Assembly (NCBI GenBank): GCA_001604065.1
Contig: LVAO01000011.1
Coordinates: 1-54,015, forward strand
Source: Clostridiales bacterium Firm_09
GTDB taxonomy: Bacteria; Bacillota; Clostridia; Christensenellales; DTU072
Direction of reading: 5' to 3'
Length of the DNA stretch: 54,015 nt
Below the pieces are notes generated by a model that was not told the DNA's origin, did not search any database, and saw only the letters and a list, made by a program, of their open reading frames with translations. Of the stretch, positions 1 to 54,015 are shown piece by piece. The position numbers were made by a program, and so were the translations under genes. Each line of letters opens with the position of its first letter. The first letter of the stretch is position 1.

Positions 1-1
1 C

Positions 2-30
2 AAAGCGCTCATTTCTGGGCGCTTTTTGTT
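2..30 (+). terminator. Intrinsic terminator of an upstream gene
   Basis: A 9-bp stem (2-10 with 17-25, one T-G wobble) with loop ATTTCT is followed by a short T-rich run. It presumably ends a plus-strand gene that lies outside the window. Confidence 0.7.
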
Positions 31-168
31 TCGGGAGCCGATCTCTTGACCAACATGTTTGCCGTCCGACGGCATGATCGCATCTGAAGATGCAAATGCG
101 AAAATATGTGAAGTTTGTCCTTAAGGGACCACAGAGTTCGCAGAGATTGCCGCACAAGAAAAGACTGC

Positions 169-197
169 TTGACAACATTCGCATTTTTTGCTAATAT
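169..197 (+). promoter_or_regulatory. Sigma-A promoter of the matrix-protein operon
   Basis: TTGACA (169-174), a 17-nt spacer, then TAATAT (192-197). A TATAAT also lies at 195-200 but would need a 20-nt spacer. The predicted start near 204 falls just upstream of the riboswitch aptamer, which supports the assignment. Confidence 0.75.
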
Positions 198-218
198 AAT
201 AATGCAAACATCAATAAT

Positions 219-285
219 AAAGGTAAAACTATCGTGAGATAGTGTCACAAAGCTATAGGGTCTCGCCGAGACAGCCAGTTGCCAT
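219..285 (+). ncRNA. Class I cyclic-di-GMP riboswitch (GEMM-I)
   Basis: The aptamer is recognisable from its helices and conserved segments. P1 pairs GGTAA (222-226) with TTGCC (279-283). A hairpin has a GTGA GNRA tetraloop (stem 228-233/238-243). The conserved CAAAGC, TATAGGGTCT and AGACAGCCAGTTGCC segments of clostridial GEMM-I elements follow, including a short hairpin (260-264/268-272). The position where most family members read ACGCAAAGC reads TCACAAAGC, a deviation at a conserved site. GEMM-I aptamers bind the bacterial second messenger c-di-GMP. I could not identify a clear expression platform: the hairpin at 309-327 lacks a U tract, so control may be translational. It stands alone upstream of the SipW-type surface genes. 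Confidence 0.85.
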
Positions 286-308
286 TTCCCCTATGTTAAA
301 GGGTCCGT

Positions 309-327
309 CCTTTTTGAAATAAAAAGG
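309..327 (+). other. Leader hairpin and SD downstream of the riboswitch
   Basis: A perfect 7-bp stem (CCTTTTT/AAAAAGG, 5-nt loop) sits between the aptamer and a strong Shine-Dalgarno AAGGAGGT at 331-338. With no U tract it is not a standard terminator. The codon best spaced for that SD is TTG at 343, which opens only an 8-codon frame. The next ATG (357) is 19 nt away. The arrangement suggests a regulated leader, but its mechanism cannot be read from sequence alone. Confidence 0.4.
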
Positions 328-356
328 TTCAAGGAGGTATTGTTGCATCCTATACA

Positions 357-566
357 ATGGCATGTATAAAAAAGGCTGAAACAATGGGCGAAAATAAATT
401 CTTTTTCATATTCATCATCGCGATTGTACCGTTGCAAAGACTCCCGGTTCTTATCGGTGTCTTTTTTATTGCGTGCAGAATGACCTGCGCCATTCATATG
501 ATTCCGAATAATCCGGTTTTAACGCTCGCGGAGAAGCTTTCATACAGGGAATGTGCATGCGTATGA
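357..566 (+). CDS. Possible small hydrophobic protein (69 aa), unknown
   Basis: A 69-codon frame lies between the riboswitch and the first matrix gene. Residues about 13-41 are strongly hydrophobic, suggesting one membrane segment, and there are three cysteines. Its stop codon overlaps the downstream start region; in fact an ATGA overlap exists with the alternative downstream start at 563, the usual sign of translational coupling. Against it, the nearest strong SD (331-338) is 19 nt from the ATG. Another start at 384 has only a weak SD. I do not recognise the family. It may be a genuine small protein of the operon or just part of a long leader. Confidence 0.35.
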   Translation: MACIKKAETMGENKFFFIFIIAIVPLQRLPVLIGVFFIACRMTCAIHMIPNNPVLTLAEKLSYRECACV

Positions 567-1255
567 ATCGGAGTTCAGAAAAATTCATCGCCAGTCTTGT
601 TATGGCCATCGTTGCGGGCGTAGTCTGTCTTGCGACCTGTGCCGCGTATCTTTTTGCCTGGTTTTCTTCCGGTCCCGCAAAAAGCAATATCGAGGTTGAT
701 ACCAGAGAAGAAAGAAATCTGGATATTTTTTTGAGTACCGATGGCCAGATCTGGAGTGATGAGCTTTATGATATCCTGTTTGATGATATCTTCTGCGGCA
801 GTCTGAACCGGAAGATATTGTATGTGAAATGCGTCAATAATGACACAAAAGACCTTCTGGTTTCGCTCTTTTTCTGGCCGCCGGACGGTGTGAACGGAGC
901 CGAAGTTCCATACATAAGCGACAATCTGTATTATTATCTGGGTTCACAGCTCCAGATTTCTGATATCCGGGCCACCACAGAAGGCCAGACAATCGATCTG
1001 ACGGAATATGCCGTCGGAAAGGATAAGTATCTTGTTGCAACCAGTTCTCAAGGAGTCCTCAAAGGGCAGGCAAACAGCGTTGATGCTGCCATCGAATCGA
1101 TTCCACGTCTGGATCTGTTGACGAATCTGACGCTTCCCGTTGGCACTACAACGATTATTGAGATCGAAATTACCTTTGTCGACAACGGGACCAATCAGAA
1201 CATATTTCTGAATTCAGAAAACTATGTATGCATCCGGAAGCTGACATTAAGATAG
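557..1255 (+). CDS. Secreted protein with SipW/TasA-type signal peptide
   Basis: About 232 aa, first large gene of the c-di-GMP riboswitch operon. The N-terminus has charged residues and a long hydrophobic stretch ending in the AxLFAWFSSG type motif, like the AxAYFSD motif of substrates of the signal peptidase SipW (TasA, TapA, camelysin). The rest is a beta-rich, Asp/Asn-rich extracellular-looking domain with no anchor motif that I can see. The start at 557 was chosen because an AGGGA SD lies 6 nt upstream; 551 and 563 are alternatives. By family analogy it would be exported and join a surface or biofilm structure. The next gene follows after 17 nt. The family of the mature domain was not recognised. 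Confidence 0.75.
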   Translation: MRMNRSSEKFIASLVMAIVAGVVCLATCAAYLFAWFSSGPAKSNIEVDTREERNLDIFLSTDGQIWSDELYDILFDDIFCGSLNRKILYVKCVNNDTKDLLVSLFFWPPDGVNGAEVPYISDNLYYYLGSQLQISDIRATTEGQTIDLTEYAVGKDKYLVATSSQGVLKGQANSVDAAIESIPRLDLLTNLTLPVGTTTIIEIEITFVDNGTNQNIFLNSENYVCIRKLTLR

Positions 1256-1272
1256 AAGGAGAAAGGAAGAAT

Positions 1273-2004
1273 ATGAAAACATCCTCTTCAAAGCTTACTC
1301 TTTTTCTCTCCTTGCTGCTGCTTGCCGCTGTTTTCGCGCTTACAGCCGGAACAGTATACGCCTGGTTTTCCACATCGCGTTTTGTCTCGGACAATACCTT
1401 TACTACGGGTCAGTTGGATACGTCTTTGGTGCTGTATTATTGGAATAAAGAATCTTCGGACGAAAACAAATGGACCATCGTACCCTCTACAGGTATGAGC
1501 AGCTCATTTTATCCTTATTTCGGCTCATTGGACAACATGATCGAAATGCCTGAAGATTGCAATGTTTTTCTTAAAATGAAAGTCCATGATCCCCTATGCG
1601 CCAATTATTATTATAACGTTATGGTTGATGAAATCATCATTCATGTATACCGTTTTATCAATCAGACCTATACGCCGGTGACGGATAACGCCCTCGACTA
1701 TTATTCTGCCGAAGTACCTCAATCCTGCATTCAGAATTATTTCTGCCACTCCGCTGCCGACAATCTGACACCATCCGCACTTTCCTCCTATCTGCCATCA
1801 ACGGGAGATACGATTGACACTCCCGGCCAGTCATTCTCGGACGGCGTATACATCGGCAACGGAGAATGGATTTATATAAAATTAGAACTCCGTTATGAAG
1901 AATTCATGAATATCATCCGGAGAGTACCTGCAGAATACATGCCATACAGCATCGAATTCGTATTAAATCTGAACAGCGAAACAAGGACGGCAGACAATGA
2001 ATAG
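1273..2004 (+). CDS. TasA/camelysin-like secreted matrix protein
   Basis: 243 aa, second of three SipW-type proteins. The start at 1273 is set by a strong purine-rich SD (AGAAGGAGAAAGGAAG) directly upstream; an earlier in-frame ATG at 1228 lies inside the previous gene. Residues about 5-30 form the signal segment, ending in GTVYAWFSTS, then NTFTTGQLD, which matches the NTFTAGTLDL block after the SipW cleavage site in TasA and camelysin proteins. Size is close to TasA (about 260 aa). TasA proteins are exported and assemble into extracellular fibres of the biofilm matrix. The sequence after the signal is diverged, so fibre formation is inferred. The stop overlaps the next start by 8 nt. Confidence 0.8.
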   Translation: MKTSSSKLTLFLSLLLLAAVFALTAGTVYAWFSTSRFVSDNTFTTGQLDTSLVLYYWNKESSDENKWTIVPSTGMSSSFYPYFGSLDNMIEMPEDCNVFLKMKVHDPLCANYYYNVMVDEIIIHVYRFINQTYTPVTDNALDYYSAEVPQSCIQNYFCHSAADNLTPSALSSYLPSTGDTIDTPGQSFSDGVYIGNGEWIYIKLELRYEEFMNIIRRVPAEYMPYSIEFVLNLNSETRTADNE

Positions 2005-5000
2005 ATTATCAGAAAATCATCTAATCGGACGAAATCTTATTCTGTTTGCCATCGGTCTGTTTTGCATCATGATGCTGTTCATGAAACCGGCAGCCGCCTA
2101 TTTTTCGGATACCGCCCAGGATACAGCCGGCGCAGTCGTTGATGTCGACAACCTGTTCGGCCACCTTACCAATCCCCCCAATCCGACCGCGCCATGGGGA
2201 ACCGAAGGCAATCCTTTTCTTATTTACGAAAACAGGCATCTGCTCAACCTGTATTCCCTCCAGAACCAAAAGGACATCACCGCTATCAACGAAAATACCG
2301 TGTTTCAGGTCTCAACCCCCGAAGGCAATCCCTGCTATGTCGGCGGCAGTTCGATCAACGATTTATTGGAGATACCCTCGATAGGAAGTGAAGATTTCCC
2401 CTTCATCAGTACCATTCGCGGCGTAACAACCAGCAATCCCGTCTTTTATGCCACTCTTCCGGGCAACCAGATTTCCGACACTTCCACCCTCGGCAACCTC
2501 CGCGTCCTTGCATATGAAGGACAGATTGACATCGGCCTGTTCGGCAATGTCGGACGTCCCGACCCCAACGACCCGGACGGCACCAATGAAGAAATCGTTA
2601 CGACAGGCTACATCGGCAATCTTCTGCTGAGCAACATTCAGATATCATCGGATACAACGGGCGCCGTCCCGAAACCGGAGCATACGGATTATTTTTCTAC
2701 GACAGAAGATTTGGAGTCCAACCATGTCGGCATCCTTGCCGGGCACGCGCAGTACTGCAGAATAGAGAATATCAGTGTGCATTACACCACGACAATCGTT
2801 TCGGGCAAGCCTGTCGCAGCGCTCAATGCGTTCGAAATCCTTGCAGACCAGCCCACAACCCAATATACAACGGCGGGCGGCATTCTGGGTTTTTATAAAC
2901 AAATCATGGTGGCCGAATCCACTTTGCCGGTAAATTACAATGGTGTCAACACCTCGGGCGGACTGTACAGCGGTTTTGGACTAGGTATTCTGTATTCGGA
3001 AGATATCTGGGAGTATATGGAAGAAATCTATGGCGCGCCCATGACGAACAGCAGCTACGGATTACAGCAGACACAGGAACTCAACAACCTTTATGCCGAC
3101 ACGGTAATCCTGGACGGACTGGAAAAAACGTATTTCAAGATCGGTGTATTTACTTTTGTACACTCCCGGCAGTCGTTGAGCGAGGACAGAATCGCCAAGC
3201 TTTGGGAAGTTCAGGACAGCAATTTATGGAGCATTTCCAGCACCGGCACCTACAACACGCCTTCTTCCCAGACTCTGTACACCAACGGAAAAAAATATCT
3301 CTGTACAGAACTGAACGCAAGCAATCTGACCGCCGCATCCGGATATTACACTCCTTCCACCAGCGTATTCGGCACCAATTATACCGCATACAGGTTTATG
3401 GTTGTATATGAAAAGGATGGAATCCAGTATGCCCTCATGAAATACGGCGAAACCGTAGCCGCCCAAAAAATCGATACTTCAAATTTTATCATACCCGAAG
3501 ACCAGCTAGTCTATTATACGTTCCGAGTGGGCACCACAAGAAGCGTAATCGGCACGACTCCGGATGGTCTGACCAGATATTCCTATGGTTCATACGCTCC
3601 TTTACGGCTGAACGGAAGCGGTTACACATCTTATAATCTGCAATATCTGTGTTACGGACAAACGATAACCAATTCTTCCGGACTGATTGTAGAAGAAGAG
3701 CGTCCGCTGCGCATATATGATACCCTGAGTTATATGTATTCTTCCTCTTCGACGAACTTTCCCGAAGGCGTAAGATTGTATAAATACTCAAGCAACTATA
3801 CATTTTATATGCGAAGGTCTTATTCAAGCTCTTCCACGCTTTCAAATTATCTGCAGTTCACGGTCGGCAGGGGCTACATCACAACGACGTCTTCTTCAAG
3901 CGCCACCTATGTCAAGATTTATGCCGTCAAAGTCGCTCCCGAAACCAATCCTTCGGGAGGCGGAACCGATTTTGATTATGCTAAGGAAATCTACACTCCC
4001 ACCTCGGCGACATCGGTGACCTATGATATGAGCCAGAATGTCCTTTTCTACAGCGGAACCTATAATTCGGATACTCCAAGCTTAAAATACCGGTATCAGC
4101 TCAAATCATTGGAGTCGCTCAACTGGCCGAACAACAAGGACTTTCCCATCGATTCTGTAGACTCTGTGTTAAAAATGGCCGACCCAAGTTCATTTTATTA
4201 TCTGAACAATACCTTTTATGGGATATTGCGCAATATACCGATGCCGGATAACAAAGTATTGTATGCGCCGCGCGCCAGCGTCGCCTTTACGGTAAACGGA
4301 ACAGGCATCGCAAACGATATGGCCCGAATCAACGTCATCGTTGCGACGGACCCGTCCCAATTGGTCGATCAGATGATTGAAGTCAGTTATTTCAATACCA
4401 ATACAAGCGGAGTACCCTCGGAAAACAGAATCATTTACGAAAGCGCAACCTTTGTTTTGCCGCCTGTGCCGGGTTCTCCGGTTTCGGGGGGATTGACCTC
4501 ACGCACCACTCCGATCATGGTATCGACCGACGGAGGTTCCAGTTACATAACCGCTTATCCCAATCTGAATACCCTTCTCATCGCCTATACGGTTTCTGTG
4601 CCCTGCACCACTTCAAGAAGTTATTTTCTCTATTCTGCCAAAGGCTCCGCAAACTTCGTTTATTGCTCCGTCGAAAAGACAGCGTCCAATCTGAGCAACC
4701 CGAAGCATAAAAATGATGCTTTCTTTGAAGTCCCCAACGGTATCGACTATGTGTTTGATATCGAGAGCGGCTCCGACAGAAAGATCGTCACCATAAATGA
4801 CAGCGCCTATGTACAATCCCTGATCCTGCCGTCTTTCGGAATCGTCAATACGTCCTCTACGGATACTTCTCTTGTCATTGTCAATGCAAGGAATTTTACC
4901 TACAGCATCCTTCGTGTCTATGACACGACAGAATCAAATTACAAATTGTATATCGATATCATTGCCCCGGGAGAAAGCCCGCCGAATACTTACCAGGAAA

Positions 5001-5134
5001 TCATCGAACAGATGAACTTCAATTTTTATGACGCAACGTATTATGACACGACCCTGGGACTACGAGTCTTTTCGGATATTGTCATCATGACAATCAACAA
5101 CGTCGAAGTAGACTGGAACACGATTTATACGTAG
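1997..5134 (+). CDS. Large secreted adhesin-like protein, SipW-type signal
   Basis: 1045 aa, last and largest gene of the operon, overlapping the previous one by 8 nt with an AAGGAC SD. The N-terminal hydrophobic segment ends in PAAAYFSDTAQDTAG, a clear SipW-type motif. Next comes a GTEGNPFLIYENRHLLNLY block, and later stretches such as VGILAGHAQYCRIENISV resemble GLUG-type repeat modules of cell-surface adhesins. Residues about 550-680 are very rich in Ser, Tyr and Thr. There is no LPxTG sorting signal and no C-terminal membrane anchor, so it may be held by the other matrix proteins. It probably acts outside the cell in adhesion or matrix formation. No enzymatic motif was seen. Confidence 0.75.
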   Translation: MNRLSENHLIGRNLILFAIGLFCIMMLFMKPAAAYFSDTAQDTAGAVVDVDNLFGHLTNPPNPTAPWGTEGNPFLIYENRHLLNLYSLQNQKDITAINENTVFQVSTPEGNPCYVGGSSINDLLEIPSIGSEDFPFISTIRGVTTSNPVFYATLPGNQISDTSTLGNLRVLAYEGQIDIGLFGNVGRPDPNDPDGTNEEIVTTGYIGNLLLSNIQISSDTTGAVPKPEHTDYFSTTEDLESNHVGILAGHAQYCRIENISVHYTTTIVSGKPVAALNAFEILADQPTTQYTTAGGILGFYKQIMVAESTLPVNYNGVNTSGGLYSGFGLGILYSEDIWEYMEEIYGAPMTNSSYGLQQTQELNNLYADTVILDGLEKTYFKIGVFTFVHSRQSLSEDRIAKLWEVQDSNLWSISSTGTYNTPSSQTLYTNGKKYLCTELNASNLTAASGYYTPSTSVFGTNYTAYRFMVVYEKDGIQYALMKYGETVAAQKIDTSNFIIPEDQLVYYTFRVGTTRSVIGTTPDGLTRYSYGSYAPLRLNGSGYTSYNLQYLCYGQTITNSSGLIVEEERPLRIYDTLSYMYSSSSTNFPEGVRLYKYSSNYTFYMRRSYSSSSTLSNYLQFTVGRGYITTTSSSSATYVKIYAVKVAPETNPSGGGTDFDYAKEIYTPTSATSVTYDMSQNVLFYSGTYNSDTPSLKYRYQLKSLESLNWPNNKDFPIDSVDSVLKMADPSSFYYLNNTFYGILRNIPMPDNKVLYAPRASVAFTVNGTGIANDMARINVIVATDPSQLVDQMIEVSYFNTNTSGVPSENRIIYESATFVLPPVPGSPVSGGLTSRTTPIMVSTDGGSSYITAYPNLNTLLIAYTVSVPCTTSRSYFLYSAKGSANFVYCSVEKTASNLSNPKHKNDAFFEVPNGIDYVFDIESGSDRKIVTINDSAYVQSLILPSFGIVNTSSTDTSLVIVNARNFTYSILRVYDTTESNYKLYIDIIAPGESPPNTYQEIIEQMNFNFYDATYYDTTLGLRVFSDIVIMTINNVEVDWNTIYT

Positions 5135-5230
5135 AATGATAGTGCCTCAGACTACGCCTCTGCGGACCTTGTAAGTTGCGAAGGCCGACAAGAGCGACAG
5201 TCTGTCGAATCATGAAGTTGTCTTAGTTAA

Positions 5231-5268
5231 AAGAGCACAGGCTGTCGGCCTGTGCTCTTCAATTTTTT
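5231..5268 (+). terminator. Intrinsic terminator of the matrix operon
   Basis: A strong GC-rich stem (GAGCACAGGC with GCCTGTGCTC, 5-nt loop) is followed by a T run at 5263-5268. It lies about 100 nt after the stop of the 1045-aa protein gene. The sequence between (5149-5220) can form a nested stem (CAGACT...AGTCTG outside CTTGT...ACAAG) of unknown role. Confidence 0.85.
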
Positions 5269-5382
5269 CGGCTTTTTTCTAAAAACGCTTGCATCATTAT
5301 CCCGGCGCTTTGCCGGTTCTTCCTGCAATCGCTTTTTGCATTCCTTTTTATCCCGCAGATAATTTCATTTCTTATCATGATA

Positions 5383-5391
5383 TGGTAGAAT
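5383..5391 (+). promoter_or_regulatory. Extended -10 promoter before tautomerase gene
   Basis: TGGTAGAAT is an extended -10 element 32 nt before the start codon. No good -35 hexamer is present at the correct spacing. Confidence 0.5.
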
Positions 5392-5422
5392 AGAGAAAAT
5401 CACAATAACGGAGGAAATAGAT

Positions 5423-5659
5423 ATGCCGCATATTGCCATCAAAATGCTCAAAGGGAGAACCGAGGAACAGAAAAAGAAAGCCGCCGAGGCGGTCTCGGAA
5501 GCCCTGAGAATTTCCCTGGGCGTACCACAAGCGTATATCTCTGTTTCTGTCGAGGATTACACCGCCGCGGAATGGCAGAAGGTGTTTCGGGACGAAGTGA
5601 CGGGAAAGTCCTCTGACCTCTACGTCAAACCCGATTACGACCCGAAGAGCCTGCTGTAA
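5423..5659 (+). CDS. 4-oxalocrotonate tautomerase family protein
   Basis: 78 aa. It starts with MPHIAIKM and continues with a long amphipathic helix (EEQKKKAAEAVSEAL), the fold signature of the 4-oxalocrotonate tautomerase superfamily. Proline 2, which becomes the N-terminus after Met removal, is the catalytic base in this family. Members isomerise keto/enol forms of small 2-oxoacids; the real substrate of short clostridial members is generally unknown. The SD GGAGGA precedes the start. The next gene begins 1 nt after the stop, so the two are co-transcribed. Length is slightly greater than the 62-aa classical enzymes and typical of the PptA-like group. Confidence 0.85.
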   Translation: MPHIAIKMLKGRTEEQKKKAAEAVSEALRISLGVPQAYISVSVEDYTAAEWQKVFRDEVTGKSSDLYVKPDYDPKSLL

Positions 5660-5660
5660 T

Positions 5661-6629
5661 ATGGAAAGTATCCCGGCGCAAAACATTGACAGAAGAATCG
5701 GCGCTTCGTATGCAAAGCTTGCCGCAGAAAGGGCACTGAAGAGCACAGCGCTGAATGCCTCTTATCTGGGAGGAGGCTCCTTCGGCATGGCGTACAAGGT
5801 TGAACTGGAAGGCAAGCCTTACGTTGCGGTCGTCAAATTATGCAAATCTGAAGGAATGTGCGAAGAAGAAGCGCTCGGTTTGCGGACCTTGAAAAAAAAT
5901 ACCTCCATGCATATTCCTGAGGTTTATTTTACCCGCCTTGCGGATGCCGATATTCCGGCAGACTGCCTGTGCATGGAATTCATTGAGGGTGTCAATGCCC
6001 TAAAACCGTCTTTTTTATTTTATCCCAAAAGAAAAAAACAAGCCTTCGCGAATTCCGTTATCGATTCTATGCTTGAATATCATACCTGCACCAACGCAAA
6101 ATTCGGCCCGCTTGTCCATCCCGTTTACGACACATGGATGGATTTCTATCGCCCCTTTGCCAAAGACGTGTTCTTTACCGCGCAAAAATTGCGCGGCGAA
6201 AAGAAGCTGGACAGCTTTATTGCGGATACTATGGAAGCGGCTTGGGCAAAATTTGACGCCATATTTGCCGAGCCTGTGCTGCGCCCAGCGCTTCTTCACG
6301 GCGATCTGAATGTGATGAATATTATGGTCGAACAAAAATCCTTTACCCCGGTTGCATTTATCGATCCTTTGAATGCAATGTACGGCGACAGGGAGTTCGA
6401 TCTGTTCCAGCTCAACAATCTGACTGGCAAGGCTTACGGTTTATATGATTTATACAAATCAAAATATCCCGTCAGCAAGAATTGCGACATCAAATGCGCC
6501 TTTTATGGCTTATGGAATGAAATTTCCGTCTTTATCAAAACGGGAAAAATGTTCAAACTTATCCTGTATCCCCTTGTCAGAAACATGCTTCTGCAGCTTG
6601 CTTCTCCAAACAGCATCACGATTCCTTGA
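5661..6629 (+). CDS. Fructosamine kinase / aminoglycoside phosphotransferase-like
   Basis: 322 aa kinase-like fold. A nucleotide-binding loop YLGGGSFGMAYKV (about residues 35-47) precedes the catalytic LLHGDLNVMNIM block and the metal-binding FIDPLNAMYGDREFDL block. The last two match the HGDLWSGN and IDPAxYYGDRExDL pattern of fructosamine-3-kinases more closely than antibiotic kinases. Fructosamine kinases phosphorylate sugar groups on glycated amines so that they can be removed. Length is a little above the usual 290 aa. It is preceded at 1 nt by the tautomerase gene. The promoter of the B12 operon overlaps its stop codon. The substrate is not shown by sequence. Confidence 0.75.
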   Translation: MESIPAQNIDRRIGASYAKLAAERALKSTALNASYLGGGSFGMAYKVELEGKPYVAVVKLCKSEGMCEEEALGLRTLKKNTSMHIPEVYFTRLADADIPADCLCMEFIEGVNALKPSFLFYPKRKKQAFANSVIDSMLEYHTCTNAKFGPLVHPVYDTWMDFYRPFAKDVFFTAQKLRGEKKLDSFIADTMEAAWAKFDAIFAEPVLRPALLHGDLNVMNIMVEQKSFTPVAFIDPLNAMYGDREFDLFQLNNLTGKAYGLYDLYKSKYPVSKNCDIKCAFYGLWNEISVFIKTGKMFKLILYPLVRNMLLQLASPNSITIP

Positions 6630-6654
6630 CATATCGCATTTTTTCTGTTATGAT
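6626..6654 (+). promoter_or_regulatory. Sigma-A promoter of the B12 uptake operon
   Basis: TTGACA (6626-6631), a 17-nt spacer, TATGAT (6649-6654). The -35 overlaps the stop codon of the upstream kinase gene. The expected start near 6661 is just before the riboswitch. Confidence 0.8.
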
Positions 6655-6660
6655 TCTCTT

Positions 6661-6835
6661 GTCCCAGAAAGAGGGAAGACCGGTGCAAGTCCGGCGCAAC
6701 CACCATTACCGTAATCGGCAGGCAACTGCCCTAAGTCGGGTCGCTCATCGGGGACAACATGGCATACTCGCTTCTGGGCAAGGAGAGGCGGCGGCCAAAC
6801 CGAGATTGCGTCTGTATAAGCCGCTTCGTTTTGGA
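6661..6835 (+). ncRNA. Cobalamin riboswitch
   Basis: Conserved pieces of the cobalamin (RF00174-type) aptamer are visible in order: GAGGGAAGACCGGTGCAAG TCCGGCGCAACC, then ATTACCGTAAT, then a weaker B12-box-like AAGTCGGGTC...GGGG at about 6734-6753. A later GAGGCGGC (6784-6791) can pair with GCCGCTTC (6820-6827), a possible antiterminator or anti-sequester arm. A strong terminator follows at 6839-6876, so ligand binding likely stops transcription. The genes downstream encode transcobalamin-like proteins and an ECF transporter, which fits a B12-repressed uptake operon. Exact 3' boundary is uncertain. Confidence 0.8.
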
Positions 6836-6838
6836 TTT

Positions 6839-6876
6839 CCCGGCACCCTTTGCAAGAAGAGGGTGCCGGGTTTTTT
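6839..6876 (+). terminator. Riboswitch-controlled intrinsic terminator
   Basis: A perfect 11-bp stem (6839-6849 with 6860-6870) with a 10-nt loop and TTTTTT at 6871-6876. Placed between the cobalamin aptamer and the first gene, it is the evident expression platform of the riboswitch. Confidence 0.9.
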
Positions 6877-6906
6877 ATTCGCAACACTTCCAACGGAGGA
6901 AATCCA

Positions 6907-7821
6907 ATGAAAAAAAACAAATATCTGCTGATTCTCATGATCGCAACCTTTACTGCAGCCGCGCTTCTCTTGACTGCCTGTGCAGAACCTGCGCCCGAAG
7001 CAAAAAGCTATACCGTCATTTTTCAAACAAACGGAGGCAGCGAAGTCGCTCCTGTCCTGGTCGCAGAAGGTACTACCCTCAGCGTGCCTGCCGCGCCGGC
7101 CAAACCGAACGCTGCTTTTGAAGGATGGTACAAGGATGCCGCGCTCACGCAGGCGTGGAACTTTTTAACGGATACCGTTACGGCCGATGTTACCCTTTTT
7201 GCAAAATGGGTGGATGCAGCCTATGTCATCATTGCCGATGCAGAAGGCTCCCTCGTTCTTGTCCGGCAGCCGGTCGGACTGTCTGACAGAAATTCCAACG
7301 GAAGCTTTTCGATTGACGAAGTCCTTTTCAGCGCGCACGAGAGCTATTATCCGGGAGGCGCCGAAGCCGGATACGCGACTTCTTCAACGCAGTGGGGCCT
7401 CGGCATTACCAAGCTGTGGGGCGATGTGAGCGGAAATTACGGATATTATGTGAACAACCGCATGGCATGGTCGCTTGATGATGAAGTTGCGGCGGGAGAC
7501 TGCCTGTATGCCTATGTGATATCCGATGCTGTATACTGGTCTGATGCCTATTCTTATTTCAATACGAATACCGCCGAAGTCTCTGCGGGAGAAAATATTT
7601 CCCTCAGGCTTACGTATATCGGATTTGATTCGGATTGGAATCCAACGCCCCTTCCTGCCGAAGGCGCAACGATAACCATAAACGGCGCATCCTCTTCCTA
7701 CGCAACCGACGCCCAAGGCGAAGTCGTGCTGACCTTTACGGAAGCGGGAAACTATATCATCAGCGCCCGGTCGGACACCCTAGTGTTGGTTCCGCCGGTA
7801 TGCATCGTTAAGGTAACCTGA
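6907..7821 (+). CDS. DUF4430-like lipoprotein with InlB B-repeat, B12 operon
   Basis: 304 aa. The start at 6907 follows a CGGAGGA SD and comes after the terminator; the frame is open further upstream but that part lies inside the terminator. Residues 1-26 are a lipoprotein signal peptide with lipobox LTAC. Residues about 34-100 form an InlB B-repeat (VIFQTNGGSEV...FEGWYKD...LFAKW). A DUF4430-like domain follows (YGYYVNNRMAW...DEVAAGDCLYAY), then an Ig-like domain. DUF4430 is related to the C-terminal domain of animal transcobalamin. As first gene under a cobalamin riboswitch with an ECF transporter downstream, it is probably a surface cobalamin-binding protein; binding itself is inferred. Confidence 0.8.
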   Translation: MKKNKYLLILMIATFTAAALLLTACAEPAPEAKSYTVIFQTNGGSEVAPVLVAEGTTLSVPAAPAKPNAAFEGWYKDAALTQAWNFLTDTVTADVTLFAKWVDAAYVIIADAEGSLVLVRQPVGLSDRNSNGSFSIDEVLFSAHESYYPGGAEAGYATSSTQWGLGITKLWGDVSGNYGYYVNNRMAWSLDDEVAAGDCLYAYVISDAVYWSDAYSYFNTNTAEVSAGENISLRLTYIGFDSDWNPTPLPAEGATITINGASSSYATDAQGEVVLTFTEAGNYIISARSDTLVLVPPVCIVKVT

Positions 7822-7839
7822 ACGATAAAGCAGATCGCA

Positions 7840-9447
7840 ATGCTCAAAAAAATCATTTTGCTATTTTTCATCCTTTTTACCGCTGTTTTTTCAACAGGCG
7901 TGAATTCCTCCGCCCCAGCCGCAGCGCAGGAGTGTCCCGAAGCTGCGATTGAGGAGATTCTTGCTTATTATAAAACTGAAAACCATGCGGAAGATGTGCA
8001 GACTCTTATCGACGGTTATTTTTCGGATACCGCGGGAGAAACCGCAGAATGGTTTATATGGGCTTTGAGACAGTATGAAGGAAGTTACTCTTTTTCTTCC
8101 TATTCCGCCGCGCTGTTGCGATTTCTGAATAACAACCATATCACCAATGCTTCGACAAGAGAAAAATACGCGCTCGCACTGCTTGCATCCGGCTCAGACC
8201 ATGACTACATTGCAGAAACCGCCGAGAACGCGATCGGCGGAATGGGAATTATGAGCTATCTGTTCGGTCTGCACCTTATCAATAACGGGGTGACAGGCAA
8301 AACCCGTACGGCACAGTCTGTGATTGCGGCGATTCTTGCTTTGGCACATGAGGACGGAGGCTGGTCGGTGCGTGCGGATCCTTCTCTGCCCTCCGACGTC
8401 GATGTCACCGCAATGGCTTTGCAAGCGCTTGCCCCCTATAAAGAAGAGCCCGAAATTGCGGAAGCTGTTGAAAAAGCGTTGGATTATCTGTCCGAGAAGC
8501 AGACAGCGGAAGGCGACTACGCCGCCTTTGGCGGAAGAAATGCCGAAAGCTGCGCCCAGGTAATCATCGCGCTGTGCGCCCTCGGGAGGGACCCTTTGAC
8601 GGATGCGCGCTTTCAAAAAAACGGCAGGACTGTCTTGGACGGCCTGCGGCTATACCGCCTGACAGACGGCACGTATTCGCACTTTTCGGGAGAGAATTAC
8701 AGTCTGAGCGCAACCCAGCAAGCTCTGACCGCATATGTCGCTCTTTGGCGATACCGTACGGGCAAGACACCTTTTTATCTGCTTGACGATTATACATTTG
8801 CTCCGTCCGGAGAACAGCCGGAAGAAATTCCGCCGTCTTCAGGCGGCGTTTTTGCCGCATGGAAGCTCTGGACTGCCTTCGGCATTGCCGCGGGCACTGT
8901 CATCGCAATCGTATGCCTATTTCTTTTTAAGCGAGGAGGACCGAAAGAGAGTGTCGCCTGCGCATTGCTTGCATTAGCATGCATGGCAATCGTCGCCGGC
9001 GTCGATATCCAAAGCAAGGATACCTATTACAGCAAAAGAAATATATATGAAAATCCGATTTCGGTTACCGTATCTATCCGTTGCGATGCCCTGATTGGTC
9101 ATAACAATCCATATATTCCTTCAGACGGCGTGATTCTTGCTTCTTCCGAAATACAGATAGAAGAAGGCGGAACCGTATTTGATGCCGTTAAGGAAGCGAC
9201 AAGACGCCATATCATACCGATGGAATACAAAGGCGAAACATCCGGTGCAACCTATATCTCGGGTTTGAATTATTTATATGAGTTTGATTATGGCGACCTT
9301 TCGGGCTGGATGTATGCCGTAAACGGCATGACGCCCGGCTTGGGCTGCGCAGAATACACACTCGAAGAGGGCGATACCGTTTTGTGGTATTATACCCTGG
9401 AGTCCGGCAACGATGCCGCCGTCTATGGTGTGGAGTGCGAATTATGA
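7840..9447 (+). CDS. Intrinsic-factor-like membrane protein: alpha-barrel repeats plus DUF4430
   Basis: 535 aa. A signal peptide (residues 1-30) is followed by helical prenyltransferase/squalene-cyclase-type repeats (about 40-325, with motifs such as DGGWSVRAD, DVDVTAMALQAL and AALxRFLNN). Two hydrophobic segments lie at about 340-395. A C-terminal DUF4430 domain follows (about 405-535, GGTVFDAV...GLNYLYEFDYGDLSGWMYAVNGM). An alpha-barrel followed by a beta domain of this type is how human intrinsic factor and transcobalamin hold cobalamin. Placing two membrane segments between the domains is unusual; the loop topology may bring both domains outside. It is 18 nt after the lipoprotein gene and overlaps ecfT by 4 nt. 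Cobalamin capture is inferred from architecture and operon. Confidence 0.8.
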   Translation: MLKKIILLFFILFTAVFSTGVNSSAPAAAQECPEAAIEEILAYYKTENHAEDVQTLIDGYFSDTAGETAEWFIWALRQYEGSYSFSSYSAALLRFLNNNHITNASTREKYALALLASGSDHDYIAETAENAIGGMGIMSYLFGLHLINNGVTGKTRTAQSVIAAILALAHEDGGWSVRADPSLPSDVDVTAMALQALAPYKEEPEIAEAVEKALDYLSEKQTAEGDYAAFGGRNAESCAQVIIALCALGRDPLTDARFQKNGRTVLDGLRLYRLTDGTYSHFSGENYSLSATQQALTAYVALWRYRTGKTPFYLLDDYTFAPSGEQPEEIPPSSGGVFAAWKLWTAFGIAAGTVIAIVCLFLFKRGGPKESVACALLALACMAIVAGVDIQSKDTYYSKRNIYENPISVTVSIRCDALIGHNNPYIPSDGVILASSEIQIEEGGTVFDAVKEATRRHIIPMEYKGETSGATYISGLNYLYEFDYGDLSGWMYAVNGMTPGLGCAEYTLEEGDTVLWYYTLESGNDAAVYGVECEL

Positions 9448-10337
9448 AGCATCTGGAGAACAACGCATTTTCCCGCTTCCATCCCATTTCTCTTGCCGTC
9501 TATTTTGTTGCGGTGATGCTGATCACCATGTTCTGCCCCCATCCCGTCATCCTTCTGCTGTCGCTCGCAGGAGGCATATTGTTTTCTATCCGTTTGACAG
9601 GAACGGACGCCTTTGCAAAGGATTGCAGATTTTATCTGCCTCTGTTCTTCCTTGTCACGTTCACCAATCCTCTGTTTTCTCACAACGGAGTGACGGTGCT
9701 GTTTTTTCTCAACGGCAAGCCGATCACACTGGAAGCGCTCATGTATGGAGCAGACCTCGCCTTGATGCTGTTTGGCGTCGTTTTTTGGAGCAAATGCTGG
9801 GGAGCAGTGATGACATCGGATAAGCTGCTGTTTCTGTTCGGAAAGCCTTTTCCCAGATTATCGCTTGTATTATCCATGTCATTGCGCTATATCCCGCTTT
9901 TCAAAAAAAAGTGGCAGGAGATCAAAGACGCGCAGACCGCGCTCGGCTGTTTTTCCGAAGGCGGTTTCCTATCCGGGATAAGGAGTTCGACCCGAATTTT
10001 CTCCGCCCTTGTGACCTGGTCCTTTGAAAACACGATCGATACCGGCATGTCGATGTCGGCGAGGGGATACGGCCTCAAGAACCGCACCAGTTATTCTCTG
10101 TTCCGCCTAAAAAGGCGCGATGTGTTTTTCATCCTGCTGACTCTCGCACTTGCGGCGTCTGCTGTGGTTGGAATTGCAACGGGTGCGCTCGCTTACATTT
10201 TTTACCCCGCCGCATCCGTGCCGCAAGACGGAAGCGCCATTCTGTTTTATGTCCTTTTCGGCGTGCTGGCTCTGCTGCCGTTTGCAGAAGAAACAAGGGA
10301 GGCTCTTACATGGAGATACTTGCTCTCAAACATCTGA
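9444..10337 (+). CDS. ecfT: ECF transporter T component (EcfT/CbiQ family)
   Basis: 297 aa integral membrane protein with about six hydrophobic segments. The coupling-helix motif SMSARGYG (about residue 207) is the ARG signature with which EcfT docks on the ATPases. The start at 9444 overlaps the previous stop (ATGA), with GGAG upstream. In ECF transporters the T subunit transmits ATPase movement to the toppling S subunit that holds the vitamin. The dedicated set T, A-A and S within a riboswitch-led operon indicates a group I (dedicated) system, most likely for cobalamin. Confidence 0.9.
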   Translation: MKHLENNAFSRFHPISLAVYFVAVMLITMFCPHPVILLLSLAGGILFSIRLTGTDAFAKDCRFYLPLFFLVTFTNPLFSHNGVTVLFFLNGKPITLEALMYGADLALMLFGVVFWSKCWGAVMTSDKLLFLFGKPFPRLSLVLSMSLRYIPLFKKKWQEIKDAQTALGCFSEGGFLSGIRSSTRIFSALVTWSFENTIDTGMSMSARGYGLKNRTSYSLFRLKRRDVFFILLTLALAASAVVGIATGALAYIFYPAASVPQDGSAILFYVLFGVLALLPFAEETREALTWRYLLSNI

Positions 10338-11968
10338 CTTTTTCTTATCCCGGACAGGAGCAGAAAGCCATTGAGGACATCTCGATGCGCATTCGAAGCG
10401 GTGATTTTGTTGTATTGTGCGGGCAATCGGGTTGCGGCAAAACCACGCTGCTCAAGCTTATCAAAAAAGAACTTGCTCCCCATGGCAATCTTGAAGGAGA
10501 AATTCTTTATTGCAACAAGCCACTGTACAAAACGGATGACCGGGTTTCCGCTTCCGAAATCGGCTTTGTCGCACAAAATCCGGAAGGACAGATTGTCACA
10601 GACAAGGTTTGGCACGAGTTGTCTTTTGCAATGGAGAATCTGGGTTATGAGAACAGTGCGATATCCTTGCGCGTCGGAGAGCTTGCCAATTATTTCGGGA
10701 TTACCCCATGGTTCCGCAAGCAGACGCAAACGCTATCCGGCGGCCAGAAGCAGCTTCTCAATCTGGCGGCCGTAATGACCGTTTCACCCAAAATTCTTCT
10801 CCTTGACGAGCCCACCTCACAGCTGGATCCTATCGCCGCGGCAGACTTTATCGCCACCCTCCAGAAAATCAACCGCGAACTGGGCACCACCATTCTCCTT
10901 GCCGAACACCGCCTCGAAGAGCTGTTCCCCGCAGCCGATAAGGTAGCGGTAATGGAGAACGGCAGATTGATTGCCTATGATTCCCCCAGACAGGTCTGCA
11001 TGACGTTAAAGAACAATCCGATTTCTGCGGGCTTCCCTTCTGCGGTGCGCATCTGGCAGAGCCTTGAGGGCAAAAACGAATGTCCTCTTACCGTAAAGGA
11101 AGGCAGGGAATACTTGGAAGAGAATTTTGAACCTTCATTATGCAATCATGTATCCCGCAAAAGCGATTTCGGTATCCCTTTTATCCAAATGTCCGATATA
11201 TGGTTCCGGTACGCAAAAGAAGAGGAGGATATATTGCGGGGTGCGGATGTCACGATTCATGGAGGTGAAATCTTCTGTATCCTGGGTGGCAATGCCTCCG
11301 GAAAATCCACCCTCCTCAAGCTGATTGCGGGACTAAGAAAGGCCTATCGCGGCAAAATAGAAATCCTAGGAAAATCCATTCAAAAATATAAAAACGGCGG
11401 GCTGTACCGTCATATGGTATCCATGCTGCCGCAGGACCCGCAGACTGTTTTTGTCGCGGGTACCGTTAAAGAAGACCTTCTGGATATCTGCGGAATCATG
11501 GGATTCTCCAAAAAAGAATCCGAAAACAAGATAAACGAACTTTCTGACAGGCTTTCTATCGGAAGACTGCTCGATCGGCATCCGCATGATTTGTCGGGCG
11601 GAGAGCAGCAGAAATGTGCTCTTGCAAAGGTGCTTCTTACCGAACCGAAAATACTTCTGCTGGATGAGCCTACCAAGGGTATTGACGCTTACGCAAAGCT
11701 TTCGCTCAAAAGCGTGCTTGCGGGACTCAGGGACGACGGACTGTGTGTCGTCCTTGTCACACACGATGTGGAATTCGCGGCAGAAAACGCAGACCGCTGC
11801 AGCCTCCTTTTTGACGGGGAGCTTCTGGAGGCTTTGAGTCCAGAGCAGTTTTTCTCCTCCAACAACTTCTATACAACCTCGGCAAGCAGAATGTCAAGAG
11901 GAATCTTTCAAGATACCATTACTGCAGAAGCCGTGATTGCAGCGGGCAGGGCGCAATGGAAAGATTGA
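10310..11968 (+). CDS. ecfA: ECF transporter double ATPase (A-A' fusion)
   Basis: 552 aa with two complete ABC ATPase domains in one chain. Domain 1 (about 1-235) has Walker A GQSGCGKTT, signature LSGGQKQ and Walker B ILLLDEPTSQLD. Domain 2 (about 290-510) has GGNASGKST, LSGGEQQ and ILLLDEPTKGID, followed by the H-loop histidine (LVTHDVEF). The start overlaps ecfT by 28 nt and has GGGAGG upstream. It drives the ECF complex at the cytoplasmic face. Fused A-A' chains occur in other dedicated ECF systems (e.g. YkoD-type). Confidence 0.92.
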   Translation: MEILALKHLTFSYPGQEQKAIEDISMRIRSGDFVVLCGQSGCGKTTLLKLIKKELAPHGNLEGEILYCNKPLYKTDDRVSASEIGFVAQNPEGQIVTDKVWHELSFAMENLGYENSAISLRVGELANYFGITPWFRKQTQTLSGGQKQLLNLAAVMTVSPKILLLDEPTSQLDPIAAADFIATLQKINRELGTTILLAEHRLEELFPAADKVAVMENGRLIAYDSPRQVCMTLKNNPISAGFPSAVRIWQSLEGKNECPLTVKEGREYLEENFEPSLCNHVSRKSDFGIPFIQMSDIWFRYAKEEEDILRGADVTIHGGEIFCILGGNASGKSTLLKLIAGLRKAYRGKIEILGKSIQKYKNGGLYRHMVSMLPQDPQTVFVAGTVKEDLLDICGIMGFSKKESENKINELSDRLSIGRLLDRHPHDLSGGEQQKCALAKVLLTEPKILLLDEPTKGIDAYAKLSLKSVLAGLRDDGLCVVLVTHDVEFAAENADRCSLLFDGELLEALSPEQFFSSNNFYTTSASRMSRGIFQDTITAEAVIAAGRAQWKD

Positions 11969-12645
11969 CGCCCAAAAAAGCGATAGGCTATTCCATTATC
12001 CTGGTGCTGATTCCGCTTTTTATTGCGGGCGGAGCGTTTTTGCTGGAAAACAGGCAATATGTATGGATATCCCTTTGTATTGCCGTACTTGCATGCGTGC
12101 CTTTTTTTGCCGTATTTGAAAAGAAAACCGCCGACGTGCGTCGGATGGTTGTGCTTGCGGTATTGGTCGCTTTGTCGGTGCTGGGGAGATTCGCATTTTC
12201 CTTTGTTCCCCATTTTAAGCCGGTAACGGCGATTGTCATCCTTGCAGGATTGTATCTCGGTGCAGAATCCGGTTTTTTGTGCGGTGCGCTCTCTGCATTT
12301 CTCTCCAACTTCTTTTTCGGACAAGGTCCTTGGACGCCTTTTCAGATGCTCGGCTGGGGAATCATCGGCTTCTTTGCAGGTCTCTTTTCCAAACCGCTCC
12401 GCAAGCATCTGTCTCTGCTGTTGCTTTACGGCGGGTTTGCCGGCGCGATTTTTTCGCTTCTCATGGACGTTTGGACAGTGCTTTGGTTGGACGGAAGCTT
12501 CCTCTTTGCGCGCTATGCCGCATTGGTAGCCGCCGCATTGCCCGTTACGGCAATCTACGCCGCTTCCAACCTCATTTTTCTGCTTCTCTTAGCTCGTCCA
12601 TTGGGGAAAAAGCTGGACAGAATTGAAAGAAAATATGGTTTATAG
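11956..12645 (+). CDS. ECF transporter S component, probably cobalamin or precursor
   Basis: 229 aa hydrophobic protein with about six membrane segments, overlapping the ATPase gene by 13 nt. The stretch FFFGQGPWTPFQMLGWGIIGFFAG is typical of the ECF S-subunit family that includes the predicted B12-related CblT and CbrT proteins. The S subunit binds the vitamin and gives the transporter its specificity. Its assignment to cobalamin (or a corrinoid or benzimidazole precursor) rests on the riboswitch and the two transcobalamin-like genes, not on a ligand motif I can read. Confidence 0.8.
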   Translation: MERLTPKKAIGYSIILVLIPLFIAGGAFLLENRQYVWISLCIAVLACVPFFAVFEKKTADVRRMVVLAVLVALSVLGRFAFSFVPHFKPVTAIVILAGLYLGAESGFLCGALSAFLSNFFFGQGPWTPFQMLGWGIIGFFAGLFSKPLRKHLSLLLLYGGFAGAIFSLLMDVWTVLWLDGSFLFARYAALVAAALPVTAIYAASNLIFLLLLARPLGKKLDRIERKYGL

Positions 12646-12654
12646 CTCTTCTTT

Positions 12655-12681
12655 AAAAAATCCGCAGAATGAATCTGCGGA
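12655..12681 (-). terminator. Terminator of the DUF975 gene (minus strand)
   Basis: Stem TCCGCAGA/TCTGCGGA (12661-12668 with 12674-12681). Read on the minus strand it is followed by TTTTTT (12660-12655). It may also stop the ECF operon from the other side, though its plus-strand T tract is weak. Confidence 0.8.
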
Positions 12682-12731
12682 ATCGCTATTATTTATAAAA
12701 ATTATATGCCCTTGCATCAGAATTCTGCCTT

Positions 12732-13379
12732 TTATTGTATGTTCATGTCCGTATCGGCTTCCGGAGAAACAAGCGGATTTTTTTTAACGGAATAATAGAA
12801 TTGCACTCTGGACGCTTCATAATACGGGGCGACATAAACAATGGGGAAGACTACAATGCAGGCAATCCACCAAAGGATAAACGAGAAGAAGAAGGCTACC
12901 AGTCTGCCTTTGTTGTCCTTCATAATGTCTGCGGCTTCCTTCATGGCATCCTTGTAAGTGATTTCCGGATTTTCTGCAAATACATAGTCAATCATCGAAT
13001 ACTTCAACAGCATATAGATGCCCGGAAGTATCAATGCAATTGTGCCGAGTATGATATAAAGGGTAACCAGCAGCTTTGCTTTTATCGCTTCCTCCATGCT
13101 ACCGTTTTTATAAGGCACAAACAGATTCTTATAATCCCCTTGCCCCGACTCCGTCAATCGGATAAAGTAGGCTCTCATACCCACCTGCATGGGAATGGTT
13201 AAAATAAATACGGCGAGGCTGATCAGACCCGATAAAGACGTCAATACCGAAGAATCCGATTCTGCCAAAGCAGAAGGGATGCCCTGGATGATAACGAGGG
13301 TAGCTATCACAAGGAAGCTTATAAAAATGTTCCCTTGGATTGTTTTTTTGCCCTGCTCTTTGCAGTCGCTGTTTTTCAT
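12732..13379 (-). CDS. DUF975 family membrane protein
   Basis: 215 aa with about four to five membrane helices. The block ALILPGIYMLLKYSMIDYVFAENPEITYKDAMKEAADIMKDNKGR, seen around residues 115-160, is the family hallmark (helix, Y-x-M/A, then the acidic-loop and NKxRL motif). Function is not known for the family. A GAAAGGAGA SD precedes the start. It is a single-gene unit with its own promoter at 13428-13456 and terminator at 12655-12681, divergent from rubrerythrin. Confidence 0.8.
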   Translation of the reverse strand: MKNSDCKEQGKKTIQGNIFISFLVIATLVIIQGIPSALAESDSSVLTSLSGLISLAVFILTIPMQVGMRAYFIRLTESGQGDYKNLFVPYKNGSMEEAIKAKLLVTLYIILGTIALILPGIYMLLKYSMIDYVFAENPEITYKDAMKEAADIMKDNKGRLVAFFFSFILWWIACIVVFPIVYVAPYYEASRVQFYYSVKKNPLVSPEADTDMNIQ

Positions 13380-13427
13380 ATTTTCTCCTTTCGATAAATC
13401 GGTTGTGCTTGATTTCCTACTGATATT

Positions 13428-13456
13428 ATATTACACTCCGGCACGGCATAAGTCAA
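13428..13456 (-). promoter_or_regulatory. Promoter of the DUF975 gene
   Basis: On the minus strand TTGACT (13456-13451), 17 nt, TAATAT (13433-13428). It is divergent from the rubrerythrin promoter, with about 17 nt between their -35 elements. Confidence 0.7.
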
Positions 13457-13472
13457 CATATCCTGTATCCCC

Positions 13473-13500
13473 TTGAAATTGTTTTTTTATATGGTATACT
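13473..13500 (+). promoter_or_regulatory. Promoter of the rubrerythrin gene
   Basis: TTGAAA (13473-13478), 16 nt, then TATACT (13495-13500) with a TGG extended -10. No palindromic PerR box was evident. Confidence 0.7.
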
Positions 13501-13533
13501 GATGACAAACAAATTCAAAAGGAGATTTATCTG

Positions 13534-14178
13534 ATGGACAACTATAAATGCAAAGTCTGCGGAACGGAGTTCCAAATAAAAGAAGAAGAAAAAGCAATAT
13601 GTCCCGCTTGCAAGCAGGAAGGCGAAAAACTTGAGAAAATACAAAAGAGCATAAAGGGCACCAAAACAGAAAAGAATCTGATGGCGGCCTTTGCGGGAGA
13701 ATCGCAGGCACGCAATAAGTATACGTATTTTTCCAGCGTTGCAAAAAAAGAAGGCTTTGAGCAGATCTCCGAAATCTTTGCAAAAACCGCCGACAACGAA
13801 AAGGAACATGCCAAGCTCTGGTTCAAAGAACTGGGCGAGCTTGGCAGCACCGCACAAAATCTTTTGCATGCCGCCGAGGGCGAATATTACGAATGGACAG
13901 AAATGTATGCTCAATTTGCCAAAGAGGCCGAAGAAGAAGGCTTCAAGGCTCTGGCGGCAAAATTCCGCATGGTTGCGGCGATAGAAAAAACACATGAAGA
14001 AAGATACCGCGCCTTGCTTACCAATGTAGAAACAGCGGCAGTCTTCGAAAAGGTGGGCGTCGTCCTTTGGGAATGCCGCAATTGCGGACATCTGCTGCTT
14101 GCAAAAAAAGCGCCCGAGGTCTGCCCGGTCTGCGCGCATCCGAAGAGCTTCTTTGAGCTGAGAAAAGAAAATTATTAA
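13534..14178 (+). CDS. rbr: Rubrerythrin with N- and C-terminal rubredoxin-like domains
   Basis: 214 aa. An N-terminal CKVCG...CPAC zinc-ribbon or rubredoxin-like domain (about 5-27) is followed by a ferritin-like diiron domain (about 40-175) with the iron ligands in [12 protein letters not shown] and EKTHEERY. The C-terminal domain is a rubredoxin with CRNCG and CPVCAHP. Rubrerythrins reduce hydrogen peroxide in the cytoplasm of anaerobes with electrons from rubredoxin. Classic forms have only the C-terminal rubredoxin, so a second Cys4 domain at the N-terminus is a variation known in some Clostridia. The AAAAGGAGA SD and the promoter upstream support the start. The neighbouring hrb may supply electrons. 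Confidence 0.92.
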
Positions 14179-14479
14179 GGACAAACTTCACAAATACCTT
14201 GGAGAAAGGTACCTTAGAGGAAGGCGAAAAAATTTTTGATGGATATTTTGCCGAATAGAACGAAGCCCGTACCGGGATACGGACGAGGAACGGAGGCAGA
14301 ATAGACACAAAAAGATTTCGCCTTGCCCGAAACGAAAAGAGTTGATTCAAAACAAAAGTTTTTTAAAGCGATTTGCGCGGACAAGAAGAAAGCAATCGCG
14401 CTGTCTTCGACGATGGGCGGAAGCTGCCAATCTGTTTTTTCTTTGTTTTGGAGCAACCCGCCAGAAGGGAATAAATATT
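14179..14479 (+). other. Structured intergenic region, possible RNA element
   Basis: 301 nt between rbr and hrb without a convincing gene. AAGGCGAAA (14221-14229) can pair with TTTCGCCTT (14316-14324), enclosing a smaller hairpin CCGTA/TACGG. Just before is TACCTT/AAGGTA with a 5-nt loop. The first 14 nt, together with the rbr stop, share an exact 18-nt inverted match with 107-124. No U-rich terminator and no ligand-riboswitch family was recognised. Confidence 0.3.
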
Positions 14480-15091
14480 ATGATAGACGACAAGGCAATG
14501 TACAAAATCAGCTATGGCCTGTACCTTCTGACAACCAGAGACAGCCATGGACGCGATAACGGCAGCATCAACAATACTGCCGTCATGTTTACCGTTGCGC
14601 CCAAAAGACTGTCTCTCAGCGTCAACCGCGGAACCTATACCCATGAAATTCTGAAGGAAAGCGGCATTTTCACACTTTCGGTTTTGACCGAAACCGCACC
14701 TTTTGAATTGTATAAACGCTTCGGATACCAAAGCGGAAGAGATATCAACAAGTTTGAAGGATTCGAAGATACTGCCAGATGCCAAAACGGATTGATTTAC
14801 CTCAGAAAATATGCGAACGCATTTATCTCAGGCAGCGCAATAAATGCTTACGATTATGGCACGCATACGCTTTTTGTAGCTGAGGTTACAGAATCAAAGC
14901 TGATTAACGAAGAACGCTCCGCTACCTACGAGTATTACTTTGCAAGCGTCAAGCCCAAAGATATTGCGCCTGCCCCAAAAAAAGGCTACCGGTGCAAGAT
15001 ATGCGGTTATATCTATGAAGGAGATCCTCTGCCCGAGGATTTTATTTGCCCGGTTTGCAAATATCCGGCAAGTTATTTCGAAAAATTGTAA
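14480..15091 (+). CDS. hrb: Flavin reductase-rubredoxin fusion (Hrb, high-molecular-weight rubredoxin)
   Basis: 203 aa. Residues 1-150 form an FMN-binding flavin-reductase-like domain (MYKISYGLYLLTTR...NNTAVMFT), and residues about 157-200 a rubredoxin with CKICG and CPVCKYP. The start at 14480 has the SD AGAAGGGA; the frame is open for 46 codons upstream but that part is Arg/Lys-rich noise. In Moorella, Hrb passes NADH-derived electrons to flavodiiron proteins and is part of oxidative or nitrosative stress defence. Here it lies between rubrerythrin and the RACo gene (13 nt to the next start), so it may serve either as electron donor. That role is inferred. Confidence 0.9.
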   Translation: MIDDKAMYKISYGLYLLTTRDSHGRDNGSINNTAVMFTVAPKRLSLSVNRGTYTHEILKESGIFTLSVLTETAPFELYKRFGYQSGRDINKFEGFEDTARCQNGLIYLRKYANAFISGSAINAYDYGTHTLFVAEVTESKLINEERSATYEYYFASVKPKDIAPAPKKGYRCKICGYIYEGDPLPEDFICPVCKYPASYFEKL

Positions 15092-15104
15092 TCCAGGCAA
15101 CAAA

Positions 15105-16679
15105 ATGTCAACAATAACAGCTATTATTAACGGAGAAACCATCAAGATTGAGATTCCCTGCGGAACAAGGCTTCTGGACGCGCTGGATGCCGCCCATGTT
15201 CTTTTGCCGCCCTCCGACTGCGGCGGGAGAGGCTCCTGCAAAAAATGCAGGGTCAAACTTCTCCGCGGAAAAGCGGACACGGATCCGGACGGCTATTTTC
15301 TGAGTTGCCGCCATATTGTTACAGAGGATATTTCTATTTCTTATGAAGTTTGCAACGGTGCCGGGCTGACCGACAGCCGCCATGCAGATGTTTCTTTTCG
15401 TCCCCGCCCGGGCTACGGCATTGCCGCAGACATCGGAACAACAACGCTCGCCGTCTATCTTGTCGATCTTAACGATGGAAAGGTGATAGGAGCGGCATCC
15501 GAAGCAAACGCTCAGAAGCTATATGGGGGGGATGTCATTAGCCGAATCAAGGCGGCTTCCGAGGGACATACCGATGATCTGCATCGCCGCATTATAGATC
15601 AATGCGACAGAATCATACATGGACTGCTTTCGGAACATCAGATTCCGGGAGCGGAAGAAGCCTGTATCGCCGGCAACACAACCATGCAGCATCTTTTTGC
15701 AGGCATCAATCCGGAACCGATGGGTGTCTTTCCCTTTTCTCCTGTTTTTACCGAAACCAAACGATTTTCTGCAGTAGAGCTGGGTCTTTCGGATATCGCT
15801 TCTGTTACTCTTCTTCCTTCTGCCAGCGCGTTTATCGGCGCGGATGTCCTAGCGGGAATCGTTTCAAGCGGCATGCTGAAGCACGAAAACGCGATACTTG
15901 CCGACATCGGGACCAACTGCGAAATCATCTTGAAATGCGGCAACAGTTTTTTTGCCGCCGCCGCCGCCGCAGGGCCTGCTTTTGAGGGCGCAGGCATAGA
16001 GATGGGCATGCCCGGTGTCGCGCATGCCATAAATAAAGTCTTTCTGCACAACGGCAGAGTGGAATACACGACGATTGGCTGTTCGAACGGACTGCCAAGC
16101 CATTCCCAACCGTCAGAGGCTGTTCACACATCCGCGTTTTCGGACAAAAATGCGGGGGCTCAAAGATCCGAGGCAAAGGGAATATGCGGATCCGGGCTTG
16201 CGGACGCGGTTGCGGTGATGCTTGATCTGGGAATATTGGACAAATCGGGCGCTTTTGCCCAAAAAAGCCCGTATCATACCGGTGACAAATTCTATCTATC
16301 TTCCAAAGTTTATGTGAGCCAAAAGGATGTGCGTGCCTATCAGCTTGCCAAAAGTGCGGTTTGCTCCGGAATTCAGAAACTGATAAATGTGTCGGGGCTA
16401 TGTCCGGAAGATATCGAAAAGCTGTATATCGCGGGCGGCTTCGGCTACTATCTGGAACAGTCAAGTGCGGCAAAAACGGGGTTAATCCCTCCTGCGCTTG
16501 CCTCCAGGTCGATTGCCGCGGGCAATACCAGCGGCTTGGGTGCGCGGATGTGCCTTCTGAATCCTGCCTATCTGTCAGAATGCGAGCGTTTGGCAAAAGA
16601 AATCCGAATCGTCGAGCTGGCCGGAGACCCCTATTTTACGGCAGCATTAATGGACAACATGCTGTTCGGAGATTTTTAA
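15105..16679 (+). CDS. RACo-type corrinoid protein reductive activator (DUF4445 ATPase)
   Basis: 524 aa. The N-terminus is a plant-type [2Fe-2S] ferredoxin domain with Cys39, Cys45, Cys48 and Cys68 (CX5CX2CX19C). The rest is an ASKHA ATPase: phosphate-1 AADIGTTTLAVYLVD, phosphate-2 ADIGTNCEI and adenosine motif IAGGFGYYL. RACo proteins use ATP and low-potential electrons to reduce inactive Co(II) corrinoids to Co(I) in B12-dependent methyltransferase systems. No corrinoid protein or methyltransferase lies in this window, so the partner must be elsewhere. The start at 15105 is 13 nt after hrb and appears coupled to it. The 3' end overlaps the converging sugar transferase gene by 33 nt. Confidence 0.88.
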   Translation: MSTITAIINGETIKIEIPCGTRLLDALDAAHVLLPPSDCGGRGSCKKCRVKLLRGKADTDPDGYFLSCRHIVTEDISISYEVCNGAGLTDSRHADVSFRPRPGYGIAADIGTTTLAVYLVDLNDGKVIGAASEANAQKLYGGDVISRIKAASEGHTDDLHRRIIDQCDRIIHGLLSEHQIPGAEEACIAGNTTMQHLFAGINPEPMGVFPFSPVFTETKRFSAVELGLSDIASVTLLPSASAFIGADVLAGIVSSGMLKHENAILADIGTNCEIILKCGNSFFAAAAAAGPAFEGAGIEMGMPGVAHAINKVFLHNGRVEYTTIGCSNGLPSHSQPSEAVHTSAFSDKNAGAQRSEAKGICGSGLADAVAVMLDLGILDKSGAFAQKSPYHTGDKFYLSSKVYVSQKDVRAYQLAKSAVCSGIQKLINVSGLCPEDIEKLYIAGGFGYYLEQSSAAKTGLIPPALASRSIAAGNTSGLGARMCLLNPAYLSECERLAKEIRIVELAGDPYFTAALMDNMLFGDF

Positions 16680-17387
16680 TTTCATCCTTTTCCCCGAGGC
16701 ATAGCCAAGCACCTGCCAGAGAGCGTTCCTGCAATATATATCGCACTCCCGGCAATCCTTGTATTTTTCACGTATCTGCAGCATATTCTCCTGATGAACG
16801 CGTGCCTGACGGCTTTTTTCCCCTTTCAGAACCAATATCAACGTCTTTGCAAGAATGGCGAGATCCATTCCGACACAGGCATTTTCTGTATAATAAATAT
16901 CATAATAGCTTCGCTCCGCAATCGGGAGATAACCGTTTCCGCTGACCTGAGCAAGCCCGGTGAGTCCGGGACGTACGCGGAACTTGCAAAACTCCCAGCG
17001 TTCATACACGCCGATATAGTCCGGAAGCAATGGTCTGGGGCCAACAAAACTCATGTCGCCCTTGAGCACATTAAACAATTGCGGCAATTCGTCCAATTTG
17101 GATTTTCTCAGGAATTTTCCGAATCGCGTCACATTCTGATCGCTTTCGGCGATCAACGCTTTATCGACAGAAAAGCCGACCGATACGGAGGTCATGGTAC
17201 GGAATTTATATATATAAAAGAATTTGCCGCCACGTCCGACGCGCAGCTGACGGAAAATGACATTCCCTCTCCCGTCCGAGGCAACCAGCATTGCCGCAAA
17301 CAAAAAAAGCGGTGCGCCGATCAGAATCCCGAATAAGGCCGCTACCCGATCAAAGATATATTTTGCGTACACATAGCTTTTTTTCAT
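16647..17387 (-). CDS. Polyprenyl-phosphate sugar-1-phosphate transferase
   Basis: 246 aa, one N-terminal membrane segment (about 12-32). Family blocks of PF02397 (monotopic phosphoglycosyl transferases, e.g. PglC, WcaJ) are all present: VIFRQLRVGRGGKFFYIYKFRTM, the catalytic Asp-Glu pair in SKLDELPQLFNVLKGDMSFVGPRP, and RPGLTGLAQVSG. It transfers a sugar-phosphate from a nucleotide sugar to undecaprenyl phosphate, the first membrane step of surface polysaccharide assembly. No other glycan genes lie nearby, so it is an orphan here. The C-terminal tail is odd: it has a Cys-rich CRECDIYC segment and overlaps the RACo coding end by 33 nt. Confidence 0.9.
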   Translation of the reverse strand: MKKSYVYAKYIFDRVAALFGILIGAPLFLFAAMLVASDGRGNVIFRQLRVGRGGKFFYIYKFRTMTSVSVGFSVDKALIAESDQNVTRFGKFLRKSKLDELPQLFNVLKGDMSFVGPRPLLPDYIGVYERWEFCKFRVRPGLTGLAQVSGNGYLPIAERSYYDIYYTENACVGMDLAILAKTLILVLKGEKSRQARVHQENMLQIREKYKDCRECDIYCRNALWQVLGYASGKRMKLKISEQHVVH

Positions 17388-17436
17388 GGTTTCTCTGCAT
17401 AATTAGTATGTTTTTGCCGCACGTTCTAATCCCTCC

Positions 17437-17465
17437 TTGCAAAATCGGAGAAGGTATACTATAAT
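17437..17465 (+). promoter_or_regulatory. Promoter of the metallophosphoesterase gene
   Basis: TTGCAA (17437-17442), 17 nt, TATAAT (17460-17465). The predicted transcription start coincides with the start codon at 17472. Confidence 0.6.
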
Positions 17466-17471
17466 TTCGTC

Positions 17472-18644
17472 ATGAAAAAAATATTGAAATCTTACAAAAC
17501 CGCGTCCATTGGCATCCTGATACTTCTTATCGGGATTTCGGTCGCCTGCGCCGCGGTTATGTCCTGCCGGGAGCCGCCTTCACCCGAGCCGATCGATTGC
17601 CCCTTGCATTTCAAAGAAGACGGCACCTTTACCATACTTCAGTTTTCGGATTTTCACGATTTCGCCTTCGATGAGAATACCTGCACAATGCGGAACAGCC
17701 TGAAAACAGGTTTAAGAGAATACATCGGATCCGCTATTGATGAAGTCGGTCCGGATTTTGTGGTTCTGACAGGCGACAACATCTTCTGCGTATCCTGGCT
17801 GGATTCATTTCTTGGAATCAGCGTCCGAACCATACGTCTGATAGCGGATATTTTTGAAGAAAAAAAAGTTTTTTGGACATTTACCTTCGGCAATCATGAC
17901 ACCGAAGGCGGCACTTCCAAACAGGCATTCATTGAGGGTGTGCAGGACTATCGCTATTTTATCGGCGGAATGCATGACGGGAAATGGTACCATTCTCTTT
18001 CTTTTTCCGCCGGAAACGATGATTACCGCGCGGGGAACTACTGTATCCCCGTATACGATAAAACCGGACAAAAGGCCGCCTGTGCTATTTTTCTTCTGGA
18101 CAGTGGCGCATATCCCTATGTCCCCCACGATGTCCCCTACCGGTATATTCTGGAAGAGCAAACAGAATGGTATGCATCCGAAGCCGCCGCATTGAAAGCC
18201 GCAAACGGAAGCATCCCCGTGCCTTCGGTTATGTTTATGCATATTCCGCTGATTGAGCACAGAGAAGCCTATCTCCAAGGCAACACCTCAATCGGAGTCT
18301 GGACAGGCATCTCTCCCAGCGACACGCGCTCTTCCATATTTTCAAGAGCGATGGAGACGGGCGATGTCCGTGCCATTTTCGCGGGGCATAACCACAACAA
18401 TTCCTACACCGGCTTCTATGTTTCGGGTAACAAGAAAATCATGCTCGGCGTCACCCCGCAGGCGACCGGCGGTTCCCCGAGCAATGGTTTGTCCTCTTCT
18501 GCCGCAGATGCCCCTGTTATGTATTCCCGCGTGATCACTCTGTCATATAACGGCAATCTTTCGACCCGGATTCATACTTCGGACAAAGAAAATCATCCCG
18601 GAGGAATATTCAGGGGAGAATCTCTGTCTTATACTGACCTGTAA
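17472..18644 (+). CDS. Membrane-associated calcineurin-like metallophosphoesterase
   Basis: 390 aa. The N-terminal hydrophobic segment (about 12-30) ends in AAVMSC, so the protein is probably exported and may be a lipoprotein. The phosphoesterase motifs are complete and in order: SDFH (Asp60, His62), TGDN (Asp102), GNHD (141-143), the MHIP histidine and GHNHNN. These bind two metal ions. Homologues are annotated as purple-acid-phosphatase-like or phosphodiesterase; substrate unknown. There is no SD, and the promoter suggests the message starts at or just before the ATG. Transcribed alone, converging on aspartokinase. Confidence 0.85.
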   Translation: MKKILKSYKTASIGILILLIGISVACAAVMSCREPPSPEPIDCPLHFKEDGTFTILQFSDFHDFAFDENTCTMRNSLKTGLREYIGSAIDEVGPDFVVLTGDNIFCVSWLDSFLGISVRTIRLIADIFEEKKVFWTFTFGNHDTEGGTSKQAFIEGVQDYRYFIGGMHDGKWYHSLSFSAGNDDYRAGNYCIPVYDKTGQKAACAIFLLDSGAYPYVPHDVPYRYILEEQTEWYASEAAALKAANGSIPVPSVMFMHIPLIEHREAYLQGNTSIGVWTGISPSDTRSSIFSRAMETGDVRAIFAGHNHNNSYTGFYVSGNKKIMLGVTPQATGGSPSNGLSSSAADAPVMYSRVITLSYNGNLSTRIHTSDKENHPGGIFRGESLSYTDL

Positions 18645-18791
18645 AATATCCTAAGAACAACGTTTGATGCCGTCGGCGGCGTGAAAGCAGAATCAAGCTG
18701 CGCTTGCGAAGATGCCGTTCTGCAGCAGCGGCGCAAGGCAACGGTATTCTTTTGGGCTCCGCTGCACGAGGCGGCCTGTTGTCATCATGTT
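18645..18791. other. Convergent intergenic spacer without recognised element
   Basis: 147 nt between the converging metallophosphoesterase and aspartokinase genes. GC-rich short repeats such as GCCGTCGGCGGC occur, but I see no clear terminator hairpin with a T tract on either strand. Confidence 0.3.
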
Positions 18792-20102
18792 TTATTCAAA
18801 AAACGCGCTGTAAATTGCCTTTATTGCTTTTTCGTAGTCTTTTTCTTCGACTCCGATGATGATATTCATTTCGCTGGAGCCTTGGTCAATCATTCGGATG
18901 TTCACGCCAGCCTGATACAGCGCAACAAAAATGCGCGCCGCTGTTCCCATCTGGTTTGCCATACCGTGTCCGACGACGGCAATCAATGCAAGATTGTGTA
19001 TAACCTCGATAGAATCCGGATTCACCTTGCCTTTGATGTCCTCTATGACCTGGCTCTCGACACCGTTCAGAACCTTTTCTGTAATGACGATGCTCATCGT
19101 ATCGATGCCCGTGGGCATATGTTCAAAAGAAATGCCATGACGTTCCAAGACCGACAGAACCTTGCGCCCGAAGCCGAGTTCGCTGTTCATCATGGCCTTT
19201 TTTAATGATATCGTCGTATTTCCTTTGCGTCCGGCGATGCCTGTGACAATGCTGGATTTCGGATAGCCCGAAATGTCCGGAAGAATCATCGTGCCTTTGT
19301 TTTCGGGTTCGAATGTATTGCGGATATTGATGGGGATGCCGTCTTCGCGTACGGGGAAGATGCTGTCGGGATGAAGAACGCTCGCGCCCATATAGGATAA
19401 CTCGCGCAGCTCTTCATAAGAAAGAACTTCCATCTGCTTCGGATTCTGCACGACATTGGGATCGGTCACCATAAAACCGTTGACATCCGTCCAGTTTTCA
19501 TAAATGGCAGCCCCGACGCCTCTCGCGATAATCGCGCCGCTCACATCCGAGCCGCCACGGCTGAAGGTCTTGATGGAGCCGTCCGGCATACTGCCGTAAA
19601 AACCGGGAATCACGATACCCTTCGTGTTCTTTTTAAGCTCCTGGACAAGATCGTTGGTGTTGTCGGCATCAAAAGAGCCGTCATGCTTGAATTTGATAAT
19701 ATCCGCGGCATCCACAAAATCAAAGCCCAGCAACTCCGACAAAACAATGGCAGAAAGATATTCTCCTCTTGAAGCCGCATAATCCGAGCCGGAAGAGGCG
19801 TTGATTCCGGCCTCGACCTCATCGATATACCGATCCATATCCATATCAAGTCCGAGCTCCGCCACAAGCGTGACAAAGCGGTCGCGGATTTCTTCGATTG
19901 CAGGACCTGCGCAGCCATAATGCGCTTTTTCGGCATCGGCCTGATACAATAAATCTGTCACCTTGATATCGCCTTTGAAACGTTTGCCCGGTGCACTGAC
20001 CACGACATATTTGCGCTCCGGATCGCTCCGGATGATTTTTTCTACCTGCCTGATTGACTTTGCGGTCGCCATGGAGGTGCCGCCGAATTTACATACCTTC
20101 AT
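18792..20102 (-). CDS. Aspartate kinase
   Basis: 436 aa. The N-terminal KFGGTSMA motif, the DVSGAIIARG region and the FSRGGSD catalytic block identify an aspartokinase, followed by two ACT regulatory domains (about 290-436). It phosphorylates aspartate at the start of lysine, threonine, methionine and diaminopimelate synthesis. Full-length, so probably feedback regulated by an amino acid. The start overlaps the stop of the DUF1015 gene by 4 nt, making it the third gene of a cdaA-led operon. Which isozyme class (lysC or other) cannot be settled here. Confidence 0.93.
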   Translation of the reverse strand: MKVCKFGGTSMATAKSIRQVEKIIRSDPERKYVVVSAPGKRFKGDIKVTDLLYQADAEKAHYGCAGPAIEEIRDRFVTLVAELGLDMDMDRYIDEVEAGINASSGSDYAASRGEYLSAIVLSELLGFDFVDAADIIKFKHDGSFDADNTNDLVQELKKNTKGIVIPGFYGSMPDGSIKTFSRGGSDVSGAIIARGVGAAIYENWTDVNGFMVTDPNVVQNPKQMEVLSYEELRELSYMGASVLHPDSIFPVREDGIPINIRNTFEPENKGTMILPDISGYPKSSIVTGIAGRKGNTTISLKKAMMNSELGFGRKVLSVLERHGISFEHMPTGIDTMSIVITEKVLNGVESQVIEDIKGKVNPDSIEVIHNLALIAVVGHGMANQMGTAARIFVALYQAGVNIRMIDQGSSEMNIIIGVEEKDYEKAIKAIYSAFFE

Positions 20103-21358
20103 AATGATTTCTTCTCCGCTGTTCTGATTCTTCGCGCTTCCAGATAATATCTTTTATCCTCGGCCTCCCCGACAGAAAACGCTTTTTTGGGGAGGTTGCC
20201 CACATTGACAACATAATGGAACAGTTTTTCTGAAGGGAATATCGGCATACATATTCCCACACCGCCCGAATGCCCGACCACTTCCCGGAGATGGCCCGTG
20301 CTATGTACATATTCTATTTTTGCCTTGCCGCGTCTCGCGTATTGCTCCAAAAAAGTCTGAATTTCTTTGATGGCAATGGCGGGATCCGAAGCAACCTGTA
20401 TTGTTCTGTCGCCTCGGGGAGTCATGAGCGTCAACGTTCCGCCGCCCTCCATGGATTCCGACATCGCCCGGATGAACCTTTCTGGATCCGGGGTTTTGAT
20501 AAAGCGATGAATGGGCTTGAAATCCATGCTTTCGCCGTAGATGTTGACGATTTCCGCAAGGATGTATCTTGCCGGATGCGTCTGCATTTCTTTAGGAGAA
20601 AGTCCCGCTTTGATTTCCTCCCACAGGCATTTTGCAGCCGCAAAAGAGTGATTGCCGTCCCCGATTGCAAACAGGATACCGGCATCCCATCCGTATTTGC
20701 TTTTTTGCAGCGATGGATCAAGAAGCGCGGCAAGCTTTGCAAGCGTTTCTGCGGCATCGGGCACCGCGTAGCCGGCGATCGCGCCGCCGCCCATATTGAG
20801 TTCGAAATCATAAAGCTTCTGCATCTTGTCCCGTCTTGCATACAGGCTTTCTATGATTTCTTTTTTGCAATCGTCAATGAGAACAAGAGCATGGGGAAGC
20901 TCTATTGCCGCTCCTTTACGTATCTCCTGCCTTGCCGGCAATCTGGACATGATGGTGTCCTCTGTGGCCCGGATGGGTACGCTGACGCGCTTCCAGTCAT
21001 AGTCCTCAAGATCCAGGACAAGAAGCAGTCCAATGCGCTTTTTACCGCCGCTTACCGAGCGCTCTACAAGAATCATGCCCTCTCTTTCTTCCAGCAATCC
21101 GCGCGAGAGATAATCCTCCATCGCGGCATTGATCTCCCGCACCTGGCGGTCAAGATGCCCGTTCAGTCTGATTTCGGGCAAAACAAGGCGGAGCGTACTG
21201 GGTGCATCGGCGACAAACTTTTCGAGTTTGTCCCAATATTCGGGTTCTGCGCAAAACTGATCGCAGGCGATTGTCGCCCATCTGGTCAGATCAACATTTT
21301 GTGCAGGCAATAGAACAACAGGGGATTTTGCGGTTGTAAACATAGGCTTTCTTGACAT
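20099..21358 (-). CDS. DUF1015 family protein
   Basis: 419 aa cytoplasmic protein of the DUF1015 (PF06245) family. Recognised from the VVLLPAQNVDLTRW start, the RLGLLLVLDLEDY-type core, and the conserved FAIGDGNHSFAAAKCLWEE block (about residue 232-250). The ADGHHR/DGNHS histidine motif suggests a metal or phosphate site. Members are common in Clostridia, often near serine biosynthesis genes, but the function is unproven. It overlaps cdaA by ATGA at its start and the aspartokinase start by ATGA at its end, so all three are translationally coupled. Confidence 0.85.
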   Translation of the reverse strand: MSRKPMFTTAKSPVVLLPAQNVDLTRWATIACDQFCAEPEYWDKLEKFVADAPSTLRLVLPEIRLNGHLDRQVREINAAMEDYLSRGLLEEREGMILVERSVSGGKKRIGLLLVLDLEDYDWKRVSVPIRATEDTIMSRLPARQEIRKGAAIELPHALVLIDDCKKEIIESLYARRDKMQKLYDFELNMGGGAIAGYAVPDAAETLAKLAALLDPSLQKSKYGWDAGILFAIGDGNHSFAAAKCLWEEIKAGLSPKEMQTHPARYILAEIVNIYGESMDFKPIHRFIKTPDPERFIRAMSESMEGGGTLTLMTPRGDRTIQVASDPAIAIKEIQTFLEQYARRGKAKIEYVHSTGHLREVVGHSGGVGICMPIFPSEKLFHYVVNVGNLPKKAFSVGEAEDKRYYLEARRIRTAEKKSL

Positions 21359-22161
21359 CAGAGAGATCTGTGTTTTGTCAGTTGTGAGATGTGCAGGGTT
21401 TTGTGCAGGATATCGCGAAGTCTGTCGGGCGTCACATAGCGGTGCAATTCGCCTCTCTGCGCGATGGATATAATGCCGGTTTCTTCGCTGATGATGATTG
21501 TCAGCATATCGCTTTCTTCTGTTATCCCGATGCCGGCGCGGTGGCGTGTGCCCAACGTTTTAGAAACCGATTGTGTTTCCGAAAGCGGCAGGAAGCAGCC
21601 CGCGGCAAGCAGCCGGTTGCCTTTGATGATGACCGCACCGTCATGAATGGGCGCCTTTGTGTTAAAAATACTTTCCAGAAGAGGAGAACTGACCAGTGCG
21701 CCGAGCGGCACACCCGTTTCCAGTATATGCTGAGGTACGGTCGTCGGTGCAAGAACAATCAATGCGCCTGTACGCGCCTTGGACATCGTCTGACAGGCAC
21801 GGATGATTTCATCCACGGCGATCCTGAGTTCATCATCAGAAAGCTGATCATCCTGCGAGCTTCCCTTATCGGAATGTTTTGACAGATTGAAAAAAATCAC
21901 TTTGAGGTCGGACTGATATACAACGACAAGCGCAACGGTCATAAAAATGACAGGCAGAAGCATCGCATCCTTGGCAAGAGGAAGGGCGTACAGCCTGTCA
22001 CAAACGGATACTCCGATGTAAAGAAGAAAAACAACGGTATACAATGCAAGCAGCTTGAGGCTTTTTTTGCGGACAAAAAACAAAAACATCAGTGTCCAGA
22101 CGACAACGACGGCGGCGAGCTCGATGATATTCTTCCATTCGAACGTGAATCCGGCCAACAT
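21358..22161 (-). CDS. cdaA: Diadenylate cyclase CdaA (c-di-AMP synthase)
   Basis: 267 aa. Three membrane helices (about 8-85) precede a DAC domain (about 100-255) with the motifs TGALIVL, PIHDGAVIIKG (catalytic DGA) and GTRHRAGIG (RHR). The TIIISEETGIISIA block matches the family closely. It makes c-di-AMP from two ATP; c-di-AMP controls potassium, osmolytes and cell-wall balance in Bacillota. The usual partners cdaR and glmM are not adjacent; instead DUF1015 and aspartokinase follow with ATGA overlaps. SD AAAAGGAAG precedes the start and a promoter lies at 22191-22219. Confidence 0.95.
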   Translation of the reverse strand: MLAGFTFEWKNIIELAAVVVVWTLMFLFFVRKKSLKLLALYTVVFLLYIGVSVCDRLYALPLAKDAMLLPVIFMTVALVVVYQSDLKVIFFNLSKHSDKGSSQDDQLSDDELRIAVDEIIRACQTMSKARTGALIVLAPTTVPQHILETGVPLGALVSSPLLESIFNTKAPIHDGAVIIKGNRLLAAGCFLPLSETQSVSKTLGTRHRAGIGITEESDMLTIIISEETGIISIAQRGELHRYVTPDRLRDILHKTLHISQLTKHRSL

Positions 22162-22190
22162 ACGATTGCTTCCTTTTTTTCAGTAGTATT

Positions 22191-22219
22191 ATTTTACTCT
22201 ATTTACAAAAAGATAGCAA
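22191..22219 (-). promoter_or_regulatory. Promoter of the cdaA operon
   Basis: Minus strand TTGCTA (22219-22214), 17 nt, TAAAAT (22196-22191), about 30 nt before the start codon. Confidence 0.6.
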
Positions 22220-22300
22220 CGGTTTGACAGAAACAGAAGAAGCAAATTTGATGTATCCTTGCATTGCAGCATGTCAAAGCCGTTTCTTCGGAAATGCCGG

Positions 22301-23074
22301 CTAAAATCCGTATCCTTTGAAAATTTCGTTGTCATTGTCGTCATCATGGTTTTCGCGTGGGACAGGGATAAAATCCCTCTCCTTTTTTAATGCGCCGATG
22401 ACAACAAGATAATAAATTGCTATCCCGGACAAGGCAATCAAGGCAAGAGCGACCAGAGATGCAATGATCTCATGCAGGGAGCTCTGCATCGAAAAATTCA
22501 TGATCACATAAAATGAGGTGACAAAACCATTCAAAAAGAAATAAAAATAGAAGAGTTTTTTGAGCGAAGTGCCCTGCCAGCGAGGATTGAGAATGCTCTC
22601 GCGCATAATAAAATACATCAGAACCAAGGCCCCCGTATCAATGGCAAAACTGATAATGTAACTGTAATAGTATAAAAAATCTTCATTGACAAAGTTCAGC
22701 AGACCAATGAGTCCGCAGAGTGAATTGGCAAAGATGAAGACAAGACGCGCCGTAGTTTTAAAATGTTGCTGTTCCATATTCACATATTGTCTGCCGGACA
22801 TATAATTATAAACAATCCAAAGGATGATCTCAAACCCGATGATCCCTGCCACCGCAGCGGAAAAATACAGAAGCCATGTCAGATTGTCTGCAAAGCCCGT
22901 GAATTCTACAGCAATCTGCGACATATACGCGTCCATTTCGGCAAGCTGAGCATCGGAATTTGCCAGCAAATCCCACAAATTCCGGAGGATGTAGCTTCCG
23001 CCCAAAAGGATAATCCAAAGAAATGACGGCACCTTCGCCAGCTTCTTGTTAATCTTATCTATTTTTCTAAACAT
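22301..23074 (-). CDS. Six-helix membrane protein, unknown family
   Basis: 257 aa. Six hydrophobic segments fill most of the chain, followed by a cytoplasmic acidic tail (HDDDNDNE). The start at 23074 was chosen over 23104 because GGAGG lies 6-7 nt upstream of it. It sits 30 nt after holA on the same strand and is probably in the same transcript. I do not recognise a family and no catalytic motif is visible. Confidence 0.7.
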   Translation of the reverse strand: MFRKIDKINKKLAKVPSFLWIILLGGSYILRNLWDLLANSDAQLAEMDAYMSQIAVEFTGFADNLTWLLYFSAAVAGIIGFEIILWIVYNYMSGRQYVNMEQQHFKTTARLVFIFANSLCGLIGLLNFVNEDFLYYYSYIISFAIDTGALVLMYFIMRESILNPRWQGTSLKKLFYFYFFLNGFVTSFYVIMNFSMQSSLHEIIASLVALALIALSGIAIYYLVVIGALKKERDFIPVPRENHDDDNDNEIFKGYGF

Positions 23075-23104
23075 CTGATGCCTCCATCCTTGCTCCATTG
23101 GCAC

Positions 23105-24058
23105 CTAGCGATCGCCGCTGATAAGCAGCTTACTAACGGCACTCAAAAACGCCGTATCCTCTCCCATCACACCGCTTTTGAATGCAAATTCTGCTTCTGT
23201 CAAAGCGTCCAGACAGCTTTTCAGTCTGGTCTTTGTATAGTTTCGGGCGGCCTCTCTCGCCATCCGGATGCCATAGGGCTTGATACCCATCGCCTCTGCA
23301 AGCTTCTCATCCGAAAGCGGCGACAACGCCGCATAAAGCATCCGTCTGTATTGACCCGCCAACGTGGCAAGCATATATGAATACGATATGCTCCGGTCAA
23401 TGAACCGCTCCATAATCCCGTATGCCCTGGCATTGTCGCGACGCGCAAGAGCATTGGAAAACTCATATATTTCGTTCTCCGCATCATCCGCGACGTTCAG
23501 CCGAACATCCTCTTCGGTAATCCTGCCTTTTTCGCGGTAAGCACGCAGCTTGATCATTTCATTCGAAATGCGCCTCATGTCACGATTGCAGTATCTGACG
23601 AGGAGCGACGCCGCATTCGCTGTCAGACTTTGGGGATAGAATTCGTTCAAGACGGTTATCAATTCGTTTTCAATCAATCTTCCGGCATCGATTTTTATAA
23701 ATATTTTATGTAAGGCAGCGGTCGTTATCAGGTTTTTGCCCACAACCACAAGAATTGCCTCTTGCAGAGAATCGGCAATGGCTTCCAGCATGCCCTTGTC
23801 TGCAGCAAGCTCCTTATAATCCTGGCCGCGCACAATGACAACGGTCTTAGCGGGAAACATCGAATAAGTATTGACCGCTTCTGCAATCTGGCTCATCGAA
23901 GAAAGCTGAGAAATGTTGTGAAGGTTGAATTGGCGGTATTCTTCGGGCACCATTGCCTTGAAATAATCGATCGCATAATCCACCCAGAAACAGTCTTCTC
24001 CGTCAATATAGAATGCATTGCCAGCCAACGCGGTTTTTCCCAATTCATATGCTTTCAT
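23105..24058 (-). CDS. holA: DNA polymerase III delta subunit (HolA)
   Basis: 317 aa. AAA+-like delta subunit of the clamp loader: the N-terminal FYIDGEDCFWVDYAIDYF block (the usual YLxxGEExxL), the VVIVRG segment, the ENELITVLNEF region and a C-terminal helical collar. It opens the beta sliding clamp in the cytoplasm. The ATG at 24058 fits the family N-terminus; an upstream in-frame start at 24148 would add unrelated residues. No SD is visible, and a promoter (24066-24094) places the transcript start at the ATG. Next to comEC, as in many Bacillota. Confidence 0.9.
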   Translation of the reverse strand: MKAYELGKTALAGNAFYIDGEDCFWVDYAIDYFKAMVPEEYRQFNLHNISQLSSMSQIAEAVNTYSMFPAKTVVIVRGQDYKELAADKGMLEAIADSLQEAILVVVGKNLITTAALHKIFIKIDAGRLIENELITVLNEFYPQSLTANAASLLVRYCNRDMRRISNEMIKLRAYREKGRITEEDVRLNVADDAENEIYEFSNALARRDNARAYGIMERFIDRSISYSYMLATLAGQYRRMLYAALSPLSDEKLAEAMGIKPYGIRMAREAARNYTKTRLKSCLDALTEAEFAFKSGVMGEDTAFLSAVSKLLISGDR

Positions 24059-24065
24059 GATAACA

Positions 24066-24094
24066 ATTATATAATCTTTCCATGATGAATACAA
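24066..24094 (-). promoter_or_regulatory. Promoter immediately upstream of holA
   Basis: Minus strand TTGTAT (24094-24089), 17 nt, TATAAT (24071-24066). The expected start is within 1-2 nt of the holA ATG, so the message could be leaderless. Confidence 0.55.
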
Positions 24095-24150
24095 TCCTAT
24101 TATGTGAAAAATTTGTGAAGGCATTATCTGCCCCAAAAAGGGGGTCATGC

Positions 24151-25737
24151 TTATGCGGCAAAAAACACAAAACCAAAAACCAATGAAAAACCGATGATGC
24201 CCGCAAGCATCCGGTATTTTTTCTTATCAGAAAGCATCACAAAGCGGCTCATAAAAAACAAGGAAAAACAATAGACAACACCCAGGAATCCCATTCCTCT
24301 CACGTTCTGATAGGCGCCCGGCAGCTCGGAGAAAAAGACAGAAATTTCTTTTATTGCCAGATATGGGTACTTTAATGAAAGAATCAGGATGCCGGAAACA
24401 GGAAATATGAAATAAAGCATTGTCATTGCCATCGTCAACGCGTACAAGAGTCCTATCAAAGGCAGGACAAACAGATTGGACAGGCAGAAATAAATGCCGA
24501 AGCCCGTAAAAATCTCTGTCGCAGGGGCGAACAAGAATGAATTGGCAGACAAGGAGAGTGCAAGCGAACTTCCTGCAAACGCCGCAATTTTGCTTTTGCC
24601 GCGCACGAAAAACCGACGGAGAGGCTTATAAAAACAGATGATGCCCATTACCGCCGCAAAGCTCATTTGAAAGCCCGCCTCAAAAATGGAGAGCGGACGG
24701 AACAGAAGAATGAAAATTGCCGCGGCGGACAGCGTATTGAGCGGGTCAACCCTTCTGAAAAGAGCAAAACCCAGAAATCCCGATGCGGTCATCACAATAG
24801 CGCGTACGATGCTTGCGGGAAAACCCGCAACGGCGCCATATAACAGCATCGCCGCAAAGCTTGAAGCAAAGGCAAAATAAATGCCGATCTTCAGTTTTTT
24901 ACATATGAAAAAGATAACTCCGACCAAAAAACCGATATGCAATCCGGACAATGCGAAAATATGCGAGAGCCCCGCAATCCTGAATGCTTGCGAAAGCTCC
25001 GGTGGCAAAAGGGATTTGTCTCCCAGAACAAGAGCGGTTGCGATCGCGGAGGCATCTCCCCCCAGCCTTTCGTCAAACAGTTCTTTGGTTTCTTCTGTAA
25101 AGCGGTCGGTTGCGGAAGGTTGTTCTATGCGCAAAAGGTCAATATCGTCCGAGTATATGAGATAATGCACACCGTCATTGTAATATGCCATGGAACGGGC
25201 ATCAAAAGGATCCGGATTGAAAGCAACCGTTTGTCCCGCGGCACAAACAACGGCTCCGGATTGATAAACACGGTTGGTATAAAGATAAGCGTTCGCTTTG
25301 GTTTCCTTGGCATCGACTGCCGCTTTTTTCAAAAGATAACAATATTTAAAATCTTCCCGGTACGTATTTTGTTCCTGCAAGGAAATCTTGCCCGTAACGA
25401 CCGCGTATCCTTCGAAGGTTTGTACCGCCGTCGCAGAAAAACTGACAAAAAACAATGCAAAACCAATCAGGAGGAAACCCGCAACCGGCAGCCACAACCG
25501 TCTTCCGAGTATGGCAAATACAATCCCCGCAAGCGCAAACAGGATAAGGACAGCGCCAAGGACAAAAACTGCGGCAGCGTTTTCATATACCGCGGCGGAG
25601 AGAGCTATACCCGAGGCAAGAGACACGGCGGCAAAGAACAAAGGACGGTAATTGACGGCGCCGCCAAAGACCGGTTTGCTGTTTCCGTTCTCTCCGAACA
25701 ATGCGCCGGGAAGAAGGATTTCCTGTGTTTCTGCCAT
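24151..25737 (-). CDS. comEC: ComEC/Rec2 family DNA-uptake channel, short form
   Basis: 528 aa. Two N-terminal membrane segments and a DUF4131-like outer domain (about 1-210) are followed by the Competence domain (about 220-510) with the motifs HIFALSGLHIGFLVGV and GFPASIVRAIVM and many helices. ComEC forms the inner-membrane channel for incoming single-stranded DNA. Full-length proteins have about 750 residues because of a C-terminal metallo-beta-lactamase domain, which is absent here; no such gene lies adjacent. The AGAAGGAGC SD and a consensus promoter (25825-25853) precede it. Confidence 0.9.
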   Translation of the reverse strand: MAETQEILLPGALFGENGNSKPVFGGAVNYRPLFFAAVSLASGIALSAAVYENAAAVFVLGAVLILFALAGIVFAILGRRLWLPVAGFLLIGFALFFVSFSATAVQTFEGYAVVTGKISLQEQNTYREDFKYCYLLKKAAVDAKETKANAYLYTNRVYQSGAVVCAAGQTVAFNPDPFDARSMAYYNDGVHYLIYSDDIDLLRIEQPSATDRFTEETKELFDERLGGDASAIATALVLGDKSLLPPELSQAFRIAGLSHIFALSGLHIGFLVGVIFFICKKLKIGIYFAFASSFAAMLLYGAVAGFPASIVRAIVMTASGFLGFALFRRVDPLNTLSAAAIFILLFRPLSIFEAGFQMSFAAVMGIICFYKPLRRFFVRGKSKIAAFAGSSLALSLSANSFLFAPATEIFTGFGIYFCLSNLFVLPLIGLLYALTMAMTMLYFIFPVSGILILSLKYPYLAIKEISVFFSELPGAYQNVRGMGFLGVVYCFSLFFMSRFVMLSDKKKYRMLAGIIGFSLVFGFVFFAA

Positions 25738-25824
25738 ACGCTCCTTCTGATTTGCCGTGCCGGATAAGAAAAGAAAAGGCTTTCCTTATGACCGCAGAAA
25801 TTTCATGATTATTTTCCTGATGCC

Positions 25825-25853
25825 ATTATAGACTTTTTCATGCATGATGGCAA
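25825..25853 (-). promoter_or_regulatory. Promoter of comEC
   Basis: Minus strand TTGCCA (25853-25848), 17 nt, TATAAT (25830-25825). Confidence 0.7.
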
Positions 25854-25997
25854 GACAGTATTTGTTAAAAGCGCCGTCCTATCGATGAATCCTATTGACC
25901 GCCGTTCGAAGAAGCTGTGCGGCAAATACGTAATTCTGCAAATAAAACCCCGCGGATGATTTCTGCACCGGATTAAAAAAAGCAAAAATCCCGGATA

Positions 25998-26026
25998 TTG
26001 ACACATTATAGGAACAATGGTATAGT
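25998..26026 (+). promoter_or_regulatory. Promoter of the GlpA-like/FGGY/AGPS-like operon
   Basis: TTGACA (25998-26003), 17 nt, TATAGT (26021-26026) with a TGG extended -10. The start near 26033 makes the ATG at 26038 too close for translation and supports the start at 26080. Confidence 0.85.
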
Positions 26027-26079
26027 ATTAAATATGCGTGTCATGTTTTTTTGATTATTTTGCGCGCATAAGGTACATT

Positions 26080-27804
26080 ATGCCTGATATCCGTAAAATT
26101 AAAAGAAAACTAAAAAAAGCCGGCTTCGGTTCAATAGAAGTCTCCGAAAAGCTTGGCGGAGTTTGGCTGCGCGGAGAGCTTGACGAATATGAACAGATCC
26201 TTGAATGCGGCAGACTCGCTGTCGACAAAAAAACTTCCCGCGGGGTCATCAACGATATCAGACTGAAGGGTTATATTCCCGCGCCTATGCGAATTCCATC
26301 TCTGCGGGACAACCTTTATGAAGGGCGTACGCCGGATGTGCTTGTGGTGGGCGGAGGCATTGTAGGCTGCGCCATTGCAAGAGAACTTTCGCGCTATGAC
26401 ATCAATGTCATGCTCGCAGAAAAAGAATATGACATCGCCACCGGACAATCCGCCCGGAACGACGGCATGATCCATGCCGGCATCGACCTGAAGCCGGACA
26501 GCATCAAAGTCAAATACAATATGCGCGGCAACAAACTGTACGACACTTTAAGCAAAGAATTGGACGTGCCTGTCCGCAAAGTAGGACAATATGTTCTTCT
26601 GACAAAAAAATGGCACAAGCTGCTCTATCCCGTTGTCGTTCTGCGCGCCAGAAAAAACAATATCCCCATACGCTATGTATGCCAGAAAGAGTTGGACCGC
26701 AAGATTCCAAAAATCGGCTATCGTCACGGTGCGATGTTTTTTGCGGGAGCAGGAATTGTCAGCCCTTATCTCATGTGCATCGCGCTTGCAGAAAACGCCG
26801 TCCAAAACGGCGCCGAAATTTGTCTGAATACTGCCGTCACGGGAATCGAACATAAGGACGGCAGAATTTTGTCTGTCGCCACCAATCGCGGAACAATTTA
26901 TCCCAAAGTAGTTGTCAATGCCGCGGGCGTCTTTTCGGATGTAATCGCAGAACAGGCAGGAGACAGGCATTTTACCATCCATCCGCGCAAGGGCGTAGAG
27001 GCGATTCTTGATAAAAAAGCTTCCAGAATTACCGATTCCGTCATCGGCAGATTCGCCATGAAATCCTCGACAGGCAAACAACATACAAAAGGCGGCGGCA
27101 TTGTCCGTACGATAGACGGCAACATCCTGATCGGACCCAGCGCCGTCGAAACTCCCGAACGCGAAGACGAATCGACCACCTGCGAAAGTCTGGATGAGGT
27201 CCTTGTCAAACAGCAGGGACTGACCGGAGAACTGACGCGCAGCGATATCATCACCTATTTTGCTGGCACACGCGCGGCAACCTACGAAGAAGAATTCATC
27301 GTAGAAAAAAGCCCTGTCATCCAAAATCTGGTTCAGGCGGCGGGTATCCAGTCTCCGGGAATCACTGCGGCGCCCGCCATTGCAGAAGATATCGCAAAAT
27401 TCTGTACAGAAATCCTTTCCGAAACAAAAAAAATAGAAAAGAAAAAAGATTTCAATCCCATCCGCAAGGGCATCCCCTGCGTACGGGAGCTGCCCATCGA
27501 AGAGCGCGCCGCACTTATCAAAAAGAATCCGGATTATGGCGTCATCGTCTGCCGCTGTGAAGAGATTTCCAAAGGCGAAATTCTGGATGCCATCCGTTCC
27601 CCCATCCCGGCGACAACGCTGGACGCCATCAAACGACGCGTACGTGCGGGCATGGGGCGGTGCCAAGGCGGATTTTGTTCTCCCGTCATCACCCGCATGA
27701 TTGCAGAAGAAACAGGTGTTGGGCTTCTGCACGTCACCAAAAAAGGAGAGGGCAGCGAACTCCTGACAAGCTATACAAAAGAGGTGGCAAATGACAATTT
27801 ATAA
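26080..27804 (+). CDS. GlpA-like FAD oxidoreductase with C-terminal [2Fe-2S] BFD domain
   Basis: 574 aa. A small N-terminal domain (about 1-65) precedes a DAO-fold FAD domain with VLVVGGGIVGCAIARELSRY (FAD motif, about 86-105) and SARNDGMIHAGI. The C-terminus has a BFD-like iron-sulfur domain with Cys491, Cys493, Cys528 and Cys533 (CxC...CX4C). This architecture is that of anaerobic glycerol-3-phosphate dehydrogenase subunit A and related oxidases that pass electrons on to quinone or other carriers. The substrate could be glycerol-3-phosphate or a related glyceryl phosphate. The next gene overlaps by 14 nt. First gene of a five-gene operon; the N-terminal extension is not in E. coli GlpA. Confidence 0.85.
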   Translation: MPDIRKIKRKLKKAGFGSIEVSEKLGGVWLRGELDEYEQILECGRLAVDKKTSRGVINDIRLKGYIPAPMRIPSLRDNLYEGRTPDVLVVGGGIVGCAIARELSRYDINVMLAEKEYDIATGQSARNDGMIHAGIDLKPDSIKVKYNMRGNKLYDTLSKELDVPVRKVGQYVLLTKKWHKLLYPVVVLRARKNNIPIRYVCQKELDRKIPKIGYRHGAMFFAGAGIVSPYLMCIALAENAVQNGAEICLNTAVTGIEHKDGRILSVATNRGTIYPKVVVNAAGVFSDVIAEQAGDRHFTIHPRKGVEAILDKKASRITDSVIGRFAMKSSTGKQHTKGGGIVRTIDGNILIGPSAVETPEREDESTTCESLDEVLVKQQGLTGELTRSDIITYFAGTRAATYEEEFIVEKSPVIQNLVQAAGIQSPGITAAPAIAEDIAKFCTEILSETKKIEKKKDFNPIRKGIPCVRELPIEERAALIKKNPDYGVIVCRCEEISKGEILDAIRSPIPATTLDAIKRRVRAGMGRCQGGFCSPVITRMIAEETGVGLLHVTKKGEGSELLTSYTKEVANDNL

Positions 27805-29029
27805 AGCCGCCGTAATAGGCGGAGGCCCCGCGGGGCTGGCCGCAGCGCTCGCAGCTTCAAAGGGCGGCAAGGTGCTTCTTATCGAGCGTGAGGCAAGGCT
27901 GGGCGGAATCCTGAAACAATGTGTGCATGACGGCTTCGGAGTCATCCGTTTCGGCGAAAAATTGTCGGGCTGCGAATATGCCCAACGGTTCATTGACGAG
28001 GTCAGAAGCAATAAAGAAATCGACATCCGACTTCTGACTTATGTCATTGGCATCAAAAAAAATAAAACTTTTCATATCACCGCAACCTCTTCTTCCGGCA
28101 TCGAAACCTACGAAGCAGAGAACCTGATTCTTGCCAACGGCTGCAGGGAACGTACTGCGCGGCAGGTCAATATTCACGGCACCCGTCCGGCCGGGGTCAT
28201 GACCGCCGGCGTCGCGCAGAATTTCGTCAATCTTCTTGGCGTTCTGCCCGGCAAACGATGCGTCATTTTGGGAAGCGGTGATATCGGTCTGATTATGGCG
28301 AGGCGGCTGACGCTGGAGGGCGCCGAAGTCCTGGGCGTGTACGAAGCAAAAAATACGCCGAGCGGCCTTACCCGCAACATAAGCCAGTGTCTGAACGATT
28401 TCAATATTCCGCTCCATCTGTCCGCTACCGTCAAGCGCGTCTTCGGCAACAAGCGCGTGGAAGCCGTCGAAATCTGCAAGGTGACCGAAAAAATGGAATA
28501 TATCCGCGGAACAGAAGAAATTCTTCCCTGCGACACGCTGATTGTATCGGTGGGCTTGATTCCCGAAAACGAGCTGGCAGAAAGTCTCTCCGTTGAGATC
28601 GACCCGCGCACAAGAGGACCCGTCGTAGACCAGAATATGCAGACAATGCAAGACGGCGTTTACAGTGTCGGCAATGCACTTCATGTCCATGACCTCGTCG
28701 ATTACGTTTCCGAAACCGCCGAAACCGCTGGAAAAGCTTTACTTCAGCCTGCCGCGCCCCGTGAGCTTGTCAAAGTGGACGCCAAGGGTTTTTTATACCT
28801 TGTCCCGCAGCGTCTCGACCTTGCAAGCATAAAGGACAGCACGGTATTTTATTTCCGCACCGCCGTACCGCGCAAAGCGGCAACGCTCACGGTCAGAGCG
28901 AACGGACAGACAATCTATGCCAGAAACTATACCAATCTGAAGCCGCCCGAAATGGAAAAAATCTCCATACCTCTAAAACCAAGAACAGGAGAAAAATTGG
29001 AGTTTATCCTTTCGGATAAGGAGGTCTGA
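27791..29029 (+). CDS. FAD/NAD(P)-dependent oxidoreductase, GlpB/HcnB-like
   Basis: 412 aa. Two dinucleotide-binding motifs: AVIGGGPAGLAAALAAS (about 7-23) for FAD and CVILGSGDIGLIMARRLTLEG (about 157-177) for NAD(P). The GVYSVGNALHVHDLVDYVS block is the typical second FAD motif region of the pyridine nucleotide-disulfide oxidoreductase class without the redox Cys pair. With the GlpA-like and DUF1667 proteins it forms the three-part set commonly seen beside glycerol kinases in Clostridia. It probably passes electrons between NAD(P)H and the GlpA-like partner. AAAGAGGTGG SD, overlap of 14 nt with the previous gene. Confidence 0.85.
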   Translation: MTIYKAAVIGGGPAGLAAALAASKGGKVLLIEREARLGGILKQCVHDGFGVIRFGEKLSGCEYAQRFIDEVRSNKEIDIRLLTYVIGIKKNKTFHITATSSSGIETYEAENLILANGCRERTARQVNIHGTRPAGVMTAGVAQNFVNLLGVLPGKRCVILGSGDIGLIMARRLTLEGAEVLGVYEAKNTPSGLTRNISQCLNDFNIPLHLSATVKRVFGNKRVEAVEICKVTEKMEYIRGTEEILPCDTLIVSVGLIPENELAESLSVEIDPRTRGPVVDQNMQTMQDGVYSVGNALHVHDLVDYVSETAETAGKALLQPAAPRELVKVDAKGFLYLVPQRLDLASIKDSTVFYFRTAVPRKAATLTVRANGQTIYARNYTNLKPPEMEKISIPLKPRTGEKLEFILSDKEV

Positions 29030-29030
29030 G

Positions 29031-29375
29031 ATGGAAGTTGTGTGCATTGTATGCCCTAACGGCTGCCTTCTGCAAGCCGAACAGACTCCGGAAGGTATCA
29101 AAGTGTCCGGAAACAAATGCAAACGCGGAGCCGCGTTTGCAATAGAAGAACTGACCGCGCCTAAGCGCAGCCTAACCACCACCGTCGCCACATGCTTCAA
29201 GGACATGCCCGTTGTCCCTGTCCGGACGGACGGCGAAATTCCCAAAGAAAAAATCTTCGAACTGATGTCCTTCCTGAAAACCCTCAGAGCAGAACGCCGC
29301 TATAAAATGGGCGAAATCCTTGCATCCGATATACTTGGAACGGGCGTCAATATCATTGTTACGTGCGACATGTAA
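29031..29375 (+). CDS. DUF1667 family protein
   Basis: 114 aa. The N-terminal Cys motif Cys5, Cys8, Cys12 and Cys30 (CX2CX3CX17C) is the DUF1667 signature and likely binds an iron-sulfur cluster or zinc. The rest has TTTVATCFKDMPVVPVRTDGEIPK, typical of the family. It appears as third partner of GlpA- and GlpB-like flavoproteins in many Clostridia, in the place that GlpC has in E. coli. It starts 1 nt after the preceding stop with an AAGGAGGT SD. Electron-transfer role is inferred. Confidence 0.88.
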   Translation: MEVVCIVCPNGCLLQAEQTPEGIKVSGNKCKRGAAFAIEELTAPKRSLTTTVATCFKDMPVVPVRTDGEIPKEKIFELMSFLKTLRAERRYKMGEILASDILGTGVNIIVTCDM

Positions 29376-29454
29376 AATAAATAAAATAACACAGTGCTTC
29401 CTGCCTTTTTTCCGCCGTTATTTTATAAGGTCATATAAGAGGAGGATATGAATT

Positions 29455-30972
29455 ATGAAAACCGTACTAACAATAGACTGCGGCACACAGAGCATCCGCG
29501 CAATGCTTTTTGATGAAAAGGGCGTTCTGATCGGCAAGGCAAAAGAAGTTTTTGAACCCTATTTTTCTGTTCAGGAAGGTTTCGCCGAACAAGAACCTTC
29601 TCTCTATTGGGAAAGACTCTGCGCCGCAACGCAATCATTAAAAAAAGATTATCCCGATGTTTGGGAAACCATATCGGCTGTTTCGGTTACCTCAATGCGC
29701 GATGTAGGCATCTGCCTTGATAAAGACAAAAAACCCCTTCGTCCATGCATCCTTTGGATGGACAGACGCAAGGCAAAATGTGAATACAAACTCCCCCTCA
29801 AATCCCGTCTGATTTTCAAGATCAGTGGCATGGATGACGTCATCAGAAAAAACCAGATCGAATGCAAGAGCAACTGGATACGTGAAAACGAGCCTGAAAT
29901 CTGGGACAAAACAGACAAATATGTGCAGCTCTCCACTTATATTACTTATCTGCTCTGCGGCAGGCTGATGGACAGCGTCGCCTCAACCATCGGACATATT
30001 CCTTTCAACTATAAGGCAAAAAAATGGATGGGACCCAACCATTTCCAGATGCCCGTATTGCAACTGGATCAGAGCAAGCTTTATGAACTGGTTGATCCCG
30101 GAACAGAATTCGGAAAAATAACCGCCGAAGCTGCGGCGGCCACCGGCATCAGAGAAGGTCTGCCTCTCATTGCCGCGGGCTCCGACAAAGGCTGTGAAAC
30201 GCTGGGCACAGGCTCCATTGCTCCCAATACGGCAAGTCTCAGCTTCGGGACAACCGCCACCATCCAAATCACTACAGAAAAATACGTCGAACCGATCACC
30301 TTCCTCCCTGCCTATCCCGCGGTTTATCCCAATCGCTACAATCCGGAAATCATGGTTGTGCGCGGATACTGGATGCTGACCTGGTTCTTGAAGGAATTTC
30401 TCAACAAATCGCCCTCCGAAGGCTATGAGCGTGTTTTGGACAAACAGCTTAAGACCGTTCCGCCCTGCTGCGAAGGCCTTTTTGCACAACCCTATTGGGG
30501 CGCCTGCCTCCGTTATCCTGAGTCCAAAGGTGCGCTCATCGGCTTTTGCGAAAGCCACACGATGCTGCATGTCTACCGTGCGCTCATTGAGGGGATCGGT
30601 TTTGCGCTCTATGACGGCATGCTGTCGCTGCAAAAAAAGTCGGGAACAAAAGTGACCAAACTGGCCGTATCCGGCGGCGGCGCGCGAAGCGACGAAGTAT
30701 GCCAGATGACGGCGGACATGTTCGGGCTGCCTGTTGTACGCGTGCAGACATACGAAACCAGCGGCCTTGGCGCGGCGATCTGCGCGTTTGCGGGTCTGGG
30801 TGTTTATCGGGATTTTGACGAGGCGATGCGCAATATGGTACACGTCACGGATGAATTCAGGCCCAATCCGGAAGTGCATGCAATCTATAAGAGTTTTTAC
30901 AATAATGTATACCGAAAAAGCTACAAACGGCTTCAACCCATTTTCTTCGATATCAGACGTCAATGCAAATAG
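29455..30972 (+). CDS. FGGY-family carbohydrate kinase
   Basis: 505 aa. N-terminal phosphate loop LTIDCGTQSIRAMLFDEKG, CILWMDRRKAKCE, and the C-terminal FGGY signature LAVSGGGARSDEVCQMTADMFGLPV plus TYETSGLGAAICAFAGLG. The family phosphorylates glycerol, pentuloses and other polyols with ATP. The N-terminus differs from classical glycerol kinase (DQGTTSSRA), so the substrate is uncertain. A strong AGAGGAGG SD precedes it; the AGPS-like gene follows after 12 nt. Its operon partners suggest a glyceryl or polyol substrate that is then oxidised at the phosphate stage. Confidence 0.88.
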   Translation: MKTVLTIDCGTQSIRAMLFDEKGVLIGKAKEVFEPYFSVQEGFAEQEPSLYWERLCAATQSLKKDYPDVWETISAVSVTSMRDVGICLDKDKKPLRPCILWMDRRKAKCEYKLPLKSRLIFKISGMDDVIRKNQIECKSNWIRENEPEIWDKTDKYVQLSTYITYLLCGRLMDSVASTIGHIPFNYKAKKWMGPNHFQMPVLQLDQSKLYELVDPGTEFGKITAEAAAATGIREGLPLIAAGSDKGCETLGTGSIAPNTASLSFGTTATIQITTEKYVEPITFLPAYPAVYPNRYNPEIMVVRGYWMLTWFLKEFLNKSPSEGYERVLDKQLKTVPPCCEGLFAQPYWGACLRYPESKGALIGFCESHTMLHVYRALIEGIGFALYDGMLSLQKKSGTKVTKLAVSGGGARSDEVCQMTADMFGLPVVRVQTYETSGLGAAICAFAGLGVYRDFDEAMRNMVHVTDEFRPNPEVHAIYKSFYNNVYRKSYKRLQPIFFDIRRQCK

Positions 30973-30984
30973 GAGGTTATTTTC

Positions 30985-32721
30985 ATGTCAAAACCCTATA
31001 AAGGCTTCCGCCCGGACTGGCAGGAGAAGCGTGCGCCGGAAGGCAGTTACCGAAGCATATTAAAATGGGGCGATCCGGATTTCTTCAAAGTGCCAAAAGA
31101 AAAGCTCTACAAGATGATGAAGGAGCAATTTCAAATGACAGATGAGGATTTCCGCACGCCCAAAGAATGCGGATACGAACAGGTGGATTTCGATATCCCG
31201 CCCAGACTCAATGAAGCGCAGATCGATAAGTTCCGCGAAATCGTTGGCGCAGAAAACGTGCGGACAGACTGTTACAGCAGGCTTTCGGTTGCCTACGGCA
31301 AGACAATGCATGATCTGATGCGTCTCCGCAAGCATATTGTGGAGAATGTGCCGGACATCGTAATTTATCCTTCGGACGCAAGCGAAATTGAGAAAATTGT
31401 CGAGTTCTGCAATCAGGAGATCATTCCCATCTATGTTTACGGAGGCGGATCTTCGGTTACCCGCGGGGTCGAATGTATGAAAGGCGGCATTTCTCTGGAT
31501 ATGCGGCCACGCTTCAACAAAGTTATCAAGTTCAATGAAACCAATCAGACCATTACGGTGCAGGCGGGCATGAGCGGGCCGGATCTGGAAAGAACGCTTA
31601 ACGAAGCACCCGAGAGATTCGGCGCAAAACGCCGATACACTTGCGGACACTTTCCGCAGTCATTTGAATACAGCTCCGTCGGCGGTTGGACCGTCACCCG
31701 CGGCGCAGGGCAGAACAGCACATATTATGGCAAGATAGAACATATTGTTCTGGGTCAGGAATATGTGACGCCGGCAGGAAAAATTGTTACCGATGACTAT
31801 GCCGCCAAAGCGACAGGACCGGACATCAATCAGATCATGATGGGAAGCGAAGGCGCCTACGGTATTCTGACCCATGTGACGCTGCGCATCTTCCGCTTCA
31901 TGCCCGAAAACCATTTCAAATTTTCCTTCATGTTCCACAACTGGGAGGATGCACAGGCCGCGGCGCGGGAGATCATGCAATCACAGTTTGGTTTTCCCTC
32001 TGTATTCCGCCTTTCGGATGCAGAAGAAACCGAAGTCATGATGCAGCTTTACGGCATAGACGACATTCCCGTACTGGGCAAAATTCTCAAGGCGCGCGGA
32101 TATCTGCCCATGCAGCGGTGCCTGTTTTTAGGTTTCACAGACGGAGAAAGGGGATTCTGCAAGAACGTCGCTCGCAACGTCAAAGAAATCTGCCGAAGCT
32201 ACAATGCCATGAATCTGACGAGCATACCCGTATCTGCCTGGGAAAAAGGGCGTTTCAACGATCCTTATCTTCGCGACTCCATGCAGGATTTCGGCATCAT
32301 GACCGATACATTGGAGTGCTCTGTCAACTGGGACAATATGTCCTATGTCCATAAGACCGTACGCGAGTACTGTAAATCGCGCCCCAACACGATATGCACG
32401 ACGCATATGTCGCATGTCTATCCGCAGGGCGCGAATCTCTATTTCATCTTCATCGCAAAAATGACCGAATTGGACGATTATCTGTCTTACCATCGCGGCA
32501 TACTGGATGCCATCCAGAAGTCCGGCGCCGCAATCAGCCACCATCATGGCATCGGCAAAATGTTCGCGCCGTGGCTGGAAGGGCAAATCGGCACCAATCA
32601 GATGGAAATCTTCAAAGCTCTCAAACGTCACTTTGACCCCAATAATATCATGAATCCGGGCGGAACCCTGGGCCTGGATCTGTCGGAACAAGAAAAACGG
32701 TTCATCCGACCCAAATGGTGA
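30985..32721 (+). CDS. FAD-binding oxidase, alkyl-DHAP synthase (AGPS)-like
   Basis: 578 aa. The PCMH-type FAD domain (about 115-300) has IPIYVYGGGSSVTRGVE as the FAD-pyrophosphate loop. The C-terminal cap carries the YPQGANLYF block and SHHHGIGK (His519-His521) followed by FDPNNIMNPGGTLG. The HHHG motif and neighbouring Tyr block are hallmarks of alkyldihydroxyacetonephosphate synthase, the enzyme that swaps the acyl chain of acyl-DHAP for an alkyl chain in ether-lipid synthesis. Related bacterial proteins may have other substrates. An AGGAGG SD precedes it, and a bidirectional terminator follows. Its presence beside a kinase and GlpA-like enzymes is unusual. Confidence 0.82.
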   Translation: MSKPYKGFRPDWQEKRAPEGSYRSILKWGDPDFFKVPKEKLYKMMKEQFQMTDEDFRTPKECGYEQVDFDIPPRLNEAQIDKFREIVGAENVRTDCYSRLSVAYGKTMHDLMRLRKHIVENVPDIVIYPSDASEIEKIVEFCNQEIIPIYVYGGGSSVTRGVECMKGGISLDMRPRFNKVIKFNETNQTITVQAGMSGPDLERTLNEAPERFGAKRRYTCGHFPQSFEYSSVGGWTVTRGAGQNSTYYGKIEHIVLGQEYVTPAGKIVTDDYAAKATGPDINQIMMGSEGAYGILTHVTLRIFRFMPENHFKFSFMFHNWEDAQAAAREIMQSQFGFPSVFRLSDAEETEVMMQLYGIDDIPVLGKILKARGYLPMQRCLFLGFTDGERGFCKNVARNVKEICRSYNAMNLTSIPVSAWEKGRFNDPYLRDSMQDFGIMTDTLECSVNWDNMSYVHKTVREYCKSRPNTICTTHMSHVYPQGANLYFIFIAKMTELDDYLSYHRGILDAIQKSGAAISHHHGIGKMFAPWLEGQIGTNQMEIFKALKRHFDPNNIMNPGGTLGLDLSEQEKRFIRPKW

Positions 32722-32740
32722 TACAAGCCAATGCGAAACA

Positions 32741-32768
32741 AAGGGGCTGTCTCAAAAGACAGCCCCTT
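32741..32768 (+). terminator. Bidirectional terminator hairpin
   Basis: A perfect 12-bp stem (32741-32752 with 32757-32768) and CAAA loop between the converging AGPS-like and DUF4364 genes. Both T tails are modest. Confidence 0.75.
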
Positions 32769-32888
32769 GTTTATCCAAGGTATTCGTTTCAAAAAAACGT
32801 TAATCTTCATGCTTATGCAAAAAATGACCTTTTGCACATCGAAGATCATTTTGTTGAAGCCGGTCATATAACGGCCGCCAGGAATTTT

Positions 32889-33413
32889 TTAGTCTTCTAC
32901 CAGTATATCATGCAGCGCCTGGTAGACCTCATGCGCTTTGCCGCTCCAGCTGTTGTAGACAGAAGCCGCTACCGAGCGGGAAGGGACAACCAGTTTGATA
33001 TCCAGGAGCGGCTGAGAAACCTGCAGAATCTTGAGACTGACCGTAAAGGTACTGTCGCTGTTGCGGTAATAATCCGCCACAAATTCCTGCTGCTTGCGAT
33101 AATCCAGACGATGATTGCGCACATATTCTGCGACTTCCTCCTGCACGGAGAGGGCGATGTCGTTATAAAAATGAGCAAGGCAGGTTCGGCCATCCGTTGT
33201 CAGCGCGATCATCGGATTGCCGTTGTTGCCTACACGGGTGATAAAACCGCTCTTCAACAGTTCGTGAATGATCTGCTTGCAGAAAAGATACGGCACCCAA
33301 TTGTTGTCCATAGAGCAAATCTGCAACAGAATCTCTTCATTGACTGCCATTTCGAGTTTGTCCAGCACAAAAAGTACAAGCAATTTATTGTTGGTGGTTT
33401 CGTCGTGTATCAT
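32889..33413 (-). CDS. DUF4364 family protein
   Basis: 174 aa. The start at 33413 was chosen because the family begins MxxDTxxNKLLxLFxLDK and because GCAGAGG lies just upstream; the frame stays open to 33530. The first 80 residues look like a winged helix (NEEILLQICS...KQIIHELLKSGFI), and the rest is the family-specific domain. DUF4364 proteins are widespread single-copy proteins of Clostridia and may act as transcription regulators, but no target is known. A single-gene unit between terminators. Confidence 0.85.
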   Translation of the reverse strand: MIHDETTNNKLLVLFVLDKLEMAVNEEILLQICSMDNNWVPYLFCKQIIHELLKSGFITRVGNNGNPMIALTTDGRTCLAHFYNDIALSVQEEVAEYVRNHRLDYRKQQEFVADYYRNSDSTFTVSLKILQVSQPLLDIKLVVPSRSVAASVYNSWSGKAHEVYQALHDILVED

Positions 33414-33469
33414 AGCCTCTGCAACCCTGATTCTTTGGTAAAGGTCAAACGTTTTTCCCTTGGACAACA

Positions 33470-33478
33470 AGTATACCA
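33470..33478 (-). promoter_or_regulatory. Extended -10 promoter of the DUF4364 gene
   Basis: Minus strand TGGTATACT, 57 nt before the start codon; the -35 region (AGAACA) is poor. Confidence 0.5.
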
Positions 33479-33501
33479 TAAAAAATGAAAAATGTTCTGG
33501 C

Positions 33502-33539
33502 AAGCAAAAAATAACCCCCCGAAAATACAATTTTCGGGG
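33502..33539 (-). terminator. Terminator of the M20 peptidase gene
   Basis: A 10-bp stem CCCCGAAAAT/ATTTTCGGGG (33517-33526 with 33530-33539), followed on the minus strand by GGTTATTTTTTGC. Confidence 0.85.
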
Positions 33540-33598
33540 AGCATCAATACAATATATAGTGGTACGGATTTCCCTTTATACACTAATGCAAAGATGCA

Positions 33599-35047
33599 TC
33601 AGAAACAGGTATTTTCATACAGGCGCAAAAAGAAAAGAGTACCCTGTCTGAGGCTTTCTACACTTTGTCTTTCGTTCTCGGCGTGAATGCGGTTTGCGTC
33701 ATCCTCGGTTTTTTCAAACGGCGTAAAACGAAAGACCTGATCCGTCAGATTGTAATAATATTTTGCATCGCTAGCCGCAATAAAGGGATAAGGCGCAACA
33801 ACATAACCGGGAAAGACTTCGCGGATCGTCCGCTCCAAGGCACCGTATGCCTTGCCGTCAATGGAAGAAACGGGAGAAGGATCGCGGTAGCCATCCTCTA
33901 TGGATACTTTCACTTTCTTCCCGACCAAATCCTGAATATAAGCGCGCGTTTCTTCGGCCGTATCTCCGGTATTCAGGCGGCAATTTATGTTTGCATAAGC
34001 CTTGGTGGGAAGCGTGTTGGGCGTGTGCGCGCCCTGTGTCTGGGTTGCCGCCATCGTTGTGCGTACAATGCCATTGGTGAAGGGGCTGACAACACTCAGC
34101 ACCCACTTCAACAAGGGCGAAAGAACATCGCGGTTGACAAAGATAAATCTGTAGACAAATTTCATATGCGGCGCCAAACTTTTTATCATCTGTTTGACGG
34201 GCAGTGTCCAGCGTGTCCTTTTGGGATTATGCTCGATCTCGCAGATGGCCTCGGCAAGTATCCCCACCGATGTTCTGCGAGCCGGCGTCGCGGCGTGTCC
34301 ACCCGGTTTTTCTACTTCCAGCCTGATATCAGCATATCCCTTTTCACAGGTACCGATGAGCGCAATTTTATTGTTGATGCCAAAGATTTTTCCGTCCAGA
34401 ATCGTGCCGCCTTCGTCGATAACGTACTCCAGCCGCACACCTCTTTTTTCCAGATAAGCAGAAATCTGCAAGGCGCCCTCTTTGCCGGTCAATTCTTCGT
34501 CATGCCCGAAGCAAAAATAAATGCTGCGTCTGGGTTCCCTTCCTTCGTGAAGCAGGAGTTCCAAACCTTCCAGCGCAACAATCATCTGGGATTTCATATC
34601 CTGTGAACCACGGCCGTAAAGATACCCGTCCTTGATGATCCCGCTGAAGGGAGGCACTTCCCACCCTTCCTCCGGTGCCGGTACAACATCCTGATGAGCC
34701 AATATTGCGGCGGGAAGCAACGATTCATCCCTGCCGCGTATAAAATAGAGGACGGCATATTGATTAATGTTGATTTTTTCGGCACGGGCAGCAATCAGGG
34801 GATACGTCTTTTCCAAATATTTTTGGTACTGAAGAAAAACTGAGCCGTCCATATCGTTGTGCTTCATTGAAACGGTAGGTATTTGCACCGCGCCAGCAAG
34901 ATGCGCCGCGACTTTTTGTATGTCAATATCCCGGGGCGTATAATCTGTCTTACATATGGGCTTGGGACGCACCATAAGCGTCCTTATTACCATAAACAGT
35001 ATCAGGGCACCCAGCATCGATAAAATAATGATCCAAAACGGATGCAT
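33599..35047 (-). CDS. Membrane-anchored M20 family peptidase (carboxypeptidase S/PM20D1-like)
   Basis: 482 aa. One N-terminal membrane helix (about 4-26), then an M20 zinc aminoacylase or peptidase: LAHQDVVPAPEEGW (metal His and catalytic Asp), YGRGSQDMKSQ, CFGHDEELTGKEGA (catalytic Glu pair), and RIHAENE near the end. A dimerisation insert lies in the middle. The M20 family removes amino acids or acyl groups from small peptides or N-acyl amino acids. The membrane anchor and the long insert fit the carboxypeptidase S/PM20D1 group. ATG at 35047 has AAAGAGGT upstream; an in-frame TTG at 35071 is less likely. Own promoter and terminator. Confidence 0.88.
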   Translation of the reverse strand: MHPFWIIILSMLGALILFMVIRTLMVRPKPICKTDYTPRDIDIQKVAAHLAGAVQIPTVSMKHNDMDGSVFLQYQKYLEKTYPLIAARAEKININQYAVLYFIRGRDESLLPAAILAHQDVVPAPEEGWEVPPFSGIIKDGYLYGRGSQDMKSQMIVALEGLELLLHEGREPRRSIYFCFGHDEELTGKEGALQISAYLEKRGVRLEYVIDEGGTILDGKIFGINNKIALIGTCEKGYADIRLEVEKPGGHAATPARRTSVGILAEAICEIEHNPKRTRWTLPVKQMIKSLAPHMKFVYRFIFVNRDVLSPLLKWVLSVVSPFTNGIVRTTMAATQTQGAHTPNTLPTKAYANINCRLNTGDTAEETRAYIQDLVGKKVKVSIEDGYRDPSPVSSIDGKAYGALERTIREVFPGYVVAPYPFIAASDAKYYYNLTDQVFRFTPFEKTEDDANRIHAENERQSVESLRQGTLFFLRLYENTCF

Positions 35048-35070
35048 CGGAAATACCTCTTTTTTTTTCA

Positions 35071-35099
35071 AGTATAGCCTTTACATGAAAAATATGCAA
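35071..35099 (-). promoter_or_regulatory. Promoter of the M20 peptidase gene
   Basis: Minus strand TTGCAT (35099-35094), 17 nt, TATACT (35076-35071). Confidence 0.7.
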
Positions 35100-35147
35100 C
35101 CACATTTACCATTTTTCTATTTTTCCAGATAGGAGCGAAAGACCGGG

Positions 35148-35198
35148 TTATCCACATCCTTCAGGCAAGTTATCCACAAATGCACCGGGTTATCCACA
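35148..35198 (+). promoter_or_regulatory. Cluster of three perfect DnaA boxes
   Basis: TTATCCACA occurs at 35148-35156, 35170-35178 and 35190-35198, all in the same orientation and spaced 22 and 20 nt (about two helix turns). A near match on the other strand, TGTGGAAAA, is at 35331-35339. No other perfect copy was seen in the window. No dnaA, dnaN or rpmH lies nearby and the gene strands do not switch here, so it is more likely a DnaA-titration or regulatory cluster than oriC. It is in the divergent region between the M20 peptidase and aroC. Confidence 0.7.
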
Positions 35199-35399
35199 TT
35201 TTGCGCAAGAAAAATCCGACGTTTCCATGCACAACGCAAATAAAAAGGTTGTTTTGGGTGCCCCTTTGGCCCAACATACGGACTCAAAAAAGCATACGGA
35301 AATTTCGGTTGCGAATTGGTACAGAAATTCTGTGGAAAACTCTTGCGAGTATCCTTGCAGAATAACTCCGTCCGTTTGACTCCGACAAAAAATTCCGGA

Positions 35400-35428
35400 T
35401 TGACGAAATACCGCAAGGAAGATATACT
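35400..35428 (+). promoter_or_regulatory. Promoter of aroC
   Basis: TTGACG (35400-35405), 17 nt, TATACT (35423-35428), about 70 nt before the start codon. Confidence 0.8.
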
Positions 35429-35496
35429 ATTTAAGTACCCTCCGCGGAATTCTTCCGCGAAGCAAACAAAAGAATATTCCTCGACGTGGAGGCATT

Positions 35497-36582
35497 ATGA
35501 GCTCAATCTGGGGCAGCAACTTAAAGATTTCTCTCTTCGGCGAATCGCATGGATTGATCGTGGGAGGCACCCTGCACAACTTCCCTGCAGGGATACCCTT
35601 GAATCTGGATCGAATCAAGCTTGCTCTTAAGCTAAGACAGGGCGGAAACAATTTTACAAAGGTCCGCAAAGAAGAAGAACGGCCGCGCATCCTTTCCGGC
35701 ATTACCAACGGCGTCACAAACGGCGCGCCGGTTACCGTTGTTTTTGGCAACAAAGATTATAATGTTGCCGAATTTATTGACGGCATTCCCCGCCCCTCTC
35801 AGGCGGATTACTCTTTGGACAAACGCTATCAGGGCCATGCCGACCACAACGGAGGGGGACATCGCTCCGGCCGGATAACCGCCCCACTGGTGTTTCTGGG
35901 CACGATGTGCGCAGATTATCTGTCTTCCAAAGGGATTGAAATCGCTTCGCATATCAAATGTATCGGCGACATCTATGACGAACGCTTCGGTACCGAAATC
36001 CCTCAAGTACTGATTGAACGGCTGAATTCCAGCCCTCTGGCCACGATTTCTCCAGAAGCCCGCAAAAAAATGGTCTCCCTTCTCCAAAGCGTCAAGGCAA
36101 CGGGAGATTCTTTGGGCGGATCGGTCGAAAGCGCCGTCGTGGGAATTCCGGCCGGCATCGGCACGCCCATTTTTGACAATATGGAAAGCAAAATTGCCTC
36201 CGTTCTCTTTTCTATTCCCGCCGTCAAGGGCGTAGGATTCGGCCTCGGGCACATGTTCGCCCATGCCAGAGGAAGCGAAGTCAATGACAGTTTTATGCTC
36301 AACAAAGAAGGCAAAATAAAAACTGCCACCAACAACAACGGCGGCATCAACGGCGGCATAACCAATGGCATGCCAATCATTGTCACAACCGATTTCAAAC
36401 CCACGCCTTCTATCAGCCAACCTCAAAAAACACTGGATTTTACAACCAATCAGATTGTCGACCTCTCGATCCGCGGCGACCATGTCGCCTGTCTGGTACC
36501 AAGAGCAAATATTGTCGTCAGCAGCGCTCTTGCCATCGCAATACTGGATGCCATGCTGGAAAGCAAAGGTTATTCCCTATAA
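35497..36582 (+). CDS. aroC: Chorismate synthase
   Basis: 361 aa, full length. Signatures of the family are present: GESHG near the start, the RQGGNNFT and RYQGHADHNGGGHRSGR blocks, and GVGFGLGHMFAHARGSEVND. It forms chorismate from EPSP with reduced FMN, the last common step to aromatic amino acids and folate. TGGAGG SD. Its stop TAA overlaps the ATG of the following SDR gene (TAATG), so the two are coupled, which is an unusual pair. Confidence 0.96.
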   Translation: MSSIWGSNLKISLFGESHGLIVGGTLHNFPAGIPLNLDRIKLALKLRQGGNNFTKVRKEEERPRILSGITNGVTNGAPVTVVFGNKDYNVAEFIDGIPRPSQADYSLDKRYQGHADHNGGGHRSGRITAPLVFLGTMCADYLSSKGIEIASHIKCIGDIYDERFGTEIPQVLIERLNSSPLATISPEARKKMVSLLQSVKATGDSLGGSVESAVVGIPAGIGTPIFDNMESKIASVLFSIPAVKGVGFGLGHMFAHARGSEVNDSFMLNKEGKIKTATNNNGGINGGITNGMPIIVTTDFKPTPSISQPQKTLDFTTNQIVDLSIRGDHVACLVPRANIVVSSALAIAILDAMLESKGYSL

Positions 36583-37331
36583 TGGTAGCTATGGCTACAG
36601 AATACATGATGAAGACCGTTTTGATTACCGGCGCAGCCGGTGGGATAGGAAGCGCAATCGCGCGACGTTTTGCAGAAGAGCCCTATAGGCTGGCTTTATG
36701 TTATCATCATAACCGCAAAGGAGCAGAGACTTTGTATCGGCAGCTTTCTGAACGCTGTCCCGTAGCTCTTTTCGGAGGCGACCTGAGCAGCGCAGAAGAT
36801 GTGGACGCGATTTATCACGGCGTCCGTAAAATTTACGGCGGCGTGGATATTCTTATCAACAATGCCGGAACAAGCGATATCCGTCTTTATACCGATTACA
36901 GCCATCAGGATATCCTCAGAATACTTTCTGTCAACCTTATGGGCGCCATGCTCCTTTCTAAGGTCGTTCTTCCCGGCATGGTGTCCGCTCGGTTTGGTAG
37001 GATCATCAACATCGGAAGCATGTGGGGACAATACGGCGCATCCTGCGAAGTGCCGTATTCTTCTGCAAAAGCGGGAATCGTCGGTTTTACCAAAGCCCTT
37101 GCGAAAGAGGCGGGTCCTTCCGGCGTTACCGTCAACTGTGTTTCTCCCGGACTTATAGATACCCCCATGAATCGGGCAATAGAGCCGGAATCCTTGCGCA
37201 CGCTCATAGATACCATCCCCGTCGGACGTATGGGAACCCCGGAAGAAGTTGCCGAGGCTGTTTTCTTTTTTGCTTCGGAACAGGCAGGCTACATCAACGG
37301 TCAGGTGCTTGGCGTGGATGGCGGAATATAA
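36582..37331 (+). CDS. Short-chain dehydrogenase/reductase (FabG-like)
   Basis: 249 aa. Rossmann motif TGAAGGIGSAIA (about 16-27), NNAG, catalytic Ser-Tyr-Lys in IGSMWG and YSSAKAGIVGF, and the C-terminal GQVLGVDGG of classical SDRs. NADP preference would be expected for FabG-like enzymes but is not proven. The start at 36582 overlaps the aroC stop (TAATG); an internal ATG at 36606 would also give a full fold. Substrate unknown; the FabG-like sequence suggests 3-oxoacyl reduction, and the aroC link may be accidental. Confidence 0.85.
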   Translation: MVAMATEYMMKTVLITGAAGGIGSAIARRFAEEPYRLALCYHHNRKGAETLYRQLSERCPVALFGGDLSSAEDVDAIYHGVRKIYGGVDILINNAGTSDIRLYTDYSHQDILRILSVNLMGAMLLSKVVLPGMVSARFGRIINIGSMWGQYGASCEVPYSSAKAGIVGFTKALAKEAGPSGVTVNCVSPGLIDTPMNRAIEPESLRTLIDTIPVGRMGTPEEVAEAVFFFASEQAGYINGQVLGVDGGI

Positions 37332-37426
37332 TGTCCGAAACGTATTCTTTTGTTCCGCAAGTCCTTGTTGGAACAAGAAGTGATACGCAATTCCTTCCCG
37401 CAAGCAAAAACACGCTTTTCGGATAA
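37331..37426 (+). CDS. Possible 31-aa peptide coupled to the SDR gene
   Basis: An ATG overlaps the SDR stop in the same TAATG arrangement and opens a 31-codon frame that ends 8 nt before a terminator stem. Sequence is not recognised. It may be a chance frame, but position and coupling make it worth listing. Confidence 0.25.
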   Translation: MSETYSFVPQVLVGTRSDTQFLPASKNTLFG

Positions 37427-37433
37427 TCGCAAA

Positions 37434-37455
37434 AAACGCGCCTTACGGCGCGTTT
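37434..37455 (-). terminator. Bidirectional terminator
   Basis: Stem AAACGCGCC/GGCGCGTTT (37434-37442 with 37447-37455), loop TTAC. T-rich on both sides, serving corA on the minus strand and the aroC-SDR unit on the plus strand. Confidence 0.85.
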
Positions 37456-37459
37456 GAAT

Positions 37460-38416
37460 TTATTTTTTGGGACGTAAGGATTTGTCTTTGATAAGAAAAA
37501 ATCCACTGATTGCCGTCAGCACCAGAGAAATCCCAAGCACTACCCAGAATCCCCATAGCTTCCCTTCAAAAGGCACACCGGTATTCATTCCCCAAAACGA
37601 AGCGACCAAAGTCGGTACAGCCAGAATCACTGTAAGCGTTGTCAAAACTTTCATGATGATGTTCAGATTGTTTGAAATAACAGAAGCATAGGCGTCCATA
37701 GTGCCCGAAAGAATGTCGCGGTAAATATTGCACATATCCAGTGCCTGACGATTCTCTATCGCTACATCTTCGAGCAATTCTGTATCTTCTACTTTTTTAG
37801 CATCCATTCTTGTAAGCTTTTCAATAACCAGACTGTTGGAGCGCAGCGAGGTAGAAAAATATACCAGAGAATTTTCTAAATCCAAAAGCTGTATGAGCTC
37901 CTTGTTTTTTGTGGAGCGATGTAGTTCTATCTGAATACGCTGGCTTGATTTATCAATCTGCTTCAAATATTGCAAAAACTTGACATGCGTCAGATAGAGC
38001 ATTCTGTATAACAGGCGTTCACGCCGGAAAGTATCGGGGGTCTTTGCCCTGCCGTTGATTAGCTGGTGAATAATGGAATTTTCTTTTAGGCAAACAGTAA
38101 CGAGGCAGTCCGGAGTCAGAATAGCGGCAAGAGGCATCGTTGTATAACTGAAATAGGTGCTTTCTTCTTCGATAATTGGTATGTCAAACAAAACCAGCAT
38201 GCATCCGTCATCCATCTCGATACGCGCCCTTTCTTCTTCGTCCAGGGCAGCTTTAAGCATGTCCTCCGGAATGCCGGTGGTGCGAACGATAAGCTCGCTT
38301 TCTTTGTCCGTAGGATTGGTAAGATGCACCCAGCAGTTTTTCAGGTTGATGCCGCCGGCGAATTCGTTTTGCAGCTCTTTGAGCGTACCATTGGAAGATT
38401 GAAAGATTTGCAGCAT
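37460..38416 (-). CDS. corA: CorA family magnesium/divalent cation transporter
   Basis: 318 aa. A cytoplasmic N-terminal domain (about 1-240) with a long helix is followed by two membrane helices at the C-terminus (about 253-275 and 288-308). The loop motif GMN is present in FWGMNTGVP. CorA proteins form pentamers that import magnesium or related ions. AAGGAGG SD just before the start, with a hairpin in the leader (38439-38460). Confidence 0.92.
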   Translation of the reverse strand: MLQIFQSSNGTLKELQNEFAGGINLKNCWVHLTNPTDKESELIVRTTGIPEDMLKAALDEEERARIEMDDGCMLVLFDIPIIEEESTYFSYTTMPLAAILTPDCLVTVCLKENSIIHQLINGRAKTPDTFRRERLLYRMLYLTHVKFLQYLKQIDKSSQRIQIELHRSTKNKELIQLLDLENSLVYFSTSLRSNSLVIEKLTRMDAKKVEDTELLEDVAIENRQALDMCNIYRDILSGTMDAYASVISNNLNIIMKVLTTLTVILAVPTLVASFWGMNTGVPFEGKLWGFWVVLGISLVLTAISGFFLIKDKSLRPKK

Positions 38417-38438
38417 GTCTGAACCTCCTTGAAAAGAT

Positions 38439-38460
38439 TAGGGGATATTTCCATATCCCT
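38439..38460 (-). other. Leader hairpin upstream of corA
   Basis: An 8-bp stem (GGGGATAT with ATATCCCT, one wobble) 22 nt before the corA start. No known magnesium sensor is apparent, and it may be incidental. Confidence 0.25.
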
Positions 38461-38550
38461 CAATACAAAAAGGTCCTGACCGAAGGATAGGATTATGTAA
38501 ACAGATTGTACGTTCTACTTGAAGGGTCGGTATCCATATCTCCCTCTTTG

Positions 38551-39747
38551 CTATTTGAATTGGGCGAGAATCGAGAGGCAATCCGCCAATAAATCGCGTT
38601 CTTCGGGGGTAGTATAATCCCCATTGGTCATATAAGAATAAATCAGTTCTGCAAGCTCATCAACGTCGGCAGCGGTGGTGGAAGGATCTGACACTGCGGC
38701 TTCTACGATATGCACCAGCTGAATCAGTCTGTTGCCTTTTACAACCTCTTCGTTGGCTTCGGCTGCCGCGGCTGTTTCGATTGCCGCTTCTTTGACCGGC
38801 CCGGAGGATGGTGCAGTGGCAGGAGCAGGCGCGGGTGCGGCGGCAGGCGCGGGTGCGGCGGCAGGCGCGGGTGCGGCGGCAGGCGCGGGTGCGGGTGCCG
38901 GAGCAGGCGCGGATGCGGGTGTGGGCACCGATTCGGTTGCAGCTTGCTCTGTCTGGGCTTCTTCTTCTATTTTGGGAGTCGTGACCAGTTCGATCACTTC
39001 GGTTTTATTAAGTTTGTTCGCGAGAATTTCTTCTATGGTGCTGTTGATTTCTTCTATGTTCTCCGAAACAAATTCATCCTGCTCTTCACGGAAAATGACA
39101 ACGGCGCTGTCCAAAGCATCCTGAAAAGCCTGAAAGGCTGCCGACAGCCTGCGATAGGCCCTCTTATAAGTTCCGCCCAGGATTGCAAGAAAAATAAGAA
39201 AAGACAAAAAAGGCACACACACGGCACCGAGAACAGAAAGAGCAACGCCCGTAGCATTCTGAAGGGTGACATCCCTAAGAAGATCCATGCATGCTATGTT
39301 GGCCAATGCCACACACAGACACAGAATCAGTATGCTGACAATCTCAAAAAATCCCTTGCCCGGATGGAAACCGATGCCGCTTTTGCGCTCGTCAAGGCAT
39401 TCTTTTTCTGTAATATAATCAGAGGGATATCCGGTCTGCTGTGTCATGAATGCCGTCCAACCCGCATTGACCGGTCGGGACATCATCCGAATTTTGTCAT
39501 ATAACAACTCAACGTTGTTCTGATCCACAATCTGCATGGCATGGATGTACGCTGTTGTATCCGACAGTATTTTGCGCAACTTGGTCAGTTTGCTGCCGCC
39601 TTTGACAAGCAGCGAAATGAGAAAGACAATCAAAATACCCAGCACACCGGCTGCGGCGATATAAACAGCAGGCGAATACTTCCCGAAATTCAGAAAATCT
39701 ATTTTGTTATTGAGAAAATCCGCAATGCCTTTGACGAAAGAATCCAT
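38551..39747 (-). CDS. Membrane protein with Pro/Ala hinge, unknown
   Basis: 398 aa. The start at 39747 has the SD AGGAGA; the frame is open further to 39780. Three hydrophobic segments (about 29-55, 133-155 and 168-190) are followed by a coiled coil (about 200-265) with EEINSTIEEILANKLN, then a Pro/Ala-rich hinge (about 285-330) made of a repeated APAPA unit, then a C-terminal helical domain (about 345-398). The layout recalls proteins that span the membrane and reach a cytosolic partner through a flexible arm. I do not recognise the family. Own promoter at 39779-39807. Confidence 0.75.
   Translation of the reverse strand: MDSFVKGIADFLNNKIDFLNFGKYSPAVYIAAAGVLGILIVFLISLLVKGGSKLTKLRKILSDTTAYIHAMQIVDQNNVELLYDKIRMMSRPVNAGWTAFMTQQTGYPSDYITEKECLDERKSGIGFHPGKGFFEIVSILILCLCVALANIACMDLLRDVTLQNATGVALSVLGAVCVPFLSFLIFLAILGGTYKRAYRRLSAAFQAFQDALDSAVVIFREEQDEFVSENIEEINSTIEEILANKLNKTEVIELVTTPKIEEEAQTEQAATESVPTPASAPAPAPAPAPAAAPAPAAAPAPAAAPAPAPATAPSSGPVKEAAIETAAAAEANEEVVKGNRLIQLVHIVEAAVSDPSTTAADVDELAELIYSYMTNGDYTTPEERDLLADCLSILAQFK
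38828..38895 (+). repeat. 18-bp tandem repeat encoding the Pro/Ala hinge
   Basis: Three exact 18-bp units (GGCGCGGGTGCGGCGGCA, 38828-38881) and a partial fourth, in phase with the coding frame on the opposite strand. Exact copies suggest recent slippage, so hinge length may vary between strains. Confidence 0.9.
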
Positions 39748-39778
39748 AACTCTCTCTCCTGGAATACTGGATAAAGAC

Positions 39779-39807
39779 ATTATACACGTACTTCACCTAT
39801 TTTGCAA
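39779..39807 (-). promoter_or_regulatory. Promoter of the Pro/Ala membrane protein gene
   Basis: Minus strand TTGCAA (39807-39802), 17 nt, TATAAT (39784-39779). Confidence 0.75.
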
Positions 39808-39888
39808 CCCTTATTTTTAATAATTATTAATAGAATGGCAAGCAAGTTCATATTATTTGCTTTCTATTTACAGAAGGCATTGCGGACA

Positions 39889-42800
39889 TCACATCCAGAT
39901 GAATTCATCGCGGCCGATGAGATAGATCGCGCGCTTGTCTATGGTCAATCCCAATGCTTTTTCTGCCGCCAGCGTATAAATATCCAGCTGCTTCCTGTAA
40001 CGTTCGGCAATCCGGTCCACGGAGGCTGAGGTAAATTTGTAATCAATCAACACATTTTCTTTCCCTATACTGAGAAAGTCAATGACTCCCTGCACAAGAA
40101 CAGGGTCTTCGCTTTTCGTTTCTTTCACAAGGTTTGCCGGAACATAAAGCATGAACGGCTGTTCCCTGTACCATTTTCCCCCGGCTAAAGCCGCAAAAAC
40201 CGGATTCGCAAGTGCTTTTCTGATTGCATTTGCATCAAATCCCAACGGCAGCGAAGCAAGTCTGCCGCCGGTCAGAAGTTCCTCAATGAGCTTATCTGTC
40301 TGTTCCGGCCTTGCATCCGAAAAATCAAGATATTGCAGAACAGTATGATATGCGATGCCCAATCCAATCTTATCTTCCGCTTTTTCCCATTCAGAATCGA
40401 GCACCTCCGCTGCAGGCATTCCTTCGTCGGATTCCGCCCCGTCGCGCTTATTCAAAGTGGTGACGCTGTACTTGCAGCTTAGTTTCGTGGATTCCGCATA
40501 GGGATACGGGCGCGGCGGAATCGGCACGGATGACGTCTTTTTGGGCAGATAGGCAAATCGCCCGGTTTTTGCAACAACCGGAGCATCCGGAGGAAAAAAA
40601 TAATAGCTTTTTATGGAAGGATTGACCGATGCCGCGTACCGGATCCATCCGGCAAAGGTTTGCGGCTTGTCGGGAGTAAGATAGTCCTTTTTCATCTGCT
40701 CCGCCGTGATAAACAAATGCCTCTTTGCCCTTGTCGCGGCAACATAGAACAACCGTACCAGCTCTTCTTTGCTTTCCAGAGAAGATTTCAGCGCCAGCGC
40801 ACGCGTCGATAAAGTGTCGCTTCTGGAATCCGTGTCTTCCTCCACATGCCGGACAGCTATTCCCAGACGGTTGTCCATATAGATCATCCCGCTCCGGCAT
40901 TCGGGCTTCATCGGAACATTGGTTTTTGCCAAAAAAACAACCGGAAACTCCAGGCCCTTGCTTGCGTGAATGCTCAAAAACGTGACGCAATCTTCTTCGA
41001 CAGGAGCAAAAGATAATTCTTTGCCCAGGCAGGAAAGAAAATCCCTCAGGCTTCCTCCTCCTCGTGTGCCCGAAAGCGAGAAGATAAAAGCATTGACACG
41101 GCGAATCGCATTGATATCCTGAGATAAGAGATACCCGTCGTATCCGGTCTCAGCAACAAGTCTGTCAAAAAGCTCCCGCATGTCAAGAAAGGCGGACAAA
41201 CGTCTGTAGCGTTCAATCAGAGAATGCAGCGAAAAAATCTTTGATTCTATTTTCGGGTCACCGGAATAGGCATTAACGGATTCCCAAAACCAACAATTTT
41301 TTGTTTTTGAACGTATTTCCAGAAGCTCTGCGTCCGTGAATTTCCCAAAAAAGGATTTCATGACGGATGCAAGCGGAATATCCTGACGGGGATTATCAAG
41401 CACTTTTGCAAAGGCAATCAGCAGATCGGTGGAGGAGGTATCGGCCTCTCCCCTGAAATCTTCTGCCTTATAAGGGATGCCCCTCCTTTTCAGTTCCTCT
41501 GTGATATCGGATGCCGCCTTATTGCGCGTCAGTACTGCGATATCAGAATATCTGCATATCCGATATGATTTTGTTTTGGCATCATACAACAATGCCCTGC
41601 CGACCATTTCTGTAATGCGGTCGGCAATATACACGCCTTCCGGAGATATTTTTTCTGCCGTTCTCGCGCCGTCTCTGACGCTGTACACGGAAGGATGAAG
41701 GGTCGTTTCACGCGCGGAAGCCGGCGGAAGCATGGCAATCTCGACATCCGGAAAATCATTTTTCTTAGGCATTTCTTCCAGTCCGGCCACCAGTTGGGCG
41801 GTGCCGCGGTAATCCAATCTGCCAAAGGACGGCGTCATGATTTCGTTGAACAATGCATTGACAAAATCAACAATGCCGCGCGAGGAGCGGAAGTTTTCTC
41901 TGAAAGGAATATTCTTTCCCCCGCCTTTCTCTTCATAGCAGATGCTTTTGTCAAGAAATATCCCCGGTTCTGCAAAACGGAATTTATAAATGGACTGCTT
42001 GATGTCTCCCACCATGAAAAGGTTGTCCTTTGAAATTCTGGAAAGGATTGCCTCCTGCAGATAATTGGTATCCTGATATTCGTCAACAAAAATATAATCC
42101 GTACCGTTCTTAATCTCTTCCGCGGCGCCGGGTACGGAAAGAATCGACAGCGCGTCCCGTTCGATATCAGCAAAATCGGCCTTGCGCTCTTTTGCTTTGA
42201 TTTCCGCATAGACTTCATCCACTCGGAGAGTCAGTCTGAGCAGCCTTTCTGCGGCCTTCCTTGCTTTTTCTTCCTTTGCTTTCGCCTCGGCGAAACTTCC
42301 TCCGAACGTCTCTCTGACTTCACTGACGAATTCTCTTGCGCAGCCTGTTATTTCTTTGGCGGATTCAATCGCGTCATATTGTTCTTCCCCGATCTCTTCT
42401 GTCTTTCTGGCGGAAGAAGGAAATTGGATGCTTGCGGCAAGCGAAAACATTGCCTCGACGTCCATAACGTGTGCAAGGTCCGACAGAATCGCGCGCCAGC
42501 CGGATACAGAATCCGAAAATCTTGAAATTGCTTTGGAAGGAGGAAGGCTGCCAAGCACGGCCAGCCTCCGGTCACAAAGCGAAACAAGCTCTTTGGCTTT
42601 GGTTTTATAATAATTGATTAAATATTTTACGGAATCGGATCGTTCGACCGGTTGAGCAAGCAAAACCGCCGCAGCGTCCGCGAACTTCTTTCCGTCCTCA
42701 TGGGCTGCAAGAAAAGCATGCATATAATCGATGGTATCTCTTAGAGCACCGATATCCCGTGAGGATGAGAACATTCCTGCCAGTTCCAGGAATGTCTGAT

Positions 42801-43254
42801 CTTCCTCCGTCAGTTCCTTTTCCAGCACTTCTTCGCGGGCACGTGTAAAATACATTCTCGCTTCGCCCTCATCCATCGTCGATACCGACGGATCCTTGCC
42901 GATAAGTTCAAAGTGTTTTTTTACGACGGACAGACAGAAGCCGTCAATAGTCGTTATGTAAGAAACCGGTATGCCGGCGATCTGCTTCCTTAGCCGCAGA
43001 CGTAGCGCTTCATCCGACGTCCTGCGCATCTCTTCATAAAGATTTTCGGTAATCCTGGATTTCAGCTCCTCTGCGCCGGCTTTGGTAAACGTGATGACAA
43101 TCAGCCTGCCGACATCCGCCGTCGCCGAAGAAAGAAGATAATTGATTACCTTCTGCGCCATAACGCTGGTCTTGCCGCTTCCCGCCGAAGCGCTCACAAG
43201 CAGATTTCCGGACTCTTCAAGCGCCCTCTTCTGCATATCTGTCCAATCAGGCAT
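39889..43254 (-). CDS. addA: ATP-dependent helicase/nuclease subunit A
   Basis: 1121 aa. UvrD-type superfamily 1 helicase with Walker A SASAGSGKTSVMAQK near the N-terminus, FVDEYQDTNYLQ (motif II) and the VVFLAKTN...RLFYVAATRAKRHLFI region, plus a C-terminal RecB-type nuclease with LIDYKFTSASVDRIAERY...QLDIY. With AddB it resects double-strand ends for recombination and defends against phage. The start at 43254 has AAGGAGG and overlaps the addB stop by 8 nt. Size is slightly under the usual 1230 aa. The stop at 39889 has no clear terminator after it. Confidence 0.93.
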   Translation of the reverse strand: MPDWTDMQKRALEESGNLLVSASAGSGKTSVMAQKVINYLLSSATADVGRLIVITFTKAGAEELKSRITENLYEEMRRTSDEALRLRLRKQIAGIPVSYITTIDGFCLSVVKKHFELIGKDPSVSTMDEGEARMYFTRAREEVLEKELTEEDQTFLELAGMFSSSRDIGALRDTIDYMHAFLAAHEDGKKFADAAAVLLAQPVERSDSVKYLINYYKTKAKELVSLCDRRLAVLGSLPPSKAISRFSDSVSGWRAILSDLAHVMDVEAMFSLAASIQFPSSARKTEEIGEEQYDAIESAKEITGCAREFVSEVRETFGGSFAEAKAKEEKARKAAERLLRLTLRVDEVYAEIKAKERKADFADIERDALSILSVPGAAEEIKNGTDYIFVDEYQDTNYLQEAILSRISKDNLFMVGDIKQSIYKFRFAEPGIFLDKSICYEEKGGGKNIPFRENFRSSRGIVDFVNALFNEIMTPSFGRLDYRGTAQLVAGLEEMPKKNDFPDVEIAMLPPASARETTLHPSVYSVRDGARTAEKISPEGVYIADRITEMVGRALLYDAKTKSYRICRYSDIAVLTRNKAASDITEELKRRGIPYKAEDFRGEADTSSTDLLIAFAKVLDNPRQDIPLASVMKSFFGKFTDAELLEIRSKTKNCWFWESVNAYSGDPKIESKIFSLHSLIERYRRLSAFLDMRELFDRLVAETGYDGYLLSQDINAIRRVNAFIFSLSGTRGGGSLRDFLSCLGKELSFAPVEEDCVTFLSIHASKGLEFPVVFLAKTNVPMKPECRSGMIYMDNRLGIAVRHVEEDTDSRSDTLSTRALALKSSLESKEELVRLFYVAATRAKRHLFITAEQMKKDYLTPDKPQTFAGWIRYAASVNPSIKSYYFFPPDAPVVAKTGRFAYLPKKTSSVPIPPRPYPYAESTKLSCKYSVTTLNKRDGAESDEGMPAAEVLDSEWEKAEDKIGLGIAYHTVLQYLDFSDARPEQTDKLIEELLTGGRLASLPLGFDANAIRKALANPVFAALAGGKWYREQPFMLYVPANLVKETKSEDPVLVQGVIDFLSIGKENVLIDYKFTSASVDRIAERYRKQLDIYTLAAEKALGLTIDKRAIYLIGRDEFIWM

Positions 43255-46200
43255 CCTGTTCCTCCTTGCCAAGGGGTATCCCCGAAGAGGTTTTGTCGCG
43301 GCACTCATGCGGCTGCGCTCCCCCGCAAAGCTGCAGATAGATACAGCGTTCGCACATACCGGTATTCCAGGGGCTTCTTTGGGTATTTCCTTCCGAAATT
43401 TCGGTCAACGCCTGTTTTGTCAGTGCAATATTGTAATCAATCAGCTTGCCGATTTCTTCGGCGCTGACCGAAGTTTTGAGCTTTCCCGAAGGGGTGCTTC
43501 CCAGAACAGAGGAAACGTATTTGTTGCCCTTCAACGATGCAATGCCTGTATCAAAATTGAATATTTCGTTTGCATCAAAAAATCCTTTGAGACGGTATGG
43601 ATATTCTTCACCGTCTTTGCTGCCGGATAAAGGCAAATAAAATGTACCCGTAGGACAGTATCCCTCCCGGCGGAGCGCTTCGAGATAAATCCACAACTGA
43701 AGATTTTCTCCGAAATAAGTATTCTTATAATCCGGATTGTCCTTTCCGCCGGATTTATAATCGATGATCATGATTTTTCTTTTCCCGTCTTCCGTCAGAA
43801 GATCCGCACGATCGATCTTGCCGCGCACAAAAAACGTTCTGTCACCGGCTTGTATGAGAATTGCTTCGTTCTGATCAAAAACATATTCTATAAGATAGGG
43901 CGAATATTTGGAATGTCGGACTTGCTCTGCAAGCGCGGGCAGTATTCTACGGCAGTTTTTTCTGAGTACGGAAAGCGAAAATCGCGCAAAAATATCCCCG
44001 GACCTTCCTCCGTAGGCAGGATCCGAAAACACATCTTCGATCGCACGTTCGCTGTAGGAAAAGATTTGTTCCTCATTCATCTCCCTGAGCTTTCCCTTCG
44101 TCCTTTTGAAAAACAGCTCCAGGACTTTGTGAAGGATAATTCCTGCGTCCATCGGTTCAAGCCTTCCTTCCGGACGCGGCCTGAGATCCAGGCCATAGCG
44201 CAGATGATGCAGATAAGGGCAGGCAAAATAGGTTTCGAGCTGCGTAGCTTTGGTATAGTATCGGCCGTTGCCGTCCGAAGAAAAATACAGACCGCCGTCC
44301 ACTTTTTTCTCTGCGTCCGCAGGATGAAAAAGTCCCTCAGCGCGCTCCCTCAGATTTTCCGGAAGAGATGAATACAAAATATCGAGATTTTGGGTTGCCA
44401 AATCCCCGCTGAAGGATGCTTTTTTTACACCTTGCAGAAATTCGAAAAATGCATTCTCCTCAGAAACAACGGCAAGAGCCAGCGCCTCTGCGCTTTTTGC
44501 CTTCAATACAGAATTCTGGGCGGACAGGCTTATCGGCTTTATCGAAAGCAGATTGACCAGTTCTCCAAAAACAGGCGAAGGCCTCTGCAGAATTCCCGCA
44601 GGAGACAGACGCGCATATCCAAAATAAATATGCTGTTTTGCTTTGGTAAACAGATCAAGAAGAAAAAACAGGTCCTCTGCAATCTGATCGGCCGGTGCAG
44701 GAAAGAGCCTGAGTCCGCTTTCTTCCAGAAACACGAAGTCCCCGGCAGAAAGGATTGCTTTATAATCATGCGCGGCGGGCAAGACGTCCGCCGTCGCGTC
44801 CATGACGAACAGTATATCAAGGTTATCGTAACGGCTGTCCTTTATGTTACCCACAAACACGCAGTCGGCGCATTGCGGAATCAGCGAAAACGCTTCACCC
44901 TCCGCACAAGCGGCAAGGATATTCTTGCATTCGCCAAAAGAATACGTTTCTGTTCCGATCCGCGTTTCTATTTCGTCCAACAACGACAAAAGAGCGTCGT
45001 ATGCCTGCATATTGCTTGCATGAATGTCGACATCGCCCGAAAGGCTGCTCTCTTCTTCCAGTAGTTTCTTCAGGCCATCTCTTTCCATCAGTCTGCGGCA
45101 TGTCTTGCTGAACGTTCCGGCGGTTTGGGTCCCGATATTGATTTCGGTCAATATGGCGATGATTTTTCTTCTCTCATTTTCGGATTCTTCCTCTTCAAAA
45201 GGCGAAAGGAAACCCCTGTAATTGATGCTATGGGCAAGAACATAATTTTCTAAGTTGTCCGCCTCATCATAGGTCAGACCGCATAATGGATTTTTTGCAA
45301 AATCCAGCAGTTTGTCCCTGCGCAGATTGTATTCCGCCGTTTCCAGTGCAGAAAACAAATATTTATAGCAGAGCGAATCCGTCAGTTTGTATTTTTTATC
45401 CACAAAGCAAGGAATGCGGTAGCGCCCGAAAATGCTTCTGATCAGTTCTGCATGGCTATCGTTGCATGACACGACGGCTATGTCTCTGTAGCGCAATCCG
45501 TCCGTCGCGACAAGCCGGGCAATTTCTTTCGCAATGCCGTTGATTTCGTCATAGACGGTATTTTCTTCAAACACTGCAAACGCTCCCGGATTGGGGGGCG
45601 TCCGAACCTCTTTTGCCGAAAACAGATACCTGTTGATTGTGCCGAACGGCTCTTTCAGGCATTCGGATGAGGCGACAACATCGGCGGGACTGTTTTCTTC
45701 TTCGGCAAGCTCTGTCAGCCGCCTGAGTGTAGAATAAGGATAGAAATCGGCATTTTCTCCGCCGTTTCCGGGAGTTGCGGCAATCGTGAGCGATTTTGAA
45801 ACCTTCATCAGCGCGGCGATGATTTGGTATTGTTTTGCGGTAAAGGAAGAAAAGCCCGCAATGTACACGTGGGATTCGTGCAGGATATCCAGCTCCGGCG
45901 CTTTTTTGACAAACTCGTCCATCCGTGTTGTACCGTCGCCGTAACCCTGCGCAAGCTCCTTTATATATTCCTTATATAATAATGCGATATCCTCTGCCTT
46001 CCTCCTTGTCGGGGAATCCTGAGGAAGTTTTTCTACCGCCATCCGAATCGCTTCCGGCGAATGACAATTGTTGCGGAAAGAGGTGATGACCGCATACATT
46101 TCTGAAGCAAAACCCGGCAGTCTTGCCACGCGCCCATAATGCCGGAGCGAAGAGGCGTGACGGTTGAGAATTTTTTTGAAGACCAAAAGTGCGCCCGATT

Positions 46201-46444
46201 TTGATAGACATTCCGTCGGATTGCTTTGATATTTGGCAGAAAGGCGCATGAACGATACGACATCAATATTGAAGCTCGCCTCGATGCCGAGGCGGATAAA
46301 GATTTCTTTTTCTATGGACAAAGAAAATTTGTCGGGTACAATCACAATATGCCTGCTGCCAGCTGTGTTTTGTCTGCCGAGAGCGTCAATGACAAGACTG
46401 CAGGCGCCATTGAGTGTATTGGATGTGTAAATCTTGATCTTCAT
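43247..46444 (-). CDS. addB: ATP-dependent helicase/nuclease subunit B
   Basis: 1065 aa. It starts MKIKIYTSNTLNGA, has the VPDKFSLSIE region, and a C-terminal nuclease (YFACPYLHHLRYGL...IIDYKSGGKD). The [4Fe-4S] ligand set is visible: Cys in ACPY, then CERCIYLQLC and a final Cys. AddB carries an inactivated helicase and the second nuclease of AddAB. The ATG at 46444 is 14 nt after the stop of the GH95 gene and lacks a clear SD, so it appears co-transcribed with the fucosidase, which is an unexpected combination. AddA follows by overlap. Confidence 0.92.
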   Translation of the reverse strand: MKIKIYTSNTLNGACSLVIDALGRQNTAGSRHIVIVPDKFSLSIEKEIFIRLGIEASFNIDVVSFMRLSAKYQSNPTECLSKSGALLVFKKILNRHASSLRHYGRVARLPGFASEMYAVITSFRNNCHSPEAIRMAVEKLPQDSPTRRKAEDIALLYKEYIKELAQGYGDGTTRMDEFVKKAPELDILHESHVYIAGFSSFTAKQYQIIAALMKVSKSLTIAATPGNGGENADFYPYSTLRRLTELAEEENSPADVVASSECLKEPFGTINRYLFSAKEVRTPPNPGAFAVFEENTVYDEINGIAKEIARLVATDGLRYRDIAVVSCNDSHAELIRSIFGRYRIPCFVDKKYKLTDSLCYKYLFSALETAEYNLRRDKLLDFAKNPLCGLTYDEADNLENYVLAHSINYRGFLSPFEEEESENERRKIIAILTEINIGTQTAGTFSKTCRRLMERDGLKKLLEEESSLSGDVDIHASNMQAYDALLSLLDEIETRIGTETYSFGECKNILAACAEGEAFSLIPQCADCVFVGNIKDSRYDNLDILFVMDATADVLPAAHDYKAILSAGDFVFLEESGLRLFPAPADQIAEDLFFLLDLFTKAKQHIYFGYARLSPAGILQRPSPVFGELVNLLSIKPISLSAQNSVLKAKSAEALALAVVSEENAFFEFLQGVKKASFSGDLATQNLDILYSSLPENLRERAEGLFHPADAEKKVDGGLYFSSDGNGRYYTKATQLETYFACPYLHHLRYGLDLRPRPEGRLEPMDAGIILHKVLELFFKRTKGKLREMNEEQIFSYSERAIEDVFSDPAYGGRSGDIFARFSLSVLRKNCRRILPALAEQVRHSKYSPYLIEYVFDQNEAILIQAGDRTFFVRGKIDRADLLTEDGKRKIMIIDYKSGGKDNPDYKNTYFGENLQLWIYLEALRREGYCPTGTFYLPLSGSKDGEEYPYRLKGFFDANEIFNFDTGIASLKGNKYVSSVLGSTPSGKLKTSVSAEEIGKLIDYNIALTKQALTEISEGNTQRSPWNTGMCERCIYLQLCGGAQPHECRDKTSSGIPLGKEEQDA

Positions 46445-46458
46445 TTGTACAACTGCAT

Positions 46459-48654
46459 TCAGCCGCTTATCAGAAATTCGGTCAGCCTGCCGTTGTCCCA
46501 CGCGATGGTGACGGTTTTGCCGCCTCTTGCCTTTAAACCGGATATTCTGCCTTTCTTCCAATTGGAAGGAAGCGCGGGAAGCGGTTCTATCTTGCCGGCA
46601 TGGCTCTGAAGAAGCATTTCGGCAATGCCTGCGGTCACGCCGAAGTTGCTGTCAATCTGAAAGGGAGGATGGGCGCCCAATAATGAGGCATAGCAGCCGC
46701 TCACACGGTTGGCGGGTGTGGACAGGCGGAAGATATTTTTTAATATCTTATATGCTTTGTCGCCGTCTTTCAGCCGTGCATGCATGCAGACCTTCCACGC
46801 CAGACTCCAGCCCGTCCCGTCATCGCTGCGCCTTTCCAGCGTTTTTCTGCATGCTTCTGCCAGCAGAGGCGTACCTTCCGGTGTGATTTCGCTTCCGGGA
46901 TGCAGCCCATACAGCAAAGAAAGGTGCCTATGGGCCACTTCCACCTCTTTATAATCCTCATACCACTCCTGCAGATAGCCTTTGGCCGAGATGTTGTACG
47001 GATAAATTCTGTTGAGAGCTGCGCGCGTTTTGTGATACAGCGGACTCTCTAAACCGAGAATGTCGATTGCTGTAAGATAGTTCTTGAACAGTTCGCGGAT
47101 GACTGCGGCATCAATGGTTGCGCACTTATTGTAAGCATAACGTTCGCTTTTTATATAGAATTGATTCTCCGGACTTGCTCCCGGTGACGGAATAAGATAG
47201 GAGGTTTCTTTATCTTCGCTGAGATAATCAAGATAAAAACGCACGGCACCCTCCATAAGAGGAAGGGCCGTATCCTTCAGAAAATCCTTATCGCCCGTAA
47301 ACAGATAATGCTCAAAAAGATGACTGCACAGCCAACCCGAAGAACTCATGCACATCGCATAAGCCGACGGATTTCCGTTGCTTTCTGCACCCACAAGCGC
47401 GGCATGCCCCCATATATCCGAATTATGCCCGGCTATCCAGCCGCTCATGCCGAAGGTTCGGCGGGCGACATTTTCTCCTGCCGCGGCAATCTTCTTGATC
47501 TGCTCAATGAACGGTTTGTGGCACTCCGAAAGATTGCAAGGCTCTGCCGGCCAATAATTCATCTGGGCATTGATGTTGATGGTATAATTGCTTGACCACG
47601 GCGGGCGCACGTTCTTGTTCCAGATTCCCTGCAGATTTGCGGCCTGTGTGCCTTCTCTTGAGGAGGATATCATCAGATATCTTCCGAAATTGAACAGCGT
47701 GACCGCTAGACTGTCATTGTTTGCCTCCTTGTCGTGCGCCATTTTGAGCGCTTTGCGGGTGCTTTCGGGCGAGGAAGACGCATCGTTCAGATCGAAAGTG
47801 ACCCTGTTGTACAAAGAGTGGTAGTCCGCGATATGCTCGGCTTTGAGCGCGTCATAACCCTTGCTGATTGCGTCGGCAAGCCTTTTGCGCACGATATCTT
47901 TGGGACATTCTGTCCCGTCATAAGTGGTTTTTGATGTATAATAAATAACCAATCTGCGGAAATCAATGATACGGATACCGCCCATCAGATATTGCACCTT
48001 GCCGTCCGTCACAAATCTGAGTCCCGCCCAGAAAGTCATCCCCTTGTTATTGCTGTCGTAGACAATCGGCTTGGGCGAGTAGTGATAGTTGGGTGTCACC
48101 TTGGATGGCGCCTCTACGCGGAGCCAAAAGATGCCGTCTTCATAGCTGGAACCCCCTTTAAGCGGGCACTGAAAATCAATCCGTATCCGGTTGGAATAGG
48201 GAAACTCCATCTTTTTTACATAGCAGCCCGCGGGATGCGATACAAAACTTTCTGTCAGGCAGGGTTTGCCGTAGTTTTTGTAGGTGCAGCGCAGAATCGC
48301 GTTGTCGATATCAAGCGTGCGTCTGTAATGGGTCGGGAACGGAGGATAAGAAGAGATGCGAAGCCTGCCTGCTGTCAGATAGGATTCGGTATATTCTGCA
48401 AGCATATTCTTATTAATGAGCTTCTCAGCTTCAGAAAAATTGTTTCTTGCAAGGGCTTCCCTCGCTTTCTGAATAATTCCCGGCGCATCAACAGTTTTGT
48501 CCTTGCCGTAACCGGACCAGAAGGTATCATCATTCAACCAGATGCTTTCTATAAAAGGGCTGCAGGTATCCATGATACCGATATTGCCGTTGCCGATTGG
48601 ATAACAATCTTCCCACCGCTCTGCCCAGAATTTGCTTTGCAAAAATGTTTTCAT
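46459..48654 (-). CDS. GH95 alpha-L-fucosidase, cytoplasmic
   Basis: 731 aa. Family GH95 is recognised from [13 protein letters not shown] (Asn360 and Asn362), [12 protein letters not shown], the catalytic acid Glu496 in SPGASPEN, and Asp668 in [12 protein letters not shown]. An N-terminal GH65N-like beta domain is followed by an alpha/alpha barrel and a C-terminal beta domain. It inverts at alpha-1,2-linked fucose (or alpha-galactose) residues of host glycans. No signal peptide, so the substrate is imported first, fitting the GPH symporter next to it. The start at 48654 has GAGAAGGAA upstream. The addB gene begins 14 nt after the stop. Confidence 0.93.
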
Positions 48655-48675
48655 GGTTCCTTCTCCGTATTCATT

Positions 48676-48704
48676 ATTATACAGTGAAAAGATGATTTCG
48701 TCAA
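48676..48704 (-). promoter_or_regulatory. Promoter of the GH95 gene
   Basis: Minus strand TTGACG (48704-48699), 17 nt, TATAAT (48681-48676). Confidence 0.8.
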
Positions 48705-48875
48705 CGGCGGCCTCCATGAGGGCAACAATCTGTATGCAGTGCGATCGCCTCAGCCGGAAAATCCAGCAATTCTCGGGCAATCCTTATCGAAGATATTCTT
48801 TGATGAAGTCTTTCCTCCTGCGCAGCTTATAATAGAATACGAACAACCATGTCTTCCCTGAAAAATTCCGGCTGT

Positions 48876-50384
48876 TCATGAATAAATTTCTCCCAATTTT
48901 GTTGCGCTTTCTGCCGCTTTTTTGCGAGCTCGGCGTTCTTCCAGTTCTTTTGTGATGCGATCGCGGGTATGTTTGTCAATGCGGATAAATAAAAGAGGAA
49001 TGAGAAACAGCAGGGAGCCGAAGGCGGGTGCAAGAATAAAGACTTCCCAGGACCAGTTCTTGAAAGCTTCGGAAACCATAGGCGAACCGTTTCTGCCTTC
49101 GAATGTATTGGCGTCATAAGCAAGAAGCGCATAGGTAAAACCGGTGATGCCCGTATTGATGGCACCGGTAATCTTCGCCGACATATTCTGCATGGCAAAG
49201 ACGGTCGCTTCGTTTCTTTGTCCCGTCTTCCATTCAATATAGTCGATACTGTCTCCCCACAGAGCGGTGACCGCGATTCCGTTGAGAGAAGAAGGCAATC
49301 CGGCAACGGACAATATACCCGCGATGGCAAGAATATTAAGGCCCTGGTAGCCTATGAATTTGCCGTAAAAATAAGCGCAGAGGCGGATGGAAAGATTCAT
49401 CACCATCTGAAGAATAAGGACGTTCTTGAAGCCGCCCAATGCCCTTGCGATTTTGGTTGCAAGAAACATCATCAGTGTTGCGGGAAGGCCCACGATAATC
49501 CCATAGACAAACGATACCGTCATGCCTTCCAATCTGAAGCCTCCGATATAAACTGTCTGATACATGTACTTGAAAAACAGCGCACTGTCCATATGAAGGG
49601 TCAGGGAGCCAAGGATTTGGCCAAGAATAATCAAAAGCACAATCTTGTTCTGCAAAATAAGCTTGAAAGAAACGCTTACGTTGCCTTCAACCTTTTTGGT
49701 TTTCACACGCTCTTTTGCAGAATACCCGAAAAGTGCAACAGACATGCCGCCGAATGAGAATAGGACAGCGATAATCAGAAGCGTATATTTTTCTTCCAGA
49801 AGCGGCGCCTGATAATGGTTGGGATCTATCGAACCATTGGTCAGATCCAATATAATCGGGATAAGTCCCGGCAAAAGACTGCCGACCATCGCACCGATTC
49901 TTGCAACCTGCGATACCCTGTCGCGCTCTTTTGGGTCGGAAGTGATCAAAGCGGTCATCCCCCATTGCGCCACATCGTGGAAAGTATAGAGCATTTCGTA
50001 GACGAGAAAACCAATCACGCTTAATGTCAGCGTCAGCGGGACACTCCCGAAATCAACAAACATGATGATGCCGATAATTCCGATGGGCAAAGGCATAATT
50101 TTGAGAAACGGGCGCAATTTTTCGCCGTTCTTGAATATATGCTTGTCCACAATCGCTCCGATGATCGGATCATTGATTGCGTCCCATATTTTGGGAATCA
50201 TCAGACAAAGGCCCACGACAACGGAATTGATTCCCAATGCGGTCATCAGAAAGTATTTCACCCAGTTCGAAATCGTGCCGTAAGTCACGTTCTGCCCGGC
50301 GATGCCTGTGGCAAAACGCAATAGTTCTTTATTGGGAACTTGATGTTCCGTATCCTTCCCAAGAATTCTGGTAACCAGGCTCAA
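48876..50384 (-). CDS. GPH-family sugar:cation symporter (MFS)
   Basis: 502 aa with about 12 membrane helices. The PKIWDAINDPIIGAIVDK block near residue 65-82 is the hallmark of glycoside-pentoside-hexuronide symporters (PF13347), as are the ALITSDPKERDRVS and QRNEATVFAMQNMSAKI segments. It likely imports an oligosaccharide or glycoside with a cation. The start is TTG at 50384, with GGAGG 6-7 nt upstream. It is placed between GH95 and the glycyl-radical fusion gene and may feed the fucosidase. The substrate is inferred from context. Confidence 0.85.
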   Translation of the reverse strand: MSLVTRILGKDTEHQVPNKELLRFATGIAGQNVTYGTISNWVKYFLMTALGINSVVVGLCLMIPKIWDAINDPIIGAIVDKHIFKNGEKLRPFLKIMPLPIGIIGIIMFVDFGSVPLTLTLSVIGFLVYEMLYTFHDVAQWGMTALITSDPKERDRVSQVARIGAMVGSLLPGLIPIILDLTNGSIDPNHYQAPLLEEKYTLLIIAVLFSFGGMSVALFGYSAKERVKTKKVEGNVSVSFKLILQNKIVLLIILGQILGSLTLHMDSALFFKYMYQTVYIGGFRLEGMTVSFVYGIIVGLPATLMMFLATKIARALGGFKNVLILQMVMNLSIRLCAYFYGKFIGYQGLNILAIAGILSVAGLPSSLNGIAVTALWGDSIDYIEWKTGQRNEATVFAMQNMSAKITGAINTGITGFTYALLAYDANTFEGRNGSPMVSEAFKNWSWEVFILAPAFGSLLFLIPLLFIRIDKHTRDRITKELEERRARKKAAESATKLGEIYS

Positions 50385-50414
50385 AAACTGCCTCCGAAGA
50401 CAAAATATGCTTTC

Positions 50415-50443
50415 AGTTTAATCGAAAAATCCAATTTTGTAAA
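50415..50443 (-). promoter_or_regulatory. Promoter of the GPH symporter gene
   Basis: Minus strand TTTACA (50443-50438), 17 nt, TAAACT (50420-50415). Confidence 0.65.
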
Positions 50444-50558
50444 TAGCAAAAATAATTCAGAACACCATTACAATCAAAAGATGCCGCCGACAGAATGAAG
50501 ATCCCGTCCTCCTGTTCCCGCTTTCCGCCGATGGATAAGCCCTTTGAAAAAGAATTTT

Positions 50559-53500
50559 TTATACATAGCATGTTCTGTTGATAATAATCTTCTTAAGATC
50601 GTCCGACAGCTCATTGAAATACGCGCAATAACCCGCGACGCGGACCATAAGATAAGGATATTTTTCCGGATGGTCGTAGGCATCCTGCAAGATGCGGCGG
50701 TCAATGATATTGGGTTGGAACTGCATGCCGCCCGTCGTCAAAAAAGTCTTGAAGATTGCAGCAAGATTTTTTATGCCGCCGTCGCCTTGAAAAAGCGATG
50801 CATCCACCGTAAACGTAACCGTTGTGCCATTGGGCGCATAATCTGTGAAATTGACGGCCGAAATTGCGTTAAGGGAAGAAAAAAGATCCGCCTGTTCCAT
50901 GCCGTAATGGGGTGTTACGCTGTTGGCAAGCGGCACACCTGCAAGACGTCCGGACGGGAGAGCCTGCGTCACTTTGCCATAGCGGTCGCTGACATTCAGC
51001 GCATAATATCCCGCCGAATACCAACCGTTGCGGGGAGAATCCGGTACGGAAGCGAGCGCCTTATTGTAAATTTCCATTACCTTTGTGACCCATTTCGCGG
51101 GCTCTTCGGAGCTGTCGTCGCCGAATTTGGGGACGGAGAGCAACGCTTCACGTATCTTCTGGCGTTTTTCGCCTTCAAAATTATAGTCGCAGGCATCCAG
51201 AATTTCTTCCAATGTATATAATTTCTTTTTGAAAACCAGCTCTTCCACCGCATACAAAGAGTCTGCCACATCGGTCACGCCGACTGCCTGAATACCGCTG
51301 GTGTTGTACGTCGTGCCGCCTTCATAGACATCTTTTCCCGTACGGATGCATCCTTTATATAAAGCAGAAGCAAGCGGCGTTGTGAAGCCCTCGCGAAGAT
51401 GCTTTTCTATATTCTGATGGTCTTTGAGGATTCCGTTTGCAAGGCAATTGAGACGTTTCTGAAAGTTTTCGATTAGTTCCTCCATGCTTTTGGGTGGATG
51501 ATAGGTATATTTGCCGTTTCTGACCTCGATGCGATGCACAATTCTTTTGTGCAGCCGCAGCAATGCGCGTGAGAAAGGATTCTTGCCCTTCAGATTGTAT
51601 TCTATGAATTTAATCATGATTTTTTGAAAAATCTCTTTGTCTGAGAGATTCCATAAATCATTATCGTGTCCCTTGAGCGCCTGAAGCAGCGGTAGTGTCA
51701 GGTTCATATTGGCGCAGTCGGTATTGCCGAAGTGATCATCCGAAGCATTGGGCTCCACACAACCAACAATCGCATAATTGCGCGCGTTCTCTACAGAAGT
51801 GCCATAGTGACGCTGAAGGGATTCGATATAGATATTGTCTGCAAAAAGTTCGGGCATCGGACAGCCGTTGATATAGATTTCGGCCAGCCGCTCCATATAT
51901 CTGTCCGGATTCTTCTCATTGATTCGCGCAACCATATTGATGGCAAGGGGCTGCAATTCGCAGGCGTCTATCAGCATATAGGTCAAATCGTTGACTGCAT
52001 CCTTGCCGTTTTTGTCCACACCTCCGAAGGTCAGTGCCTGATCGACAGAGAGCGTTTCGAAAAGCTTGCTGACATTAAGATAGGAGTCGCCGTCGTTAAC
52101 CAATATGCACTCGTCCATCTTGAGGATAAAGAGACAGATAAGCTCTTTTGCCTCCTCATAAGTGATGCGCCCGGCATCCAGGTCCTTTTTATAATACGGA
52201 TATAAAAACTGGTCCATCCTGCCAAAAGAAACGGCATTTTCGTAGGACTCTATACACAGTGCGATTTGCAAAAAGAGCATGCTCTGGAGAGCCTCCCGGA
52301 AGGTCTCCGCGGGATACTTGGGCACTCTTCTGCAAACCGCAGCCATTTCTGCAAGCTCTTTTGAGCGCTCGGGATTGGCCGCAAGGCGGCTTTCTTTTTC
52401 CAGCATAACCGCATAACGCTCCCCGAATGCTTCCAATGCGCGCAAAGAAAGAATGGCACCATCATAAAAATCCTGATTGTTTTGCGGATGCTCGCGTTTT
52501 GCAGCTTCGATTTCGGCAATAATGCCGGTGGTTCCAAGTGCAAGAAACCGATCGAAATTGACAATGAAGTGGGCAATTGCCGCCATATTGTTATTAAAGC
52601 CTGCAATCATCTCGGACGAACGCGCAAGCGTTGGCAAAAAGTCTTTGATATGGGGATTGACCTTGCGCAAAAGGCAGTGTTTTAGCCAAAAAGGAAAAAT
52701 ATAGAAATAGAACCGCATCCGCTCTTTGAAAGAACACTGGAAAGAAACGGGCTTCTGACGATTGATTTTATACAAAAACAGAATCATAAGAATGCCGTAA
52801 TGCTCTTCCCACACCTGTCCGCCGACGCGCTTGGAAGTGAAATTACCGACAAGCAGCTCATCCGGATAAACCTTGACTGTCTTATGCCTGAGAACATAGT
52901 CCAGCCGCTCCGCTCGATGGATAGGAACGGGTTTCTTGAAACCGTTTTTGCGGTAATATCGGGTTTTAAGTTCGGAAACTTCCATGCACAAGGCGCGCTT
53001 GCTGGTCCGGATGGCTTCCTGCACACGCAACACCCTGTCAGTAAAAACTGCTTTTTTGGGCGGATTATCTGTCTCTCCGCTGACCGCTTTGATTCCATAT
53101 TGAATAAACAGCCGGATGGTATTTTTATGAGAGGCGCGGGCTTCTTCTTCGGTTGCCGCTATTTCAGGAACTTCAATGCAAAGACGCTTGGCTTTTTCTT
53201 TATACATGCTGTTGTATTTGAGTATCTCAATGGTATGCACACCCTTGGAGTGAAGAAGCTGTGCGGTCTTTGCTATATTATCTTCGCTGTCATTGAGGTT
53301 CGGCACCGAAACCATGCGGAACTTTATATTTGCTTTGCGTGCAAGCAGCTTGTCAAGGTTCCCGCGTATGAGCGCCGTCCCGGCACCGGTCAGCTTTTTA
53401 TGCAGCTCCTCGTCTGCGGCTTTGATGTCCACAAAAAAGAGTTCTATGTATTTTGCCAGCCTTTCTATTGCGGCCCATGGCGCGCAGAGTGTCGTCTCCA

Positions 53501-53840
53501 CCGCGACGGACACACCTTCCTTTGCAAGAAGCGCCAGAAACTCTTCCAGTTTGTCCGCATTCTGAAGAAGCGGTTCGCCGCCAGACAGCGTCACGCCGCC
53601 TCCGGTAGAAAGATAATATTTTTTATCTCTGAGAACGGCTTCGGCCAATTCTTGCGCCGTGTAGGTTTTTGTGATGTCGTTTCTGTCTGCAAGCCCCTCC
53701 GGATTCTGACACCACAGGCATCTCAGCCCGCAACCATGAAAAAATACGGTTGTACGCATACCCGGTCCGTCATGGACGCAGGTCCTTTGAATCTTGAATA
53801 CCTCTAAACCATTGGTCTTGTTCGCGATGACTTCGGACAT
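50559..53840 (-). CDS. Activase-glycyl radical enzyme single-chain fusion
   Basis: 1093 aa. Residues 1-255 are a radical-SAM glycyl radical enzyme activase: CX3CX2C (Cys37, Cys41, Cys44), GGE at 87-89 and VDIK at 137-140. The auxiliary ferredoxin-like Cys motifs of most non-PFL activases are absent. Residues about 262-1093 are a complete glycyl radical enzyme: GNFTSKRVGG near 332-341, the thiyl loop VGCVEP (Cys694, Glu696), and the glycyl radical loop RVAGYCAYF (Gly1070) near the C-terminus. CVEP-type members include propanediol, glycerol and choline lyases, but which reaction this one does is not shown. Normally the two proteins are separate genes. SD AAGGAGAAC, promoter at 53957-53984. GPH and GH95 genes follow. 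Confidence 0.9.
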   Translation of the reverse strand: MSEVIANKTNGLEVFKIQRTCVHDGPGMRTTVFFHGCGLRCLWCQNPEGLADRNDITKTYTAQELAEAVLRDKKYYLSTGGGVTLSGGEPLLQNADKLEEFLALLAKEGVSVAVETTLCAPWAAIERLAKYIELFFVDIKAADEELHKKLTGAGTALIRGNLDKLLARKANIKFRMVSVPNLNDSEDNIAKTAQLLHSKGVHTIEILKYNSMYKEKAKRLCIEVPEIAATEEEARASHKNTIRLFIQYGIKAVSGETDNPPKKAVFTDRVLRVQEAIRTSKRALCMEVSELKTRYYRKNGFKKPVPIHRAERLDYVLRHKTVKVYPDELLVGNFTSKRVGGQVWEEHYGILMILFLYKINRQKPVSFQCSFKERMRFYFYIFPFWLKHCLLRKVNPHIKDFLPTLARSSEMIAGFNNNMAAIAHFIVNFDRFLALGTTGIIAEIEAAKREHPQNNQDFYDGAILSLRALEAFGERYAVMLEKESRLAANPERSKELAEMAAVCRRVPKYPAETFREALQSMLFLQIALCIESYENAVSFGRMDQFLYPYYKKDLDAGRITYEEAKELICLFILKMDECILVNDGDSYLNVSKLFETLSVDQALTFGGVDKNGKDAVNDLTYMLIDACELQPLAINMVARINEKNPDRYMERLAEIYINGCPMPELFADNIYIESLQRHYGTSVENARNYAIVGCVEPNASDDHFGNTDCANMNLTLPLLQALKGHDNDLWNLSDKEIFQKIMIKFIEYNLKGKNPFSRALLRLHKRIVHRIEVRNGKYTYHPPKSMEELIENFQKRLNCLANGILKDHQNIEKHLREGFTTPLASALYKGCIRTGKDVYEGGTTYNTSGIQAVGVTDVADSLYAVEELVFKKKLYTLEEILDACDYNFEGEKRQKIREALLSVPKFGDDSSEEPAKWVTKVMEIYNKALASVPDSPRNGWYSAGYYALNVSDRYGKVTQALPSGRLAGVPLANSVTPHYGMEQADLFSSLNAISAVNFTDYAPNGTTVTFTVDASLFQGDGGIKNLAAIFKTFLTTGGMQFQPNIIDRRILQDAYDHPEKYPYLMVRVAGYCAYFNELSDDLKKIIINRTCYV

Positions 53841-53956
53841 AGCGGTTCTCCTTAATAAAGGCAGATTCTATTGTATTGTATGAAGCACGGCAAAGCAAAT
53901 TGCAAAAAGGCATATCCGCAAAAACAAAACAAGGCATAAAACACGGATTTTACCAT

Positions 53957-53984
53957 ATTATACCAAAAAACACATATTTGTCAA
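53957..53984 (-). promoter_or_regulatory. Promoter of the activase-GRE gene
   Basis: Minus strand TTGACA (53984-53979), 16 nt, TATAAT (53962-53957), with a TGG extended -10. A leader of about 110 nt follows with no recognised riboswitch. Confidence 0.85.
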
Positions 53985-54015
53985 TACCGTCTCTCTTAAC
54001 CTGGATCGCTATTGT

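Follow-up and report, generated by a model that had tools for sequence, protein, structure and literature searches.

Glycyl radical enzymes (GREs) are oxygen-sensitive radical enzymes that are normally proteins separate from the activases that switch them on. The glycyl domain of a GRE has to move to its separate activase (PMC12590467), and it is still argued whether one or both halves of the GRE dimer are activated (PMC12338860). No description of a natural GRE-activase fusion was found in the open-licence literature among the matches listed, or in passages of PMC6325248, PMC12583861, PMC12288474, PMC12590467, PMC11226230 and PMC12338860.

An activase and a full GRE in one frame

The stretch of DNA analyzed here (the window) is a whole contig of 54,015 bases from a genome bin of 1.44 Mb that is 79% complete. 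In the window, an activase and a full GRE occupy one minus-strand frame with no stop between the halves, and the contig ends 175 bases from the start of this gene. Residue counts below refer to an alignment of 55 rows, which comprises the window protein and 54 of 56 full-length fused relatives; L070, which starts at residue 32, and L079, a near-copy of L062 as judged from its neighbors, were omitted. One row is cut before G1070, so this glycine is counted out of 54. The features of the gene are as follows.

53957..53984, minus strand: promoter-like TTGACA-16 nt-TATAAT, 12/12 consensus matches (by consensus match alone), with TG before the second hexamer
53847..53853, minus strand: Shine-Dalgarno (SD)-like AAGGAGA, read from the sequence, 6 bases 5' of the ATG of the fused gene
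50559..53840, minus strand: fused activase-GRE gene, 1,093 aa, ATG start, coordinates including the stop codon
53082..53807, minus strand: radical-SAM activase domain, residues 12-253, from Pfam and the match to PFL-AE, with limits from predicted structure elements
53709..53732, minus strand: CX3CX2C cluster motif C37/C41/C44, in 55/55 aligned fusions
53040..53096, minus strand: junction, residues 249-267, poorly conserved
50562..53039, minus strand: glycyl radical enzyme domain (PFL-like and Gly_radical), residues 268-1093
51753..51761, minus strand: thiyl loop C694-V695-E696, in 55/55 aligned fusions
50616..50645, minus strand: glycyl loop VRVAGYCAYF, residues 1066-1075, with radical glycine G1070, in 54/54

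Promoter-like sites number nine in the 54,015-base stretch, against 5.1 expected by chance. The N-terminal half matches the Pfam families Radical_SAM (residues 32-191, 1.5e-16) and Fer4_12 (24-110), and its score of 207.9 bits with NCBIfam TIGR02494 (PFLE_PFLC, cut-off 174.35) places it among the GRE activating enzymes. S86, G87 and G88 are invariant in the 55 aligned fusions; position 89 is Glu in 37 of them and Asp in the other 18. The YH of PFL-AE, whose His presumably has a role at the SAM site, is aligned with N210 in the window protein, and this position varies among the fusions (N, H, Q or W in the rows listed). Between the cluster motif and SGG, all 55 fusions have 39-43 residues with 0-1 Cys and hence no ferredoxin-like insert, an element of about eight Cys that is usual in this activase branch and absent from PFL-AE. 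Among 34 separate activases compared, 17 have 84-100 residues and 7-10 Cys in this stretch; ten are also short there, and these are PFL-AE-like.

The C-terminal half matches PFL-like with 448 bits in two stretches (best 268-724, 8e-134) and Gly_radical at 972-1076 (1.4e-19, 71 bits). With both Pfam domains above cut-off and both the Cys and Gly loops in place, it belongs to the GREs, the radical itself being predicted. D708 and H424 are as invariant as C694 and E696 (55/55), and all four have the same letters at the aligned places in solved propanediol dehydratases. Every residue on which the preliminary description had built its claim of a true single polypeptide is present, namely C37/C41/C44, G87-G88-E89, D138/K140 of VDIK, C694/E696 and G1070.

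Fused relatives and the history of the junction

Relatives were taken as 79 loci from GTDB genomes (from the best 80 of 209). Altogether 65 of these loci match the fused protein at 51-74% identity, including 56 full-length fusions, eight loci that span the junction, no split locus and one uninformative locus. All 65 are from records titled MAG, and the contigs that carry some of the fusion copies are 200-480 kb long. The remaining 14 loci (27-34% identity), L112 at 27% being counted with them, have activase and GRE as separate genes. Matches in plasmid records numbered 320, all below 60% identity and 36 with a place covering at least 80%; among the matches listed, the six annotated records name two features. 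The fused family occurs in uncultured and distantly related hosts, bacterial as well as Asgard archaeal, namely in Bacillota, Smithella/Syntrophaceae, Myxococcota, Spirochaetota, Lokiarchaeota and Sigynarchaeum.

These relatives bear on the possibility that a stop between two ordinary genes was lost by a sequencing or assembly error, as might be suspected from the draft state of the bin, the nearby contig end and an A6 run in the junction. However, 64/64 informative loci with at least 51% identity (among the best 80 of 209) are fused at the same place, residues 249-265 are 17 residues long in 54/55 fusions and 16 in one, and A/T runs of at least six bases occur at the junction in 5/55 only, which also speaks against a frameshift at the A6 run. 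The preliminary description had allowed for such an error and for homologues that always show two genes; the opposite was found, with homologues from other assemblies fused at the same point. At the family level the error is refuted by the fused relatives, and we give this explanation almost no credence. The fixed length of the junction lends weak support here, because 878 of the 1,055 sequence windows of the fused protein are just as constant in length. When only the 56 equally poorly conserved windows are considered, eight are as length-constant, six of them at the junction itself.

Two ordinary proteins could also result from post-translational cleavage of the chain, or from additional synthesis of the GRE half at an internal start codon. 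The sequence is compatible with cleavage, and the junction, like residues 48-71, 386-413 and 740-785, belongs to the most weakly conserved parts of the fused protein. On the other hand, at no column within residues 235-300 of the 55-row alignment do more than 2/55 rows combine a start codon with an SD of at least 4 bases, and a single frame across bacteria and archaea would be needless if the halves acted separately. We consider this quite unlikely.

The fusions form one clade in the GRE-half tree (28/28 rows, SH-aLRT 100), in a second GRE-half tree (22/22 rows, support 100/100) and in the activase-half tree (28/28 rows, SH-aLRT 100). The 22-row tree includes a non-GRE, L117_3895 (813 aa, picked by length), which has a branch length of 10 and lies outside the fused clade. 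In the 28-row GRE and activase trees it is largely the same loci that supply the nearest separate rows (L102, L108, L109 and L111 do so in both trees), a pattern expected from the fusion of a cognate pair. The trees give the fusions no resolved sister group, and L109 moves away from them in the 22-row GRE tree. For 40 close, non-independent pairs of fusions, dN/dS was 0.04-0.23 for the activase half (36 with finite dS) and 0.02-0.22 for the GRE half (37 with finite dS); these pairs exclude the window protein, whose nearest relative is at 74%, and in many of them dS is close to saturation. With fused relatives throughout, one clade for each half, and both halves evolving under purifying selection among close relatives, the earlier claim of a true fusion is borne out and strengthened.

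Seven close separate loci have both genes intact. The activase comes first in five of them (L102, L104, L108, L136 and L138), and in four of these five the frames overlap by 20-56 bases when called from the first start codon. Perhaps the fusion originated in an operon of this activase-first kind, which some of the separate-gene relatives have; the fused lineage probably arose a single time, with later spread to other phyla and to Asgard archaea.

Predicted chemistry and genomic setting

The C-terminal half was compared with several known GRE classes. Pyruvate formate-lyase has adjacent cysteines (C418/C419 of PflB), which are absent from the fusions (C694-V695 in 55/55), and its profile TIGR01255 gives 110.3 bits against a cut-off of 994.2. 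Scores for choline TMA-lyase, HypD, sulfopropanediol dehydratase and the indoleacetate and HPA decarboxylases are 220-345 bits, against NCBIfam equivalog cut-offs of 1000-1150. The PFL2/glycerol dehydratase subfamily TIGR01774 gives 487.3 bits, below its cut-off of 678.2. C1072 was rejected as a mark of the fusions only, GYC being found also in the separate GREs L108, L111 and L137.

With Foldseek, the best match of the full-length AlphaFold2 model is the R. inulinivorans diol dehydratase and that of the GRE-only model is 2f3o. The TM-scores to 2f3o are 0.92 and 0.93, respectively, and the overall fold match is hardly altered. The glycyl loop is of low confidence in the full-length model (below 50 for residues 1070-1076), whereas for the GRE-only model the block means are 82-86; the difference may reflect competition by the activase, or noise.

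Two genes follow the fused gene in the window.

48876..50384, minus strand: MFS_2 / GPH-type symporter, same strand, 174 bases downstream of the fused gene
46459..48780, minus strand: GH95 glycoside hydrolase, a neighbor outside the neighbor groups common to fused loci

The 174-base gap between fused gene and symporter has one weak promoter-like site (50443-50415), and no minus-strand terminator-like site was found in it. When neighbors of 62 fused loci were clustered, a GntR/FCD regulator was upstream in 11, all titled Smithella, Syntrophaceae or Deltaproteobacteria (one regulator was checked with Pfam), and the next largest group was found in four loci. A conserved operon that names the substrate was therefore rejected, as the only neighbor group common to more than four of the 62 loci is this regulator. 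A link to bacterial microcompartments (BMC) was rejected as well, the shell domain occurring in 2/17 fusion genomes, once as a fragment, and an anti-phage role had no PADLOC hit. Among individual loci, the corrinoid/RACo/URO-D and GH92 genes adjoining L079/L062 are local, and a gene on one Lokiarchaeota fusion contig looks by eye like a small GTPase.

A further candidate role is the dehydration of 1,2-propanediol (or glycerol) in fucose or rhamnose breakdown. The window copy has beside it the symporter and the GH95 gene (GH95 has alpha-L-fucosidase activity), a symporter of the same family lies within the stretch of three other loci (L043, L052 and L099), the full-length model has a diol dehydratase as its top match, and the CxE motif, Asp and His of these enzymes are all kept at aligned places (C694/E696/D708/H424, 55/55). 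However, the pocket differs from that of the solved propanediol dehydratases: the GHS segment of 5i2a and 9rco, whose His-Ser pair corresponds to the functional H281/S282 of glycerol dehydratase, is ENA in the fusion, with N535/A536 invariant in 55/55. Moreover, among the 25 of 32 NCBIfam families listed, none of the GRE equivalogs scores up to its cut-off, no diol or BMC neighbors common to the loci were found, 15/17 fusion genomes have no BMC shell domain, and the BMC genes of the window genome are on a different contig, where the locus looks eut-type by eye. A diol dehydratase is thus unlikely.

The activase half might instead target other GREs in trans, or perform other SAM chemistry, with the tether being incidental. 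Fusion genomes do carry several further GREs, and six of eight examined stretches are without an activase (L131-L135 and L137, two of them short contigs). Against this, no locus at 51% identity or above (among the best 80 of 209) has the halves apart, both half-trees agree on the clade, and the two other GREs of the window genome have adjacent activases of their own; we regard the idea as very unlikely and infer that the activase half serves the GRE to which it is fused.

The fused protein is very probably a one-component GRE with its own activase, in which, as judged from the sequence, the insert-less activase would radicalize Gly1070 and the barrel would eliminate a leaving group. The activase half would use SAM and one [4Fe-4S] cluster to form a 5'-deoxyadenosyl radical. 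Since this half lacks the ferredoxin insert, a separate flavodoxin or ferredoxin would presumably supply the reducing electron. The radical would take a hydrogen atom from Gly1070, either within its own chain or in the dimer partner, and Gly1070 would hand the radical to Cys694. The preliminary description had suggested such self- or partner-activation and a changed mode of radical installation. With Glu696 as the base, the barrel could then eliminate the leaving group from a small substrate. The fusion is probably an eliminase, because C694, E696, D708 and H424 are invariant in 55/55 and aligned as in the propanediol dehydratases.

Comparison with known systems

The recurring fusion looks genuine, and it seems to represent a well-studied class of enzymes in a form not yet characterised. 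We see an even balance for and against its being a distinct self-activating GRE class, with activase fixed at 1:1, the radical installed and renewable within the dimer, auxiliary ferredoxin clusters lost, and a single gene that moves among bacterial phyla and Asgard archaea with no need for a matched partner. Because a natural tether keeps the partners together, it would allow direct tests of the activation complex, of cis versus trans activation and of half-site reactivity. For engineering, a GRE encoded by one gene would be convenient, and finding the fusion in bins of Lokiarchaeota and Sigynarchaeum would extend the radical chemistry known from Asgard archaea.

Among GRE activases (TIGR02494, PFL-AE), the closest solved relative of the activase half is PFL-AE (PDB 3c8f/8fo0). 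The fusion shares with them the CX3CX2C, GGE, DxK and DGPG motifs, but its activase sits inside the GRE chain and is without the ferredoxin insert. For the GRE half, the best PDB sequence match is the Archaeoglobus fulgidus GRE 'PFL2' (2f3o, 28% identity), for which we know of no settled function. Its solved chain is without an activase, unlike the fusion, and it has YEQA where the fusion has YENA and the diol dehydratases have GHS. The B12-independent glycerol/1,2-propanediol dehydratases (1r8w, 5i2a/5i2g and 9rco) are 26-28% identical to the fusion GRE and share its barrel fold, CxE and the aligned Asp and His, whereas the fusion has ENA in place of GHS and a fused activase. The separate operons of Syntrophaceae/Smithellaceae (L102, L136 and L138) have the activase gene directly 5' of the GRE gene and overlapping it, with GREs that are 32-34% identical; in contrast to the fusion, they retain two frames, and their activases keep the insert, with 89-95 residues and 8-10 Cys up to the first GG(E/D/V).

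The fused gene and its distribution

The activase and the glycyl radical enzyme (GRE) are encoded together at the following position:

50559-53840, minus strand: activase-GRE fusion gene, ATG start, 1,093 codons without an internal stop

The uninterrupted frame claimed in the preliminary description was thus borne out, and Pfam domains of both halves are present, namely Radical_SAM (residues 32-191), PFL-like (best stretch 268-724) and Gly_radical (972-1076). A promoter-like TTGACA-16-TATAAT and an SD-like AAGGAGA lie upstream. The window is one complete contig from a 1.44-Mb bin (32 contigs, 79% complete).

Within the window's taxonomic family, the fusion was found in 9 of the 40 genomes searched, the window's own counted; in eight of these the frame is full length (G024 has two copies), whereas the copy in G013 is cut at a contig end. 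GTDB representatives were scanned with an alignment of eight fusions; of the 209 relatives confirmed, the best 80 were kept, giving 79 loci. Of these loci, 65 match at 51-74% identity; all 65 are MAGs according to their record titles, and some locus contigs are identical with contigs of the family search, so that the two counts are not additive. A single frame from residue 40 or earlier to at least residue 1050 was present in 56 of the 65. Six frames span the junction between the halves (residues ~249-267) and end at a contig end, L086 begins at a contig edge (residue 209), L114 has an intact junction with a frame break further on in the GRE half, and L089 starts past the junction and is uninformative on fusion state. 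A frame split at the junction was seen in none of these 65 loci, which upholds the earlier claim of a true fusion against homologues that always show two genes. The remaining 14 of the 79 loci (27-34% identity) have activase and GRE parts in different frames.

Full-length or nearly full-length fusions also occur in 14 of 51 genomes from the family of a Smithella genome (G430), where G472 contains fusion fragments, while a Sigynarchaeum genome (G433) has two full-length copies (C32:13906-17172, minus strand, and C58:25462-28719, plus strand). Among 391 genomes drawn evenly from the window's class, with about two candidates scored per genome, a whole-length match at E 1e-60 or better was confined to the window's own genome; seven further matches (28-30% identity) had a stop inside (six) or the GRE part alone (one). 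The fusion is thus retained where present and rare overall.

Origin and constraint of the two halves

We built two GRE-half trees, one with 28 fused and 26 separate rows and another with 22 fused, 14 close (one of them a wrong protein) and 5 other rows, and an activase-half tree with 28 fused and 34 separate rows. All fused rows fall on one side of a single, fully supported branch in all three trees. A long branch leads to them, with 1.8 and 2.1 changes per column in the two GRE trees, and the 22-fused-row tree did not resolve their sister. The 28-fused-row GRE tree and the activase tree have L102, L108, L109 and L111 in common among the separate rows closest to the fusions, a topology that fits fusion of a cognate pair. 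At seven close separate loci where the activase and GRE genes are both intact (starts being first-codon calls), the activase comes first in five (L102, L104, L108, L136 and L138), with overlap in four of these; the GRE gene precedes the activase in L109 and L111. Bacterial and archaeal copies are intermixed in the 22-fused-row tree, where Lokiarchaeota group with a row from Syntrophomonadaceae (support 95/62). This intermixing suggests that the fusion was transferred across lineages; for single contigs, wrong binning is the alternative.

In its tree, the activase half lies next to activases that carry a cysteine-rich insert (branch support 90), yet this region has 39-43 residues and at most one cysteine in all 55 aligned fusions, so the insert was probably lost. 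The same region comprises 84-100 residues with 7-10 cysteines in 17 of 34 separate activases; ten are short, as are PFL-AE and the fusions, two have four cysteines, and five were left unresolved by the pattern.

Cluster cysteines, SGG, and the thiyl-loop and glycyl-loop positions are invariant among aligned fusions. E89 varies (E in 37, D in 18), as does the position aligned with YH of PFL-AE, which is N210 in the window protein. Across 40 close homologue pairs, not independent of one another and excluding the window protein, dN/dS was 0.04-0.23 for the activase half (36 finite), 0.02-0.22 for the GRE half (37 finite) and 0.09-0.45 for residues 223-267. The junction (249-265) is poorly conserved (mean majority residue 49%), yet in 54 of 55 rows its length is 17 residues; 878 of 1,055 windows across the protein are just as constant. 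Among 56 windows as poorly conserved, eight are equally length-constant and six of these lie at the junction, at most a hint that its spacing matters.

Catalytic type and genomic neighbours

C694 and E696 form the CxE of eliminases, where pyruvate formate-lyase has a CC pair. In the alignment with solved propanediol dehydratases, D708 and H424 match the Asp and His, whereas the GHS of those enzymes is replaced by ENA (N535/A536 in 55 of 55). No GRE equivalog reached its NCBIfam cut-off among 25 of 32 families shown. A GH95 gene and a symporter (Pfam) near the window fusion suggest that its organism uses fucose; a symporter of this type occurs in the stretch of three other fusion loci. Only one neighbour is more frequent, in 11 of 62 fused loci:

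Directly upstream, same strand as the fusion: GntR/FCD (FadR-like) regulator gene in L048, L059, L060, L063, L065, L067, L068, L074, L083, L084 and L094 (neighbour clustering; L084 Pfam-checked)

This regulator offers a handle for finding the fusion's inducer. We therefore regard the fusion, with moderate confidence, as an eliminase-type GRE.

Beside one fusion (L079:7745-12836; same set in L062) are corrinoid, RACo-type and URO-D-type proteins and a GH92 gene, a local set that perhaps serves to demethylate O-methylated sugars. Elsewhere in the window, a c-di-GMP-I riboswitch (212-286, plus strand; Rfam RF01051, 58.4 bits) is followed by frames (551-5134) whose products look by eye like secreted proteins. 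On a different contig from the fusion, the window's genome has a microcompartment locus (L128, G000:C27:13001-33000; seven BMC domain matches on C27) that by eye resembles an ethanolamine utilisation locus. Genomes with the fusion also contain a second GRE type, an uncommon one of 990-1028 residues with an N-terminal extension of ~200 residues, the first four of the following being from Spirochaetota, Deltaproteobacteria, Lokiarchaeota and Smithella:

L139:1263-4256, plus strand: second GRE type
L140:721-3807, plus strand: second GRE type
L141:1030-4002, plus strand: second GRE type
L142:1790-4783, minus strand: second GRE type
L120:152-3145, plus strand: second GRE type

By eye the extension resembles the SCP2 sterol-carrier fold; of five tested, Pfam SCP2 matched L141 only, at 19.4 bits against a cut-off of 21.3 (E 0.0013). 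Genes reading by eye as SDRs flank the L142 GRE, and action on a lipid or steroid is a guess.

Predicted structure and known systems

The glycyl domain of GREs is flexible and has to move to the activase (PMC12590467), and whether PflB shows half-site reactivity is under dispute (PMC12338860). From 55 sequences, AlphaFold2 predicted the whole chain with pLDDT 88.5 and pTM 0.89, and the isolated GRE half with pLDDT 91.4 and pTM 0.91. The models differ most clearly in the glycyl domain, where blocks of 1041-1093 have pLDDT 79, 74, 60, 51, 69 and 67 in the whole chain, and 89, 92, 82, 86, 81 and 79 in the GRE alone. Strands 804-807 and 810-813 flank the glycine in the GRE-alone model, replaced by a helix at 1064-1069 in the whole chain. 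The modelled change is local, since Foldseek TM-scores to GREs are near-equal for both. Competition by the activase half for the loop would be expected to cause such a change, which in this one set of low-confidence predictions may also be noise.

The separate-protein forms of GREs and activases are well known. Among the matches listed from open-licence literature we found no paper on a natural GRE-activase fusion, and mention elsewhere is possible. The fusions are a coherent family in which known parts take a new arrangement.
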